This document shows positions 1 to 64,000 of a DNA stretch of 64,000 bases, in pieces (position 1 is the first letter of the stretch; every line of letters begins with the position of its first letter). The translations under genes and the position numbers were made by a program. The notes beneath the pieces were generated by a model, which saw only the letters and a list, made by a program, of their open reading frames with translations, did not search any database and had not been told where the DNA came from. Source of the stretch: Paenibacillus hexagrammi (GTDB lineage Bacteria > Bacillota > Bacilli > Paenibacillales > NBRC-103111); assembly GCF_021513275.1 (NCBI RefSeq), contig NZ_CP090978.1, forward strand, positions 3,100,001 through 3,164,000, in the 5' to 3' direction.

Positions 1-93
1 TTAATTGGCTGTAGCCGTTTACAAAAATGAGTATAGCACCCGACATTCACAGTGAAAGCGCTGCATCCTAGCATTTTTTTTAGTTGATCTGCA

Positions 94-1221
94 CTATTTT
101 GTCTTGTTCTTCGATTCGGCTGCGTTCCTATACACGTCTGCTCTTTGATGAAAACCGTCTGCAATAATCGTGGCATCGATATTGGTTTGATCTACCGCAA
201 TCGGCTCCAGCAAAATGGACGGCACATCAATCTTCTTGTTATTCACTTTGCGGTCCGCATAAATCACTTCTCCCTGCGCCATCCTGACAGCTAGACTGGC
301 CGCTGTTTCGGCAAGCTTCTCGATGGGCTTGTATACCGTCATCGTTTGTGTGCCTTCGACGATGCGCTGTGCTCCTGCAAGCTCGGCGTCCTGACCGGAC
401 ACAGGAATTTTGCCATCCATATTCTGCTCGGCCAATGCTTGTATGACTCCGCCGGCTGTAGCATCGTTCGCAGCCACGACAGCGTCAATCTGATTATGGT
501 TCGCTTTGAGCGCCAATTCCATGTTTGCTAACGCATTGACAGGCTTCCACTCCTTGGTGAACTGGTCGAAGACGATTTTGATATCGCCCTTATTGACTAG
601 CGGCTTTAGAATATTCATTTGCCCCTGCTTGAACATATGTGCATTGTTATCGGTATCCGCTCCTTCAATCAGGACGTAGTTTCCTTTAGGAGCAAGGGCT
701 ACCATGGCTTTGGCCTGAAGCTCACCTGCTTTTTCATTATCAAAAGACACATACAAATCCACATCCGAATTTGTAATTAAACGGTCGTAGGAAATCACCT
801 TGATTCCTGCTTTATGAGCCATCTCCACAATAGCCGCGGATATTTCCGCGTTATGAGGGACCACGACCAGCACATCAACCTTATGGGAAATCAGGTATTC
901 TGCTTGGGAGAGCTGTTTGGCGTCGTCTCCATTAGCCGCCTGCACTTCGACTTGCGCCCCCAACTTTTCCACCGCCGCTTTAAACAAATCACGATCTCTT
1001 TGCCAGCGTTCTTCGAGAAGGGTGTCAATGGATAATCCGATGACCCATTTTTTATCAGGCTGAAGAGACGCTCTTTGTTCACTCCCGGAGCTGCCGACTT
1101 GCTTCATAGGCTTGCCCGAGGATGCCAACCACACTTGCTCATCCAGCGAAGCTGAGGACCCACACAATGCCAAGACAGCCATCCATCCAATAACTCCCTT
1201 GACTACGTAACGTACCTTCAC
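94..1221 (-). CDS. xylF: D-xylose-type ABC transporter substrate-binding protein
   Basis: This is an extracytoplasmic sugar-binding protein of the RbsB/XylF fold. The mature part follows enterobacterial XylF closely from memory: ERWQRDRD near the N-terminus, SYDRLI, SFDNEKAGELQAKA, VVAANDATAGG, SGQDAELAG and TQTMTVYKPI all fall in the expected order. I chose the GTG at 1221 because GGAAGGAG lies 9 nt upstream; a TTG at 1227 is possible but too close to it. The N-terminus has a hydrophobic signal segment ending near LALCGSSAS, which is not a clean lipobox. The gene lies 34 nt after the YesN-type regulator and is last in a sensor-regulator-transporter run; the ATPase and permease genes would be beyond the left edge. 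Xylose is inferred from family resemblance; a related pentose is possible. Confidence 0.85.
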   Translation of the reverse strand: MKVRYVVKGVIGWMAVLALCGSSASLDEQVWLASSGKPMKQVGSSGSEQRASLQPDKKWVIGLSIDTLLEERWQRDRDLFKAAVEKLGAQVEVQAANGDDAKQLSQAEYLISHKVDVLVVVPHNAEISAAIVEMAHKAGIKVISYDRLITNSDVDLYVSFDNEKAGELQAKAMVALAPKGNYVLIEGADTDNNAHMFKQGQMNILKPLVNKGDIKIVFDQFTKEWKPVNALANMELALKANHNQIDAVVAANDATAGGVIQALAEQNMDGKIPVSGQDAELAGAQRIVEGTQTMTVYKPIEKLAETAASLAVRMAQGEVIYADRKVNNKKIDVPSILLEPIAVDQTNIDATIIADGFHQRADVYRNAAESKNKTK

Positions 1222-1255
1222 TGCCAACCGCTCCTTCCCATCTCCGCTGAGCCCT

Positions 1256-2842
1256 TCACGACTGTCCTTTATTCACCTTCTTGATAAGCATCTTCCGATA
1301 ATCCGTCGGCGAATGCCCCACGATCTTCCTGAACACTCTGCTGAAGTAGTTCGGGTCGTGATAGCCTACCTCATAGGTAATCTCCTTTAAGCTCTTATCG
1401 GTTTCCTGCATCAGCTGCTTGGCTGTTTCCATCCTGCAATCGGTTAAATAATCAATGTAATTCATGCCGAAATATTCCTTGAACACCTTACTCACATAAT
1501 ACGGATTCCGGTCTACGGTGGCTGCGATCTTTTCCAGGGATAAATCCTCATTCGCATGTTGCTTAATGTATTGCTTCAGCGTCAACAGCTGGTCCGTATC
1601 CATCTCGGCCGCGGTCGCTGCCGCCGTTTCTGACATTTGACCGATTAGTCTGCGGGCCTCCGCTTTCAATTGCACATAGCTTGCCGCTTGGCTGGCGAAG
1701 TAAGGCTTGATGACGTCAATTCCCATCTCCTGCAGCGCACGATTGGTCATGATCAACACTTCAAATATGCGCTGTTGGGCCATTCCGATGCTCTGACCTG
1801 CTCCTTCATAGATGTCGATCATTACCGCCACTTGATCCGCTGCCGCCAACCAGTTTCTACGCCGGATCTCTTCGAGGAGATCCCGTTCCATCTGAAAGGT
1901 TACTTGCAGCGGTGCTTGCTTGCCCGAACCAGCCAGATCCTCGTAGAAGCAATAACCGGACGGCAAAGAGGTATCCGCAGAGGCGAGCAGTGCTTCATGA
2001 TACGATCTGCGCAAGTCGCCCGACTCGCTGCAAGATCCGCCAATACCGACGAAGCCTACGCAGCCGAGCATTTTAGACCATACCTGCTGCAGCTGCCTCA
2101 CAAGACCAATGGCATGATTTCTATATGTAAAACCACTCTCTACAAACACAACAATCGGCACCTGCTTGCCGGTCATCTTGCCGATCCAGGCACGCACGCT
2201 CGAACTTTCCACACATTGGATCAACTTGACATAAAGCTCTTCAACAACGCCGCTGCGTTCTTCAACCTCTTGTAGGACAGATACACACACATTCATAACG
2301 AAGCTGCCCTGCTCGGATGGCAGTCCCCAGAGCTCTTCCATTTCCCGCAGCTCCATAGAAGGCACATAGTCCAGCAGCAATTGCGAAACGATATCCGCCT
2401 CCACGATAGGCGCCATCTTCTGCAGCCGTGCCTTCTCCCTGTCTCTCAGCATCCGCTCTTCCTGAATCTGCTTAATCTCACTCACAACTTTGGCAATAGT
2501 CTGCAGTACGACCGACATTCGGCTTGGCTTCAGCAAATAGTCGCTCACGCCCAGTCTGATCGCCTGTCTCGCAAATTCAAACGTATCAAAAGCGGTTACG
2601 ATAATGAATTTCACGTTCTCATTGCTTTCCCTAATAGCCTCTGTAGCCTGGAGACCGTCGATCCCCGGCATCTTAATATCCATTGTGATCAGATCCGGCC
2701 GCAGCCGTCCTGCTGCTTCGATCGCTTCTCTTCCATTGCAAGCATGTCCGACAATCTCAACATCGGGAATCCCTTCTTCCATTATTCGCTGCAAAGCCAT
2801 ACGTTCCGTAGCTTCGTCATCGACAATTAGCACACGAATCAT
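1256..2842 (-). CDS. YesN-type response regulator, AraC-family DNA-binding output
   Basis: A cytoplasmic transcription regulator of about 528 residues. The receiver domain occupies roughly residues 1-120, with the acidic pair in VLIVDDE, the phosphoacceptor Asp in ITMDIKMPG and the conserved Lys in LLKPS. A poorly conserved middle region follows. The last 100 residues form a double helix-turn-helix AraC domain (ANEDLSLEKIAATVDRNPYYVSKVFKEYFG). I chose the ATG at 2842 because AGGAGG sits 8 nt upstream and this ATG overlaps the stop of the kinase gene in an ATGA arrangement. It is the partner of the adjacent YesM-type kinase and probably activates the downstream xylF transporter genes. Confidence 0.9.
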   Translation of the reverse strand: MIRVLIVDDEATERMALQRIMEEGIPDVEIVGHACNGREAIEAAGRLRPDLITMDIKMPGIDGLQATEAIRESNENVKFIIVTAFDTFEFARQAIRLGVSDYLLKPSRMSVVLQTIAKVVSEIKQIQEERMLRDREKARLQKMAPIVEADIVSQLLLDYVPSMELREMEELWGLPSEQGSFVMNVCVSVLQEVEERSGVVEELYVKLIQCVESSSVRAWIGKMTGKQVPIVVFVESGFTYRNHAIGLVRQLQQVWSKMLGCVGFVGIGGSCSESGDLRRSYHEALLASADTSLPSGYCFYEDLAGSGKQAPLQVTFQMERDLLEEIRRRNWLAAADQVAVMIDIYEGAGQSIGMAQQRIFEVLIMTNRALQEMGIDVIKPYFASQAASYVQLKAEARRLIGQMSETAAATAAEMDTDQLLTLKQYIKQHANEDLSLEKIAATVDRNPYYVSKVFKEYFGMNYIDYLTDCRMETAKQLMQETDKSLKEITYEVGYHDPNYFSRVFRKIVGHSPTDYRKMLIKKVNKGQS

Positions 2843-4285
2843 GCTTCGAACCTCCTTGAAAGCTTGGGAAGCTTTAATGTAATGCACGTTCCTTCACCTG
2901 CATTTGAATCGATATCAATAATATCCTTTAACCCGAAGAACAGCTGCAGCCGATGAATGACATTGCTTAACCCGATACCTGTGGAGTGACCCCGATATGC
3001 AGTGCTGCCACTCTCCGACAGCAAGCGGGATAGCTGCTCCTCAGACATGCCCTGGCCGGTGTCCTGCACTTGGACAAGAACTCGTTCTTCCTCGTTCATA
3101 ACACGAAGGATTAAGGTTCCCCCTCCTCAGAGGGCTCTATGGCATAAATAAATGCATTTTCTGCAAGCGGTTGCAAAATAAAGATCGGCACCTCCAGCTG
3201 CAGAGCTGCCTCGTCAATTTCTTTCACGACCTGAACTCGTTCCCCAAATCGGGCTTTTGGATGAGCAAGTATTCCTCCAGCACCTCCAGCTCATCTCTGA
3301 GAGTCACCTTGCTGTCCATTCGCCGTAGGTTATACCTCAGCATCCCTGCTACGGAGCTGATCAAATCGCTCGTTTTCCCCGCGCCGGCTAGGTAAGCTTC
3401 TTTAGAAAGCATATTTAACGTATTAAAAAGAAAGTGTGGATTGATTTGGCTCTGGAGACTCTTGAGCTCGCTTTCTTTGAGCATGAGCTTATGCTGATGC
3501 AAATCGTACTCTACCTGAGCTTTGCTCTGGATTTCGTCAATTAAATTACCTACGTTCAATCTCATATTATCGAGCGTTTTCGCTAAAAATGACATCTCGT
3601 CATTGCTCTTGATTTCAATCGGCTTCTCGAATTTGCCGCGCGACAGCTCTCTTGCCGACTGCGTCAATGTCAGAATCGGCTCAGTAACGCTGTTCACAAA
3701 GCGGTAAGAGAAAAGCAGCAGCAGCAAAGATACCAAAGCAAGCGTCCAGAAGCCCATTTTGTTAATATCGCTGCTTCGCTTGATCATGATCCGGTAGAAC
3801 TCATCGTATGTCATCTGTTCCCCGCTAATTAATTTCAAAGTCGCTTCAGAGACGTACTTAGAGATGTTAGTAGCTTCATCAAACTGCTTGGCCGCGTTCT
3901 CCTCGTCGCTATCCTGCTGAAACCGGACGGCAAGCTCCATGGCCTGCGATTGGCTGTCCAGCATGTTTTGCAGATTTTCCAGCAGCATGCTGTTGTTGCG
4001 ATTTCGAAGCCAATTCATTTCGGACTTCGTCAGCAGCAGCTTGTTGTTCTCACTTTCATATACATGTAGGGCATCCAAAGTCGGCGACATGCGGTACTTA
4101 TTCAAGGAGGTCAAGGAGGATTGGCTGAATTCAGAGGCTTGATTCATCAATAAATATCTTTGGAGAATTTCGTTGTATTTTTCTACCGTAATCTGATTAA
4201 AAATGCTCATCGACAACCAAATGATTCCCATAATGGTGCAAATCAACATAGACAGCAGCATCATTTTACTCCGTATTGTCTTCAT
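2839..4285 (-). CDS. YesM/LytS-type sensor histidine kinase, interrupted by two frameshifts
   Basis: A membrane sensor kinase. It has an N-terminal transmembrane helix, an extracellular segment of about 145 residues, a second helix, a HAMP domain, the His-kinase H box with [13 protein letters not shown] near residue 284, an N box (QPLAENAF) and G boxes ([19 protein letters not shown]). The reading frame breaks twice: near 3253, where one base is missing after AAAA in the coding strand, and at the C-run 3119-3123, one base short. Correcting both gives a continuous protein of about 482 residues, normal for the family. The start overlaps the stop of the upstream binding-protein gene (ATGA) and the end overlaps the regulator start. 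The breaks are probably sequencing errors. Confidence 0.85.
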
Positions 4286-5265
4286 GGCACGCCTCCTTCG
4301 CCGCTTGTCGATGTAACGACCCGGATCGGCGTGAAATAGCTATTGTTAAGAGGGAGCTGCGAGCCCTCCATCCAGCGTGACAATAAATCGACACTCATCC
4401 TGCCCATTTGCTCGTAGTATCTGGACAATCCCGCTTGAATCATTCCTTTGCCGATCAGTGCCAGCGTTTGCGGAGAATCGTCGAACATGTAGATTTGATA
4501 CTCATTGATGCGCGAGCGCGAATATACCGCTTGTACGATACTTTCCCCGGATGCCGTCGGCAATCCTATGAATGCGCTTACATCAGGATAATGATTAAGA
4601 ATGTCATATACCTGCATCGTAGGCTGGGCAGAATCACCAACTTCCGAAGCAAATACCAGCTGCAAACCCGCATACCGTCTGAATATTTCTTTCAGTGCTT
4701 TTAACCGTAATTCGTCTGCGTCCGAAATCGCTGTGTTCTGAATGACTCCCACTACACCGGTTCCGTTCAATCTGCTTGCAATGTGCTCCCCCATGACGAT
4801 CCCCTCTTGATAATGATCGGAACCAACATACGTCTTGCGAAGACTGCCCGGCGCGTCCGAATTGATGGTTATGACAGGAATACCCTTAGCAGTCGCTTTC
4901 GTCACCAGCCGTTCGAATTCGGGATCATCCACACCTTCTACGATAATTCCATCGACTTTGGAAGCAATCGCAATATCAATCTGCTTCATAAACTCCTCCA
5001 GATTGGATCGATATACGCCTGAAAAATCCACCATTAACCGATGTGCCTCTGCTGACTCATGCGCGCCTTTCTGAATTTCGTCCATCATGTAGCTGCCCTG
5101 CTCCTGAGAAATAATCACGACCCGTTCCGAATGCTCTTGTTCAGCCGACAGTCCTGCTACAGTTACTCCGATGTCGCTTTGAAAGATTCGGACCATGTAG
5201 AAGATCGAAAAAGCTAGAGCCACCGCACTGCAAGCCATAATGGCCATAATAATAAATCGTTTCAT
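4282..5265 (-). CDS. Membrane-anchored sugar-binding sensor protein (RbsB/LacI-type fold)
   Basis: A periplasmic-binding-protein fold of about 327 residues held by an N-terminal hydrophobic helix (residues 4-25) without a lipobox, so it is probably membrane-tethered. Recognisable segments are DGIIVEGVDDPEF, GIPVITINSDAP and a ligand-pocket-like VGSDHYQEG. It is the first gene of a translationally coupled run (ATGA overlap with the kinase). This order, binding protein then YesM/LytS-type kinase then YesN-type regulator then xylF, is the one known for clostridial XylFII-LytS/YesN systems, where the binding protein presents xylose to the kinase. I chose the ATG at 5265, which has AGGTGG just upstream. 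The ligand itself cannot be read from the sequence. Confidence 0.8.
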   Translation of the reverse strand: MKRFIIMAIMACSAVALAFSIFYMVRIFQSDIGVTVAGLSAEQEHSERVVIISQEQGSYMMDEIQKGAHESAEAHRLMVDFSGVYRSNLEEFMKQIDIAIASKVDGIIVEGVDDPEFERLVTKATAKGIPVITINSDAPGSLRKTYVGSDHYQEGIVMGEHIASRLNGTGVVGVIQNTAISDADELRLKALKEIFRRYAGLQLVFASEVGDSAQPTMQVYDILNHYPDVSAFIGLPTASGESIVQAVYSRSRINEYQIYMFDDSPQTLALIGKGMIQAGLSRYYEQMGRMSVDLLSRWMEGSQLPLNNSYFTPIRVVTSTSGEGGVP

Positions 5266-5298
5266 ACTCCCACCTACAAGATATTCCAATTTGCAGAT

Positions 5299-5367
5299 AT
5301 TCTATCATGATTACGCGAAGAAGACCATGGGGGATGAGCGCCATGGCCTTCTTTACTATGATAGAAT
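5299..5367. repeat. Nested inverted repeat between the SH3 gene and the sugar-sensor operon
   Basis: The outer arms ATTCTATCAT (5299-5308) and ATGATAGAAT (5358-5367) are perfectly complementary. Inside them is a second hairpin with near-perfect arms at 5321-5330 and 5341-5350 (both contain CCATGG). The inner hairpin could terminate the minus-strand SH3 gene, which ends at 5443. The outer arms lie just upstream of the sugar-sensor start, so an operator role is also possible. Confidence 0.55.
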
Positions 5368-5442
5368 TTTATAATTTCGGGATTCCCTGCAAAGTACTTG
5401 AATCAACTTCAAAGTCATACTCCTCTTTGTGGGGTTACTTGA

Positions 5443-6644
5443 TTAGGAGGAATCGTCTGCTTTCTTCATCCATTCGTCTCCGCCAAAGCCATGAAAATGA
5501 TACCATATGTCACCCGTGTCTGAGATCCATTTTTCATATGCCTGAACGGACTGAGGCGAGTAAAAGCCTTTGATATGAGACAGTTCGCCCGTAAGCGGAT
5601 ATCGGAAAGTCTCTGTATCCTCCGTGAGAGTAATCGTTTCATCCACAGCTACAATACCTAGCGGTCTCTCCAATAATGCGCGTGCTGCATTCACCCACAC
5701 TTGACCGTGCTCAGTATTGATGTGCACCCAATCACCGGACGCTTCAAAAGCATCGTAGGAACCGGGTTTCAGCCAGTTATTTTCATCAAAGCTCAGCTGG
5801 GGCACTTGAAAATATCTAGTCTCCGTCTGTAATTGAACAGGCTCCTTCACTTCGCGATAATCCGTTAGGATGGGACTAGCAGGCTGGATCCACCGCTCTC
5901 CTGCGGCAGCTGAACTTTCAACCACATGTGATCCCATGGTCCTTTCCGATTATCCCACTCTGCGGCCACATGGACGACCTGATCTTCAATGGATTCTCCG
6001 GAAAGTTTATCTACATAGGGATGCAAATAGGCGACCTCCGTACCGGACAGTTTAACATCATAGGAAACCGCTGTTTCATGGACATCTTCCAATAGGTCCG
6101 GGTTTGCTATCCATTTTTTCCCCATCCAGGTGTCGACCTGATACCAAATCCCACTCCCTGCACTAAAGCTGTTCACACTATGAAATTTCAACGGTCGATA
6201 GGAAAAACTAGCCGTTGCATGAAGCTTCTGTGGAGACAGCCGAAAGCTTGCACCAAGCTCCATGTCTGGATCATCATAAAGCGGCGTTTCAACCGCTATC
6301 GTAATAGCTTGATCCAAAGCCTCTACTTCACCCACAATCATCTCGGGGTCCTCTTTGATCCATTTGGGACCGAGCCATGTTTCCACCAGGTACCACACCT
6401 GATCTCCACCTAAGCTAGCCGAATCTAGAACTGCTACCGATTGATAAGCAGATATGGACCCAACAGGCTTCTCCGTACCCACATGATCGTTATAGATGGG
6501 CGTGTCCTGCTTAACAAATAGATGATCGAACCCCAAAGTAGGTTCGGAAGCTAATGCGGTACTGGACGATACCGTTGAAAACACGAGCATGACGGTTAAA
6601 GCAACTCTCCTTCGAATACACCCTGATATTCTTATAATTTCCAC
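5443..6644 (-). CDS. Secreted protein with about five SH3/GW-like repeats, one frameshift
   Basis: I do not recognise a named family. After an N-terminal hydrophobic signal (residues about 12-32, ending STALASE) the protein has five related units of about 70 residues. Each ends in a Trp-rich pattern: WYLVETWLGPKWI, WYQVDTWMGKKWI, MWLKVQLPQERWI, WVHINTEHGQVWV and WYHFHGFGGDEWM. This resembles bacterial SH3 or GW cell-wall-binding modules, so a cell-surface role is likely. The frame breaks near 5893-5903; one added base joins the fourth unit to the third and gives about 400 residues. The gene stands alone, followed by the hairpin at 5321-5350. Confidence 0.65.
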
Positions 6645-6818
6645 TCCTTTCCATTCTGTTAGTTGTACGCCGCAAAAACAGAATTGTTTCTTGAAATTGC
6701 ATGAAAAATGGATTCCACCCTAACCCCCAATATCTATAGAAAAATTGTGATGAATTTCATTTTATATCATGTTAGCATTCGAAATGTAAGATTCTAGAAA
6801 TGGAGAGGAGCACAAAAG

Positions 6819-7283
6819 ATGAACATCCGCTTCGAAACAATGCCAAATTATCGCATCGCTTATGTTAGACAATGTGGGCCGTACGGACCCGAACATGCAA
6901 GAGCCATGGATCAGCTCAAAAAATGGGCTAGCAGCAACCATTTACTGAATGAGTCAGCCATATTGCTTGGCATACCGCAAGATAACCCTCAAATTACGCT
7001 TCCTGAAAAATGCCGATACGACGCATGTATTGTACTTACAAACGATGTTCCGGCAGATGGTTCCATTCATTTCGGTGAATTACCGGGAGGGGACTATATG
7101 ATTCGGACGATTCCACATACAGCAGATGCAATTCAAATCGCTTGGTCTGAAATCATCTCAGCAGTTCATCAGCAAGGATATGAAATAGAAAACAAACCTC
7201 TGTTTGAACGATATTCAGGCGAAATGCTCTCTACTGAAAAATGTGAACTATGTGTACCCGTTAGACCTGTCTCACATACTTAG
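6819..7283 (+). CDS. GyrI/SbmC-like small-molecule-binding protein
   Basis: A single-domain protein of 154 residues. The N-terminal motif YRIAYVRQCGPYG and the later GELPGGDYMIRTIPHTADAIQIAWSEII match the GyrI-like (AraC effector-binding) fold known from SbmC and from the ligand domains of BltR/Rob-type regulators. There is no DNA-binding domain, so it is a stand-alone effector-binding or protective protein. GGAGAGGAG lies 8 nt before the ATG. It is one of the few plus-strand genes and is followed by a strong hairpin. Confidence 0.75.
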   Translation: MNIRFETMPNYRIAYVRQCGPYGPEHARAMDQLKKWASSNHLLNESAILLGIPQDNPQITLPEKCRYDACIVLTNDVPADGSIHFGELPGGDYMIRTIPHTADAIQIAWSEIISAVHQQGYEIENKPLFERYSGEMLSTEKCELCVPVRPVSHT

Positions 7284-7292
7284 CATGAAGAA

Positions 7293-7324
7293 AAGCCCGG
7301 GCGATGTTTCTATCGCTCGGGCTT
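7293..7324. terminator. Rho-independent terminator, probably bidirectional
   Basis: Arms AAGCCCGGGCGAT (7293-7305) and ATCGCTCGGGCTT (7312-7324) pair with one mismatch around a short loop, followed by a T-rich stretch. It ends the GyrI-like gene and overlaps the last codons of the convergent small membrane protein. Confidence 0.8.
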
Positions 7325-7522
7325 ACTTGTTTTATCCTTCTTTGAATCCTCACCTTCTAGTTTTCTCCTATTGTCAACATGGATCCATAAGTGATAGAAA
7401 GTCCAAAATACTGGAGCAATCAACACGGCAAAAAATTTTTGTTCATTAGGCAAATAGAGCGCTAATAAAATTGCGATGCAAGCAAATGGAGGTAACAAAA
7501 TCGCATATTTTTTCCAGTGCAA
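7310..7522 (-). CDS. Small two-helix membrane protein, function unknown
   Basis: Seventy residues with two hydrophobic segments (about residues 6-24 and 30-47) and a charged C-terminal tail (EGEDSKKDKTSKPER). I do not recognise a family. Its end lies inside the terminator of the convergent GyrI-like gene. The pattern of two membrane helices plus a charged tail is typical of genuine small Bacillales membrane proteins, but no strong supporting context is visible. Confidence 0.5.
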   Translation of the reverse strand: MHWKKYAILLPPFACIAILLALYLPNEQKFFAVLIAPVFWTFYHLWIHVDNRRKLEGEDSKKDKTSKPER

Positions 7523-7582
7523 CAGGTATTCCCCCCTTCAATGGGATTATACCAAACATTCACATGATGCCAAGGATCATTT

Positions 7583-8590
7583 TTATTTTTTCAAAAGCAA
7601 ATACATAAAATAAGGAGCGCCGATCAAGGCGACCATGATACCCGCTGCAATCCCCTCCGGTTCCACCAGATTACGTCCGATCGTATCCGCAATCAGCAAC
7701 AGCCAGCCGCCGAGCAGAATCGCGATAGGAATAAACAGCTGATTCCTCGGCCCCACCAGCGCTTTAGCAATATGCGGCGCCAGCAAGCCTACGAATGCAA
7801 TACCTCCCGTTACGGAGACCGCCGAAGCAGCCAGTGCAACGGCTGTGAGCAGAAGAATGATTCTTTCTTTCTCAACTGAAACTCCTACCCCTGTCGCTAC
7901 AGGCTGCCCTAGTGCTAGAAGATTCAACCTCTGCGCTTTATAGAGAGTGAACGGAATCAGTACAATCAACCACGGTAGCAGTGCCCAAATGAACGGCCAA
8001 TCCGTCCCCCAAATCGACCCGGCTATCCACTTCGCAATAAAGTCTACCTTCGCCTTTTCCGCCGATGAGATCACCATAATCATGATACCCGAGAGCGCAA
8101 TGGAAAATCCGAAACCGATCAGTACGAGCCGTACGGGCTGCAGTCCTGTACCTCTTTGGTAGGAACACAAGTAGATCAGCAATGAAGTCACGAACGCGCC
8201 TAAGAAAGCAACCAGAGGAATGACATACACAAAAGAACCTGGCTCGATCGGAACAAACACGAAGAAAATCGCGACAGCTACTCCCGCGCCAGAATTGATC
8301 CCAAGGATCCCAGGGTCGGCCAAATCATTGCGGGTAATGCCCTGCAGAATGGAACCGGACAATGCGAGAGCCATTCCCCCCAGCATCGTAATGACGATAC
8401 GCGGCATTCTGAGTGTGAAAAGCACGAAATTTTCTTTAAATGTACCCTGTCCGAGCAAAGTCGGAATGATTCGATCGTAAGATACTGACGAAGAACCTAG
8501 ACCTAGACCGATCATGATGGTAACCAAGATAAGCAGCATGCCGCAAAGAACCAAGAGTCTCTGCTTTCTTACAAGTGCCTGCTGAATCAC
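7583..8590 (-). CDS. FecCD-family iron-siderophore ABC permease (second of pair)
   Basis: An integral membrane permease of 335 residues with about nine to ten hydrophobic helices. Diagnostic segments are LRMPRIVITMLGGMALALSGSILQGITRNDLADPGILGINSG and TGGIAFVGLLAPHIAKALVGP, both characteristic of the BtuC/FecCD family. The GTG start overlaps the stop of the preceding permease gene, so the two are translationally coupled and should form a heterodimer. No binding protein or ATPase gene accompanies them here. It is most like the FeuC/YfhA side of Bacillus siderophore permeases, and expression should follow the Fur box upstream of the first permease. Confidence 0.9.
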   Translation of the reverse strand: MIQQALVRKQRLLVLCGMLLILVTIMIGLGLGSSSVSYDRIIPTLLGQGTFKENFVLFTLRMPRIVITMLGGMALALSGSILQGITRNDLADPGILGINSGAGVAVAIFFVFVPIEPGSFVYVIPLVAFLGAFVTSLLIYLCSYQRGTGLQPVRLVLIGFGFSIALSGIMIMVISSAEKAKVDFIAKWIAGSIWGTDWPFIWALLPWLIVLIPFTLYKAQRLNLLALGQPVATGVGVSVEKERIILLLTAVALAASAVSVTGGIAFVGLLAPHIAKALVGPRNQLFIPIAILLGGWLLLIADTIGRNLVEPEGIAAGIMVALIGAPYFMYLLLKK

Positions 8591-9594
8591 GATGTGATCC
8601 CCCTCCCTTTACACTCGACCAGCAGAAAAAACGGCAGCCCCAGCACCGCGACAACGGCCACTACAGGCGTCTCAAAAGGAGAATGGACCGTGCGTGCCAG
8701 CATATCGGCAAACATCATGAACGTAGCCCCGAAAATAGCCGACAAAGGGAGAATATGCCGGTAGTTCTGCCCGACAACAGTCCGGACGACGTGCGGGATC
8801 ATCAGACCAACGAAGGCGATATTGCCGACTAATGCAACGGATGCGCCTGCCAGCAAGACCACAACGATAAACAGCACAGCTTTTATCTGAAAAAGCTTTT
8901 GCCCAAGCCCAGCAGCAACTTCCTCACTTAGACTTAGGATCGTCAACTGATTCGATAGCAGCAATGCGACCAAAGTTCCTGCCAGAATGACAGGCCCGAT
9001 TGCTACAATTTGCGACCACGACGTGCCGATCATACCTCCCGATGTCCACATGGAGACGTCCTTGGAAATTTTGAAGTAAATGCCTACACCTTCCGAAACG
9101 GCAATGAGGAATGCAGTGACCGCCGCGCCTGCTAGCACAATTCGGAGCGGTGAGAATCCTCCTCTTTTCATCGCGCCTATCCCGAATACCATGGCTGCGC
9201 CGACCGCAGCTCCAAGAAAGCATGCTGTCATCATGCCAAAGTACGTCAGAGCAGGCAGAAACGCAATCGTACATGCCAGCGCTGCGCTGGAACCAGCCGT
9301 TAGTCCAAGCAAGCCGGGATCGGCAAGCGGATTTCTCGTCATCCCCTGCATGATGGCACCTGAAACCGCCAGAGCAGCGCCCACAAGGATCCCTGCCATT
9401 TCACGCGGAAACCGAATTTCCCGAATCATGGTCAAATGATCGCCTGAAGTGCTCGAAGTCAGCGCCGTCCATACTTCGTTTAGCGTTGTGTCAGCAGCAC
9501 CCTGAACCATCGAAATAACAAAAATAACGGCAAACAATAGCAGATTCACTGCCAAGGCAATACGAAATGACATCCTTGATTGAACTACTCTCAT
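8587..9594 (-). CDS. FecCD-family iron-siderophore ABC permease (first of pair)
   Basis: A membrane permease of 335 residues. IREIRFPREMAGILVGAALAVSGAIMQGMTRNPLADPGLLGLTAGSSAAL and GNIAFVGLMIPHVVRTVVG are the family signatures. GAGAGG lies shortly before the ATG. It is the first gene of a two-gene iron-uptake unit and is divergent from the ferredoxin-NADP reductase. A Fur box sits between its promoter and its start, so iron repression is expected. It would need a binding protein and an ATPase encoded elsewhere. Confidence 0.9.
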   Translation of the reverse strand: MRVVQSRMSFRIALAVNLLLFAVIFVISMVQGAADTTLNEVWTALTSSTSGDHLTMIREIRFPREMAGILVGAALAVSGAIMQGMTRNPLADPGLLGLTAGSSAALACTIAFLPALTYFGMMTACFLGAAVGAAMVFGIGAMKRGGFSPLRIVLAGAAVTAFLIAVSEGVGIYFKISKDVSMWTSGGMIGTSWSQIVAIGPVILAGTLVALLLSNQLTILSLSEEVAAGLGQKLFQIKAVLFIVVVLLAGASVALVGNIAFVGLMIPHVVRTVVGQNYRHILPLSAIFGATFMMFADMLARTVHSPFETPVVAVVAVLGLPFFLLVECKGRGITS

Positions 9595-9627
9595 TGGAAT
9601 CCTCTCATCTTCGATTATATTCGGTGT

Positions 9628-9642
9628 TGATAATGATTATCA
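9628..9642. promoter_or_regulatory. Fur box (exact 7-1-7 palindrome)
   Basis: TGATAATGATTATCA is an exact match to the Bacillus Fur consensus as I know it. It lies just downstream of the predicted minus-strand promoter of the permease pair. Confidence 0.92.
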
Positions 9643-9657
9643 TTAACAATAATGAAT

Positions 9658-9687
9658 ACGATACTGTACAGGCTCAACCTTTGTCAA
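9658..9687 (-). promoter_or_regulatory. Sigma-A-type promoter of the FecCD permease pair
   Basis: On the minus strand TTGACA (9682-9687) is followed after 18 nt by TATCGT (9658-9663). The Fur box at 9628-9642 lies immediately downstream, where bound repressor would block transcription. Confidence 0.6.
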
Positions 9688-9697
9688 TAATTTTTCA

Positions 9698-9744
9698 TTG
9701 TATTCACGGACAAAACAAGGTATATTCATTAATAATGATTCTCA
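9698..9744 (+). promoter_or_regulatory. Promoter and Fur box of the ferredoxin-NADP reductase gene
   Basis: TTGTAT (9698-9703) and TATATT (9721-9726) are 17 nt apart. A second Fur box, TAATAATGATTCTCA (9730-9744), matches the 7-1-7 consensus at 13 of 15 positions and lies just after the -10 element. Confidence 0.65.
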
Positions 9745-9777
9745 ATATCATTTAAAAGGCTAGGAGTGAGTGAACTT

Positions 9778-10830
9778 ATGGTGCAGCAGGAGCAAGTATT
9801 CGATGTCACCATTATTGGAGGCGGACCAGCCGGACTTTACTCGGCATTTTATAGCGGACTTCGAGAAATGAAGACAAAAATCATAGAATTTCAGCCGCGT
9901 CTTGGCGGTAAGATTCACGTGTACCCGGAGAAAATGATTTGGGATGTTGGCGGCTTGACACCTATCTCAGGAGAAAAACTCATACAACAGCTGGTCGAAC
10001 AAGGTTTAACCTTTCAACCCGAAGTGGTTCTGAATGAAAAAGTGGAATCCATACAGCGCAGCGATGACGGTTTTTTTGAACTTCAGACTTTATCCGGACA
10101 GATCCATTATTCCAAAACAGTTATTGTAGCCGTCGGCTCCGGAATCTTAAACCCCAAAAAGCTGGAGATCGAAGGTGCAGAGCGTTACGAGGTTTCCAAC
10201 CTCAATTACACCGTGAAGTCGATGCAGAGATTTAAAGGCAAAACCGTCATTATTTCCGGTGGAGGCAATTCCGCTATCGATTGGGCGAATGAACTGGAGC
10301 CTATTGCCGGGCGTGTCTATCTTACCTACCGGAAAGACCAGCTGAACGGGCACGAAGCGCAAGCCACTCAGCTTAGGAACAGCTCTGTTGTCTGCCTTTT
10401 GAATACCTCTATAACCAAACTAATCGCTTCCGAGGAGCATGATAGAATTGCCCATGTCGAGCTCACCAAGCACGACACAGGTGAAGTTGAATATCTGTCC
10501 ATTGATGAAGTCATTATTAATCATGGATACGAACGCGACACTACCCTTCTGCAAAACAGTACCATACACATTGAAATGGCGCAGAACTACTATATTTCAG
10601 GCAGCTCCACTAGTGAATCCTCTGTTGAAGGGCTTTATGCTGTTGGAGATATCCTCTACCACCCCGGCAAGGTAAATTTAATAGCGGGAGCATTCCAGGA
10701 TGCTGCGAACGCAGTGAACAAAGCGAAGCTATATATTCAACCGACAGCGGAAAAATATGGAATGGTCTCTTCGCATAACGAAGTGTTTAAACAACGAAAT
10801 CGGGAGCTTGTGAAGCAAATGTACAAGTAA
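9778..10830 (+). CDS. Ferredoxin/flavodoxin-NADP+ reductase, thioredoxin-reductase-like (YumC/YcgT type)
   Basis: A flavoenzyme of about 350 residues that passes electrons between NADPH and ferredoxin or flavodoxin. It has an N-terminal FAD-binding motif (DVTIIGGGPAGLYSAFY), an NADPH-binding motif (GKTVIISGGGNSAIDWA) and a C-terminal FAD motif (GLYAVGDILYHPGKVNLIAGA). It lacks the CxxC of thioredoxin reductase. I chose the ATG at 9778, which has GGAGTGAG upstream; the in-frame GTG at 9766 overlaps that ribosome binding site. Two Fur boxes in the divergent promoter region suggest iron repression, as known for B. subtilis ycgT, and a role in supplying electrons for siderophore reduction is plausible. 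Confidence 0.85.
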   Translation: MVQQEQVFDVTIIGGGPAGLYSAFYSGLREMKTKIIEFQPRLGGKIHVYPEKMIWDVGGLTPISGEKLIQQLVEQGLTFQPEVVLNEKVESIQRSDDGFFELQTLSGQIHYSKTVIVAVGSGILNPKKLEIEGAERYEVSNLNYTVKSMQRFKGKTVIISGGGNSAIDWANELEPIAGRVYLTYRKDQLNGHEAQATQLRNSSVVCLLNTSITKLIASEEHDRIAHVELTKHDTGEVEYLSIDEVIINHGYERDTTLLQNSTIHIEMAQNYYISGSSTSESSVEGLYAVGDILYHPGKVNLIAGAFQDAANAVNKAKLYIQPTAEKYGMVSSHNEVFKQRNRELVKQMYK

Positions 10831-10868
10831 GCTGCCTATGTGTTTACCTGTCTTTACATAATAAAGTA

Positions 10869-10902
10869 GGGATGGACCAGGAGCTGCCCCCTATTCCATC
10901 CC
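10869..10902. terminator. Terminator between convergent genes
   Basis: Arms GGGATGGA (10869-10876) and TCCATCCC (10895-10902) are followed by a T-rich stretch on the plus strand. The hairpin lies between the reductase gene and the convergent FG-GAP-like gene. Confidence 0.7.
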
Positions 10903-10951
10903 TTATCTTTTCGCCGTTCTATTTGGAAAATTCACATCTCCCCTGACTCCG

Positions 10952-12183
10952 CTACTGCTCCAAGTCCTTGATCGCTGAACATACGGTAGCTAAGGTCCAC
11001 TGTGGATTGGCATACCCCGCTGGCGCATTCAAATATGGCAGCCATGCCTCTTGAAAGCCCGATTTTGCTTTGGCCGCGCTGCACGCTTCTACAACATTTT
11101 CCCCTGTAGAAGTTCTGGTTAGTAACTCCTTCGCAGCAGAGCGAAGTTCTGGATAACACGTTCAAACTCCACTTCCTCATCGTGGTCGATGCCGCCTTCA
11201 ACTAGCTTGCCACCAAAGAGAAAAGCATACGGCTGATAAGAAGCCTTCTTCTTTTCGCTTGCTGCCTTAAATTCCTTTAAAGCTCTTTCCGTATGCCCTA
11301 GTTCTTCCGACCATAGCCCATCCATAAGCAGATGATAGGGTGTCGGCGAATCGGCAAATACCCGATCCTTCATGACAAGAGCAAGCTGTTCGACCCTGTA
11401 AGTATCCGTAAAATCTCTTTGCCACATGCCTGCACCAACGGAGTCGATGAGCCCTCCGGTAAGCCGCAGCTCACCGTTTTTCACCTCAACCTTGACCACA
11501 CTGGCCATTTCCGCTGATCCTTGCAGCATGTCAAGCTGATCGTTAGCCGTCCATGTTGATATCGTATAGGTGGAAAAAGAAGTATGGGCTCCGCTGTTTA
11601 CGGATACCCAAATGATCTCCGGCTTACCATCGCCAGTTAAATCCTCAGCAGCCTCCACATTGGCTCTTGAGAAGTTGACATTAGGAAAGTCGAAGGTTTG
11701 CAGCCTAAATCGTGAATGCTTATACGAGATTACAGCTCCGTAAGCTTTGCGCTGCATGAATTCACCCGCCTGCGGGTCTCCCGAACTTTCATACAGTACA
11801 CAAGCCCACTCATCGCTTGCCTGATCACCATCTAAATCAGCATGTATGAGCTTGATCGGCTCCCCTGTCGAATCGTAAGGGGCGGCTATGGCCTTCAGCC
11901 ATTCGGACATATCTTCAGGCTTTTGCTGAAGCTTTTCGAGTTCTTGTGTGATGTGATCCTTAAGGGAAAGCTGAAATGGCTTAGTCTGATGACCGGAGGA
12001 GCTTGAAGCTTCACTTGAAGCGCTAGTCTCCATCAGCAATGGATGGTTCGACTGTATATCGGTCGATGCAGTTGAGGCAACACCAGATGCTCCCTGCTTC
12101 CCGTATACCGATATGAACACAATGATGCTGATCATGATAAAAGATACTCCACCTATCAGGGTAAATAGCCTTGTCTTGTTCAT
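10952..12183 (-). CDS. Membrane-anchored protein with FG-GAP-like calcium-binding repeats, one frameshift
   Basis: Function unknown. There is an N-terminal membrane anchor (residues about 8-28), a Ser/Thr-rich linker (to about 65), and a globular part with two Asp-rich loops, ADLDGDQASDEW and EDLTGDGKPEII, that resemble FG-GAP/VCBS calcium-binding loops. The apparent stop at 11119 comes from a missing base near 11151. Correcting it gives a tail (…AAKELLTRTSTGENVVEAC…) ending at the TAG at 10952, about 410 residues in all. The gene is probably monocistronic and ends at the hairpin 10869-10902. Confidence 0.65.
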
Positions 12184-12276
12184 GTGTTCACATTCCTTCG
12201 CCAGCCGTATGTATAACTAATAGACGAAGGATGAAAGAAATTCGTTTATTTTAGACTTGGAGCTGCCTTTCTAATC

Positions 12277-13083
12277 TTAGAGCTGCCAAGATTCTACCAA
12301 TTGAGCCGCCGTGGAAGGATGATACCCCTTGCCGATCAGGTAGGATCGGGCAGACGTCTTTCGAAGTGTATGCTCGGCGGAGTATTGACGCGCTTCATCT
12401 AGCCCTTGTGTCACGCAGATCTCTACGTGCTGCAAAGTTTCCATTTTTAGTTGTTCGTTTGAGGTTGTATAAGATGATTCCACACAATACCTGCTATATT
12501 CAGGCGGCATGTACGAGGTAGATACATCCCCTGTCATACGCATGACAGGCATGCTCTCCCGACAGCCAATCGGCGGACCGAGGATGACCGATTCCCGGAT
12601 TGGGGCGACAGCTTTGGCGAATTCCTCCCCATCGACACAATAAGCAAGCTCCACAATATCCTTGGGAAGTGATCGCAGGAAATCCGCCCCGTAGACGATA
12701 TCCGGCGTAGGTTGGTCAAAGATCGCCATGGTATACGTATGATCGGCTTCCGCCACGAACCAGTGGAACCAGCCCTTCGGAAATACCGCAACCTGTCCGG
12801 GCTTTAAACGGTACGTCATTAATCTATGTGTGAAGGGGTTGAATACACTAGCAGTCACCTCACCGCTGATCACAACAATCATCTCGGTCACATTGGTGTG
12901 CCAATGCGGCTCAACAATTTTCCCTTTGCTTAAGTAAATGTTAAAAAAGCCCGTCTTGATCGCAGGCATTTGCTCTCCGAACAATTGTGTGAGGAAATTA
13001 TTTGGATCGCACTTATAATTAAGCGTCTGATTGGAATCGGCCGCCAACTCTAAATCGGGGTGCTCTAAAACATGATCGTTCAT
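12277..13083 (-). CDS. Cupin-domain protein (germin/oxalate-decarboxylase-like)
   Basis: About 268 residues. The first half is one cupin barrel: motif 1 includes EPHWHTNVTEMIVVISGEV, whose His-x-His and Glu would bind a metal ion, and motif 2 includes PGQVAVFPKGWFHWFVAEAD with the last metal His. The second half does not look like a cupin and has no recognised motif. The ATG at 13083 has AAAGGAGC about 10 nt upstream; the ATG at 13125 has none. The substrate is unknown. It lies downstream of cysJI, separated by a terminator and a repeat element. Confidence 0.7.
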   Translation of the reverse strand: MNDHVLEHPDLELAADSNQTLNYKCDPNNFLTQLFGEQMPAIKTGFFNIYLSKGKIVEPHWHTNVTEMIVVISGEVTASVFNPFTHRLMTYRLKPGQVAVFPKGWFHWFVAEADHTYTMAIFDQPTPDIVYGADFLRSLPKDIVELAYCVDGEEFAKAVAPIRESVILGPPIGCRESMPVMRMTGDVSTSYMPPEYSRYCVESSYTTSNEQLKMETLQHVEICVTQGLDEARQYSAEHTLRKTSARSYLIGKGYHPSTAAQLVESWQL

Positions 13084-13188
13084 ATCAGGTAGGGCTCCTT
13101 TGCTTCTGGGTGTATGACTATGCACTATATGCAGGGCACCTGCGAATGGACACCATCAACCGCGAGAGTTCGAGTAACAGGTAAGTAT

Positions 13189-13218
13189 AAAAAAAGTGTG
13201 CATCGCAGAGATGCACAC
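13189..13218 (-). terminator. Terminator of the cysJI operon
   Basis: GTGTGCATC (13196-13204) pairs with its complement ending at 13218 around a short loop, and on the minus strand is followed by a run of seven T (A-run at 13189-13195). It lies downstream of cysI, just beyond repeat copy A. Confidence 0.8.
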
Positions 13219-13220
13219 CT

Positions 13221-13298
13221 AGACTGTTGTTTATAATAATTGGAGGGCTCAGTAGTATTCGGAGAAGCTTAGCGGCGCCTTTGACAGTATTGTTATCA
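13221..13298. repeat. Dispersed intergenic repeat, copy A
   Basis: Shares AGACTGTTG at its left end and a block of about 41 nt at 13258-13298 (beginning TTCGGAGAAGC, ending TTGTTATCA) with a second copy at 46403-46480. The spacing between the two shared blocks is 37 nt here and 36 nt there. Both copies adjoin a terminator hairpin. Confidence 0.7.
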
Positions 13299-13356
13299 AC
13301 TTCGAAGGCTCTCCTTTTCCAATTCGCTGATCCGAAGACTGCGCTCCATTCCCTTA

Positions 13357-15075
13357 TTAAGCGTGGAATTCTTGTCCAGAACGAACTTCTTTCACATAGC
13401 CGGCACGAATAACGAAATCACCGAAATGCTCGCCTTCGTTTCTTTCCTTCGCGTACTTCGTAATGATCGGCTGCAGAGATTCGAGAATCTCTTTTTCTCC
13501 GATGTTCTCTTTGTACAGCTTGTTCAGACGCTCACCTGTATGCGCGCCGCCCAGATACATGTTGTATTTGCCTGGAGCCTTACCAATAAAGGCGATCTCC
13601 GCCAGCATCGGTCTTGCGCATCCATTCGGGCATCCTGTCATACGAATGACAATTTCCTTATCAATCAAACCTGCTTCTTCGAGCATGGGTTCAATTTTGT
13701 CCATCAAGGATGGCAGGTAACGCTCGGACTCCGCCATAGCCAGACCACATGTCGGCAAAGCAACGCATGCCATGGAGCTTCTGCGCAGCGCAGATTGCTG
13801 GGAACCGTCAAGCAGTCCGTACTGCTTCACAAGCTCTTCAATCGCTTTTTTCTTCTGACTGCTGATGTTCCCGATGATCAGGTTTTGGTTAGCTGTCAGT
13901 CTGAAGTCTCCGGTATGAATCTTAGCGATTTCGCGCAGAGCGGTCATCAGCTCATAGCCGTCCTCGTCCTTCACACGGCCGTTTTGAATAAACAGCGTCA
14001 AGTGCCACTTGTTGTTGCTTCCCTTCACCCAGCCGTAACGGTCGCCGTTGTGCTCGAAGGAGAATGGACGCGCCGCTTCCAGCTTCCAACCCAAACGCTC
14101 GGTAAGTTCGCCGATGAACCAGTCGATACCGCGATCATCGATCGTATATTTGAAACGAGCATGCTTACGTACAGAACGATCACCATAGTCGCGTTGGATC
14201 GTTACGGTTTTTTCCGCAAGCTCAATTGCTTGCTCAGGCTTGATAAATCCGATGACTTGAGCAACTTGAGGATACGTCAGAGGGTCGCCGTGCGACATCC
14301 CCATGCCTCCACCTACGGATACGTTAAAGCCAACCAGACGTCCATCTTCAACGATGGCGATAAAGCCAAGATCTTGTGAGTACACGTCAACATCGTTGGA
14401 TGGCGGAACTGCCACACCGATCTTGAACTTACGCGGCAGGTAAACGGGACCATAGATAGGCTCTTGAATCGTGTCGTTCGTATCTACAATTTTTTCCCCG
14501 TCCAACCAAATTTCATGGTAAGCCTTCGTCTGCGGATCCAAATGAGTGGAAATGCGGGATGCCCACTCGTATACTTCGGAATGAACGTCCGATTGGTACG
14601 GATTCGGGTTACACATCACGTTACGGTTTACGTCTCCGCAAGCAGCAAGCGTGCTCAGGAGCGACTCGTTAACTTCTTGAATCGTTTTCTTCATGTTCCA
14701 TTTCAAAACGCCGTGCAATTGGAACGATTGACGAGTTGTCAAGCGAATCGTTCCGCTCGCATATTGTTGCGCAACCCGATCCATCATCAGCCACTGATCA
14801 GAAGTCACAACCCCACCCGCTGCACGGACACGGAGCATGAATTGGTACGCCGGCTCCAGCTTTTGCTTCTGGCGTTCATTACGCAGGTCACGGTCATCCT
14901 GCATGTAGCTTCCATGGAATTTCATCAGACGGTTATCATCTTCCGGAATAGAACCCGTAATCGGGTCTTTCAGCGTCTCTTCGAGACTTCCCCGCAAGTA
15001 ATTACTGCGGATTTTAATCGCTTCTACATCGCTGTGCGGTGCGCTATTTTTTGAAAGTAAATTGTTTTCTGACAT
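13357..15075 (-). CDS. cysI: Sulfite reductase (NADPH) hemoprotein beta-component
   Basis: Assimilatory sulfite reductase, 572 residues, reducing sulfite to sulfide with siroheme and a 4Fe-4S cluster. The cluster/siroheme ligands are in [19 protein letters not shown] and GCPNGCARP near the C-terminus. The sulfite-binding region [12 protein letters not shown] lies near residue 125, and a second repeat has [13 protein letters not shown]. The length is normal for CysI. It is the second gene of a cysJI pair, 39 nt after cysJ. Confidence 0.95.
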
Positions 15076-15114
15076 GTAGGCCTTACTCCTCTCGTGATCC
15101 TTGAAACATGCTTC

Positions 15115-16935
15115 CTAGTAAACATCACGCTGATAACGTTTTTGGTGCTGCATGCGGGATAAGTATTCAGCCGCCTCTTCCGGACTGAATCCGCCCTCTT
15201 GCTCAATAATCTTAGCCAGGGTGTGATGAACGTCATGAGCCATCTTCTTCTCATCGCCGCACACATATACACTGGCTCCTTCTTGCAGCCATTTATAAAG
15301 CTCGGCGCTCTTCTCAAGCATCCGGTGTTGTACATATACTTTTTGATCGGTATCACGGGAGAAAGCGACATCCATGCGTGTCAGAACGCCGTCTTTCAGC
15401 CATTTTTGCCATTCAATTTGGTAAAGGAAGTCTGTAGAGAAGTGTTGATCTCCATAGAACAACCATGTTTTTCCTTCTGCTCCCAACTCTTCACGCTCAC
15501 CCAAGAAAGCACGGAAAGGCGCTACACCGGTACCTGGTCCGATCATAATAATCGGAGTGTCCGGATTCTCCGGCAGCTTGAAGTTCGGATTGTTCTGAAT
15601 GTAGACAGGAAGTGTGTCGCCTGCTTTGATTCTTTCCGCCAGCTGTACAGAGCATACTCCGTAACGCTCTCTGCCTAGGTTTTCATAACGAACGGCGCGA
15701 ACCGTTACATGAACTTCATCAGGGAATGCCTTGTTGCTGCTTGCGATGGAATATAATCTTGCAGGCAGCTTGCGAAGTACAGCGACGAAATCGCCTGCAG
15801 GGATGCCCTTCAGCGAGAAATCCTGCACGAGATCCAGCAAGTCACGTCCGTGAATGTAGGACTTCAGATCCTGCTCGCGTCCCGGACCTACCAGTTCTTG
15901 TAATCTTTCATTGGAAGAGAGCTTTGCAACTTGCTCCATCAAAGGTTTTGTCAGCAGTGTAATTTCAAAATTACGGAGCAGCGCATCGCGCAGGGAGCTC
16001 TTTTCTCCATTTTTGTTGATTGTAACGCTCTCTTCTGCATTCCAGCCCATGGCTTCAATGATCTCTTCCACAAGACGCGGATGGTTCTCCGGATAGATCC
16101 CGAGGCAATCGCCTGGTTCATATTGCAAGTTGGAACCTTCCAAGGAAATTTCCACGTGACGGGTTTCGCGGTCGGAGCCGCGGCCGTTTAAATTCAGATT
16201 TTCAAGCACTTCGGCTTGGAATGGATTCGTGCGGGAGAATTCCGACTCCTCACCGCTTGGAGCTGCTGCTGTAGCACCGCCAGCAGGAGCAGCTGCGGAT
16301 GATGCCGCGCTTAAGGAAGCCAGAACCTGATTCATCCACTCTGCAGCTGCATCGTCAAAATCTACGTCGCAATCCATGCGAGGCACGATACGTTTGCCGC
16401 CAAGCTCTTCAAGACGAATGTCAAAATCTTTGCCCGTTTGGCAGAACAGCTCATAAGAGGTGTCTCCAAGCGCAAGGACGGAGAAGCGCGTATCTTCTAG
16501 CTTAGGCGCTCTTTTGCTATTCAGGAATTCATGGAAGGAAATCGCATTATCAGGCGGTTCTCCTTCGCCGTGAGTACTGACAACGACGAGCAGGTTTTGT
16601 ACCTTTTTAAGTCCGTTCGGTTTGAAATCGCTCATGGAGGAAAGGGCTACTTGGAACCCGTTATCTTCGAGCTTCTTGCTTACTTTCTTAGCTAGGCCTT
16701 GAGCCTTGCCTGATTGAGACCCGAAGAGAACGGTAACCTCTTTGGAAATAGCAGGCGCCGCTGCGGGAGCTGCTAAAGGAGCTGTACCAGGGGCAGCAGC
16801 TGAAGCCGAACCTTGTGTAGCTGTCAAATATCCGCTCAGCCAAATACGCTGCGTGTCGGTCAGTGTCGGGAGCAGTCGATTCAGCAATTCGACTTGATCT
16901 TGATTAAAAGGACTATTCATAACTTGAAGTTCCAA
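15115..16935 (-). CDS. cysJ: Sulfite reductase (NADPH) flavoprotein alpha-component
   Basis: The electron-supplying partner of CysI, 606 residues. It has an N-terminal flavodoxin-like FMN domain (VTVLFGSQSGKAQGLA, STHGEGEPPDNA, LALGDTSYELFC), a low-complexity Ala-rich linker, then a FAD domain (ARLYSIASS) and an NADPH domain (MIGPGTGVAPFRAFL, YVCGDEKKMAHDV) ending in the usual YQRDVY. The TTG at 16935 has GAGAGGTGG about 7 nt upstream, which decides the start. The Ala/Pro-rich segment at residues 48-66 is probably an interdomain linker. Confidence 0.95.
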   Translation of the reverse strand: MELQVMNSPFNQDQVELLNRLLPTLTDTQRIWLSGYLTATQGSASAAAPGTAPLAAPAAAPAISKEVTVLFGSQSGKAQGLAKKVSKKLEDNGFQVALSSMSDFKPNGLKKVQNLLVVVSTHGEGEPPDNAISFHEFLNSKRAPKLEDTRFSVLALGDTSYELFCQTGKDFDIRLEELGGKRIVPRMDCDVDFDDAAAEWMNQVLASLSAASSAAAPAGGATAAAPSGEESEFSRTNPFQAEVLENLNLNGRGSDRETRHVEISLEGSNLQYEPGDCLGIYPENHPRLVEEIIEAMGWNAEESVTINKNGEKSSLRDALLRNFEITLLTKPLMEQVAKLSSNERLQELVGPGREQDLKSYIHGRDLLDLVQDFSLKGIPAGDFVAVLRKLPARLYSIASSNKAFPDEVHVTVRAVRYENLGRERYGVCSVQLAERIKAGDTLPVYIQNNPNFKLPENPDTPIIMIGPGTGVAPFRAFLGEREELGAEGKTWLFYGDQHFSTDFLYQIEWQKWLKDGVLTRMDVAFSRDTDQKVYVQHRMLEKSAELYKWLQEGASVYVCGDEKKMAHDVHHTLAKIIEQEGGFSPEEAAEYLSRMQHQKRYQRDVY

Positions 16936-17220
16936 AAAAATCCACCTCTCATAGCATGCGATGATAGTAGTGTATTGCTTTGCATTTCTCCATTTATTTC
17001 ACTCTACTGAACCTATCATAGCATACGGGTATGGGTCAATTAGAATGATTTTATATCATTAATCAGGAAAGCTGATAAAGGAACAAATCCTTTGCATTTC
17101 TAGCCTTTCTACTCATATTTTGTCTAATTCCGAGGTTTTTTTCGCTTCATTTCGACCACATACGCATAGTCCGGTTTTGTCACAATTCTACAACAATTTC
17201 AAGAGGAGCGGCAGCTGAAA
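16936..17220 (-). promoter_or_regulatory. cysJI upstream region with a putative extended -10 promoter
   Basis: On the minus strand TGCTATGAT (an extended -10, 17014-17022) has TTGACC (17034-17039) upstream, although the spacing from TATGAT is only about 14 nt. No riboswitch or T-box structure is apparent. The rest of this AT-rich stretch shows no gene. Confidence 0.4.
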
Positions 17221-17223
17221 AAG

Positions 17224-17265
17224 AAAAAATCCGCTGCGTGAGGACAAATTCGCACACCAGCGGAT
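17224..17265 (-). terminator. Terminator of the siderophore uptake operon
   Basis: On the minus strand ATCCGCTG and CAGCGGAT (17258-17265 and 17229-17236) form a stem followed by a T-run. It lies 12 nt beyond the last permease gene. Confidence 0.75.
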
Positions 17266-17276
17266 CGCTTCCCTAT

Positions 17277-18258
17277 TTATTTGTTTCGATTCTTGAATAG
17301 CAGATAGATAAAAAAAGGCGCGCCCACCCCCGCCGTAAAAACGCCCGCCGGGATATCATGAGGCAAGAACACGGTTCTGGCAACGGTGTCGGCTGTCAGT
17401 AAAATCAAGCTGCCGGTAAGAGCCGCAACCGGTAAGATGCTCCGATAAGATGTCCCCGTCAGCTTCTTCGCCAGATGCGGAGCTATCAATCCGATAAATC
17501 CGATGGTTCCTGCCACAGCCACAGCTGCACCGGCCAGCGCCACGCTAATTCCAAGCAGCAGCACGCGGTGCAGCTGCACCGGCTCCAAGAGCAGTCGCAA
17601 GCTCATCTCCCAGCTCTTGAATATTGATCAGGTATGCATACAGCAAAGCAAGCGGAATCAGAATCCCTACCCAAGGAAGCAGCGTATAGACTTGCCCCCA
17701 GTTCGTTCCGTAAATGCTTCCCGTCAGCCATACATAGGCTTGTCCGGCTGCTTTAATAGGACTCAATATGAGCATCAACATCGTCAAGGAGCTTGTGGCG
17801 GCAGAAATGCCGATGCCGATCAGCACTAGTCTGACAGGAGTTACTCCCTTGTTCCACGCGAGTACGTAAATCACCAAAGAGACGAGAGCCGCACCGGCAA
17901 AAGCAGCCAGCGGCAGCCATTGAATGCTAAGGATGCCGGTGAGGTAAGTAATAAACGCAACCGCGGCGAGAGCTGCGCCCCCAGAGATGCCGATGACATC
18001 CGGCGAGGCAAGCGGATTGCGAATGACCCCTTGCAGAATGGAGCCTGACACGCCCATAGCCGCTCCAACGCATACTGCAATGATGATCCGCGGGAGTCGC
18101 AGCGTGCCAAGGATCAGCTCGTTTTGCGGCGTACCATTGCCCAAGAAGGTTCTCCATACCTCCGCCGGGCTCGTGAATTGATTGCCGAGTCCGATACTGA
18201 GCAGAAACAGAGCCATTGTAAGTACAAGAAGCACCAAGATAACCCCTGCCGTTCTCAT
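17277..18258 (-). CDS. FecCD-family ferric-siderophore permease (second of pair), one frameshift
   Basis: A membrane permease of about 326 residues after correction. LRLPRIIIAVCVGAAMGVSGSILQGVIRNPLASPDVIGISGG and AGTIGFIGLIAPHLAKKLTG are the family signatures. The frame breaks at 17579-17582, where one extra base in the C/G run turns …ALGAVQLHR… into a short out-of-frame tail; removing it restores the usual second half. Its start overlaps the stop of the preceding permease. Together with the binding protein it would import the siderophore, using an ATPase from another locus. Confidence 0.88.
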
Positions 18259-19337
18259 CCGCCCGCCCCTCCTTTCGCCCGGACACTCTTACGCGCCATA
18301 TACAAAAAGAACGGTACGCCGATCACCGCTGTCATCACACCGATTGGCGCTTCCCCCGGCATAATGACATATCGAGCCGCAATATCCGCGGCCAGCAGAA
18401 GAACGGCTCCTAACACAGCGCTGTAGGGTATCACCCACCGATAATCGACTCCAACCAGAAAGCGCGCAATATGCGGAGTAACAAGCCCTACAAAGCCGAT
18501 AGATCCCGCCACCGCTACGGAGCTTCCCGCGAGTACGACGATTGTTCCTGCAACAGCAGCTCGAACCAGCGCTCCCCGTTGCCCAAGACCGCGCGAAATG
18601 TCCTCGCCCGCTGAGAGAATATTCAAGGGATGCGCTAACAGACAAGCGGCAGCTCCAGCTGCCAGCATATAAGGCAGAACCGGCAGCAATGATTCGGCAG
18701 CTTTGCCAGCAACGGATCCGGCTAGCCAGAACATCACGTTTTGAAGCCCCGCTTCATCCATAACGAGCATACCTTGCGTCAATGAGCCGAATAGCGCAGA
18801 CATGGCGGCTCCGGCTATCACCACCTTCATGGGTGACATGCCTTCCTTGCCCAGGGATCCAAGCAGGTAGACAGCTGTCGAAGCAAGTGCGGCTCCTGCA
18901 AAAGCGACCCATATTAGCTGATCCACTGCGGTAATCGGGAGACATGCAAGAGCAAGTACGACAAAAAATACAGCGCCTGCATTAATCCCGAAAATCCCCG
19001 GCGAAGCCAGGGCATTTCGGGTCAAGGCCTGCATAAGCGCTCCTGCAACGGCCAAATTCACACCTATCATAGCCGCAAACAGAGCTCTCGGCAGGCGTGT
19101 AGTACGGATAATGACATGCTCGGTTGAAGAAGGCTGATAATGTATAAACGAATCCCAGGCTGTTATCCAGCTGATTTTGGTAGCGCCAAGCACAATGCTT
19201 AAACAGACAAAGACGAGCAGAATCACGATGCCAAGCATCAATCCTGCCGCTTTCCAAGGTGTTTGATGCAATAACGGTCTCACGAAGCCCACCTCTTTGC
19301 TTATTGCTGTAAACTTCTTGAGGCTGCTAACTCCCAT
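18255..19337 (-). CDS. FecCD-family ferric-siderophore permease (first of pair)
   Basis: A permease of 360 residues, slightly longer than its partner because of an N-terminal cytoplasmic extension of about 25 residues. TRLPRALFAAMIGVNLAVAGALMQALTRNALASPGIFGINAG and AGSIGFVGLVTPHIARFLVG identify the BtuC/FecCD family. It follows the binding-protein gene by 25 nt and is coupled to the next permease. The pair is similar in order to B. subtilis yfiZ-yfhA, which handles hydroxycarboxylate/hydroxamate siderophores; the specificity here is inferred. Confidence 0.92.
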   Translation of the reverse strand: MGVSSLKKFTAISKEVGFVRPLLHQTPWKAAGLMLGIVILLVFVCLSIVLGATKISWITAWDSFIHYQPSSTEHVIIRTTRLPRALFAAMIGVNLAVAGALMQALTRNALASPGIFGINAGAVFFVVLALACLPITAVDQLIWVAFAGAALASTAVYLLGSLGKEGMSPMKVVIAGAAMSALFGSLTQGMLVMDEAGLQNVMFWLAGSVAGKAAESLLPVLPYMLAAGAAACLLAHPLNILSAGEDISRGLGQRGALVRAAVAGTIVVLAGSSVAVAGSIGFVGLVTPHIARFLVGVDYRWVIPYSAVLGAVLLLAADIAARYVIMPGEAPIGVMTAVIGVPFFLYMARKSVRAKGGAGG

Positions 19338-19362
19338 GAGTCAACAGCCTCGCGAATCGAAC

Positions 19363-20385
19363 TTATTTGGTCAAACCGTAAAAGCCGTAGAGATCATCGA
19401 CCATCTCCATGGCCGCGAGCGGGCCCGAGCCGTTATTCCAAACAGCCGTATCCACTTCAAATACTTGTTTGTTCTTGACGGCTTTTAATTGTTTCCAAAG
19501 CGGATGCTCGGTCCATGCTTTTCTCAAATCAAGCCGGCCGTCATTTCTCGTTGTGCTGGTTTGGTCAAATATGATATCTGCATCCATTTGCGGAATGTTT
19601 TCTTTGGAGGTGAGCTGCACACCCCATTCGGTGCCTCTCTGGCTGGCCGGACGAGCAACGCCCAATTCCTGCAGGACAAGAGCTGAAAATCCGGTATACA
19701 CGATTCTTGCGTGATCAACGCGGAAATCGACGATCCCCGCTTCCTGCTTCAATTTGTCACCCATCTTGGCCTTGAAGTCGGCTGCTTTGCGATCCCATTC
19801 GCTTAAGAACTGCTTTTCTTCTTCCTGCTTGTTCATTGCCTCCGCCGAAACGTGAAGCGTATCCTTCCAAATATGCACTTCTTCCAGCATGACGGTCGGC
19901 GCGATGGCGCTGAGTTGATCGTAAATTTTTTCATCACGGGTCTTCGAACCGATAATTAAATCAGGCTGGAGGGCTACCAGCTTCTCCAAGTCCGGCTGAT
20001 TTTCTGATCCGAGATTGGTAACGCCGTCCATTTGCGCCCGAATGTAGTTGTACCAGGGCTGCTCAATCCAGGCTTCCACCGCACCTACCGGTTTAACATG
20101 AAGTGCCAGTGAAGCGTCTGTCGCTCCTTGAAACAAGGTGACGACTCGCTTAGGCGTTCCTTTGATTTCTGTCGTACCCATTGCATGCTTCACGCTTCTA
20201 ACAAGTTGATTATCCGCAGATACAGGTGCTGATGAAACTGGTGCTGTTGCAGACGCCTCCTTCGCACCAGCCGTTGCCGGTTCCGGTGACGCTCCAGCCT
20301 GCTGCTGCGGCTGACAGCCTGCAAGCGTGAGTACGGCGAGTATCACAGCCCCAAGCATCAAGGATAATCGATTGGGCCTTACCAT
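19363..20385 (-). CDS. Ferric-siderophore-binding lipoprotein (FecB/YfiY-like)
   Basis: A surface lipoprotein of about 340 residues that captures the ferric siderophore. The lipobox LTLAGC lies near residue 24 and is followed by a low-complexity Ala/Pro/Ser linker. The class III binding-protein fold shows TPKRVVTLFQGATDASLAL, GSENQPDLEKLVALQPDLIIGS and IAPTVMLEEVHIWKDTL. I chose the ATG at 20385 (AGGAGG, 9 nt spacing) rather than the upstream 20412. It heads its own transcription unit behind a Fur box, followed by two permeases. Proximity to NIS synthetases suggests its ligand is the siderophore made next door. Confidence 0.92.
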   Translation of the reverse strand: MVRPNRLSLMLGAVILAVLTLAGCQPQQQAGASPEPATAGAKEASATAPVSSAPVSADNQLVRSVKHAMGTTEIKGTPKRVVTLFQGATDASLALHVKPVGAVEAWIEQPWYNYIRAQMDGVTNLGSENQPDLEKLVALQPDLIIGSKTRDEKIYDQLSAIAPTVMLEEVHIWKDTLHVSAEAMNKQEEEKQFLSEWDRKAADFKAKMGDKLKQEAGIVDFRVDHARIVYTGFSALVLQELGVARPASQRGTEWGVQLTSKENIPQMDADIIFDQTSTTRNDGRLDLRKAWTEHPLWKQLKAVKNKQVFEVDTAVWNNGSGPLAAMEMVDDLYGFYGLTK

Positions 20386-20419
20386 TTGTTGTAACCTCCT
20401 CTGTCCACACAAAAATGAT

Positions 20420-20434
20420 TGATATTGATTCTCA
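20420..20434. promoter_or_regulatory. Fur box upstream of the siderophore-binding protein
   Basis: On the minus strand TGAGAATCAATATCA matches the 7-1-7 Fur consensus at 12 or 13 of 15 positions. It lies 35 nt before the binding-protein start, implying a separate iron-repressed promoter for the uptake genes. Confidence 0.8.
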
Positions 20435-20514
20435 TTCTTATTATATAGAAGGTGAGCTTCATGACCATGGATAATTGCGACCGATTGACTTGTACATTCC
20501 CGACAAGTAACCCC

Positions 20515-21840
20515 CTATACTCGCAATAACTGGCGGTTCAATCCCAAATGATCCCTAAGCGTGCTGCCGCTATATTCCGTTCGATAGATGCCGCGATTCT
20601 GCAGCTCCGGAACGACTTTGCCCACAAAATCATCCAAACCGCACGGCAGCAGAGGGGGCATCAGATTAAAGCCGTCCGCCGCGCGAAGCTTCATCCACCG
20701 CTCCATCTCATCAGCGATCTGGACGGCTGTTCCGGCATAGGTGAAGTGCCCCCGGCCTCCAGCAGTGCGGATAATCAACTCGCGGATCGACAGCTTCTCC
20801 CGCTGCGCCAAATCCGCATATAGCTGAAAACGCGCCTTCTGACCTTGAATCTCTTCGAGACTAGGAAGATCGGCGAGCGGCACGGGGCCATCGAGCGGGT
20901 AAGCAAACATATTCGTTTGCAGCGTATCCGACAAGCACTGCAGCCCGTAATCCGAAACGGCTAGTTCATTCAGTTCCTGCTCCTTGTCCTTGGCTTCCGC
21001 CGCCGTATCGCCGACATAAGGAATAAATCCGGGCATAATTTTCAAATCATCTTCTGCTCGTCCATACTTGCCCATGCGCCGCTTCACATCGGAATAAAAC
21101 GCCATGGCATCCTCTGCAGTATACTGCGCAGTGAAGATAACTTCCGCATACTGGGAGGCAAACTCCTTGCCGCTATCCGAGGAGCCCGCTTGAACCAACA
21201 CCGGATAGGTTTGAGGTGAACGAGGGATATTGAGGGCGCCTTTTACTGAAAAATAAGCTCCTTCAAACTCTGCGGCGTGAATGTACCGCGAGTCCGCATA
21301 CATACCCGATTGTTTGTCAATCACAAGCGATTGTTCCCCCCAGCTATTCCAGAGACGCTTAACAACTTCCACGAATTCTTTACCTTTTGCATACCGGTCT
21401 TCGTGCTCCAAATGGTGCTCCCTACTGAAATTTCGCGCCGTAGCGTCTCCGGTAGAAGTCACGATATTCCAGCCTGCACGGCCGCCGCTGATGTGATCCA
21501 GCGAAGCAAACTTCCGGGCGATATGATAGGGCTCGTTGTAGGTCGTCGAAGCCGTTGCCGTCAGACCGATCCGGTCTGTTACTGCCGCGATCGCGGAAAG
21601 CAGTGTGAAAGCTTCAAGCTGGGGAATGACACGGTACTGAATCATTTTGGTTAAACGGTACTTCTCAGCGAGGAAGATGGAATCCATCTTCCCTCTCTCT
21701 GCTGTCTGCGCCAGCTTTTGATAGTAGTCAAGACTTGTGGCCTTATGGGGCTGCGCCTGAGGATGCCGCCAAGACGCTTCATGATGTCCCGTGCTTAAAA
21801 TAAATAAATTAAGATGCAATTGCCGATGCGTGGGATCCAT
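20515..21840 (-). CDS. LLM-class flavin-dependent monooxygenase, NtaA/SnaA/DszA type
   Basis: A bacterial-luciferase-like FMNH2-dependent monooxygenase of 441 residues. Typical segments are the early DSIFLAEKYRL, FTLLSAIAAVTDRIGLTATASTTYNEPYHIARKFASLDHISGGRAGWNIVTS and QAGSSDSGKEFASQYAEVIFT. The subfamily includes nitrilotriacetate, EDTA and sulfur-compound monooxygenases. It sits between the RraA-like gene and the uptake operon, 68 nt after the former. Two readings are possible: oxidation of a chelate or siderophore, fitting the iron locus, or desulfurisation, since cysJI is only about 4 kb away. The sequence alone does not decide. Confidence 0.85.
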   Translation of the reverse strand: MDPTHRQLHLNLFILSTGHHEASWRHPQAQPHKATSLDYYQKLAQTAERGKMDSIFLAEKYRLTKMIQYRVIPQLEAFTLLSAIAAVTDRIGLTATASTTYNEPYHIARKFASLDHISGGRAGWNIVTSTGDATARNFSREHHLEHEDRYAKGKEFVEVVKRLWNSWGEQSLVIDKQSGMYADSRYIHAAEFEGAYFSVKGALNIPRSPQTYPVLVQAGSSDSGKEFASQYAEVIFTAQYTAEDAMAFYSDVKRRMGKYGRAEDDLKIMPGFIPYVGDTAAEAKDKEQELNELAVSDYGLQCLSDTLQTNMFAYPLDGPVPLADLPSLEEIQGQKARFQLYADLAQREKLSIRELIIRTAGGRGHFTYAGTAVQIADEMERWMKLRAADGFNLMPPLLPCGLDDFVGKVVPELQNRGIYRTEYSGSTLRDHLGLNRQLLRV

Positions 21841-21908
21841 TCCTCTTTCCTGCCTCCTCTCCGTTCTGTCGAGCCGATTGTTTATCGTGTAAAGCAGCCT
21901 TCTTATCC

Positions 21909-22522
21909 TTAACCGAAGTGCGTGTAGCCCAGTTCTTTTCTTTTTGCAGCTTCTCTGTGCTGCTTCTCCAGAGCCTTGAGGCCGATAGCCTCGGCTTGCT
22001 TTGGATTCACTACGAATACGCCGTCATCGTCTCCTAAGATCAGATCACCAGGATGAACGCTAACGCCACATACACTTACTGCCATGTTAACTTCCCCTCC
22101 AAATTCAAGGAGCGGGTTGTCAAAGCGCTGATTCCTTTAGAGTAAACGGGAAACCCAAGCCCGGTAATGACGCGTACGTCAGCCGCACAGCCGGACACAA
22201 TCACACCTGCTACTCCCTTGGCAAGAGCGGCGTAAGTCCTGAATTCTCCCCAGCAGGCCCGCTGGTCGTCGCCGGACATATCGATCACGAGTACATCGCC
22301 TGGCTCCGCCATCTCCAGAGCATGCCGAATGGCGGTCGAATCCAGGTGCGGAATGCGCACAGTAAGCGCGTTGCCTAGCAATCGAATGGGGCGAAAGAGC
22401 GGCTGCAGGCCGTTTAAAAATCCAAAATCCGTGACATGTCCAATCGTCGAGGGACTAATCTCTTGATACAATTCAAGCAGCTCGGGCGTGACGCCCTGAA
22501 CACGCGGATCCATGCGAAACAT
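21909..22522 (-). CDS. RraA-family protein (HMG/CHA aldolase-like fold), one frameshift
   Basis: About 204 residues after repair. STIGHVTDFGFLNGL, the central GDVLVIDMSGDDQRACWGEF and GVAGVIVSGCAADVRVI match the RraA fold, and GVSVHPGDLILGDDDGVFVVNP is the characteristic C-terminal strand. The apparent stop at 22076 is due to one missing base in the C-run 22094-22097. The family contains class II pyruvate aldolases that also decarboxylate oxaloacetate, and RNase E regulators. It starts 4 nt after the third NIS synthetase with GGAGG 7 nt upstream, so it is co-translated with siderophore genes. A role in supplying or handling a tricarboxylate precursor is my inference. Confidence 0.8.
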
Positions 22523-22525
22523 CGG

Positions 22526-24499
22526 TTACCCTCCTATCGAAGCATGCGTTTGTTCGACCTTCTGCTTCTCTTTCATCGTCTTCAGCACATGCAGCGGATT
22601 CGGCACCTCACCTTGCCCGAACGGCATGCTGCCAGGCACCCGAAGATGCTGCTTGATCAGCGGTCGGACGACCTGCTTCCACGGCCACATCGCTTGTTCG
22701 AATAAAGACGATCTCAATACCCGCTCCACCTCTTGAGGAAGCTCTGCTTGTACGATTGCCTGCTCAAGACATGACTCCAATTCCGTCCACAGCACCTCTT
22801 CCGGAATACCGTAATGCTTGGCTACACAGGTCAACACCGCACATCCGTTCACTTGAATGCCAAGCATTTGGAAAAAAGCGAGCAGTTTCTCCGGATGGTC
22901 ATGATATAGCGAATTGGGATAACCGGGACGCAGTCGGTACGCCGGATCTTCCAAACCGTTCGCGTTCAACCACGGCACATACAGCCGGACGGCATCGTGA
23001 TCGCGAAGCAGCAGCCCTTCGATTTTTCCTCTCCTCCACACCAAGACGCAATTCTGCCCATGAATTTCAGGCATGATCCCAAGCTTGAATAACCGGAAGA
23101 TCAGCTCAAAATAAGGAATAAATACTTCTCGAAACAGCAGCCGGATATTCGCTTCGCTGTATTCAGCGCCAAGGAAAGCCAGCCATTCGTCAAACACATG
23201 CCCCTGCCTGTCGGCACTGGCGACAGCTAGAGTAGACATAGGAAACAGCCGCACATCCTCATCCTCGATGAGTGCTGCCGGATATTGACGAACCATTACC
23301 GATACATGACGCGGATAATCAGCAAATAAATCCCGGTCTTCCGGCAGATACGCCCACCAGAACGTCTCATCGCACAAGAAGAGCTGTTCCCTCAGCCTCT
23401 CGTCAAGTGCCGTCGCATTTCGCAGAAGCCGTTCCGCGCACTGACCGTTCATAAGCTTGATCGCCGACAAATACCGAAGGCCGCCTAATGAATACATACC
23501 CAACGGCAGCTTCACGTGACAGGTACCTCCGCTTTCCGGCATTAAGGATCTCACTGAAGATGTCGCGTAGTATTCGCCGAGTTCAACCTGTAAGGGCACA
23601 CAAATGCCGGACTCCATTTCTTGCTGCAGCTTTTCCGGCAGTACTTCCTGCATCTGCCAAGGATGTACGGGGATGGGCACATAAGCTTCCGCATCTAATC
23701 CTCTACGAACCATTACTTCCGCCAACCGGCATCTCTGCTCCTCACTTAGCAATAGCTTCTCTGGTGTAACGTATAGACAGTCGTCCGATTGTTCTTGTCC
23801 ACTGGCCAAATACTCGCGCTTAACAGCCATCCAGCTCAGCTTGATGGGATTGGCGAATTCAGCCGTATACTGTCTGCACTCCTCATACCCCCAGCCCTGC
23901 TTCACTTTGGATACAGGATGAAACGGACGATCTCGGAACGCAGCCTTCCGTTCTGCAGCAAGCAGGGAAGACATGCTGCCTAAGAGTGACAGAACCGGTG
24001 TTTCAGGTCGAGCGTTCTCCAACGACCAAGCCGTATGCTGTACGGTCTGATCAAGCATATCCATGAACCGTGTCAGGCTCTCCTGATCTATTGTGATAGG
24101 ATCATGGGCATATAAAGCCGCTATGAGCTTCATAAACTCTAGCGGTCCGAGCTGTGTATGCATCACTTGGCTGCCTTCGCCGATCCAAGCTTTAACGGCA
24201 CCATTATCTCCTGTCAGCCGGTAGGGATGATTCAGGGCGGGCTTGACGAGAAAGCCTGCTGCGATTTCGCTGGTTGATTCCACAAAGATAACGACGCTAA
24301 CGTGATCATCCAACTCGCCAAGCTCATCTGCAATCGCAGCCAATCGCATATCGTCATGTGACCTTCTGCGCCATTCCTCGGAAGACAGCAGCTTTACAGA
24401 CGGGTGGTCTTCAAGCAGCTTCTCCGCCAGCATGGCGTTGATTAGATCCTCCAGCACCATTTGTTGTGAGACGCTGATTGACTCTTCTTCGTATGTCAT
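22526..24499 (-). CDS. NIS siderophore synthetase (IucA/IucC family), third
   Basis: An ATP-dependent ligase of 657 residues that would join a carboxylic acid to an amine or alcohol, forming part of a non-ribosomal-peptide-independent siderophore. Family hallmarks are RPFHPVSKVKQG (ATP-binding His/Lys), VPIPVHPWQMQEVLPEKL, ATSSVRSLMPESGGTCHVKLPLG, EIHGQNCVLVW and LLLRDHDAVRLY. The ATG overlaps the stop of the second synthetase. Its closest functional type (citrate-, 2-oxoglutarate- or intermediate-activating) cannot be assigned by eye. Confidence 0.93.
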   Translation of the reverse strand: MTYEEESISVSQQMVLEDLINAMLAEKLLEDHPSVKLLSSEEWRRRSHDDMRLAAIADELGELDDHVSVVIFVESTSEIAAGFLVKPALNHPYRLTGDNGAVKAWIGEGSQVMHTQLGPLEFMKLIAALYAHDPITIDQESLTRFMDMLDQTVQHTAWSLENARPETPVLSLLGSMSSLLAAERKAAFRDRPFHPVSKVKQGWGYEECRQYTAEFANPIKLSWMAVKREYLASGQEQSDDCLYVTPEKLLLSEEQRCRLAEVMVRRGLDAEAYVPIPVHPWQMQEVLPEKLQQEMESGICVPLQVELGEYYATSSVRSLMPESGGTCHVKLPLGMYSLGGLRYLSAIKLMNGQCAERLLRNATALDERLREQLFLCDETFWWAYLPEDRDLFADYPRHVSVMVRQYPAALIEDEDVRLFPMSTLAVASADRQGHVFDEWLAFLGAEYSEANIRLLFREVFIPYFELIFRLFKLGIMPEIHGQNCVLVWRRGKIEGLLLRDHDAVRLYVPWLNANGLEDPAYRLRPGYPNSLYHDHPEKLLAFFQMLGIQVNGCAVLTCVAKHYGIPEEVLWTELESCLEQAIVQAELPQEVERVLRSSLFEQAMWPWKQVVRPLIKQHLRVPGSMPFGQGEVPNPLHVLKTMKEKQKVEQTHASIGG

Positions 24500-26310
24500 G
24501 CTTTCCCTCCTCGCACTCTGCGGTAATGATACAGCGGATTCGGTACCGCTTTCGGTTCAACGTCAGCGTCCTTCCATAATCTTCTGCGAGTCAGCTGTTC
24601 GATCCGAATCGTTTCCGAGAACAAATCGTACCGTTCGAAGTTGATGGCATGTTGGGGATGCTCACCCTGATAACGCTCGATCACCTCAGACGTCATTTGC
24701 CAAAAGACTCGTTCCTCCACTCCGTATCGTTCGTTGAAGAACAATGCCAAGTCGCCGAGACAAACAAAGAAAAACGCGCTATGAACAAAATCTCTGACCG
24801 AGGACAGATCCTCCGTCTGCATATAAGAATGGCGGTTCATAGCGCGATGATGTGCTGGCTCCGCATGTAGCGCAGGACATGCGTCAGGCTCAGTTAAATG
24901 GCTTTTGGAAAACCGCAAACCGTCGTGAAAATCCTTTAATGCAAGACGCATTGGCTTTCCCTCGCGATGAATCAACACCATATTCTGGGCGTGCGATTCC
25001 ATGGCGAGCCCATGCGCATAGAGCATATGAATGATCGGTGTTACCGTCACGTTCAGAAGCTCGCGGGTCCAAGCCTCTACACCATACTTCTGCAGCCAGG
25101 GATCAATTAGCGGCTGATCCGCTTCAATATAAGTCAGCGCATTCAGCGGTATCGCACTCTCTCCCGGCTGCAGATGCTTATCCACGCTTTGACGCCAAAT
25201 CACGCCGATACTACTGTAGGCTTTACTGCGCGTAAGCAGGGGCAGCTTCTCGTAATCGAAGGTGATCCCCGCAAATTCCGTCAGGAATACAACTCCAAGC
25301 CGCCGAGCGGTCTCATCATTGCGGGTAACTGCCAGCAGCCAGTCGGATACAAGAGGCGCGTTCAGCACGGTGTGCCTGGCCAATACCCGCTTCGTGGATG
25401 TATTCGTGATGTGGAGTGCCATTTTGATCGTAGCTTTCTTCGTCACAGAATCGTTGCTCCAGCTTCGGATTGATTGTTGTGCGCGGTAAACGTCCGGGCC
25501 GCTTCCAAGCAGCACGATAACGCAATCGGCAATTTGCCGATAACAGACCGGCATGATCATGTGCTCCCACTGCCATGGATGAACAGGCATAAACAGATAA
25601 TCATCTGCTTGCAGTCCCCGCTGCTGGAGAACGTTCTTGAAATGCTCTTCGGTTTCGCTCCCCAGCTCTTCCTCCAGAAGTTCCCTGTAGGTAACGCTAC
25701 TCAGCAGCGCGATCTCGCTGTGGGACGAAGCGATTGCCAGCCAGACGGGTTTCAGTCCTTGCCGGAACTCCGGTCCGTACAGCGCATTTTCCTGCAACGA
25801 GAAGCCAATGCGTGATTTATAACAAGGATGATACGGATGCCCGTCCAAACGGCTTTCTATCTCCTGATATGAACTCTGAACATCTACACAGGGCGAAGCG
25901 GCTTTGCTCATTTGGGCTTGAACATCATGGAGTAAGGTGTGTTCGAGCTCTTCGAGCAGCATAGAAAGCTTCTCCCCCTGCTGAACCTGACCAAGTACCT
26001 CTTCTACGAACAGATCAAGCCTGGCTGAAGATTCTTCCTCTCCCGATCTGCGAATGATCGACTCCCGAACTATGCGGAACCGATCGAATGTCCATTTGCG
26101 CGTACATGTAAGCCGGTACTCCACAGGCTCACCTGCTGCAGAAATCCCCTGCAAAGCAAGATTTCTTGATGTACCTGCCTCCTTGGGTAGTCCGCCAACT
26201 GGAACCGCAATCCCTTCGTAGAGCACGGCTTCCACCAATTGGCCGAGAACACGCCGCTCCACCTTGCCCATGTACTCGAATGCGGCATATGATACGATCT
26301 CACTCTTCAT
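24496..26310 (-). CDS. NIS siderophore synthetase (IucA/IucC family), second
   Basis: About 604 residues. It carries GHPYHPCYKSRIGF, FMPVHPWQWEHMI, QQSIRSWSNDSVTKKATIKMALHITNTSTKRVL, ESHAQNMVLI and LKDFHDGLRF in the order expected of the family, and ends in the usual NPLYHYR. I chose the ATG at 26310, with AAGAAGGTG about 6 nt upstream; an in-frame GTG at 26319 lies inside that site. It follows the MFS exporter gene by 24 nt and is coupled to the third synthetase. The HITNTSTKR segment is a conserved part of the ATP site in known members. Confidence 0.93.
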   Translation of the reverse strand: MKSEIVSYAAFEYMGKVERRVLGQLVEAVLYEGIAVPVGGLPKEAGTSRNLALQGISAAGEPVEYRLTCTRKWTFDRFRIVRESIIRRSGEEESSARLDLFVEEVLGQVQQGEKLSMLLEELEHTLLHDVQAQMSKAASPCVDVQSSYQEIESRLDGHPYHPCYKSRIGFSLQENALYGPEFRQGLKPVWLAIASSHSEIALLSSVTYRELLEEELGSETEEHFKNVLQQRGLQADDYLFMPVHPWQWEHMIMPVCYRQIADCVIVLLGSGPDVYRAQQSIRSWSNDSVTKKATIKMALHITNTSTKRVLARHTVLNAPLVSDWLLAVTRNDETARRLGVVFLTEFAGITFDYEKLPLLTRSKAYSSIGVIWRQSVDKHLQPGESAIPLNALTYIEADQPLIDPWLQKYGVEAWTRELLNVTVTPIIHMLYAHGLAMESHAQNMVLIHREGKPMRLALKDFHDGLRFSKSHLTEPDACPALHAEPAHHRAMNRHSYMQTEDLSSVRDFVHSAFFFVCLGDLALFFNERYGVEERVFWQMTSEVIERYQGEHPQHAINFERYDLFSETIRIEQLTRRRLWKDADVEPKAVPNPLYHYRRVRGGKA

Positions 26311-26334
26311 TACCTGCACCTTCTTTCATCTCCT

Positions 26335-27572
26335 TTATCCCTCACGTTCTCCGGCCATAGCCACAGGCTCCCGGTCGCGCTCGATGACAGGGAATACGTG
26401 CCATCGCATCCACAAGCTGCACATCAGAAGTAATATCGCCGAGACGATAAATATCATCGGCAGCCCGAATCCGGTTGCGATGGCTCCCATGCCGAGGGAC
26501 CCGGCCAGACCTCCCAACAGCACAGCGGAATTCATATAACTGAATGTACGGCTCTCCATCCCTGCAGGAGCGTATTTCCTTATCAGTACGTTCATGGACG
26601 GCATCATCCCGCCAATACAAGCTCCCGTGCAGCAGCGAAGCACGATCAGCTGCCAGAGGTGCTGGACGAACGCCTGCGGAATCATCGAGACTACAGCACC
26701 TATCACGGCATATACAAATACCCGGTGAGAGCCCAGCTTATCCCCCAACCTGCCTAGATATGGGGCCGTCATCATATTTGCAACTCCCATTGACGCGGTA
26801 GTAACGCCCGCTAATACGGCAAGGTTAGCCTGGCTTACTGATAGCTGCTGCACATAAAGCGGAATTAAAGGCAGAGTGCCGATCATGGCGGCTCTTAACA
26901 AAGCTGCCGATACAAATAAAGACGGTATGGGCTTCATGCTGAGAATTGTTTTAACATCTTGAATCAAATCTGTTCGAGCGTTCGAGCTCTCCTTTTTTCG
27001 AATCGTTCTTTGACGCCGAAGATCACGATGAAGGATGCAAGCCCTATACAAATGCCGGTACAAAAGAACACCGTGCGGAGGCCAAAACGGTCCGCTAGCA
27101 GACCGCCTAACAATGGGCCGCAGATGGTGCCGGCGACCGCTCCGGAATGGAGCAAACCCAGTGCGTACCCCGTTCTTTCCTTTGGGGTATTCGTAGCGGT
27201 TAACGCTACGGCGGCAGGGCCGAAACCGGACATCATTCCATTGATGAATCGCAGAAGCAGCAGTTGAAGCGGGCTCCCCACGATGCCCATGAGCGTAATG
27301 GTGACCGCCATGCCCAGTCCGGAACGCACCAGCATCAGCTTGCGGCCGTGACTGTCGGCGAGCCTTCCCCACACAGGTGAGAGCAGAAACGCCGAGAGCA
27401 GATTGGCTCCATAGATCATTCCCGACCAAAGGAGCACCTGCGAAGGGTCCTCAAGCCCCAGTTGCTGCAGATACAGCGGCAAAAAAGGCGTGATACAGCT
27501 TGTGGAGGCCATGGCCAAGAATTGGCCGGCATACAAGATGTGCAGGTTCCGCTTCCACGGTTCCAAAGTCAC
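26335..27572 (-). CDS. MFS transporter, probable siderophore exporter, one frameshift
   Basis: A major facilitator protein of about 412 residues after repair, with twelve predicted helices. The loop 2-3 motif GRLADSHGRKLMLVRSGLG and its counterpart GRLGDKLGSHRVFVYA in the second half are visible. The frame breaks at the T-run 26993-26998, one base short, just after the first half; the correction joins VKERFEK to ESSNARTDL. The GTG at 27572 is the best start: GGAGG precedes it and it overlaps the FhuF-like stop (GTGA). An ATG further upstream would put the start inside the iron-sulfur region of the previous gene. MFS exporters are regular members of NIS siderophore loci. Confidence 0.88.
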
Positions 27573-28354
27573 GTCCCCCTCCTCTGCCGTTTCAACTTGG
27601 GACATGCTTGGCAGTATTCGTTCACAGCCGATACTTGGAAATAAAAGCAGCACGTTGTTCGGGTGCGGTACTTAGATGAATGGTCACCTTCTCCCGTGAA
27701 TCTATAGAATCTGGCAAACGGATTGTACGATTCGCCAAACAGCTCTGCAGGCGCATGAGTGACTATATATTGAAAGTCATCCGCGGCCCTCTTCCTTCCC
27801 TCGCAATCCAATGCCGCATGAATTTTGTGCTCATACAGAGAATACAGGCGGACTGCCGCATTTTCCCATAAGATAGAGATCGGTGTTTGAGAAGCCTCGG
27901 CTAGCGTGCGCCATAGAACGGAAATTTGGTCTGCAAAGAGCCGTTTCAGCACTTGATCCCTATTCCTTTCTCTCTGATCTTCAGGTAAGCTGCTTACCTG
28001 AGACTTAGTCACATGCAAACCCGCTAGCCAGTGCCCCTTGCCGTCTTTGGACGGTACCAGGAAGGTATCCTCCAAGGCTGTATGCCACTCCTTGTTGTAC
28101 ACCGACATGGAATAAAGACTTGGAACTACCGACAAAAATGCATACCGTTTGGCAAACATCGAAGCTGTATGGATGCTTGAAGGGTATGACAGCTCTCGGG
28201 TCAGTGACGCTACATACTCGGAACAGCTTGAAGCTGTAAGCAAATGGGATACCGGCAGCCATTGTGCTTTGGTCGGAAGGGATCCTTCCGTCACACCAAA
28301 TTGTTCGGTCAAATTGTCCCATTCCTGATGATCAAACTTGGAAGGCACGCTCAT
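27569..28354 (-). CDS. FhuF-like ferric-siderophore reductase
   Basis: A cytoplasmic protein of 261 residues. Its C-terminus has the FhuF-type cysteine pattern CC-x11-C-x2-C (TTCCFYFQVSAVNEYCQACP) that binds a 2Fe-2S cluster; the region before it (NPFARFYRFTGEG) also fits the family. E. coli FhuF reduces iron in ferric hydroxamates; here the likely substrate is the locus product. Its ATG overlaps the stop of the first NIS synthetase, and its stop overlaps the exporter start, so it is embedded in the biosynthetic operon. In some annotations this would appear as an IucA/IucC C-terminal domain protein. Confidence 0.8.
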   Translation of the reverse strand: MSVPSKFDHQEWDNLTEQFGVTEGSLPTKAQWLPVSHLLTASSCSEYVASLTRELSYPSSIHTASMFAKRYAFLSVVPSLYSMSVYNKEWHTALEDTFLVPSKDGKGHWLAGLHVTKSQVSSLPEDQRERNRDQVLKRLFADQISVLWRTLAEASQTPISILWENAAVRLYSLYEHKIHAALDCEGRKRAADDFQYIVTHAPAELFGESYNPFARFYRFTGEGDHSSKYRTRTTCCFYFQVSAVNEYCQACPKLKRQRRGT

Positions 28355-30219
28355 GATCTGACCTTCATCGGATTTGGTATTTGTACGAACAAAGGGGTCT
28401 CTCCTCTCGACATCAAACAGCTTGTAAGGTTCGCTTTTGCCGGCAAATATTCGCTAAAGAGCAAATCCTCCACAGCATGCCGCATTCTAGCAGCAGCATC
28501 TTGCTCTTGCTCTTGCTCTTGCTCTTGCTCTTGCTCTTGCTCTTGCTCTTGCTCTTGCTCTTGCTCCTGCTCCTGCTCCTGCATTTGCTCCTGCTCCTGC
28601 ATTTGCTCCTGCAGCAGTTGCTGTACAATGCCCCAGTACTTCTCTTCCCGGTCGCTACTGTAAGAAGCGATCGTGTGAATCAACGAACCCAGGTGATTGA
28701 CGAAGTAGTAGTATTTCGTTCTCATCCAAGCCTCGGATGCTTCATACAGCACCGGGCTATTGTCCTCTAATATGCTGCCAATCCAACCAAACTCAGCGGC
28801 TTTGCTGCGGTCTATGCTCACTCCCTCCAGATCGCGCACGTAACAGCATGCCGGCCACCCCTCCTTCAGAGTGACAAGGGAGTTTTGCAAGTGAGCTTCA
28901 AAGCTAATTCCATATTCGGCCCAAAAGCGCAGCAGAGGGAGCATTGAAATCCGTAGATAACGTTCGAGCCAACAGCTCAGATCAGGAATCTCCGCACTAG
29001 CTTGCTCACGGATCACTTGAATCAGCTTAGGCTCGCACTTATCTGGTAAAGTCTCCAACAGGGATGCCAAAACAAATGTACGCTCAGCGTCCAGAGCCAT
29101 CGGGCGATAATTAACGGTAAAACTGGAAGCCATCAGAGCAAGCTCGGATTCTTGACGCGGCCCAGTGAAGCCCGTTTCCGATAAAATCCGAAAATGATCG
29201 GATGTGAGCAATGGGTTCAGCCGTTGGAGCAATCTCGCTGCATCCATCGTTCGACTGGCCTGCTCGTGAGTGTTTTCCCGAAGCAGATTGGTGATTCGAA
29301 CGTGCAAAGGCAGCTTATAGCCATATTGTGAATCTGGATCCCACACTGTTCTTATCGAAGAAGTGGGATATACAACAGGGCCATAAGAACCCAGCTCGAT
29401 GATGATTGACTTGCTGATCCACTGACGGACAGGGAGCTGATTCAACACATATTGAGCTTGCCATGGGTGCAGCGGCACAAGCGCATAATCCGTACATCGG
29501 TCACCTAGCTTTTGCCGAAGAGCTTCTTCCGCATCCGGTACTCTAGGAGGCGCTTCACCTTCAAGCCACTCCTCGTGCAGCTCCCGTTTACTGACTGCAA
29601 CATAATACAGCTGAAAGGTCGCTCCCCTCTCCGGAATGTAAGCAGCAAGCTCTGCATCATCGAATCCCTCCGTGCTTTTGGGATAAGGATGGAACGGATG
29701 TCCGAAGAACAAGCTTTGTTCAGAGCTTATAAAGTCCAGCGAACACTTTCGGCTTGATTCCTCCAGGCATAAATAGTGCTCCATATGCAGGCTCATCTTG
29801 CGAAAGCTGTTGCTGATTCGGGATTGAATCAGCTCTGCGTGTTCTTCCCGTAAATCCGGAGCATCTTGAGAGCTTACTTCTTGGATCAATAGTGCCATCA
29901 GCTCGTGCAGCTTCAGTTGCCGATGTTCTCCACCTTCTCGCAGTATATACAGCTCAGGTCCGTACCGATGTTGGCCCATTGCTGAGAAGTAAACGATTTC
30001 GCCCAAGATGATAACCCCAGCTGTGGGCAGCTTCAAATGAAATACGTTCTTCCTTACATCTCCTGTACGCCCCTCTTCGTGGTAAGCAGCGTTCGATTCT
30101 CGAGGATCGACTACTCCCATTTCCCTGCAATAGCAATTGAGCAAAGCCCGAATTGACGCGCTTTCAGCAAGCTCCATACTCTGTGCAGAAGCATCGGTGC
30201 TCGTTCGCAGCAGAAGCAT
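28351..30219 (-). CDS. NIS siderophore synthetase (IucA/IucC family), first, with a Glu-Gln repeat
   Basis: A synthetase of 622 residues. FGHPFHPYPKSTEGF, YALVPLHPWQAQYVLNQL, YPTSSIRTVWDPDSQYGYKLPLHVRITNLLREN and FEAHLQNSLVTL are family hallmarks, and LPAKANLTSCLMSRG…NPM is the conserved C-terminal end. A run of about eighteen Glu-Gln or Met-Gln pairs lies near residues 535-572, just before that end. It is encoded by a hexanucleotide repeat and is not part of the family core. GGGGAGGAG precedes the ATG. The gene follows the aminotransferase by 70 nt and is coupled to the FhuF-like gene. Confidence 0.93.
   Translation of the reverse strand: MLLLRTSTDASAQSMELAESASIRALLNCYCREMGVVDPRESNAAYHEEGRTGDVRKNVFHLKLPTAGVIILGEIVYFSAMGQHRYGPELYILREGGEHRQLKLHELMALLIQEVSSQDAPDLREEHAELIQSRISNSFRKMSLHMEHYLCLEESSRKCSLDFISSEQSLFFGHPFHPYPKSTEGFDDAELAAYIPERGATFQLYYVAVSKRELHEEWLEGEAPPRVPDAEEALRQKLGDRCTDYALVPLHPWQAQYVLNQLPVRQWISKSIIIELGSYGPVVYPTSSIRTVWDPDSQYGYKLPLHVRITNLLRENTHEQASRTMDAARLLQRLNPLLTSDHFRILSETGFTGPRQESELALMASSFTVNYRPMALDAERTFVLASLLETLPDKCEPKLIQVIREQASAEIPDLSCWLERYLRISMLPLLRFWAEYGISFEAHLQNSLVTLKEGWPACCYVRDLEGVSIDRSKAAEFGWIGSILEDNSPVLYEASEAWMRTKYYYFVNHLGSLIHTIASYSSDREEKYWGIVQQLLQEQMQEQEQMQEQEQEQEQEQEQEQEQEQEQEQEQEQDAAARMRHAVEDLLFSEYLPAKANLTSCLMSRGETPLFVQIPNPMKVRS
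28501..28611. repeat. Hexanucleotide tandem repeat coding for poly(Glu-Gln)
   Basis: Eleven perfect TTGCTC units occupy 28501-28566, followed by diverged CTGCTC, CTGCAT and TTGCTC units to about 28611. On the coding strand each unit encodes Glu-Gln or Met-Gln. The unit length is a multiple of three, so slippage would change protein length without breaking the frame. Confidence 0.95.
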
Positions 30220-30289
30220 CTCTCTCTCCTCCCCTTCCTATGCCAAAGCCTCACTTTGGCCCGTTTATCGATCAAGTCAAGCTATTGTC

Positions 30290-31675
30290 TTAACGACAGT
30301 CTCCCAAAACTCCGCTTTGCTGCGCCGCGCATGCCGCGCGCACAGCTTCTCCGAAAATTGTTGCGATATCGTCCAGCTGTTGTTCCGTGACAATGAGAGG
30401 TGGCAGAAACCTCATGACGGAGGAGTGCCTGCCGCCAATCTCCAGGATCAGTCCTCGCTGCAGACATTCCTGCTGGATGCGGCTGGCCATAAGCGGATAT
30501 GCAGGATAGTGCCCGAGCACATCCTTGCCGCCTTCGGGATTCACCACTTCAACTCCAACCATCAGACCGCGCCCCCTAACATCACCTATGCAGGTAACCT
30601 CGTTCTTCAGCATCTGCAAACGATCTTGTAGACGCTGGCCAAGCTGCTCGGCTGCGGACGGGATGTCCTGCTCTTTGATATAGGTAAGCGTAGCTTGTCC
30701 CGCCGCCATGGCCATCTGGTTGCCTCTGAAGGTGCCGATGTGAGCGCCCGGCTTCCAAACGTCATACTTCTCGTGATAAATAATAACCGACAGCGGAAGG
30801 CTTCCTCCGATTGCTTTGGACAAAACAAGCACATCAGGGATAATACCTGCATGTTCAAAAGCGAACATCTTGCCGGTACGGCCAATCCCCGTCTGCACTT
30901 CATCAATAATCAGCGGGATATCCCGTTCCTGCGTAATGCGCCGCATCTCACGAATCCATTCCACAGGCGCCGGAATGGAGCCCCCTTCCCCTTGGACGAC
31001 TTCGAATATCATCCCGCAGGGTGCCACGATGCCGCTCTCAGGATCGCTCAGCAAAGTATCGATGTAGATGCTGCTTAATCGATGCGTGCTCTCTCCACCA
31101 ACACCGAATGGGCAGCGGTAAGCATAGGGGTAAGGCAGAAAGTGGACGTCAGGTATTAGCCCGTGCACTTTCTCCTTATATCCTAGCGTCCCGCTAAGGC
31201 TCATAGTCGCATGTGTGGAGCCATGATATCCGCCCTGGAATGACAGCATACTGCGGTTGCCTGTCGCTGTTTTTACAAGCTTGACGGCAGCCTCAACAGC
31301 ATCACCTCCCGTGGGGCCGCAGAATTGGATACGAGCGTGACGGGCAAAATCCGCAGGCAGACTATCAAATAATTCATCTATGAATTGCTCTTTGACAGGT
31401 GTCATCAGATCCAGTGTATGCAGCGGATGTTTGCTATCCAGCATCTTTTTGATGGCACCAATAACAACCTGATGATTATGCCCGAGCGCCAACGTTCCCG
31501 CACCTGCAAGGCAGTCATAATAGACCTTGCCGTCCATATCTTTTACATAAATTCCCTCCGCTTCTTGAATGGCAATCGTAAGACGCCTTGGATAGGATCT
31601 AGCATTGGATTCCCGTTTTGCCTGACTTGCTAGATACTTTGCATTTTGGGATTGCTCAGTTATGGCAGCATTCAT
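30290..31675 (-). CDS. dat: Diaminobutyrate--2-oxoglutarate aminotransferase
   Basis: A class III PLP-dependent aminotransferase of 461 residues that would make L-2,4-diaminobutyrate from aspartate semialdehyde. It has DCLAGAGTLALGHNH, QFCGPTGGDAVEAAVKL, the PLP region FQGGYHGSTHATMSLSG, LIIDEVQTGIGRTGKMFAFEH and the Schiff-base Lys in VLSKAIGGSLPLSVI. These match the RhbA/PvdH/AcsF group best. It is the first biosynthetic gene behind a Fur box, so DABA is the likely dedicated amine of the siderophore. No gene for a DABA decarboxylase follows. Confidence 0.92.
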   Translation of the reverse strand: MNAAITEQSQNAKYLASQAKRESNARSYPRRLTIAIQEAEGIYVKDMDGKVYYDCLAGAGTLALGHNHQVVIGAIKKMLDSKHPLHTLDLMTPVKEQFIDELFDSLPADFARHARIQFCGPTGGDAVEAAVKLVKTATGNRSMLSFQGGYHGSTHATMSLSGTLGYKEKVHGLIPDVHFLPYPYAYRCPFGVGGESTHRLSSIYIDTLLSDPESGIVAPCGMIFEVVQGEGGSIPAPVEWIREMRRITQERDIPLIIDEVQTGIGRTGKMFAFEHAGIIPDVLVLSKAIGGSLPLSVIIYHEKYDVWKPGAHIGTFRGNQMAMAAGQATLTYIKEQDIPSAAEQLGQRLQDRLQMLKNEVTCIGDVRGRGLMVGVEVVNPEGGKDVLGHYPAYPLMASRIQQECLQRGLILEIGGRHSSVMRFLPPLIVTEQQLDDIATIFGEAVRAACAAQQSGVLGDCR

Positions 31676-31723
31676 TCTGATATCACGCTCCTTTTCATTC
31701 CTTCGCTTCAGTCGAGTTGATAA

Positions 31724-31738
31724 AGATTCTCATTATCA
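31724..31738. promoter_or_regulatory. Fur box upstream of the siderophore biosynthesis operon
   Basis: On the minus strand TGATAATGAGAATCT fits the 7-1-7 Fur consensus well and lies about 50 nt before the aminotransferase start. Confidence 0.88.
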
Positions 31739-31832
31739 TCGGATCTGCATCTAGAATAACAACGATTAGGAGCGGCGTACATTCTCCGATCGAATGATTT
31801 GCATGATCCGATCGGAGCAAGCGTGCCTCACA

Positions 31833-32258
31833 TCACACCACCTGGTAGAGCAGCTCCTTTAGCAAAAAGATAAAATCTGCGCCGGACCGCTCGATTTGCA
31901 GCGTCTTTTTCATATTCTGAATGTGTTTTTTGACCGTATTGACACTGACATAAAGTTCTTCCGCTATTCGTTTCATCGAATAATGATTGCAGAGCATTTC
32001 AGCAATTTGCAGCTGTCGTTCGCTTAATCCGAGCGGTTTTTCCTCTTGGTTCCCTGCCGCTGCTTCTAGATTCTCAGCTCCAATCATAGACCTCCTACGG
32101 CTGGGTCCCTCGTATTCGATGGTTACCTTGACAGCATCCTGAATGTTCATCCGCAGCACGTGCGCAACGACAATCTCATGCAAGTCTGCAATCATCGCTT
32201 TGTCTCTTTCACCCTCTGCTTGGGAATCGATCGTCAGTCTCACTTTCGTCATCGACAT
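31833..32258 (-). CDS. LuxR-type HTH regulator
   Basis: A small regulator of 141 residues. The C-terminal 60 residues form a GerE/LuxR helix-turn-helix (LGLSERQLQIAEMLCNHYSMKRIAEELYVSVNTVKKHIQNM). The first 70 residues have no receiver domain and no recognised sensory family. It sits between the Btr-like regulator (58 nt downstream of it) and the biosynthetic operon, so it may tune that operon or the same promoter. The signal is unknown. Confidence 0.8.
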   Translation of the reverse strand: MSMTKVRLTIDSQAEGERDKAMIADLHEIVVAHVLRMNIQDAVKVTIEYEGPSRRRSMIGAENLEAAAGNQEEKPLGLSERQLQIAEMLCNHYSMKRIAEELYVSVNTVKKHIQNMKKTLQIERSGADFIFLLKELLYQVV

Positions 32259-32315
32259 CTTTTCTCACCATCCGGTTCTTCATCTCCGACAGGTTCATGT
32301 TAAAAGCAGGTTGGT

Positions 32316-34100
32316 CTACAACAACGCCTCTGCCACTTCATCTACCAACTGATTCATCGCAATAGGCCCGTAATATCCAATCCACTTGGTCGTACTTACC
32401 GTATACACCTGATTGGTTTTTACAGCCCGCAAGCTCTGCCAGATTACAGATTGTTGAAGTTCTCCAGCATAGACCCGGTTGGAATCATCCTTCAATACAA
32501 AGAGGTAATCCGGATTTACTTTTGACATATTCTCGAGTGTAATGAACGTGCTGGTTCTCGATGTTTCATGAGCAGGTGTGGGCGCGGCAATGCCGAGATC
32601 CCGATACAAGATTTCTGCCGTGCGGTGTACCGTAGTATGCAATCGAATCGAATAGCCCCGCGGACGAATGAGCGCAACGGACTTTCCTTGCATGCTGGTG
32701 GAGAGCGCATCCCTCAATTTGTGAATCTTATGCTGGTAGTGCTGGATAATCGACGTGACCTTATGCTGCCTGCCAACTAGGTTAGCTAATGTGAGCAGAG
32801 TAGACCGCCAATCCTCATTTCTATCCAGCATCACCGTAGGCGCGATAACGGACAATTGTTCATAATATCGCTCCTGAAATTGTGTGCATACGATCAGGTC
32901 AGGGGCCAGCTCGGCAATGGCCTGTATATCGGGACTTTCTTTCGTCCCCAAGTTCATGACACCGCGTAACCGCTGCTCCAGGTAATCAGGGAATCGGACA
33001 ACATCACTAGTGGCGCTAACGCTGCCTGCTGGTTTCAGCCCCAGTGAAAGCAGATGGTCCGTGTACTGGATATCCAATAGAGCTATTTTGTTTGGCACAC
33101 AAGTTAGGCACACCTGACCTTGAAGAGGATCGAGATGGATCGAATCTAGCTGAACATTCCGATTAGAGGCATTTGAATCAACAACATGTTCACTATACAA
33201 ATGGAAGAATTCAGCATCAATGGGCGAATGGGTCAACCATGATGGATTTTGACGACATGCTTCCAATTGTCGGGCCCGTTCTCTGAACCTACTCGGTGAA
33301 AGTCCAATGTACTTTTTGAACAAACGGCTGAAATAGTAGCTATCCGAATAACCTACCGCGTCAGCAATTTGCCCCAAAGGAATATTGGTATGCTGCAAGA
33401 ACTCCTTGGCTCTATCAAGCCTCACCTGAATCAAATATTCCATGGGGCTCATGCTGAGCTGGGCTTTGAATATCCGCTGTAATTGTCTAACATTGCAATC
33501 CAAATTCTCCGCAAGATCATCTATCGTGATCGATTCGGAGTAATTCTGCTCTAGATACCGAACAGCCTGATCTTCAAGGCTTGGGGCAGCCGCTTCACCG
33601 CCCATTTCCTGCAGCTGAAGCAGCAGTTCATACAAGAATTGGTGGAACAACGTTTTGATATGAAATCCGGCCAATGCATCCTTGGACATCCAAATGCGGT
33701 GCATCTGATCCACTTTCCTGTACAGCGGCAATGTGGCTGGCGGACAAACGGTAAATTGAAGGTGAAAAGGATCGCCGGATGCTTCCGTTGGACCCAGATC
33801 TGTCGAATACGCTTGCTTCAAATCAGCATGATAGGAAAGCATCATGTATTCGAGTGCTTGATCGACTTCCGAAATGGACAATAGAGTATTTTTTCCGGCA
33901 TGGCACACGCTGGCTTTATCGATTCTATGTTCCTTTCGGTCCAGATACAGCTTTCCGCTTCCCCGCAGGATAATGAGAAATGTGCTGTCAGACAGCCTCT
34001 GCTCCCTCAGATGCTCGCCTGCCTGTACGATAACGCGGCTAACATGAGCAACGTGAACGGCAGCATGCTGCCACAATAGGGCATAGGTATGAAGCAACAA
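32316..34100 (-). CDS. AraC-family regulator fused to a siderophore-binding domain (Btr-like)
   Basis: A protein of 594 residues that joins three parts. Residues about 10-150 are an AraC-type N-terminal sensory region. Residues about 170-275 are the two helix-turn-helix motifs (SITIDDLAENLDCNVRQLQRIFKAQL, IPLGQIADAVGYSDSYYFSRLFKKYIGLSPSRFR). Residues about 330-594 are a FecB-type iron-siderophore-binding domain (LGTKESPDIQAIAELAPDLIVCTQF). B. subtilis Btr uses the same architecture to activate uptake genes when it binds the siderophore. The TTG at 34100 has GGAGG 8 nt upstream. A perfect Fur box lies 65 nt before the start. Confidence 0.92.
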   Translation of the reverse strand: MLLHTYALLWQHAAVHVAHVSRVIVQAGEHLREQRLSDSTFLIILRGSGKLYLDRKEHRIDKASVCHAGKNTLLSISEVDQALEYMMLSYHADLKQAYSTDLGPTEASGDPFHLQFTVCPPATLPLYRKVDQMHRIWMSKDALAGFHIKTLFHQFLYELLLQLQEMGGEAAAPSLEDQAVRYLEQNYSESITIDDLAENLDCNVRQLQRIFKAQLSMSPMEYLIQVRLDRAKEFLQHTNIPLGQIADAVGYSDSYYFSRLFKKYIGLSPSRFRERARQLEACRQNPSWLTHSPIDAEFFHLYSEHVVDSNASNRNVQLDSIHLDPLQGQVCLTCVPNKIALLDIQYTDHLLSLGLKPAGSVSATSDVVRFPDYLEQRLRGVMNLGTKESPDIQAIAELAPDLIVCTQFQERYYEQLSVIAPTVMLDRNEDWRSTLLTLANLVGRQHKVTSIIQHYQHKIHKLRDALSTSMQGKSVALIRPRGYSIRLHTTVHRTAEILYRDLGIAAPTPAHETSRTSTFITLENMSKVNPDYLFVLKDDSNRVYAGELQQSVIWQSLRAVKTNQVYTVSTTKWIGYYGPIAMNQLVDEVAEALL

Positions 34101-34164
34101 CTTAAATCCCTCCTTTACTTGCTGTTCGCAGATTTTCCAACTTCAGGATATACACCTATTATAG

Positions 34165-34179
34165 TGATAATGATTATCA
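34165..34179. promoter_or_regulatory. Fur box (exact 7-1-7 palindrome) of the Btr-like regulator
   Basis: TGATAATGATTATCA is an exact consensus site between the end of the exopolysaccharide operon and the regulator gene. It is identical to the site at 9628-9642. Confidence 0.92.
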
Positions 34180-34206
34180 ATATCAATTTTGAAATTTGAA
34201 CACAAC

Positions 34207-34254
34207 AAAAAGACCGCACGTGAACCTTACACCATTCACAAGCAGTCTCTGCGG
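34207..34254 (-). terminator. Terminator of the exopolysaccharide operon
   Basis: On the minus strand CCGCA and TGCGG form an outer stem around an inner GTGAA/TTCAC stem, followed by TCTTTTTG. It lies just past the degenerate GGDEF gene. Confidence 0.65.
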
Positions 34255-34262
34255 CTGTCCGT

Positions 34263-35117
34263 TTAAACGTCAAATTCGAGCTGTTTTTTTGCCGAAGCAA
34301 TAAACTCTAACGGTGAGGATATTTCCTCGTGATGATATTCTACTGCACCGATCTTGAGAATGAGCTCAACGCGATATTTCTCCGCAAACTCCGTTCGGTT
34401 CCTCTCATCAATTCTGGAACGCAGGCGTTCGATCACAATGTTGGCTCCGGGCCGGTCCGTAAATAACAGCATCCCCCACATTGGGTTATCTTTGTTCAAG
34501 AGGTACAAGGAATCGTTCGTCCGGATACTGGTCTGGCCCATCTTGGACAAATCCTGTACGGCCTCCATGAGCTGCTCTTCCCCGATCATCCGCTTGATCT
34601 CGTCCCAATATTTGACACTAAGCACCATCAGCGTTAATGGGATGTGATATCGAACCGATAACGCCATAAAGACGGTCGCATCATTTTGAAAGGACAATGT
34701 ATTCTTTAAACTCGTCTTGGCATCAACGGTCGCCAGAGACTCATTGGCTTTCTTCAGCTGCTCATTCTCCTGCTGCAATTGGCGGTTACCTAGAGTAAGC
34801 ATCCAGGTTGAAACTGTAAACATCGGTGTCATGATCAGCCAAAAATAATTCTGCGTGTTGATTACGCCCCCCACCACAACCGTATGGTAAAGTGTGTAGG
34901 TGCCGTAACCGAAGATAAACAAGATGTTCAAAATCAAACCTGTCGTAACGGTTGTAAAATAAGTGACGACCGCAATCAGAAACGCCGCGTTAAGGAAAAT
35001 AATATTTTGAATATACAAATCGGGGTTTCCTGCGGTGAACACAATGCTAATAAAACAACACAGGATGAGCAGCAGGAAGGCGCCATCCGAAATCATACTG
35101 TTTCGAAAGCGATTCAT
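34263..35117 (-). CDS. YdaK-like membrane protein with degenerate GGDEF domain (c-di-GMP receptor)
   Basis: A protein of 284 residues with four or five N-terminal membrane helices (to about residue 115), a short coiled coil (LQQENEQLKKANESL) and a GGDEF-type domain. The GGDEF active site reads NKDNP, so cyclase activity is not expected. The inhibitory-site motif RxxD is kept (RTND) at the canonical distance, so c-di-GMP binding is likely. B. subtilis YdaK has exactly this make-up and switches on exopolysaccharide production. Its ATG overlaps the end of the BcsB-like gene. Confidence 0.8.
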   Translation of the reverse strand: MNRFRNSMISDGAFLLLILCCFISIVFTAGNPDLYIQNIIFLNAAFLIAVVTYFTTVTTGLILNILFIFGYGTYTLYHTVVVGGVINTQNYFWLIMTPMFTVSTWMLTLGNRQLQQENEQLKKANESLATVDAKTSLKNTLSFQNDATVFMALSVRYHIPLTLMVLSVKYWDEIKRMIGEEQLMEAVQDLSKMGQTSIRTNDSLYLLNKDNPMWGMLLFTDRPGANIVIERLRSRIDERNRTEFAEKYRVELILKIGAVEYHHEEISSPLEFIASAKKQLEFDV

Positions 35118-37207
35118 CGGCGATTCCCCCGCATCCTTCTATATTTGCGAACCATGAGCAGCAGCGAGAACAGAATAAGCACTGCCACAAGCACCGCGGC
35201 TGCCATGAATCCAAGGACATCCACGCGCTGCACAATATCGCTAAGCACGGTAGACGGCTCAGCTGTCGCAATTTGCTTAAAGCGAAATGCTTGGACATGG
35301 CCGTCCTTATCCGTGACCGCGCCATCTCCGAACACCTGCCATAGTGTGCCCTCTGATCCAATCAGCTTTGAAGCCAAATATGTATATTCCGAAGCGCTGC
35401 CCGTCACAGCCAGCATGCCGTAGCCATTCTCATAAGGAGAATTGATGAGCTGAAGAGTACCGATTCTGGTCCCGTAGCCCGATTCAATGCTCATTTTTTC
35501 ATTCGATACAAAGCCTCGGCCATTCTCATCATATTGGAAGTACAGCTTGTCGTTATTGTCACGTATGGCCTGGTTGCTCTGGTAGCTGCCTATGGCGATG
35601 ATCTGCCGTCCCTTCAGCAGCTTGGCGTCTACGCTGTCCGTATAATAAAGGACCTCCCCTGTGTTCGTTTGCGCGTAGCGGCCCAGCAGGTTAAACACAT
35701 TGGTCAGGGTCTGGAACAGATACGCATCATGCTCCTTCGGCAGTATGACAGCGACCTGATTAAAGCTGCCGTCCCGCAAAAACGGATACGGATAATTGTT
35801 AAACAGCAGGTCCGCACGGTCTTTGGTATTGAGCTGCAGCATGGAATCCTTCTCCACAAAGGCCCAAGGCATCTGTTCCTGGTTCTCGATACATCCCCCG
35901 TTCTTCAGTTCGAGGTCAAACGCCAGCTTCACCGTAAAGTTGCCGCTGATATTCAGTGTCTTGGGGATGATAAGATCCATATGATCGCCATCTGCCAGCT
36001 CGGTGGAAAGCTTCTTGCTGCCAATAGGCGTATCATTGACCAAAACGGTGACTAAGGATCGGTCAAAATCGAGATTTCTTGCATATCGGAACTTAACACT
36101 CAGCTTGGTTGCATCCGCGATAGAACGATTGCCCGGAAGCGCGATAAAATAAGATTTTTCCCGGTGACGATCGCCGACGAGTTTGTCACCCGTTTCGGTC
36201 AAACTCACATTGCGGCTTACTTCAGCCGGAGGCGTGTCCACCTCTGTTGAGCTGTCTACCTGCTTGGAGGCAGAATCGATCTGGCTCAGCAAAGACTGAT
36301 TCGCTGCCAGACGAGCGGCTTTTATGAGCATTCCCGGATCGACTGATGTGATCAGCAAGATAGGCTGATCCGATTCAGTGACTAGCTGAATGATCGCTTG
36401 ATTATTCACATCAGCGCTCGCGACCTGCGATTTCAGTTCAGCCGGCAGATTCTCGTACAGTGATACCATTACAACAGCCTGTTTGCCCTGTAGCTTACCG
36501 GTATCGTAAGCAATCAGGGGAATCGGTTTATCCGAAACCGGATTGGCTCTAGCGAATCCAGCCAATACATATGTAGCCGCTTCTAACTCTTCAGGACTGC
36601 TTCCCTCAGGCACGGCAATCACACTCAGACCTTCCTTGACGGTATCAAGACCGATAAACCGCGTGTTGAAATCCCGAATACGAAGCTGAATCGGATGTTG
36701 GGTATAATTGACGTTTACGCGGGAGCTTTTCGCAATTTGCAGCCAATTATCCCGTGTATCGATGGGTACGCAGGCCATGATGGCTGCAGGGCTGGTCGTT
36801 TCCAGATGCCCTTGTATGGTCAACGTGTTGACACCTTGGATGAGAAGCTCCACAGGCACATTCACGGTGATCTGCTGCTGACCCGCAGCTTCACTGGTCG
36901 GACGGAACGAATAAAACGGTGTTCCGTTCATTTGCAGTGTGATACTAGAACGGTCATTTTGTGTTAATTGGGATATTGTATAGTCCAGATGAACATCCAC
37001 ACTGGCTACATCCCAATACGATTCCACTTGAAAATATTGCTGTGTATACGTCATGCCTCCGGATAAGGAGGTATCGCTGAAGTTCGTTTGATATTGACGC
37101 TGGCTTGCTGTCAGGCCGTCTTCTGCGAACACCGGACTCAGCTGCAGGAACAGCAGGAGCAAGCTGAGCGCTGCGATCCAAATCGTTCGTATTCTCATCA
37201 TAATCAC
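35114..37207 (-). CDS. BcsB/YdaN-like exopolysaccharide synthesis protein
   Basis: A secreted, membrane-anchored protein of 697 residues. It has an N-terminal signal (residues about 5-28, ending SPVFAED) and a C-terminal membrane helix (VLGFMAAAVLVAVLILFSLLLMV) with a basic tail. Two sugar-binding-like beta domains with the NTLTIQGHLET-type pattern are in keeping with cellulose synthase regulatory subunits. It lies between the glycosyltransferase and the GGDEF receptor gene, as in ydaMNK. It probably accompanies the nascent polysaccharide outside the membrane. Confidence 0.85.
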   Translation of the reverse strand: MIMMRIRTIWIAALSLLLLFLQLSPVFAEDGLTASQRQYQTNFSDTSLSGGMTYTQQYFQVESYWDVASVDVHLDYTISQLTQNDRSSITLQMNGTPFYSFRPTSEAAGQQQITVNVPVELLIQGVNTLTIQGHLETTSPAAIMACVPIDTRDNWLQIAKSSRVNVNYTQHPIQLRIRDFNTRFIGLDTVKEGLSVIAVPEGSSPEELEAATYVLAGFARANPVSDKPIPLIAYDTGKLQGKQAVVMVSLYENLPAELKSQVASADVNNQAIIQLVTESDQPILLITSVDPGMLIKAARLAANQSLLSQIDSASKQVDSSTEVDTPPAEVSRNVSLTETGDKLVGDRHREKSYFIALPGNRSIADATKLSVKFRYARNLDFDRSLVTVLVNDTPIGSKKLSTELADGDHMDLIIPKTLNISGNFTVKLAFDLELKNGGCIENQEQMPWAFVEKDSMLQLNTKDRADLLFNNYPYPFLRDGSFNQVAVILPKEHDAYLFQTLTNVFNLLGRYAQTNTGEVLYYTDSVDAKLLKGRQIIAIGSYQSNQAIRDNNDKLYFQYDENGRGFVSNEKMSIESGYGTRIGTLQLINSPYENGYGMLAVTGSASEYTYLASKLIGSEGTLWQVFGDGAVTDKDGHVQAFRFKQIATAEPSTVLSDIVQRVDVLGFMAAAVLVAVLILFSLLLMVRKYRRMRGNRR

Positions 37208-37240
37208 TCCTACAACTTACTCGGGCGGATATTATTTGCG

Positions 37241-38491
37241 TTAGAATCTCTCCGTTTTGTACCATTTCGCTTCTCTCTTATAGATGAGATCCTTGATATA
37301 GGCATACATGCCGTACGCGGCGACAACCATCCACATTTGGCAGTAAGACACATACATAAGCAGAATGATCCAAAGATTAGACAGCCGCATTTCCCCTTTT
37401 TCCGTAACAAGTGTAATGAAGGTTCCTACTACAAATAACGTAATAGCCAGCACCCATAAGAAGGAGCTAAAACCCGCAATCGTAGTTGTGACATAGCCCA
37501 GTGCATGCAAAATCAGGAGCAAATCCGACATGACCAGAGATGTCAGCAGCAGAAAGTAAATCGACAAAAAATACAAGATATCGAAGCGTATATTGCGGGC
37601 CGATCGCTCGAAGAGGAGCGGGATATTTTTGACAATGACGTAGATATTTCCCTTCGCCCACCGCGTTCGCTGCTTGAACCATACCTTGACGGTCTGGGGC
37701 TCTTGCTCCCAGGTAACGGCTTTAGGCTGAAACTTGATCCGGTAGCCCATCATATAAATGCGGAAGCTGATCTCTGTATCTTCGGCTATCGCTTTCACAT
37801 CCCAGCCACCGATCCGTTCAACAATCTCGCGCCTCATAATAAAGTTGGTGCCTGGGATCGTGCAAAGCTTAAACAGCTTCCATCGTCCTGCTTGCGCCAT
37901 CCATTGAAAGGACAAGGTTTCTACATTAATGAATCGAGTTAATAGATTGGCGTCCCTGTTCCGTGTCCGGAATTTTCCGATAACAGCACCGAGTGTTGGA
38001 TCATTTGTAATTTCCGAAACTAAGTAAAGCAGCGCTTTTTTCTCAGGTGTGTTGTCTGCATCGTAGATGGCTATGAGCTCGCCTTTGGCTTGCTGAAAAC
38101 CCAGATTTAGCGCATTCGACTTGCCTTTCCCCCCGGTTACAGCATCCGTATTGATGATCGTGAGCTGTCTCCCTGGGTATTTGTTCTGCAATCCTGCTAG
38201 CAGCACACGGCTGTTATCAGAAGAATTGTCATTTATGACGATAATTTCATAGCTCTCATGCGGGTATTCCAGCGCGAGCAAGGCTTCAACCGTCTGGGTA
38301 ATGACCTTGCCCTCGTTATGGGCCGGCACCATGATGGTCACAAATGGCGGCTCGCCTTGCAAAGGAGGCACCGGCTTATTCTCGATTTGCATATAGTACA
38401 GGTAACCCGCGACAATTAATACGACATTGACCAGCAGGAGAGTCCAGATGCAAATGACAGAAACAAGCATAAGAATATCTGCGACGGTCAT
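37241..38491 (-). CDS. Family 2 glycosyltransferase, membrane polysaccharide synthase (YdaM-like)
   Basis: A processive-type glycosyltransferase of 416 residues. One N-terminal helix (residues about 5-30) precedes the GT2 domain, with IIVINDNSSDNS, IAIYDADNTPEKKA (DxD), AEDTEISFR and the product-site QRTRWAKGN. Three to four membrane helices follow at the C-terminus, including the SFLWVLAITLFVVGTFITL segment. The start overlaps the stop of the YdaL-like gene. It is the catalytic centre of the operon; the sugar polymer is unknown. Confidence 0.9.
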   Translation of the reverse strand: MTVADILMLVSVICIWTLLLVNVVLIVAGYLYYMQIENKPVPPLQGEPPFVTIMVPAHNEGKVITQTVEALLALEYPHESYEIIVINDNSSDNSRVLLAGLQNKYPGRQLTIINTDAVTGGKGKSNALNLGFQQAKGELIAIYDADNTPEKKALLYLVSEITNDPTLGAVIGKFRTRNRDANLLTRFINVETLSFQWMAQAGRWKLFKLCTIPGTNFIMRREIVERIGGWDVKAIAEDTEISFRIYMMGYRIKFQPKAVTWEQEPQTVKVWFKQRTRWAKGNIYVIVKNIPLLFERSARNIRFDILYFLSIYFLLLTSLVMSDLLLILHALGYVTTTIAGFSSFLWVLAITLFVVGTFITLVTEKGEMRLSNLWIILLMYVSYCQMWMVVAAYGMYAYIKDLIYKREAKWYKTERF

Positions 38492-40074
38492 AACTCTCTC
38501 CTATAATTCGTATATTTTCGTTTATACAGGCGGTAACCGATGATTAGAAATGCGACAAAAATAAGAAGCGTTGACAAGATTAACACGATGAAAATGTTAT
38601 TTTGCACAGAAAACAGCGTTGTTAAACTTTTCTTTCCTTCATCCACGTATACATGCTCCGCACTCACGTCCTGCATCGCATCATTCATTTGGATAGACTG
38701 GCCGTTCACACTCAAATGTCCGCTTTTCGATTCCATCTTGTTCGTATCAGTCTGTACGCGGTGTGTCTCATTCTTGTAGTCCGAATAAGCAGTCCAGTCC
38801 GATTGCAGCTTGTCCATGAGTACTTGCAAGCCCTTCTTATCCGTTGGGAAAGCATACACTACAGCTGTATTCATCGGCAGCGGATTTCTAATCTGCTGAT
38901 CCTTGGTGTATAGCTCCAAATCCGCTTCCCCGATCGTGTAGATCGATGTTGCAAAAGCTCTTGAGGTATTTGATGGATTTCGAGCTAAAACCCGCTCATT
39001 CGGGAACACGATACCGGAATCAAAAAAAGTCAAGCCATCCGCAGCATAATGCTGATCGAAAGTCCAATATAGCTCTGTACCAATCCCCAATGGCACGACT
39101 CCATAACCAGCCAGAGCGTCCAGGAAAGCACTCATCTCCGATTTCAGCACCGTCATGTCCTGAGTAATTGTTGAAGCTACGACCGGAGCATTCACGACGA
39201 TGCTTCCGTTGCGGGATTGCACATGCTTCAGAGTCTCCAGGTAGCGGGTCATGGACGGATAATCGAGATGACTTAGCACAGGCTGCACACTCACAATAAA
39301 AGGAATGCCGGCATCATAGAGCTTGTCCGCCATATCACTCAGCATATCCAAATCAGAGAATGGATAAATATCATGAAACACGACATACTGGTGCGTGGCC
39401 GATGTTATCCCCAGCCAATCCTTCAGCACATAGGAGATTCCCAGCTCGCTTACGTTACCTTTGACCATGTAGGGAATATAAGCGACATTTCCGTTCATGA
39501 TGCCAAACGGCACAGACCTTCCTAGCGCTTCAGAAGTAACGCTGCCGTACGATGTGCCGGAGTAATTGGTAATGTAAGACATATTCTGAACAGGAACCGA
39601 GCTTTGCGAAAGCTGCCCGATTGTCAGATTGATCGTATCATTTACTGTTTGATCTTCCTCTAGCTGCAATTGCTGCCTGGAGGCTTCGGGTAGATGAGCG
39701 CCGATATGCATATAGGCTCCATGATACGCAGCGAAGTCTTCCTCATACTGCTCAGGCAGCATGGTCAAATCCGCCGCGTTACGTACAGCTATCACTTTCT
39801 TGTACTTAGCAAGGGTTCCCGCTTCATAACTGTCAAACGATGTAACCGTAACTTGAGCTCCAAATGCTGCAAGTACCCGCTCCAGCGCCTCTATATTTCC
39901 TTCTTCCGGTGTTCCGACCCCCATGCTGTCATACATCAGCAAAATGGCTGAGTCTTGGGTGCTTACAGGATCCTCATCCGCGGCCCAGACCTTGGAAAGC
40001 GGGGTGCCAAGGCATAAGCATAGACACAGAACCATACCTACGATCCAGCATTTACGTGTCCAGTGTTGGCGCAA
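38488..40074 (-). CDS. YdaL-like DUF2334 protein (polysaccharide-deacetylase fold)
   Basis: A secreted and membrane-anchored protein of about 528 residues. The N-terminal signal ends near SKVWAADED, and a C-terminal helix (IFIVLILSTLLIFVAFLIIGY) is followed by a basic tail. The middle contains VFHDIYPFSDLDMLSDMADKLYDAGIPFIVSVQPVLS, characteristic of DUF2334 proteins with the NodB-like barrel. The start is uncertain: AGGAGG lies 8 nt before a TTG at 40074, whereas the GTG at 40083 overlaps it, so I prefer the TTG. The gene overlaps the end of the upstream membrane-protein gene. Confidence 0.82.
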   Translation of the reverse strand: MRQHWTRKCWIVGMVLCLCLCLGTPLSKVWAADEDPVSTQDSAILLMYDSMGVGTPEEGNIEALERVLAAFGAQVTVTSFDSYEAGTLAKYKKVIAVRNAADLTMLPEQYEEDFAAYHGAYMHIGAHLPEASRQQLQLEEDQTVNDTINLTIGQLSQSSVPVQNMSYITNYSGTSYGSVTSEALGRSVPFGIMNGNVAYIPYMVKGNVSELGISYVLKDWLGITSATHQYVVFHDIYPFSDLDMLSDMADKLYDAGIPFIVSVQPVLSHLDYPSMTRYLETLKHVQSRNGSIVVNAPVVASTITQDMTVLKSEMSAFLDALAGYGVVPLGIGTELYWTFDQHYAADGLTFFDSGIVFPNERVLARNPSNTSRAFATSIYTIGEADLELYTKDQQIRNPLPMNTAVVYAFPTDKKGLQVLMDKLQSDWTAYSDYKNETHRVQTDTNKMESKSGHLSVNGQSIQMNDAMQDVSAEHVYVDEGKKSLTTLFSVQNNIFIVLILSTLLIFVAFLIIGYRLYKRKYTNYRREL

Positions 40075-41578
40075 AGCCTCCACCTCCTAACCGTTTCGCC
40101 TTTGTTTCCGTTTCTTCATCCTTTTCATTACTCCACAATCTGCGTCCAAGCAGGTCGCCAACGATTGCGAATGAAACCATATCGAACGTGATATTAAATA
40201 AAAACTCATGCTTGGCGATGTCAGCGTCCCCTGCTCCAATGATGGAAACGATGATTCCGGAAACCCCCATGCCCATCATCATGAGCAATAATGGTAATCT
40301 CGTGGTCTTCCGGTAGAGTCTCGTCCTGAATGCGGTGACGAAGGATGGCGAATATAACCCGACCGTTACCAGCACCCAAAGTATGACAAAACCAAATGTC
40401 TTAGGTGCTAGCTTATCCTTCAATAGACTGTAACCCGAGAAGAAATAAGTTTGCGCTCCAAAAGGCTTTCCCGTCTGCTGTTCATAATTCCCCATTGCTT
40501 TGGGCCTGATCGTAAAACCGTCCTGCGCGGCGATATTCAGCATCTTCGCGGCTTGATCAGGGTGTGCCGCATAATAAACGAGTATAGAACCGAAGCCGTA
40601 TTTATCGTAAAAATTGTCCTGCAGCTGCTTCGAGTTCACATCTACAGTAGAGTAAGGATCGTAGTAGAGGCTGTCGTTCAGGATTGCGTACTGTTTGTCG
40701 ATTCCGAATGATTCCAGGGCCTTCTCCGGGTCCGGAGAATTCATCAGCACACCTCGGGTCATCGCATGATACTTATTAATATTGACGAATTCTTTGGGAA
40801 TGAGCACATACGTGCCGATTCCGGCCGCCAGCATGGTGGTTAGGGCGATCACGGTTATCGTTTGATACCACTTGGTATTGCGAATGAACCAGAAGCCAAT
40901 TCCAAACACAGCCGCGATGATGCCTACCGGTGCGTTTTGCTGTTTACTCGTTGTTAAGATCACACTGCTCGTTACAAATAGTGCTAGCATGACATAATCG
41001 TTGTAACGTTTACGGTATAGCAGCAGCCCCGCCGAGAACATGAACATGCTCATGATCAACACGACACTCTCGCTGTAAAAGGAATTAAAATAAGCGGTGT
41101 ACCCTGTGTCGCCAAATATAAAAACCGCAATTCCTGCAAGCACATACCCTCTTTTTCTGGAAGTCTTCCATGTGACAGCTTCAACAATCAGATAGACGGC
41201 TGCCGTATATAAGACCATATAAATCGCAGCCTGATAACGGATATCGAAGGTTTGCGAGTCATGAAATAAGTGATTTAAGAATAATGCCGCTTTAATGAAC
41301 ATCGATTGCGAGGAGAATAACGTCGCCCCGTTCTCGTTATAATACTGATAAATGCCATAATCTTTAACAAAGTACCCGAGGTACTTGCTGGTATAATCCG
41401 GATCGTTAAAATAAATTCCGTTGCTGTACAGAATTCGGAAATAGTCACCGTTATCCGCCATTCCGATAAACGGAGATGTAAACAAAGCGATGATCGTAAT
41501 GAGCAGCACTCCGATAGCAGCTGCGGCAGCAGGCGTCATCGTTCCCATGACCCTCCGTACCGCACGGATATTGAGCAT
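40052..41578 (-). CDS. Polytopic membrane protein, possible GT-C-type glycosyltransferase (WsfD-like)
   Basis: A 508-residue protein with about ten to twelve hydrophobic helices and an extracellular loop after the first (ADNGDYFRI…). The early Asp-rich loop, the aromatic-rich first loop and the helix pattern resemble membrane hexose transferases of the GT-C type, but I cannot name a firm family. It stands between YdaJ-like and YdaL-like genes, and is not part of the B. subtilis ydaJKLMN set as I know it. It probably modifies the exopolysaccharide. Confidence 0.6.
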   Translation of the reverse strand: MLNIRAVRRVMGTMTPAAAAAIGVLLITIIALFTSPFIGMADNGDYFRILYSNGIYFNDPDYTSKYLGYFVKDYGIYQYYNENGATLFSSQSMFIKAALFLNHLFHDSQTFDIRYQAAIYMVLYTAAVYLIVEAVTWKTSRKRGYVLAGIAVFIFGDTGYTAYFNSFYSESVVLIMSMFMFSAGLLLYRKRYNDYVMLALFVTSSVILTTSKQQNAPVGIIAAVFGIGFWFIRNTKWYQTITVIALTTMLAAGIGTYVLIPKEFVNINKYHAMTRGVLMNSPDPEKALESFGIDKQYAILNDSLYYDPYSTVDVNSKQLQDNFYDKYGFGSILVYYAAHPDQAAKMLNIAAQDGFTIRPKAMGNYEQQTGKPFGAQTYFFSGYSLLKDKLAPKTFGFVILWVLVTVGLYSPSFVTAFRTRLYRKTTRLPLLLMMMGMGVSGIIVSIIGAGDADIAKHEFLFNITFDMVSFAIVGDLLGRRLWSNEKDEETETKAKRLGGGGFAPTLDT

Positions 41579-41600
41579 AATCGAGCCCCCTTATGGATAA

Positions 41601-42720
41601 CTAATACGTATAAGCGAGCAGCGCCATCACATTATCGAATGAATAGGCCTGCTTGCTGCGGGTGTCGCCGAACCCCCCTCCAGTTCACTGTTTGTGTCAT
41701 TGATTTGAAATTTGTTCATTTGTTCGATGCTTGATTCATAGAGCTCCTGATCGCCGGTCACCGATCCAATCATCGCCGTAATCGCATAAATGGCCGTGGA
41801 TCTTATATCTGTAAGGGGCACCCCTTCTGCAGAATATTTACCATATAAAGTACCTTCCTTCACATGCTGCTTCAAATAGGCCATGCTTTCAGGACGCTGC
41901 TGATGTACTTCCGCCAACGATAGAATCGTTAACAAGGATTCCACGGTATTGATGTCTTGGGATTGATAGGATTTAGAATGATAATCATACCGTGTTTGAT
42001 AAAAAGGAACTCATCCGAGAGATATCCAGACGTTACAATACCCGTCATCTTGTTTACCAGCTCGTCTTTTTTATTGGTTGGGATAGGAAGCGTTTCGAGG
42101 GTCTTCAAGTCGACATAGCATAAGGTAATAAATGAATTAAGCGTATGATAGGTCTCATCGTAGAAATCATAGAGATAGCCGTCTTTGACGTTATACGTAT
42201 ACAAACGAGCAGCGAAGGATTCGAATTCAGCCTTGTATTTGTCGGTTTGAAAAGCCTTATCCGCTTCATACAGCGCCCGAATTATTCTCAGATCGTCAAC
42301 TGCCGCGTTTAAAGTGTAATGCTTATGAAGCAGTGGACTATAGCGATAGCTGAATCCGGTATTCATGTTAAAGGTACTTTTGGCCAAAGCCCACTCCGAA
42401 TCGAACTTCGTTTGTTCGCCGTTAAGCGCGTAGTACCGCATCATAACTCCAGCAGACTCACTAAGCACTTCGTGTCCGGATGCGGCTTCACCGCTTTGAC
42501 CGGTCTCTTGCAAATTGGTATAGATCCCGTAACTTCCGGATAGCCTGCCTGTAATGAAGCGATACAGCTTATCTTTATGATCAGCGACATGTGTGGAACT
42601 TCCGTATGATGCCGACGAAATCCACTGAGAATCTTTCTCAAATAAACCATCAGCCTGGCAGCCCGACAACGATAGCATGACAACAAGTCCGCCGAGCATC
42701 AAGCTTTTGTGCACCAACAT
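41601..42720 (-). CDS. YdaJ-like lipoprotein, glycoside-hydrolase-like, two frameshifts
   Basis: A lipoprotein of about 373 residues after repair. The lipobox LSLSGC is near residue 21. The remainder is an alpha/alpha-barrel-like repeat region (SESAGVMMRYYALNGEQTKFDSEWALAKSTF, GFSYRYSP, AAVDDLRIIRALYEAD), which recalls family 8 glycosidases and YdaJ. The frame breaks in the A/G run 42001-42007 and the C-run 41673-41678, each one base short; the true end is the TAG at 41601. It is the first gene of the operon and may trim the polymer. Confidence 0.78.
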
Positions 42721-42795
42721 CGCACTTCACCCCTGACTCTCATTTCTATCTCTAGCAAAATAAGTCGAAGTATGTCGAAATGTGACTGTATTCTT

Positions 42796-42801
42796 ATTAT
42801 A
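42796..42801 (-). promoter_or_regulatory. Putative -10 element of the exopolysaccharide operon
   Basis: On the minus strand TATAAT lies about 75 nt before the YdaJ-like start, with a weak TTAGAT 18 nt further upstream. GGGGTGA serves as ribosome binding site. The region 42721-42951 holds no gene. Confidence 0.45.
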
Positions 42802-42851
42802 CATGACTTCAAGCCTCAAATCTAATTCAGGTAGAATTTGTGGTGCAGGAC

Positions 42852-42897
42852 AAAAAGCATGGACAGCCTCCTGGTTCGCGAGGTGTACATGCTTTTT
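42852..42897. terminator. Hairpin downstream of cardiolipin synthase
   Basis: AAAAAGCATG and its complement CATGCTTTTT flank an inner CCTC/GAGG stem. The arms supply T-runs in both directions, so it could stop the cls transcript on the minus strand. Confidence 0.7.
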
Positions 42898-42951
42898 TCC
42901 ATATCCGTGTTGAATACCGAGCTCCCCGCGGGTATATCTTCCTTATCATAC

Positions 42952-44405
42952 TTATAAGATAGGCGAAATCAGTTTGGAAATGGATTCGAGGAATCGTATC
43001 CGCAGTGATCGTTTCTCATATTCTTCCAGAGTTAACTCTAGACATCCATTCATGTCGTTCCAAAAAATGCGTTCCAACGCGCCAGCAGTATCTGCGTCAT
43101 ACATCAAGGCATTCGTTTCAAAATTTAACCGCAGACTGCGTATATCAAAGTTGGCCGTTCCCACTGATGCGATCCTGCCGTCAACGACAATGGTTTTGGC
43201 ATGCAAAAAGCCCTGATCGTACAAGTAGCATTTTACTCCCGCTTGAAGCAGCTCCCCCACATAATACAATGATGCCCAGTGCACGAACAAATGATCGGAT
43301 TTCTGCGGGATCATGATTCTCACATCTATGCCTGACAGCGCTGCGATCCGCAAGGCGTTCAACATGCTCTCCTCCGGAATGAAATAAGGAGTCTGCAGCA
43401 AGATCCGGTGCTTAGCGGCATGAATCATCTTCAGGAACGTATAGACGAAGTGCGGCCACTTCTCGTTGGGACCGCTTGCGATAATTTGAATCGGCACATG
43501 GCCGTTCGCAGGTAACTCTGTTCGATTAGGGAAAACCAATCCATCCATCTCGATGGGAGAAGAGGATGCCAAATTCCAGTCTAAAATAAAGCGTGCTTGA
43601 AGCGCCCTAACTACACTGCCTGTCAGCCTCAAATGAGTATCACGCCAAAAGCCGAACCGCGGATCCTTACCCAGATATTCATTGCCGATATTGAAGCCGC
43701 CCATGTATCCGGTAACCCCATCAATGATGACCAGCTTACGGTGATTGCGGTAATTGACCCGATAATTTAAATAGGGGATTCTGGACGGAAAGAATGCGGC
43801 TACTTCTCCGCCTGCCCGTACAAACTCCCGAAAAAAGAATCCTTCAATGATCTTGAACCGATATCATCGTACAGGAATCTAACCTGCACGCCCTCTTTCG
43901 CTTTCTTGGTTAATGCATCCATCACCCTATGACCCAACGAGTCGTTCTTGACGATGTAATACTGCATGTGAATATGCGACCGGGCTTCTTCGATTTTGCT
44001 CAATAAATCGTTAAATTTGCTAATACCATCTGTGAAAATGTGCACAAGATTGTCCTGCGTCAAAAAGGAATCGTTGGTTGATACGTTCAAATAGATCAAA
44101 TCCCGGTACGGCGCCATCTCCGGATGAGAATCGAGCAATCTACCTTCGGATAACTGCCTGGCTTGCTCCGAGATCATCATATCGACCCGATCTTGCATCT
44201 TCTTATTCCATTTATAGAGCTTTCTACGGCTTAAATTTTGTCCTAAAATTACATACAGAATGAAGCCTAGTATCGGGATAAAAAGCAGCACCATGAGCCA
44301 TGACCAAGTCGCCGCGACATTGCGCCGCTCCAAAAACACCACGGCCAGCGCCAACAAAATATTGATTGGGAACAACATGCTGAATATATGGGATACCCAT
44401 TCCAT
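42952..44405 (-). CDS. cls: Cardiolipin synthase, one frameshift
   Basis: A membrane phospholipase-D-type enzyme of about 484 residues that joins two phosphatidylglycerols. Two N-terminal helices (residues about 7-25 and 35-55, with AATWSWLMVLLFIPILGFILYVILG) precede two HKD motifs: NHRKLVIIDG, encoded in the gap around 43730, and HAKTIVVDGRIASVGTANFD. The frame breaks at the A-run 43831-43836, one base short, just before the first motif; repair gives the normal family length. It appears monocistronic, between two terminator hairpins. Confidence 0.92.
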
Positions 44406-44483
44406 AGTCGCACTCCATCTTCTGAATCATTTATGATTAGTATGCCTCGTTTCTCCAATTTCAGAACCTTCCGCCACATCCGC

Positions 44484-44506
44484 AAAAAAGGAGCGAATTT
44501 CGCTCC
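44484..44506 (-). terminator. Terminator of the flavoprotein gene
   Basis: GGAGCGAA (44490-44497) and TTCGCTCC (44499-44506) form a tight stem, with a T-run on the minus strand (A-run 44484-44489). Confidence 0.8.
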
Positions 44507-44619
44507 CGTCGCTGCCTCGACTCGTCTTGTCGGAATGTATCATTTCATGCGCTTGCCCGGGAAATGAGGTGCAGACATTTCCCCAGGCAAACGGGAGCAT
44601 GAGCTTACCCTATTGGAGC

Positions 44620-46256
44620 TTATCCAACGATTTTGCCGTCCCACGGAAGACCCTGTTGGTACCGGTTTTTATCGTTATTGCGCCAAGGAGCCAGCGCCAA
44701 TGGATCATACATATCCCATATCTCGCAGCGATCCTCGTGAGAGCCGCTTGCTTCTAGAATTGCATTGACTGCTCTTCTCGCGGCTTCATTCGCGCTCTCC
44801 ATCGTCGCTAAATCCGTATTGGTCCTCACATAATCGGAAGCTAAATAAAAATTAGGAATGGCTGTATACGCATTCGGACGCAAATACCATGTGTTCACTT
44901 TGTTCACTAGCAGCGGCTCCAAGTTAATCGCTTCATGCGGGTTCGGGAACTGGATGTCCGAATCGAGGAACCAGTCAACTAACTGGTCATCATTCAATAC
45001 ATCCGCGCCTCCGGCGTTCAAGCTTCGCTTGACCTGCTCCCACACTTCATTCTTGATTTCTTCCTTGCTGCAGGCTATGGCAGGCTTGCCATACAAAATG
45101 CCAGGGGACTGCCAATCCGAAATATCTACGGAAAGAATCCCCTGAACTGACCCGTCGCCATACCGGCTCAAATTAATTCCGCCCAGAACTGGGCCTGTGA
45201 AACGGATGTCAACGCCCACGGACTGTCCATATAAATGACATGGCCGTGAATCACCTTTACATCCTCGTTCAAATAAAATTGAATACCGTTCATCCAATCG
45301 ACAGACGAAGCCAGCGTTTGAATTCCTGATAGCGTTGCATCCGCTTGAAGCATATCACGGCTTATCAGCGGTGCCATAACCTCCACAGGGAGCGCAGATA
45401 CATAATAATCTCCCTCTACTGTCATGGTGATTCCATTCTCTTCAATATCAATACCGGTAACTCGTCCATTCGAGCAGTGAATCGCCGTCACCTTCGCTTG
45501 AAGGTGATAGTCTACCCCGCTACCGGTTAGATAATCAAGCCATGGCTGAATCCACACCTCATTGGTTGGCCCGCACAGAAGTCTGTCTGCACTTGAACCG
45601 GGAGTGACCATGTCCATCATGAGTGTTGCCCCAACCGTACCGATGGTTCCTGTATTTGCTTCCCTTGCTTTAGCTGCAACCAAAATGCGCGTGAGCCCTG
45701 TGAATACCTTACGGAACGCATCCGACTGCTTGTCCGCCTCAATGAAATCCCACCAGGCGATGCGCTGATATTCAAGCAGCCTCCGCTCATCACAACTGGT
45801 CATCACCTGCCAGAGACGGGATACGTACTGCTCCACATCATGCTCGCTAAGCCCAAGATTATTGTCAAATATGGATTTGATTACTGTCTTCCAATCCTGA
45901 AAGGTCCTCGGAAATTCCGCCATAAAAGGCAGCATCTCCCGATCAAAAAAAGCAAGCCCCAGCTCGGAGCCTTCCACCAGATTATCAAATACCCCATGCC
46001 GGTTATCACCATAGGGAATTCGTTTCATGGTGTCGGTAATGTGCCTATAAAACTTAGGAAAAAATCGAAACCCATGCTCGCCCGGCAAATCACGCCTGCC
46101 TTCCGTTCCCGAGTTCGGTACCGGCATGCTCCTTGCCTTACCGCCGGGAATCGATTTCAATTCATAAACGGCTACTTGAAAGCCTCTTTCCACCAATTCA
46201 TGCGCTGCGCTCATACCGGCGACTCCACCGCCAAGAATCACTACTTTGCTGCTCAT
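44620..46256 (-). CDS. FAD-dependent oxidoreductase, phytoene desaturase/hydroxysqualene-dehydroxylase-like, one frameshift
   Basis: A flavoprotein of about 545 residues after repair. The N-terminal Rossmann motif KVVILGGGVAGMSAAHEL and the following GFQVAVYELKSIPGGKARS are typical of the amine-oxidase/carotenoid-desaturase superfamily; FRFFPKFYRHITDTM and YYVSALPVEVMAPLIS also fit. The frame breaks near 45174-45177, with one base missing in AAATTAATT; correction joins FWAEF to NLSRYGDGSVQG. I chose the ATG at 46256, with GGGGGAG 5 nt upstream. No isoprenoid gene is nearby, so the substrate is open. Confidence 0.75.
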
Positions 46257-46370
46257 CTGCTCTCCCCCTGTCCAAGCTACAATGTTTCTATTCCATATAT
46301 TAGAAGAGGGATTGGCAAATAACAACATATTTTTACAAAATTCTTGTTATTTCGACTCTCGTCCCATATG

Positions 46371-46613
46371 AAAAAGACCTCATTCTCTTGGAATGAGGTC
46401 TCAGACTGTTGATAAACTGGAATGAAGAGATCAGAAGTTTTCGGAGAAGCGTAGCGGTCGCCTTTGACAGTTTGTTATCACCGTATAAGGCTTTTCATTT
46501 AATGAAATAACAAAATGTCAACAGCGATCGGAGAAAAGCTACTGAAGCTCGTAATGGAACCTACTTTATCAACAAATGGAGACCTCATTTGCTTGGAATG
46601 AGGTCTCTTTTTC
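46371..46613. repeat. Repeat element, copy B, between two copies of the same terminator hairpin
   Basis: The hairpin GACCTCATT…AATGAGGTC occurs at 46376-46400 and again at 46582-46606, in direct orientation. The left copy has its T-run on the minus strand and the right copy on the plus strand. Between them lie about 180 nt with imperfect inverted ends GTTGATAAA (46408-46416) and TTTATCAAC (46566-46574). Positions 46403-46480 match repeat copy A. This looks like insertion of a small element into a bidirectional terminator with duplication of its stem-loop. Confidence 0.65.
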
Positions 46614-46620
46614 CAAAATC

Positions 46621-46842
46621 CTATTTTTTGACTAGGCAAAGCTTTCTTAAGTAATAGACGCCGCCTACTTTAATGACATCATCGGAGTAAGCTTCAATCA
46701 GCACTCCCGAATCTTCGAGCTCTCCGTCAAACCATACCTCTACGGGTGTTTGAAATAACATGCAATGGTACAAGTCCGCATCAGTTAAACATACTTCCGT
46801 CCGGCGCATTCGTAAACAACTGCCTCTCGTCTTAAATTCCAT
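46621..46842 (-). CDS. Small hypothetical protein
   Basis: Seventy-three residues. I do not recognise a family. The composition (VEVWFDGELEDSGVLIEAYSDDVIKVGGVYYLRKLCLVKK) looks like a small beta-strand-rich domain. No convincing ribosome binding site is visible before the ATG. It stands alone between the glycogen operon and the repeat element. Confidence 0.45.
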   Translation of the reverse strand: MEFKTRGSCLRMRRTEVCLTDADLYHCMLFQTPVEVWFDGELEDSGVLIEAYSDDVIKVGGVYYLRKLCLVKK

Positions 46843-46899
46843 CCGGTATTGTATTTATCGACACAGAAGGAACAATCCTAAAGAGGAGGTCACAAGCAA

Positions 46900-46928
46900 A
46901 GACTGGAAGCCCCATGGACTCCCAGTCT
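46900..46928 (-). terminator. Putative terminator upstream of the glycogen operon end
   Basis: GACTGG (46901-46906) and CCAGTC (46922-46927) form a stem with a short T-rich tail on the minus strand. It lies on the 5' side of glgA's stop only by a few bases and before the small gene, so it probably ends transcripts reading from that small gene's direction; the assignment is weak. Confidence 0.35.
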
Positions 46929-46936
46929 CCAAATAC

Positions 46937-48370
46937 TTATTTACGTTTCATATCCTTGTAAAGCTGAACGTACTGCTGTGCTGATTTCTTCCAGCTGAAA
47001 TCGCACTTTTTCATGTTTTGGATCAATTTCTGCCAGGCATCCCGATCATTGGCATAGAAGAAAACGGCTCTGCGGATCGTATGTAACATATCATGAGCGT
47101 TATAATTGCTGAAGGTGAAGCCGGTTCCTTCTCCAATGAATTCGTTATATGGCTGAACCGTATCCTTGAGTCCGCCTGTCTCCCTCACAATCGGCACCGT
47201 CCGGTATCGCAGCGCGATGAGCTGTCCGATTCCGCAGGGCTCGAATTGTGAAGGCATGAGGAACATGTCGCTAGCCGCGTAGATTTGATGGGCTAGCGCC
47301 TCGTCAAAATAGATCTGTGCGGAAACCTTATCCGGAACCATCTGCGCCGCATGCCGGAACATTTGCTCATAATGATCATCGCCCGTTCCAAGTACGACCA
47401 GCTGTATGTTTAAGGACAGAATTTCGCTCAGCACATGCTGGATCAAATCCAATCCCTTTTGCTGTACAAGTCTTGTGACAAGAGCGATCATAGGCACGTC
47501 TCCATTGACTGGAAGTCCTAAGCGCTCTTGCAAAGCCAGTTTGTTTTGCTGCTTTTTGGATAGCGAATCGCGGTACTGTACTACCAGATGCGGATCGTTC
47601 ATGGGATTAAATATCTCATAATCAATGCCGTTAACGATTCCCGTCAGCTGATCTTTCCGGTGCCTGAGAAGGCTGTCCATAAATTCGCCGTAATAAGGAG
47701 TTTGAATTTCCTCTGCATAAGTTTGGCTGACTGTCGTAATCCGGTCCGCATATAGGAGCCCTCCCTTGAGGAAGCTGGCCCCCCCATGAAGCTCCAGCGC
47801 AGTCCCGGTGAAATGATCGCCGCTCAAACCAAATAAGTCTCGCATGAGGTCTTGTCCAAACACACCTTGATACTTTAAATTATGCACCGTGGTCATCGTC
47901 TTGATTTGACTGAAAAAGTCCAGGTGCTGGTAATGGGCTTTCAGCAGGACAGGAATCATCCCCGCCTGCCAGTCATGGCAGTGGATGACATCCGGCTGAA
48001 AATCCAGCTTAGGCAGAGCCTCAATGACGCCCCGGCAGAAGAAGGCGAATCGCTCCGCCTCATCTTCATATCCATAGAGCCCCGGACGATTAAAGTAATA
48101 TTCGTTATCCACGAAATAGAACGTTACCCCGTCCAACTCCAGCATTTCAACCCCGATATACTGCTTTCTCCAGCCAACATACACGTCGAATACGACGGCT
48201 GCTTCCATTTGTTCTTTGTACTTAGCCGGTATACTCCCGTATTTCGGCATGATGACGCGAACATCTAATCCTTGGCGGATCAGTTCCTTGGGCAGCGAGC
48301 CGATGACATCGGCCAAACCGCCTGTCTTGGCAAAAGGCACTGCTTCCGACGCAGCAAACAGTATCTTCAT
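46937..48370 (-). CDS. glgA: Glycogen synthase (ADP-glucose)
   Basis: A GT5 glycosyltransferase of 477 residues that extends the alpha-1,4-glucan chain from ADP-glucose. The N-terminal ADP-glucose-binding motif AAEAVPFAKTGGLADV (here ASEAVPFAKTGGLADV) and the C-terminal PSQFEPCGIGQLIALRYRTVPIVRETGGLKDTV are diagnostic. The length is normal. It is the last gene of glgB-glgC-glgD-glgA, 39 nt after glgD. Confidence 0.96.
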   Translation of the reverse strand: MKILFAASEAVPFAKTGGLADVIGSLPKELIRQGLDVRVIMPKYGSIPAKYKEQMEAAVVFDVYVGWRKQYIGVEMLELDGVTFYFVDNEYYFNRPGLYGYEDEAERFAFFCRGVIEALPKLDFQPDVIHCHDWQAGMIPVLLKAHYQHLDFFSQIKTMTTVHNLKYQGVFGQDLMRDLFGLSGDHFTGTALELHGGASFLKGGLLYADRITTVSQTYAEEIQTPYYGEFMDSLLRHRKDQLTGIVNGIDYEIFNPMNDPHLVVQYRDSLSKKQQNKLALQERLGLPVNGDVPMIALVTRLVQQKGLDLIQHVLSEILSLNIQLVVLGTGDDHYEQMFRHAAQMVPDKVSAQIYFDEALAHQIYAASDMFLMPSQFEPCGIGQLIALRYRTVPIVRETGGLKDTVQPYNEFIGEGTGFTFSNYNAHDMLHTIRRAVFFYANDRDAWQKLIQNMKKCDFSWKKSAQQYVQLYKDMKRK

Positions 48371-48409
48371 CGTCCCACTCCTAAATGGTTATTTGTCTAT
48401 ATAAAGCAA

Positions 48410-49531
48410 TTAAATCACTTTAGTTTTGGCAGCAATAAACGGTGCAATGTTGTCGCCTGTGAGCACACGACCGCGGCTGATAAACACATCTTTATCCAAA
48501 ATAGCATTCTCGATAATGACATTTTCCTCGATTTCACAGTTCTGCAGAATAATACTGTTCTTCACGTAAGCGCCTTTGCGGATCTTGACACCGCGGAAAA
48601 GAATGCTGTTTTCCACCTTGCCTTCGATCGTGCAGCCGTTCGCGATCAAAGCATTTTTCACAGCAGCGCTCTCCAAATATTTGGCCGGCGGTTCATCCTT
48701 GACCTTGGTGTAGATCAAATTTTTCTGGAAGAAGAGCTCCCGCCACACAGCCGGGTTCAGAAGCTGCATGCTGTGCTTGTAATAGCCTTGAATCGAATTC
48801 ACAACGCCTACATGGCCTTGGAACTTATATCCATATACGCTTAGTTTATCGATGTTTTTCATAATGCCGTCCCGAACCAGATGGTCATAGCCTTGAGCCA
48901 AGCAGGATTCCACCATATCAAGCAGCAGAGCTTTGCTCATGATATACATTTCCATGGAGATATTATTCGTGCGCAAACGGCCGGTATGATCCTCCATCAG
49001 CGTCACCTGTCCGCTTTCCCTAACGGCTAACCGGCGGAATTTCCCTTGTACCTCTTCATCCGTTTGGTAATAAACGACAGTAATATCCGCCTGGGATTCT
49101 TCGTGAAAGCGAACTGCGTCCACGTAATTGATGTTGCAAATCATATGGCTTCTGGAAATAATGACGAGTTCTTCTTTCCCTCGGTAAAAATAATCCCTGT
49201 GACTGTACAGCTGATACAGGTCTCCACGCGATAAGCCTGTCGGCTCATCCAAGATGGAAGGAAGCACGAACAGTCCGCCTCTCTTGCGGTCCAGATCCCA
49301 CTCTTTGCCCGAGCCCAGATGATCCATAAGCGATCTGTATTTATGCTGTGTGAACACGGCCACATTGTCGATGCCGGAGTTCACCATGTTGGATAAAGTG
49401 AAATCAATCAGACGGTATCTGCCGCCGAAAGGGACGGATGCCGCACAGCGAAAATACGTCAGTTCCTCCAAATCATCCGGCTCGTTAACTAAATTAATGA
49501 CGCCCATCACATGCTTCATACTCACATTCAT
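48410..49531 (-). CDS. glgD: Glucose-1-phosphate adenylyltransferase, GlgD subunit
   Basis: A regulatory subunit of ADP-glucose pyrophosphorylase, 373 residues. The nucleotidyltransferase half lacks the GGxGxRL motif of GlgC (it begins VMGVINLVNEPDDLEELTYFR), as is usual for GlgD. The left-handed beta-helix half has NSILFRGVKIRKGAYVKNSIILQNCEI. It lies 15 nt after glgC and would form a heteromer with it. Confidence 0.94.
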   Translation of the reverse strand: MNVSMKHVMGVINLVNEPDDLEELTYFRCAASVPFGGRYRLIDFTLSNMVNSGIDNVAVFTQHKYRSLMDHLGSGKEWDLDRKRGGLFVLPSILDEPTGLSRGDLYQLYSHRDYFYRGKEELVIISRSHMICNINYVDAVRFHEESQADITVVYYQTDEEVQGKFRRLAVRESGQVTLMEDHTGRLRTNNISMEMYIMSKALLLDMVESCLAQGYDHLVRDGIMKNIDKLSVYGYKFQGHVGVVNSIQGYYKHSMQLLNPAVWRELFFQKNLIYTKVKDEPPAKYLESAAVKNALIANGCTIEGKVENSILFRGVKIRKGAYVKNSIILQNCEIEENVIIENAILDKDVFISRGRVLTGDNIAPFIAAKTKVI

Positions 49532-49545
49532 CCTTTCAGATTGGC

Positions 49546-50675
49546 TTATGCTGTAACCCGTTCGTTCCCGCCGATCAACACGATCTCACCGCTGCCATCA
49601 ATAACCGCTCCGTCTTCCACGACCGTATTCTCGCCGATAATGGCTTTATGGATCGTCACATTGTTGCCGATTCTTGCATTTGGCATAATGACGGAATCTT
49701 TAATTGTACTTCCTTCGCCTACCTGTACGCCGTAGAACAGAACGGAGTGGTCCACCTCGCCGAAGACAGCACAGCCCTCATTGACGAGCGACCTGCGCAC
49801 GCTGGCTGTAGGAGCCACATATTGCGCTGGTTGATACGGACTTAAGGAATACACACGCCAATCCTTATCGTTCAAGTTCAAATCGTTATGATCATCGAGC
49901 AAATCCATATTCGCTTCCCATAGGCTGTCGATGGTACCGACGTCCTTCCAATAGCCTGGAACGGGTAAGCAAACATTCTCTTTTGCTCATTCAGCATCAT
50001 AGGAATAATATCTTTACCAAAGTCTTTACTGGAATCCGGATTCTGCTCATCACGGATCAAGCATTCCTTGAGCACCTTCCAGTTGAAAATATAAATGCCC
50101 ATGGACGCCAAGTTACTTTTGGCCTCCTTCGGCTTTTCAGCAAATTCGGTGATGACCTGTTCGCCGTCTACGCTCATGATCCCGAAGCGGCTTGTTTCTT
50201 CCCACTTCACTTCAATGACCGCGATTGTCGCGTCAGCATTCTTTTGCTTGTGATACCTGAGCATCAAGTCATAGTCCATCTTGTAAATATGATCACCGGA
50301 GATAACCAGCACATACTCGGGATCGTACTGCTCAATAAAGCCGATATTGCGGTAAATCGCATTCGCAGTTCCTTTATACCAGTCTCCGCCCTTCTGCTCC
50401 ATGAAAGGTGGCAGTACGGTAACTCCGCCATATTTGCGGTCCAAATCCCACGAACTGCCGATCCCGATATAGGAATTCAGAACTAACGGTTGATATTGGG
50501 TAAGCACGCCTACCGTATCAATGCCGGAGTTCGTACAGTTGCTTAAGGTGAAATCAATGATCCGGTATTTCCCTCCAAAATGAACGGCCGGCTTGGCCAA
50601 GTTGTTGGTCAATACGCCTAGTCTTCGTCCTTCTCCTCCTGCGAGGAGCATGGCAACACATTCTTTGCTGCGCAT
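49546..50675 (-). CDS. glgC: Glucose-1-phosphate adenylyltransferase, catalytic subunit, one frameshift
   Basis: The catalytic ADP-glucose pyrophosphorylase, about 376 residues after repair. The nucleotide motif [30 protein letters not shown] and the later [21 protein letters not shown] are typical. The frame breaks near 49954, with one base missing in a GCC run, so [19 protein letters not shown] appears as an out-of-frame tail; the beta-helix end continues from there. The ATG at 50675 has GGGGG upstream. It overlaps the end of glgB. Confidence 0.93.
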
Positions 50676-52615
50676 GGTTGATTTCCCCCTATTCCTTCTG
50701 CTTTGTCGATTTGGATGACTTGCATGCACTTGATATAGATAGCAGCCAACGGCGGAACACGAATTGCTAAGCTGTTAGAAAAACCGTGCCAAGACTTTTC
50801 ATCGCTTACCAGCGGTTCCGGATTGGATTGACCGGAGCCCCCGTAGCGTTCAGCATCGCTATTAAATATCTCCTTGTACACGCCTGGCCGCGGCACACCT
50901 ATACGGTAATCCGGGTGAACGACAGGTGTAAAATTACACACCAGAATCAAATCGTCCTCAGGATGACTGCCTTTGCGAATGAAAGCGACCACGCTCTGGC
51001 TCTGATCGTGCGGATTAATCCACTCAAAGCCTTGCGGACTATGGTCCAGCTCCCATAGCGCCGGCTGATCCTTGTAGAACTGGTTCAGCTCTTTGACATA
51101 CAAATGCATACTGGTATGTTTCTCGTAGTGCTCCAGCAGAAACCAATCCAGTTCTTCCATGTCTTTCCATTCGTCAAACTGGGCAAATTCTCCTCCCATA
51201 AAGAGCAGCTTTTTACCAGGGTGACCGAGCATATAGCCGTAAAAAGCGCGAAGGTTCGCAAATTTTTGCCAGTAGTCTCCCGGCATTTTATGTAAAAGCG
51301 ATCGTTTGCCATGAACGACCTCATCATGAGATAGCGGTAATATATAATTTTCGGAAAAAGTGTACATAAAGGAAAATGTAATGAGATTGTGATGATAACG
51401 GCGATGGATGGGATCCAGCTTCATATAGCGAAGCATATCGTTCATCCAGCCCATATTCCATTTGTAATTAAAACCGAGCCCCCCATCGTGCACAGGTGCG
51501 GTTACCAACGGCCAATCGGTGGAATCCTCCGCCATCATGAGCGCATTGGGATACAAGTCAAATACAACCTGATTGAGCTTCCGCAGGAAAGCAATAGCCT
51601 CCGGATTCTCCGTTCCGCCAAACTGGTTATAGATCGGCGGTTCGTTCCAACGTCCGAAGTTGAGGTGCAGCATACTCGCAACAGCATCCACCCGAATCCC
51701 GTCAATATGGTACATGTCCATCCAGAAAACCGCGTTGGAAATTAAAAAGCTGATAACCTCCGGTCTTCCGAAATCGAACGTTAGCGTACCCCACTCCAAT
51801 TTTTCAGCCTTGGAGGGATCCTCATATTCATACAAAGGCGTTCCGTCAAACAGTCGTAGTCCATGGTCGTCTTTGCAGAAATGGCCGGGAACCCAGTCCA
51901 TGATCACGCCGATTCCTCGTTGGTGGCATTGATCCACAAAATACATGAAATCCTTCGGTGTTCCGTGTCTGCTAGTAACGGAGAAGTACCCTGTCGCTTG
52001 ATAGCCCCACGACCTGTCAAAAGGATGCTCCGCCAGGGGCATCAGTTCAATATGGGTGTACCCCATTTCGACCACATAATCGATCAATTCGTCCGCCAGC
52101 TGTCGATACGTATATAATTCTTCGCTGTGTCGGTCTTTCTTTCGCCAGGTTCCCATGTGAACCTCGTAGATTGATAACGGCTTGCTGTATACGGATCCTT
52201 TCTGTTTGTCAAGCTGCCACTGCTGATCCTGCCAATCATAGCCCTCGAGTTGGTAAACCCGGGATGCCGTTCCCGGACGCAGCTCCGAATAGAAGGCATA
52301 GGGATCGGCTTTGATGACAAGACGGCCTGAATGGCTGTGGATCTCGTACTTGTAATGATCCCCCTCGCGCGCTTCCGGAACAAACAGCATCCATACACCA
52401 AGTGTACTGTGCCTTTCCATGACATGCGCGCCTGAGTTCCATCCGTTAAAATCCCCCAGGATACACACCTTGCTGGCGTGCGGAGCCCATACGGCAAAGC
52501 GGACTCCTTCTTGTCCCGGCTTACTGCTTACATGTGCCCCCAATAGCTTATAGCTGTGATGAAGGGACCCTTCGTGAAGCAAATATAAATCCTCTGAGCT
52601 AGGTATCACGCTCAT
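50618..52615 (-). CDS. glgB: 1,4-alpha-glucan branching enzyme
   Basis: A GH13 branching enzyme of about 665 residues. An N-terminal CBM48 domain ([22 protein letters not shown]) is followed by the catalytic barrel with [14 protein letters not shown], the nucleophile region [11 protein letters not shown] and [17 protein letters not shown] chose the ATG at 52615, after GGAAGGGA; the upstream TTG-type extension to 52657 has no support. The last 25 residues run past the family's usual end and overlap glgC by 58 nt, so another small frameshift at the end is possible. Confidence 0.94.
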
Positions 52616-52770
52616 CTTCACAACATCCCTTCCTGATTCAGCTTCCTTCCATAGCATACAAATACTACAAAGAGGTAAAGAATTCCTTTAATCCGGAAGC
52701 AAGAAAAAGGAATATCCGCAACGCCTGGTGAATGTATATGTAATTCGAGTTGAAAGGTGGATTTGTGACA

Positions 52771-53889
52771 ATGAACGACAAAATTAAAGGACTCATCGTC
52801 GGATTGACGATCGGTTCCCTGTTGAGTGGAACTGCTGCGTTTGCGGCAGGCACGCAAATTGAAGTAGCCTTCCGAAATTTGAAATATATGTTCGATGGCG
52901 TAGAAAAAGTACCAGCTGAAGGAAAAGGATTTATTTATGAAGGTTCTACGTATGTTCCGCTCCGCTTTGTCAGTGAAGCGCTAGGCAAGCCAGTGGAATG
53001 GGACGAGGAGAATGAAACGATTTGGGTAGGCACCAATCCGAACCATATCGTCGCCACTTATAACGGAGGGCAGCTGACTCGAGGAGAGCTAGATACATTC
53101 ATGGCGATTCAAGCTTTCTTATCTCCGCAATCGGCTGGCTCTTCCAGCGATTCCAAGTATCAACAATTTATGGCTCAGCAATTAATAGGCCTTAAAATAT
53201 TAGCAAGTAGAGCCAGTGAAGCGGATGTTTCTACTGCTAAGGCAAGTGCAGAGAAGAAGCTTGATGATTGGCACAATGAGGTTCCAACCTTCCAGGAGAT
53301 GCTTGCTGAAGCGAAAATTACAGAAAGCGATCTAGTCAACTTCCTCACCACCCATATCAGCGGGCAAAATATGATGATCTCCAACACTTCAGACAGTGAA
53401 GTGCAGGCTAAATACGACGACGCCCTCAAAGCGAATAAAGACGCCTATACACACGTCTCCGTTCGTCATATTTTGATTGGACTCAAGGATCCTCAATCCG
53501 GTTCCGTGATACGCAGCAAGGATGAAGCACTGGCGCGCGCCAAGGAATTGCAGCAGAAGCTCAATAGCGGCGGAGACTTTGAAGCTCTGGCCAAGGAATA
53601 CTCCGATGATCCGGGCTCCAAAGATACTGGCGGGCTCTATGAGGATGCCGACGTAAACAGCTGGGTGGAATCATTCAAGAAAGCGGCCTTGGAGCTTGAA
53701 ATAGGTGTCATCAGCGATCCAGTGGAATCGGAATACGGCTATCATGTCATGAAAGTGGAAGCCCGCACTGCTAAATCGTTCGATGATGAAAAAGCGGGAT
53801 TGAAATCGGAACTGGTTCAGGAGAAGCTGCAAAATTTCCGAACAAATGAGCTACCCGGACTGATTGAAAAGATCGATTTAAGCCAATAA
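52771..53889 (+). CDS. PrsA-like foldase with an N-terminal copper-amine-oxidase-like domain
   Basis: A secreted peptidyl-prolyl isomerase of 372 residues. After a signal peptide (residues about 8-28, SGTAAFAAG) comes a copper-amine-oxidase N-terminal-like domain (FIYEGSTYVPLRFVSEALGKPVEWDEENETIWV), common in Paenibacillaceae surface proteins. The SurA/PrsA chaperone region follows, then a parvulin domain (SVRHILIGLKD…ARAKELQQKLNSGGDFEALAKEYSDDPGSKDTGGLYE…ESEYGYHVMKVE). No lipobox is present. The ATG at 52771 has AAAGGTGG upstream. It is divergent from glgB. Confidence 0.88.
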   Translation: MNDKIKGLIVGLTIGSLLSGTAAFAAGTQIEVAFRNLKYMFDGVEKVPAEGKGFIYEGSTYVPLRFVSEALGKPVEWDEENETIWVGTNPNHIVATYNGGQLTRGELDTFMAIQAFLSPQSAGSSSDSKYQQFMAQQLIGLKILASRASEADVSTAKASAEKKLDDWHNEVPTFQEMLAEAKITESDLVNFLTTHISGQNMMISNTSDSEVQAKYDDALKANKDAYTHVSVRHILIGLKDPQSGSVIRSKDEALARAKELQQKLNSGGDFEALAKEYSDDPGSKDTGGLYEDADVNSWVESFKKAALELEIGVISDPVESEYGYHVMKVEARTAKSFDDEKAGLKSELVQEKLQNFRTNELPGLIEKIDLSQ

Positions 53890-53942
53890 ATGGTGTACAA
53901 TGGGTGTTTGACAAGTTTATAAGTAGAAGGATGGATTCGCAC

Positions 53943-54809
53943 ATGTTTTACGCAAAGAATTGGGTCGATTATGAGCTTCTGGACACCGGCGGCGGCGAAA
54001 AGCTGGAGCGTTGGGGCACCTATGTACTGAGAAGACCCGACCCGCAAATCATCTGGCCTCTGGAAAATGAGACCAAATCCTGGCTGCAAGCGGACGCGCA
54101 TTATCACCGCAGCAGCAGCGGCGGCGGACAGTGGCAGTACCGCACGGAGCTTCCCGAACGCTGGACGATTACGTACGATGAGAAGCTTACCTTCTACATC
54201 AAGCCAACTGGCTTCAAGCATACGGGGCTGTTCCCTGAGCAGGCTGTGAACTGGAAATGGATGATTGAAAAAATCCAGGGTGCCGGCCGGCCGATCAAAG
54301 TGTTGAATCTCTTTGCTTACACGGGGGGAGCTTCTCTCGCTTGTGCTTATGCCGGCGCTGAGGTGTGTCATGTGGACGCCTCCAAGGGAGTTGTCCAGTG
54401 GGCGAAGGAAAACCTGCATCTATCCGGCTTGGGCAACCGCCCTGTGCGCTTTATCACGGACGATGTATTCAAGTTCGTGCAGCGTGAGCAGCGCCGCGGC
54501 AGCAAATACGACGCCATTATCATGGACCCTCCTTCCTATGGACGGGGCCCGAACGGCGAGACTTGGAATCTTGAGGACGATCTCTTCCCGTTCATTCAGA
54601 CCTGCATGTCCATCTTGACGGACAAGCCGCTGTTCATGCTCGTCAACTCGTATACGACCGGTATATCTGCCACAGTGCTGCAGAACATTCTGACCATGGC
54701 GATGAAGAAAAAGCACGGCGGAACGATCTCCAGCGGCGAAATCGGTCTGCCGATCACCCACTCCGATCTCATGCTGCCATGCGGCATTCTGGGCCGCTGG
54801 GAGGCGTAA
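53943..54809 (+). CDS. Class I SAM-dependent rRNA methyltransferase (RlmI/RlmK-like)
   Basis: A methyltransferase of about 288 residues. VLNLFAYTGGASLACAYAGAEVCHVDASKGVVQWAKENL carries the SAM-binding glycine motif and acidic residue, and DAIIMDPPSYGRG is the catalytic motif of the RlmI/RlmK (COG1092) group. It lacks a PUA domain and a second cysteine-rich half. The ATG at 53943 with GAAGGATGG upstream is preferred to the GTG at 53904. It probably modifies 23S rRNA. Confidence 0.8.
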   Translation: MFYAKNWVDYELLDTGGGEKLERWGTYVLRRPDPQIIWPLENETKSWLQADAHYHRSSSGGGQWQYRTELPERWTITYDEKLTFYIKPTGFKHTGLFPEQAVNWKWMIEKIQGAGRPIKVLNLFAYTGGASLACAYAGAEVCHVDASKGVVQWAKENLHLSGLGNRPVRFITDDVFKFVQREQRRGSKYDAIIMDPPSYGRGPNGETWNLEDDLFPFIQTCMSILTDKPLFMLVNSYTTGISATVLQNILTMAMKKKHGGTISSGEIGLPITHSDLMLPCGILGRWEA

Positions 54810-54813
54810 ACGC

Positions 54814-55536
54814 ATGGCCGGACCGAAAGATGTTTCGGAAGCCTCGCAGATTCCGGTATTATTCGAAGACAACCACGTGCTCGTCGTGGTAAAGCCCGTC
54901 AACATGCCGACGCAGGAGGACGACTCGCGCGATCCTGATCTGCTCAGCGTGCTGAAGGCGGACCTGAAGCACCGCCATCACAAGCCCGGGAACGTGTACC
55001 TCGGGCTTGTGCACAGGCTAGACCGTCCCGTTGGCGGCGTGATGGTATTCGCCAAAACGTCAAAAGCCGCGTCCCGATTATCGGACGCGGTCAGAACAAG
55101 GCAGCTCGACAAGACGTATGTCGCCGTCGTGCACGGCAAGCCGCCGCAGCCGCAGGCTACGCTGCGGCATTGGCTTCGCAAGGACACGCGGACGAATACC
55201 GTCAGCGTGGTGAAGCAAGGCCAGCCGGACGCCAAGGAGGCCGTGCTGGACTATCAGGTGCTCGGCAGCCAAGACGGCTTCAGCTTGATTCGCATCAAGC
55301 TGCACACCGGGCGGCCGCACCAGATCCGCGTCCAGCTCGCGGCGACGGGCTGTCCGCTCTACGGCGACCAGCGCTATGGCGCGGCCGTGAACAAGCCCGG
55401 CCAGCAGCTTGCGCTCTGGTCGACGGGGCTTGCCTTTGAGCATCCGACGCTCAAAGAAACGCTTCGCTTCCGCTCGCTCCCGCCAGAGCAGCATCCTTGG
55501 TTCCTATGGTCGGAATTAATTCGCGACCTTACCTAG
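54814..55536 (+). CDS. RluA-family pseudouridine synthase
   Basis: A pseudouridine synthase of 240 residues. The catalytic motif LVHRLDRPVGGVMVFAKTSKAA contains the essential Asp, and HTGRPHQIRVQLAATGCPLYGDQRYG is the RluA/RluD C-terminal motif. GGGAGG lies 9 nt before the ATG, 4 nt after the methyltransferase stop, so both are probably cotranscribed. Its third-position GC is clearly higher than that of its neighbours. The gene ends inside the convergent MarR gene (21-nt overlap). Confidence 0.9.
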   Translation: MAGPKDVSEASQIPVLFEDNHVLVVVKPVNMPTQEDDSRDPDLLSVLKADLKHRHHKPGNVYLGLVHRLDRPVGGVMVFAKTSKAASRLSDAVRTRQLDKTYVAVVHGKPPQPQATLRHWLRKDTRTNTVSVVKQGQPDAKEAVLDYQVLGSQDGFSLIRIKLHTGRPHQIRVQLAATGCPLYGDQRYGAAVNKPGQQLALWSTGLAFEHPTLKETLRFRSLPPEQHPWFLWSELIRDLT

Positions 55537-55920
55537 TAAATAAATAAGCAGCTTCTGATTATGAGCGGAAACGCGATTCAGGTATGAATCCAGCATGCTT
55601 TCACGGATTCTCATTCCTCTCTCGCATTCCGCTTTTCCTTTATCCGTCACATTGACCCATACGATTCGGCGGTCCTTCTCATCCCGCTCCCTCATGATCA
55701 ATTCATTCTTCTCCATTCTGTCTAACAAAGTGGTTACCGCGGCAGGTGTTGTCGACAAGTGTTCAATCAGGTCGGACGGCTTCATGCGATCGCTTGTTGT
55801 AAGCAGCTCCAACACATTCAGTTGACCTTCCGTCAATGTCGGCGCTAGTCCGGTTTCCATCTGTGTCTTCAGCTCTTTTGACAGCTTAACCCATAATTTT
55901 CCGAATTCCTCCGTATACAC
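55516..55920 (-). CDS. MarR-family transcriptional regulator
   Basis: A winged-helix regulator of 134 residues: TEGQLNVLELLTTSDRMKPSDLIEHLSTTPAAVTTLLDRMEKNELIMRERDEKDRRIVWVNVTDKGK is the standard MarR DNA-binding region with the DxR wing. The start is a GTG without a clear ribosome binding site. It overlaps the end of the pseudouridine synthase gene on the other strand. Its target is unknown. Confidence 0.88.
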   Translation of the reverse strand: MYTEEFGKLWVKLSKELKTQMETGLAPTLTEGQLNVLELLTTSDRMKPSDLIEHLSTTPAAVTTLLDRMEKNELIMRERDEKDRRIVWVNVTDKGKAECERGMRIRESMLDSYLNRVSAHNQKLLIYLLGKVAN

Positions 55921-56220
55921 TCTACATCAACTCGCTTCCAGATTACTCCTATCACCAGTATAGCATGATAGGAATCCCGTTTAAAGGTTAATGGCATTAA
56001 TATTTTCAGACAAGGTGCGCCATGTTTTGTAGGACAAGCTGTCGAAATGTCAGGAACGAAGCTGAACCATACAGAATCAGAAGGAATCCTGCGAAGATTC
56101 ACATATTGTCTCCTTCCGACATATACTACAGACAGGAGCGAGAATAGGCGAATGCCGCCAAGGCGCAGCCTCTACCTAGCTGCTGTTTGATAGATTTTGT
56201 CCAAAAAGGAGTGATTCAAG
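55921..56220. other. Intergenic region without recognised gene
   Basis: About 300 nt between the divergent MarR gene and the 55-residue gene. It contains the ribosome binding site AAAAGGAG of the latter near its right end. I see no other gene, hairpin or repeat. Confidence 0.4.
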
Positions 56221-56388
56221 GTGGAAGCTTGGAAACAGGAGCTTGGCCGTAAAGCATTGGAAGCCGGAATCATCAAAGACCCACAGTGGCTGGATCGATT
56301 GGATGAACCGATGCCTCTGTGGGTCATGTTAGAAATGGCGTTTCAATTAATTGAGAAGCTGGATCCGCCCACCGTCAGCTATGACTGA
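56221..56388 (+). CDS. Small 55-residue protein
   Basis: GTG start with AAAAGGAGTG about 8 nt upstream. The product (KQELGRKALEAGIIKDPQWLDRLDEPMPLWVMLEMAFQLIEKLD, among others) resembles short helical segments found in the C-terminal tails of Bacillales phage endolysins and in small free-standing Paenibacillus proteins. I do not know its function. It is convergent with parC, 27 nt away. Confidence 0.65.
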   Translation: MEAWKQELGRKALEAGIIKDPQWLDRLDEPMPLWVMLEMAFQLIEKLDPPTVSYD

Positions 56389-56415
56389 ATCTCATCCTGC
56401 CAAGTGTGATGATTA

Positions 56416-58854
56416 TTAGAGCGGAGCTTTAAATAGATCAATAATGGAATCCGTTTTCGCTACCGGAACCAGCTGTTTGCCGGACGATTTGCGATCTTCA
56501 AGCGGTGCTGTTTCCGTTGAAAAGCGAACCTTTTCTCCGCTGCTAAGGAGTGCTGTCACGATGTAATCCATCTTCACAATAAAGGTGCCGATCAAAGCCG
56601 AGCCGTTCGGTCTGACACGCTTGCCTTCCTTGAATTCGAAGGTAAGAATTCCTTTGCCTCCGCGTCCTTGAAGCGGATAATCAACGACCAGCGAGCGCTT
56701 GGCATAGCCTAGATCGGAGATGACAAGCACTTCTCCCTCATCACCATAGATCCATTCCGCCGAGACGACCTCATCGTCCTCCTTGAGCTGGATGCCGCGA
56801 ACGCCTGCGGCCGCCCGGCCCATTGGGTTCACTTCCTCTTCGCGGAAGCGGATACTCATACCTTGCTTTGATACAAGTAATATTTCCTTCGTGTTGTCAC
56901 TTACATGAACCTGCAGCACCTCATCCTGATCGCCGACCTTACAAGCGACAATACCGCTAGAGCGGTTGGTCATGTATTCCTTCAGCTCGGTCCGTTTGAC
57001 CTGCCCCTTACGGGTAACGAATACAAGGGACTTGCCTGGTTCTTCGAAGTCCTTGACAGGAATCACGCTCACGATCCGGTCTTCCTTGGATATCGGAATG
57101 ACGTTCACGATGGCCGTGCCATTTTCTTTCCATTTGTACTCCGGCACCTGATGGACAGGCAGTAGATAATACTGACCCTTCTTCGTGAAGATGAGGAGGC
57201 TTTCGATGGTGTTGACATCCAGAAGGAAACGAACGTAGTCGCCTTCTTTGAGTCCTGTACTCTCGAGCTCTCCTCCGGATCGGGTGAAGGACAGCTTCGA
57301 GGTGCGCTTCAAGTAACCGTCATTTGAAAGCGTGACCAGAACATCCTCAGGCGTGACAAGCACCTCAAGGTTTACCTTCAACTCCTCGACTTCGCCCTGA
57401 ATGCTCGAACGACGGTCGATTCCGTATTTTTTACGAATGTCGCCGATTTCCGCTTTGATGACGCCCATCAGCTTCTTCAAGCTGCCAAGTATGCCGCGTA
57501 AGTAGTCGATTGTCTTTTGAACATCGTGCAGCTCTTTTTCCAGCGAAGTAATCTCCAGATTCGTCAATCGGTACAATTGCAGCACTAGAATTGCGTCTGC
57601 TTGGCGCTCAGTAAAGCCATATTGCGCGACCAGGTTGTTCTGGGCGTCCTGACGGTTCTTAGAGGCCTTAATCGTAGCGATCACATCGTCCAGGATATTC
57701 AGCGCCTTCACGAGGCCTTCCAGGACGTGAGCGCGGTCCTCCGCTTTCTCTAACTCATATTTCGAACGATGAGTGACAACTTCCTTCTGATGCTCGATAT
57801 AAGCATGCAGCATTTCTTTGATGCCCAACTGGCGCGGGGCCTTATTCACAATGGCTACCATGTTGAAGTTATAGGTGACCTGTAAATCGGTTTTTTTGAA
57901 AAGATAGGCGAGAATTCCTTGTGCGTCCGCATCCTTCTTCAGCTCGATCACGATCCTCAGACCGTTACGCCCGCTCTCGTCGCGAACCTCGGCAATACCT
58001 TCAACCTTTTTCTCCAGCCGAATGTTTTCCATTGCCGTTACAAGGCGTGATTTGACCACCTGATACGGAATTTCCGTAATGATAATTTGCTGCTTCCCGC
58101 CGCGCATGTCCTCAATCGCTGTTTTGGAGCGAATATAAATACGGCCTTTGCCCGTACGATACGCTTCGCGTATGCCTTCTTCACCCATAATGATCCCGCC
58201 AGTAGGGAAATCTGGCCCTTTGACAATCCCCATCAGCTCTTCAATGGTGATATCGGGTTTGTCGATCATCGCAACGACCGCATCAATCACTTCTCGCAGG
58301 TTATGCGTTGGAATTTCCGTAGCAAAGCCTGAAGAAATCCCGCTGACCCCATTCACCAAAAGATTCGGATAACGAGCCGGAAGGACTACCGGTTCTTTAG
58401 TCGTGTTATCAAAATTATCTTTAAAAAGAACCGTGCGCTTCTCAATGTCACGCAGCAGCTCCATGGCAATTTCGGAAAGCCGCGCTTCCGTATACCGCAT
58501 CGCTGCAGCCGGATCGTCGTCGAGCGAGCCCCAGTTCCCATGGCCGTCCACCAAGGTATGGCCCATTTTCCATGGCTGCGCCATTCTAACCATGCCTTCG
58601 TAAATCGAGGAATCCCCGTGCGGGTGATAGTTACCCATCACATCGCCGACGGTCTTCGCCGATTTCCGATATGGCTTGTCCGGCGTATTGCCGGCATCGT
58701 ACATCGCGTACAGGATACGCCTTTGAACAGGCTTTAAGCCGTCGCGTACATCTGGAATCGCACGGTCTTGAATAATATATTTGGAATATCTTCCGAATCG
58801 GTCGCCTACGACCTCTTCCAGATATGCAGGCAGAAATTGTTCTAAAATATCCAA
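56416..58854 (-). CDS. parC: DNA topoisomerase IV subunit A
   Basis: The DNA-cleaving subunit, 812 residues. The winged-helix region has the quinolone-resistance-determining segment [17 protein letters not shown] with the usual Ser and Glu unchanged, and the catalytic Tyr lies in [11 protein letters not shown]. Six C-terminal beta-pinwheel blades follow (for example [21 protein letters not shown]). The length and C-terminus fit Gram-positive ParC better than GyrA, because no GyrA box is visible. It follows parE by 29 nt. Confidence 0.95.
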
Positions 58855-58883
58855 GCTACCATCACCAATCTATATGATCTACT

Positions 58884-60852
58884 CTACGTACTCCGTAAAA
58901 TCAACATTCTCAATGATCCAGCGCTTGCGGGGTCTACTTTATCCCCCATCAACGTAGTGACCCGGCGTTCCGCTTTGGCCGCATCCTCAATCTGCACCTG
59001 CAGCAGAGTCCGTGATTCCGGATTCATCGTTGTTTCCCAAAGCTGCTCGGGGTTCATCTCGCCAAGTCCCTTGTACCGCTGAAGCTCCACGTTTTTACCG
59101 AATTCCTTCATCACCGCTTGCAGCTGTTCGTCTGTCCAAGCGTATTTTTGAGCGGAATTTTTGCCTGCCTTCTTCGATACCTTGTACAACGGAGGCTGTG
59201 CAATATACACTTTTCCGGCATCGATCAACGGCTTCATGTATCGGTAAAAGAACGTCAACAGCAGAACCTGGATATGAGCGCCGTCAGTATCAGCGTCTGT
59301 CATGATAATGATTTTGCCGTAATTGGATTCATCCAAATCGAATTCCGAGCCGATCCCGGCGCCGATTGCAGATATAATCGCTTTGTACTCGTCGTTTTTC
59401 ATGATGTCAAGGATCTTGGCCTTCTCCGGGTTCATCGGCTTACCTTTGAGCGGCAAAATCGCCTGATGCTTGGAATCCCGTCCCTGCTTGGCTGAACCGC
59501 CCGCAGAGTCACCTTCCACGATAAACAGCTCGTTGCGCTGCAAATCTTTGGACTGGGCCGGAGTCAGCTTACCGTTCAGGTTGGAGCTTTCACTCTTGCC
59601 TTTTTTCCCGCTTCGAATTTCTTCACGGGCTTTACGAGCCGCTTCCCTAGCTTTGGCCGCCTGGACCGCTTTCTTCAGCATCATTTGCGCGACTTGAGGA
59701 TTTTCCTCCAGAAAGATTGCCATCTTGTCGGTGACTATGGCATCAACCACGCTGCGGGCGATTGCGCTTCCCAGCTGGTCTTTCGTCTGTCCGACGAATT
59801 CAACGTCACCCATCTTGATGTTAATGACAGCCATCATGCCTTCCCGAAGGTCGGTGCCGTCGAGATTTTTCTCTTTTTCTTTTTAATAATCCCGCTTTGC
59901 GCGCATATTCATTCATCACTCGCGTATAAGCGGTCTTAAAGCCTGTCTCATGCGTACCGCCGCCGCGGGTTGGAATCGAGTTTACGAACGATGCAATCGT
60001 TTCCGTGTAGCCATCGTTGTATTGGAGCGCGACTTCCACTTCGATTTCATCCTTCTCGGCCATAAAATGAATGACATCGTGTAGTACCGATTTCTCCTCG
60101 TTCAAAAATTGAACGAATTGCTTGGCTCCGCCATCGTAATGGAAGGTTTCGGTCTTATCCGTGCGTTCGTCCTTCAACACAACCTGCAGGCCAGAGTTCA
60201 AGAATGCGATCTCCTGCAGGCGTTCCGCCAAAGTGTCATAGTTGATCGTTGTGCCGCCTTGGAACACCCTTTTATCCGGTTTAAACGTGACTTTGGTGCC
60301 GGTTCGATTGGTGTTGCCCACTACTTCAAGTCCTGTAACCGGTTCCCCAACGTGTTCAACACCGGCATCATCGACCCAATATTCGAAACGCATCTTATGG
60401 ATTTTACCTTCTCTGTAAATCTCCACTTCCAGCCATTCCGACAACGCATTCGTTACAGATGCGCCTACGCCGTGAAGTCCGCCGGACTTTTTATAACCCC
60501 CACCGCCAAACTTACCGCCGGCATGCAAAATCGTGAATACGACTTGAGGGGTAGGGATCCCCGTTTTATGTATGCCTGTTGGAATTCCCCGGCCGTTATC
60601 TTGAACGGTAATCGATTGATCTTTATGAATGGTTACCGTAATCTTGGAGCAAAATTTCGCCAGGTGCTCGTCCACAGCGTTGTCCACGATCTCCCAAACC
60701 AAGTGATGCAGGCCTGACGTGCTGGTGCTTCCGATATACATACCGGGTCTTTTCCGTACGGCAACAAGGCCTTCCAGTACTTGTATATCTTCTGCGCTGT
60801 ATTCGTTTGACGCGGTGCCTTGATGGGTAAATGTATCTAGCTGCTCGGTCAT
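58884..60852 (-). CDS. parE: DNA topoisomerase IV subunit B, one frameshift
   Basis: The ATPase subunit, about 655 residues after repair. The GHKL ATP site (EIVDNAVDEHLA, VQDNGRGIPTGIH, GLHGVGASVTNALS) and the TOPRIM region (LFIVEGDSAGGSAKQGRD, IIMTDADTDGAHI) are intact. The frame breaks at the T-run 59880-59884, which has one base too many; removing it gives the expected LLKEKEKNLDGTDLREGMMAVI. Because this gene is essential, the break is almost certainly a sequencing error. The ATG has GAAGGAGG 6 nt upstream and starts 18 nt after the ABC permease stop. Confidence 0.95.
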
Positions 60853-60870
60853 CGAAGTCCTCCTTCTTGA

Positions 60871-61830
60871 TTAATTCAGTACATCCTTACGGGTAAATGC
60901 CGTAAAAGAAACGAGTAAAGACGCTGCTGCCCATATACTTAATACACAGAGTGAAAAGGTTAAGGTCATGCCCTGGATGGGAGGCAAGGAGCCGTTCAGA
61001 TAATCGGTTAACTCCAGGTTAACCATGAATAAATATTTGGCTGTCTCCCAGGAGGATACCATGTTGGATAGGATGGTCCCCGAAATGAGCACTGCCAGCA
61101 TAACGCCCATCCCGGCTGCCGTGGAACGGATCAAGACGGAGAGCATAAGCGACATCAGTGCGACAACTAGGGAAGAGAACCATACCAAGCCAAGCTCCAT
61201 TAGCATGTATATCCATTGATCTACGGCACGAACCGTGCTGAAATCAGCATCACCGCCGTTTAATTGGATCCCGATGAAGACCGGCATTGTCCAACCGTTG
61301 TATCCAAAAACAACCCCGGAAATGAGATAACAGAGCACTCCGGTGGACAATACAGTCAGCGAAGTAAAGAAAACAATTGTGATTAACTTGCTCATAAGGA
61401 TTTTCCAACGCCTGACCGGTCTTGTCAACAATAATTTAATAGTCCCCGTAGAATGCTCGGATGATACGACGTCAGCCGAAATGACCATGATGATAAGCGG
61501 AATGAATAATCCGACGGCATTTTTGAGAAACTCCCGGGTGAACGTAACCGCATTGGGAGAGCTTGGATCAACGTTCTTGTCCAGATAATAAGTCGCAATT
61601 TGAATTTGCACCTCAAGGCGTTTTTTGAACTCATCAGGGGTCCGCGCACTGCTCAGGCGTTTTTGCCAGTCTGTAATCTTTTGACGCTGATCCGCTTTCC
61701 AATCCGTAGTGCCGAATTGTTTTTGCGTATGCTGCGCCACGCGCATTTGAGCATAAGTGAACATCGGAATCAAAGCAAGCAGAATCAAAAGAATTACATA
61801 AAATCGCTTTTTTTGATCATTTTGATGCAT
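60871..61830 (-). CDS. ABC-2-type transporter permease
   Basis: A membrane permease of 319 residues with six predicted helices. There is one N-terminal helix, a long extracellular loop (residues about 32-100), then five helices including SSEHSTGTIKLLLTRPVRRWKILMSKLI, the coupling segment of ABC-2 permeases. It follows its ATPase by 24 nt. The transported substrate is unknown; the same family exports antimicrobial peptides and lipids. Confidence 0.9.
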   Translation of the reverse strand: MHQNDQKKRFYVILLILLALIPMFTYAQMRVAQHTQKQFGTTDWKADQRQKITDWQKRLSSARTPDEFKKRLEVQIQIATYYLDKNVDPSSPNAVTFTREFLKNAVGLFIPLIIMVISADVVSSEHSTGTIKLLLTRPVRRWKILMSKLITIVFFTSLTVLSTGVLCYLISGVVFGYNGWTMPVFIGIQLNGGDADFSTVRAVDQWIYMLMELGLVWFSSLVVALMSLMLSVLIRSTAAGMGVMLAVLISGTILSNMVSSWETAKYLFMVNLELTDYLNGSLPPIQGMTLTFSLCVLSIWAAASLLVSFTAFTRKDVLN

Positions 61831-61854
61831 TCGTTGCGAACTAAGGCTGTCATA

Positions 61855-62811
61855 TTACCCAATTCTTTCACCCTCTGTCAAGCTCAGGAACAAATCTTCG
61901 AGCGTAGGATTTTTTATTTCAACGGCATACAAACTGATCCCTGCTTCCAAAAGTTCACGATTCACCTGGGGTACATCCTCTTTATTCATCAAGGTTGTGA
62001 TGGTTCTCACAGTTGATTCGGTGTGATAGCCTACGGGGAAAGTTACTTCCTCTATGCTCTGCACCCATGTGCTCTTCGCAAGCAATTGCTCCGCTTTGCT
62101 CCCTGGATTCAAGGTCCAAGCGACTTTCCCGCCTTGAGCTATAAGCTCATCGACCGCTCCGACTTGAATGACTTCCCCATGACTAATAATTGCCACACGA
62201 TCGCACATTTGCTGGATTTCGCTAAGCAGATGGCTGGAGACAAACAGGCTCAGTCCGTTCTTCGCTAATCTTTGTATGAACTCTCTCATCTCCTTGATCC
62301 CTTGTGGATCGAGTCCGTTGGTAGGCTCGTCCAGGATGAGAAGGCTTGGACGCCCTAATAGCGCCTGGGCAATACCTAGACGCTGACGCATACCCAACGA
62401 ATAAGTCCGAACCTTATCGTGAATCCGCTGGTCCATGCCTACGATCTCCACGACTTCGGCAATCCGATTCTGATCGACATCTGGCAGCATGCCTGCAAAA
62501 TGCTCCAGGTTCTCCCAACCGCTAAGATACGCGTAGAGCTCGGGATTTTCCACAATGCAGCCGACATGGCGCAGCGCTTGGTCATGCTCCTTCTGTACGT
62601 CAAATCCGCAAATACGGATTGAGCCTTCCGTCGGACGTATCAAGTCCACCAGCATTCGGATCGTCGTCGTCTTGCCGGAGCCGTTGGGTCCAAGGAACCC
62701 GAAAATTTCTCCTGCGTATACTTCGAAGGATATCCCTTTAATGATTTCTTTATTTTTAATTCTCTTTTTGACTTGATGGACAGACAAAACCGTTTTGGGA
62801 TTAGCGGTCAT
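61855..62811 (-). CDS. ABC transporter ATP-binding protein
   Basis: An ATPase of 318 residues with Walker A GFLGPNGSGKTTT, signature YSLGMRQRLGIAQALLG, Walker B LLILDEPTNGLD and the switch His in LFVSSHLLSE. The C-terminal 90 residues are the regulatory extension typical of BcrA/drug-export ATPases. It starts 15 nt after the SGNH hydrolase stop and pairs with the next permease. Confidence 0.93.
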   Translation of the reverse strand: MTANPKTVLSVHQVKKRIKNKEIIKGISFEVYAGEIFGFLGPNGSGKTTTIRMLVDLIRPTEGSIRICGFDVQKEHDQALRHVGCIVENPELYAYLSGWENLEHFAGMLPDVDQNRIAEVVEIVGMDQRIHDKVRTYSLGMRQRLGIAQALLGRPSLLILDEPTNGLDPQGIKEMREFIQRLAKNGLSLFVSSHLLSEIQQMCDRVAIISHGEVIQVGAVDELIAQGGKVAWTLNPGSKAEQLLAKSTWVQSIEEVTFPVGYHTESTVRTITTLMNKEDVPQVNRELLEAGISLYAVEIKNPTLEDLFLSLTEGERIG

Positions 62812-62826
62812 CTTGGATCACTGCTC

Positions 62827-63641
62827 CTACTTCAAAATTTGTACAATCCGATCGGCAATTCGCTCGTACCCGTCTCCATTCGGATGGAAATGATCCGCCG
62901 AGGAAATGTATTTGAGTAAATTTTGTTCAAATAAATCATAGGTAGGCACCAGTACCATATTGGAGTATCGATTCGTGTACGTAAACACGCGATCATTCCA
63001 ATCTTGCACGATCAACGAGCCCTTGCGGTCAGAGTCTAAATCTAAAAAGGATGATATAAACCGACGTACAGCACAACCGCATGCGAATTCGCCTTCCTGA
63101 TATCAGCAAGGATCGTTTCCAGACGCCCTAGAGCCGGTTCCATTCTCTGCTGCGCAGCTTCCGGATTAAACTCCTGTTGATCCTCGGAGAAAATCCCTTC
63201 GCCACCCGCGAATAGATCGTTGCCGCCAATCGTAAGAAGAATAACATCCGCATCCGAGAGCGCATCCTGCGTCTTCTTGAGCTCTATATCTTTCAGTAAT
63301 TGATCACTTTTGTATCCGGGGATGGCGAGATTATTCAAAACAAACACAGCTTTACCGGTTTGCTGTTCGAGCTTCTCCCGAACTCTGTCGACATAGCCTT
63401 TTCCTGTGTTGTCTCCCGTTCCTGCCGTTAACGAATCCCCTAACGCTACAATTTGGATCTTGTCCTTTCCTTCCCCTAACGGTGCTTGACTCGGCTGTGG
63501 AGAAGATACGGCCAACTCGCTGTTTCCGGGCTTCGGATATAAGATTTGATTGACTGCATAGAGAAAACCGATAATAAAAACAATTGTCGCTAAAGTCCCT
63601 GTAATGCCAACCATTCCCCAAATCCACTTGGTTGATTTCAA
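62827..63641 (-). CDS. Membrane-anchored SGNH/GDSL hydrolase, one frameshift
   Basis: A lipase/esterase-like protein of about 271 residues. An N-terminal helix (residues about 8-31) anchors it outside the cell. The four blocks are ALGDSLTAGTGD (catalytic Ser), a middle Gly, LTIGGNDLF (Asn), and DHFHPNGDGY (catalytic Asp-x-x-His). The frame breaks at the A-run 63044-63048, one base short, after GLYHPF; correction continues as LDLDSDRKGSL. It is first in a run with the ABC transporter and parE-parC. Confidence 0.85.
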
Positions 63642-63807
63642 GCAAGTCCCTCCTGTGAATACGAAAATCCATTAATTCCTTTTAGAGTAATAGTTCTAAG
63701 ATTAATTTGCAAACTTCCTTCTTCGGTATCCTCTGACTTCAGTTGTGTTCAAAGACCAGTTGTGTTAGCTAAGATGCCCGATTTATGATAAAAAGTTGGC
63801 ATTCAAA

Positions 63808-63836
63808 CAGCCTGATCGCAGGTTGCAATCAGGCTG
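63808..63836. terminator. Hairpin upstream of the SGNH hydrolase
   Basis: CAGCCTGAT (63808-63816) and ATCAGGCTG (63828-63836) form a nine-pair stem. It lies just past the gene that enters from the right edge and probably terminates it. Confidence 0.65.
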
Positions 63837-63843
63837 ACATTGT

Positions 63844-64000
63844 TTATTTAAACTTCTGGAAACCCGTATGTTCCAAGGCTCTATACATGTAAGGTAATTC
63901 AGCGAAATCTCCGCGTCTACACAGCATCTTGCAAAAATTTATATTGAGCATGAATGAGGCCGTAATAGATTTTTCGTTCTCTCATCAATTCTTCATGGCT
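63844..64000 (-). CDS. Partial hypothetical protein at the right edge, one probable frameshift
   Basis: Only the C-terminal 50 or so residues are in the window. The frame entering from the edge reads SHEELMRERKIYYGLIHAQYKF and then meets a stop. Removing one base from the A-run 63933-63937 continues it as CKMLCRRGDFAELPYMY to a TAA at 63844, directly before a terminator hairpin. I do not recognise the family. Confidence 0.45.

Follow-up and report, generated by a model that had tools for sequence, protein, structure and literature searches.

A polysaccharide operon of Paenibacillus hexagrammi resembles two known systems, pssA-E of Listeria and ydaJKLMN of Bacillus subtilis, and raises the questions to which of these it belongs and whether its degenerate GGDEF protein gates exopolysaccharide (EPS) synthesis as a receptor for c-di-GMP.

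Gene content and proposed mode of action

The operon lies at 34263-42720 on the minus strand of the window, i.e. the whole stretch of 64,000 nucleotides that was analysed, and thus exactly where the initial annotation had placed it. It consists of six genes in the order J-D-L-M-N-K, of which all but J are full length:

41627..42720, minus strand: J, lipoprotein-type signal and GH126-like hydrolase, from a three-frame reading (ORFs 41929-42720 and 41627-41944)
40052..41578, minus strand: D, predicted WsfD-family polytopic hexosyltransferase, Listeria pssA counterpart (NCBIfam WsfD NF051875, E=1.2e-184)
41444..41464, minus strand: GMADNGD of D (residues 39-45), candidate catalytic loop
38488..40083, minus strand: L, DUF2334-like, hydrophobic segments near both ends, at the YdaL/PssB place (PF10096, E=4.3e-5)
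37241..38491, minus strand: M, GT2 polysaccharide synthase of the processive type, carrying DAD, ED and QRTRW and lacking a PilZ match (PF13641, E=1.8e-35)
35114..37207, minus strand: N, BcsB-like partner (PF03170, E=4.1e-45)
34263..35117, minus strand: K, four predicted N-terminal helices and a degenerate GGDEF domain, PssE counterpart and proposed c-di-GMP receptor (PF00990, E=5.9e-7)
34512..34523, minus strand: RTND, primary I-site (K residues 199-202)
34482..34496, minus strand: NKDNP in place of GG(D/E)EF (K residues 208-212)

This gene set, the loss of the cyclase signatures of K and the retention of its I-site can be read directly from the sequence. The initial annotation had counted five components; its GT2, BcsB-like, membrane GGDEF and DUF2334-like genes were all recovered, but the WsfD-family gene (40052-41578), the sixth, had been overlooked, and its lipoprotein hydrolase, the GH126-like J, is in range but split into two ORFs and a tail in the third frame, that is, by two frameshifts in this assembly. 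The PF10096 match of L is weak (23.6 bits, under the Pfam curated cut-off of 26), and hydropathy and alignment A3 were also used for this protein.

The six proteins could cooperate in the following manner: c-di-GMP from the other GGDEF proteins of the cell would bind to the RTND site of K, which, changing shape on binding, would turn on the M synthase with the BcsB-like N in the membrane. K is proposed to act on M because M itself lacks a PilZ domain; in the entire operon, Pfam yielded no PilZ match at E≤0.1. M would make and extrude a β-linked amino-sugar chain, which the analogy with Listeria suggests to be poly-ManNAc; D may attach a hexose branch on the outer side of the membrane, using a polyprenyl-phosphate donor, and J may trim the product if its frameshifts are not genuine. 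Neither a c-di-GMP riboswitch nor another known RNA was found in the window above the Rfam gathering scores, and a promoter search of the window was uninformative (10 sites versus 15.8 expected from shuffles). In sum, the operon very probably encodes a c-di-GMP-gated EPS synthase of the Pss type.

A predicted hexosyltransferase of the WsfD family

D scores 614 bits on NF051875, for which the curated cut-off is 80 bits. Residues A41, D42, N43, G44 and D45 of its candidate catalytic loop are invariant in alignment A2 (20 rows, excluding the D genes of two related loci, L055 (54 aa) and L066 (off contig)). Of 43 D homologues, 41 carry the pattern GxA(D/N)NGD, and one of the two that lack it is a 3' fragment. 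The predicted model of D resembles ArnT, PMT and ALG enzymes, with ArnT as the closest (Z 13.0): 36 of the top 39 titles are lipid-linked-sugar transferases or their complexes, the scores falling smoothly from Z 13.0 to 6.9, with an unrelated row next at 6.1. Helical models can score Z 13-14 even where no clear relative exists. We take the fold of these matches to be class GT-C. A Foldseek search with the model returned nothing at E≤0.001 (best E=0.015); the pLDDT of the model is under 50 at residues 38-88, i.e. over the candidate catalytic loop.

The gene at the pssA place of Listeria likewise belongs to the WsfD family in the three genomes searched (E=7e-133 to 7e-170), from which the compared sequences were taken, lmo0527 itself not being among them. 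The Listeria EPS consists of β-1,4-ManNAc with α-1,6-Gal (PMC5422440, PMC11439720), and WsfD of P. alvei is a putative α-1,6-glucosyltransferase onto ManNAc (PMC2943079). Taken together, these three points make D a candidate branch transferase. By this analogy, chances are even or slightly better that D is the branch transferase of the exopolysaccharide; the fuller proposal, that D and Listeria PssA would both put a polyprenyl-phosphate-borne hexose in α-1,6 linkage on ManNAc outside the membrane and serve as branch transferases of this EPS class, appears evenly balanced. If it holds, c-di-GMP would gate the backbone and the decoration would hang on a separate supply of lipid-linked sugar. PssA/WsfD is a named candidate for the enzyme attaching the side sugar in an EPS with which Listeria persists better on produce. 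A link between PssA/WsfD and the side sugar was not found in the literature searched, and it is possibly already in print (Koseoglu 2015).

It is well conceivable, if not quite probable, that D modifies another glycan or serves export instead. Several genomes have WsfD-family genes but no BcsB gene, or have the two at separate places; the genome of the window itself holds a second copy of this kind at 6352163, and the family is therefore not specific to this polymer; Pfam and NCBIfam searches of the operon gave no match suggesting a lipid-linked hexose synthase. In P. alvei, whose WsfD lends its name to the NCBIfam family of D, this protein is thought to decorate the S-layer glycan, with WsfH as the donor-maker (PMC2943079), whereas D sits with a GT2 synthase. 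Furthermore, the Yda polymer of B. subtilis binds a lectin for α-Gal/α-GalNAc (PMC13274460) although the B. subtilis control contains no WsfD-family match, so that D is not needed for a residue of this kind. What speaks against a role outside the polymer is the constancy of the association: all 29 testable relatives have D inside the operon, with a broken copy in L055, and so do all three Listeria genomes searched, where one copy is in two pieces; in the synthase tree, D is confined to the Pss side.

The interrupted hydrolase gene

A T run and a G run lie at or next to the two breaks of J. Long-read errors are common at homopolymer runs of this kind. In the related loci, J is one open frame in 27 of the 29 that are testable and is absent from the other two, and all 27 intact proteins carry the letters SES in the context LSES. 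The GH126 similarity was measured on an intact relative (L041), not on the frameshifted copy of the window; it matches CPF_2247 (3REN, E=1e-47) far more closely than Listeria PssZ (6R2M, E=2.7e-8), which we take to be the product of lmo1913.

That the operon is decaying and non-functional in this strain is nevertheless suggested by the two frameshifts in J, by two neighbouring upstream genes that also appear split, and by L055, which has lost J and in which D and L are broken. We regard such decay as unlikely, given that all five remaining genes are full length, that the breaks coincide with sites prone to sequencing error, and that the leading gene of yda is considered probably dispensable for EPS (PMC13274460).

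Class of the operon and its probable c-di-GMP receptor

The label ‘YdaJKLMN-like’, under which the locus was initially filed, is not the best one. It is true that the five kinds of proteins encoded by ydaJKLMN (hydrolase, DUF2334, GT2, BcsB-like and I-site receptor) are the same as in the window and that a hydrolase gene comes first in both, whereas pssA-E is not led by a GH126-like gene and the glycosidase gene lmo1913 of L. monocytogenes resides in the dgcA-dgcB operon (PMC4125290). The arrangement of the other genes is that of Listeria: the five genes pssA-E have the order D-L-M-N-K, which recurs in 29/29 testable relatives and in all three Listeria genomes searched (out of eight found via PssZ), with a WsfD-family gene as the first biosynthetic gene at the PssA place. 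The window likewise combines GT2 synthase, BcsB-like partner and degenerate-GGDEF receptor with the receptor last, and it does not fit the yda order, hydrolase-receptor-L-M-N without WsfD, in which the receptor gene is second.

Sequence identities point in the same direction. Relative to the three Listeria genomes, they amount to 48-51% for K, 73-74% for M, 40-42% for N and 44-47% for D; relative to yda-type loci, they are 46-51% for full-length M and 23-25% for K, the latter compared with K proteins of other genomes and not with B. subtilis YdaK itself, and K, N and L of these loci are all very distant from those of the window. In a tree of M, 32 Pss-type rows from the bacterial order of the window, three Listeria rows and G177 are separated from 14 yda-type rows by a branch with 100/99 support, and the synthase of the window does not group with the yda-type synthases. 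Three of the 14 yda rows (L166, L167 and L176) are called yda by M and N only; B. subtilis YdaM is absent from the tree, as are ten yda-type loci (L069-L078), whose M genes run off the stretch. The position of Listeria within the Pss group is unsettled (55/69), and joins of the long branches G177 (1.66) and L176 (0.77) may be false, as the program warned.

Of 99 genomes sampled from the bacterial family to which the window belongs, 31 carry a Pss-type operon; in a second family of the same order, six genomes gave K matches, and both of the two examined contain the whole operon. Yda-type operons exist in other genomes of the window's family, and, under the thresholds applied, no genome among the 99 has both types. 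Mutual exclusion of the 31 genomes and 17 yda-type candidates (E≤5e-10) has P=0.0008 in a hypergeometric calculation that ignores relatedness; the neighbourhood was checked for 10 candidates and not for 7, and three more genomes with weaker matches in frames of similar size were left uncounted. Judged from these sequence comparisons, the operon is very probably a further member of the known Listeria pssA-E class, and membership in the yda class is quite improbable. The Pss system thus extends beyond Listeria and offers more hosts for asking how a dead GGDEF domain activates a PilZ-less synthase; in the literature searched for c-di-GMP EPS or PssE in Paenibacillus, no such operon was described.

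The initial reading of K is supported by its motifs: RTND (199-202) precedes NKDNP (208-212) by five residues, and the PF00990 match exceeds the curated Pfam cut-off. PssE of L. monocytogenes has the same spacing, with 208-DKDDA as its dead signature; it binds c-di-GMP with a Kd of 0.79 µM and is required for EPS (PMC4125290). YdaK has RxxD five residues before its dead motif SDERI (PMC5422440), and for both relatives binding without synthesis of c-di-GMP has been reported (PMC4125290, PMC5422440).

RxxD is kept at the I-site column in 31/31 orthologues (the window counted) and 28/28 further homologues, i.e. in 59/59 proteins chosen by profiles whose span includes the I-site region, none of which has an intact GG(D/E)EF; the dead signature takes twelve forms among the 31 Pss-type proteins. 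K was also compared with seven GG(D/E)EF paralogues of the same genome (from eight loci, L002 without a GG(D/E)EF frame being left out): its DxD-type, ND and GGDEF positions are all replaced, and RxxD is present in four of the seven paralogues, which indicates that the GGDEF fold does not require it. That K is a constitutive structural subunit which no longer responds to c-di-GMP and keeps RxxD for folding or protein contact, as the I-site arginine of YdaK, needed both for contact with DgcK and for the response to c-di-GMP (PMC7064775), might suggest, is highly improbable in view of the binding by PssE, the invariance of RxxD beside a variable dead signature and its dispensability for the fold.

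A search of solved structures with the K sequence listed 43 GGDEF-type or other chains, none named YdaK or PssE. With the signatures lost, the I-site invariant, a GGDEF fold predicted and the Listeria proteins at the PssE place close in sequence, we infer with good support that K is a c-di-GMP receptor that would bind the nucleotide without making it, as had been anticipated. The predicted model of K matches GGDEF structures with c-di-GMP at Z of about 20, with an rmsd of 2.0-2.4 over about 150 residues.

Gene content and conservation of the operon

The exopolysaccharide operon on the minus strand of the window is genuine and conserved; it belongs to the Pss kind (like Listeria pssA-E) and is very likely gated by c-di-GMP. 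It comprises six closely spaced genes, J-D-L-M-N-K, at 34263-42720, of which J encodes a GH126-like hydrolase and the others are as follows:

34263-35117, minus strand: K, 284 aa, weak GGDEF match (PF00990, E=5.9e-7)
minus strand: N, BcsB-like (PF03170, E=4.1e-45)
minus strand: M, GT2 synthase (PF13641, E=1.8e-35)
38488-40083, minus strand: L, sub-threshold DUF2334 match (E=4.3e-5)
minus strand: D, NCBIfam NF051875 'glycan biosynthesis hexose transferase WsfD' (614 bits, cut-off 80)

The component list of the initial annotation holds for the GT2, BcsB-like and GGDEF proteins and, below threshold, for DUF2334; it omitted D, and J is not one frame.

J starts with a lipoprotein-type signal (judged by eye) and, in the window, passes through three frames, which change at or next to a run of T and a run of G. 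Because two genes just upstream of the operon, a phospholipase-D family gene at 42952-44405 and a presumably oxidoreductase-like pair at 44620-46328, also look split, into two ORFs each, decay is no likelier a cause than sequencing error. Apparent frameshifts are concentrated within 41.6-46.3 kb of the window. Farther away, an ORF that we take to be siderophore-synthetase-like (28351-30219) carries a long Gln-Glu repeat near its end.

When K was searched against 99 genomes of the family, the window's own included, 66 gave a match of any kind at E<=0.001. A full-length relative was found in 31 (51-100% identity, E<=2e-98) and a distant match in 17 further genomes (21-25%, E<=5e-10), 16 of these lying in open frames of 289-323 aa and the other in a 679-aa frame. 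Regions were retrieved for every full-length relative outside the window's own genome (30) and for 10 of the 17 distant matches. K adjoins N in each of the 30, and the order D-L-M-N-K is kept in 29 of 29, the 30th contig stopping before the remaining genes. In 27 of the 29 regions J is a single uninterrupted frame (374-441 aa), and in the other two (L039, L055) it was not found. All ten distant loci have the order J-K-L-M of B. subtilis ydaJKLMN, the fetched stretch ending within M, and D is absent from these stretches. At the cut-offs used, no sampled genome of the family has both a Pss-type (31/99) and a yda-type candidate (17/99), a result uncorrected for kinship.

Kinship with the Listeria Pss and yda systems

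A search of named genomes with the PssZ stretch gave nine loci, eight of them in Listeria. In three Listeria genomes that were searched, and whose operon region was fetched, the order is D-L-M-N-K as in the window, with D of L. fleischmannii (L211) in two pieces.

Identity (%) of window proteins to L. marthii, L. ilorinensis and L. fleischmannii, respectively
K: 48, 50, 51
M: 74, 74, 73
N: 42, 40, 41
D: 46, 47, 44 (larger piece)
L: 31, 28, 29

To yda-type loci, window K is 23-25% identical (L070, L139, L146), full-length M 46% (L139, L146) to 51% (L176), and N 20-23%, partly over short stretches. Genome G177, in which D is present, is intermediate (K 32%, M 53%). Its locus shows a third arrangement, D-K-L-M-N, and a strongly diverged synthase, which the M tree below puts on the Pss side.

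A maximum-likelihood tree was built from 50 M proteins: 32 Pss-type ones from the window's order, three from Listeria, that of G177 and 14 of yda type. A branch with 100/99 support separates the yda-type rows from all the others. On the Pss side, support for the placing of Listeria relative to the others is weak (55/69), and long branches, chiefly that of G177, may be misplaced according to a warning from the program. The earlier YdaJKLMN-like label fits the five kinds of protein but is not the best one: gene order, the WsfD-family gene, identities and the M tree side with Listeria Pss. In a relative, L041, J matches 3REN, a GH126 protein (E=1e-47), and PssZ (6R2M, E=2.7e-8), both described as GH126 members (PMC7479077); the operon therefore corresponds to a Listeria-type core plus an in-operon hydrolase.

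K as a proposed c-di-GMP receptor

As initially annotated, and confirmed here, NKDNP (208-212) replaces GGDEF in K, and RxxD (R199-TN-D202) precedes it at the right spacing of five residues. RxxD occupies that column in all 31 Pss-type K proteins of the family and in each of another 28 homologues (10 distant, two from another family of the order, three from Listeria, G177 and 12 further yda-type), a count not fully independent of the motif, because the homologues were chosen by profiles covering this region. None of these K proteins has an intact GG(D/E)EF, and the dead signature takes twelve forms among the Pss-type proteins. An alignment of 30 K sequences, down to 19% identity, has just 13 invariant columns, R199 and D202 among them. 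K was compared with seven GG(D/E)EF paralogues from its own genome, four of which have RxxD: it has other residues at the DxD-type, ND and GGDEF positions alike.

The AlphaFold2 model of K (mean pLDDT 81, pTM 0.52) has four helices at the N-terminus followed by a GGDEF domain, which resembles c-di-GMP-bound GGDEF structures (GcbC 5euh, Z 20.2, rmsd 2.0 over 150 residues; PleD 1w25, Z 19.4, rmsd 2.1 over 154 residues), a likeness of fold that alone does not demonstrate binding. L. monocytogenes PssE, with RxxD five residues ahead of 208-DKDDA, is reported to bind about two c-di-GMP per protein with a Kd of 0.79 uM and to be essential for EPS (PMC4125290); YdaK, with RxxD at 202-205 five residues ahead of SDERI, is assigned the same role (PMC5422440, PMC7064775).

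The genome holds 42 GGDEF matches, K included, some being pieces of one gene. One frame (381 aa; G000:C1:4831591-4832556) has a 5TM-LYT match followed by GGDEF, the architecture of B. subtilis DgcK, of which Listeria DgcA and DgcB are described as orthologues (PMC5422440). This DgcK-like cyclase is a natural candidate for a possible partner of K.

D as a candidate branch transferase, and the L protein

The published Listeria order has the GT2 gene pssC, the BcsB gene pssD and the receptor gene pssE last (PMC4125290); set against the gene order in the relatives, pssA should be the WsfD-family gene, the family common to window D and the Listeria gene in that place. The Listeria polymer is described as a beta-1,4-ManNAc chain bearing alpha-1,6-galactose on alternate residues (PMC11439720, PMC5422440, PMC5039582). 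In the S-layer glycan of P. alvei, branching glucose linked alpha-1,6 to ManNAc is reported to depend on WsfH and WsfD, the latter proposed as a transferase from the lipid carrier (PMC2943079). By analogy, D/PssA may be a branch transferase, the most useful new proposal here. The loop GxA(D/N)NGD is retained in 41 of 43 D homologues, and the closest structural match of the D model (mean pLDDT 73, loop 38-88 below 50) is ArnT (Z 13.0, 283 residues aligned at rmsd 4.9). By their titles, we take 36 of the model's best 39 fold matches to be lipid-linked-sugar enzymes or complexes, the other three being two GPI transamidase chains and one translocon entry; Z declines gradually, reaching 6.9 at rank 39, before a first unrelated row with Z 6.1 over 68 aligned residues. 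The ArnT-like match backs D as a putative lipid-linked-sugar transferase but is support, not proof, since Foldseek with the D model gave no match at E<=0.001 and a Z of about 13 can arise in helical proteins without a clear relative.

A point against a simple branch-transferase reading is that WsfD-family genes also occur independently of Pss operons. Among 299 genomes of the class, 18 score above the family's cut-off; in several of these BcsB has no match or lies on another contig, and a second family gene in the window's genome (G000:C1:6352163-6353503) does not adjoin L, M, N or K genes; its neighbours, from their translations, are presumably spore-germination-like. The lack of a WsfD-family match in the B. 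subtilis control also counts against it, given that the Yda polymer of that species is reported to bind an alpha-Gal/alpha-GalNAc lectin (PMC13274460).

As for L, Pfam DUF2334 is matched by 12 of 17 scanned proteins at E<=0.01. In an alignment, HGxxH occurs in two of three yda-type rows and NGLTH in the third, and a motif of this type is absent at that place in 13 Pss-type rows and G177, which hints at the loss of a metal site in the Pss lineage.

Locus L055 (genome G003), one of the two in which J was not found, carries a broken D and a broken L; these breaks and the two-piece pssA-place gene of L. fleischmannii possibly reflect decay of the decoration or assembly errors. One GtrA-type match elsewhere in the genome is compatible with a lipid-linked hexose, and says no more than that.
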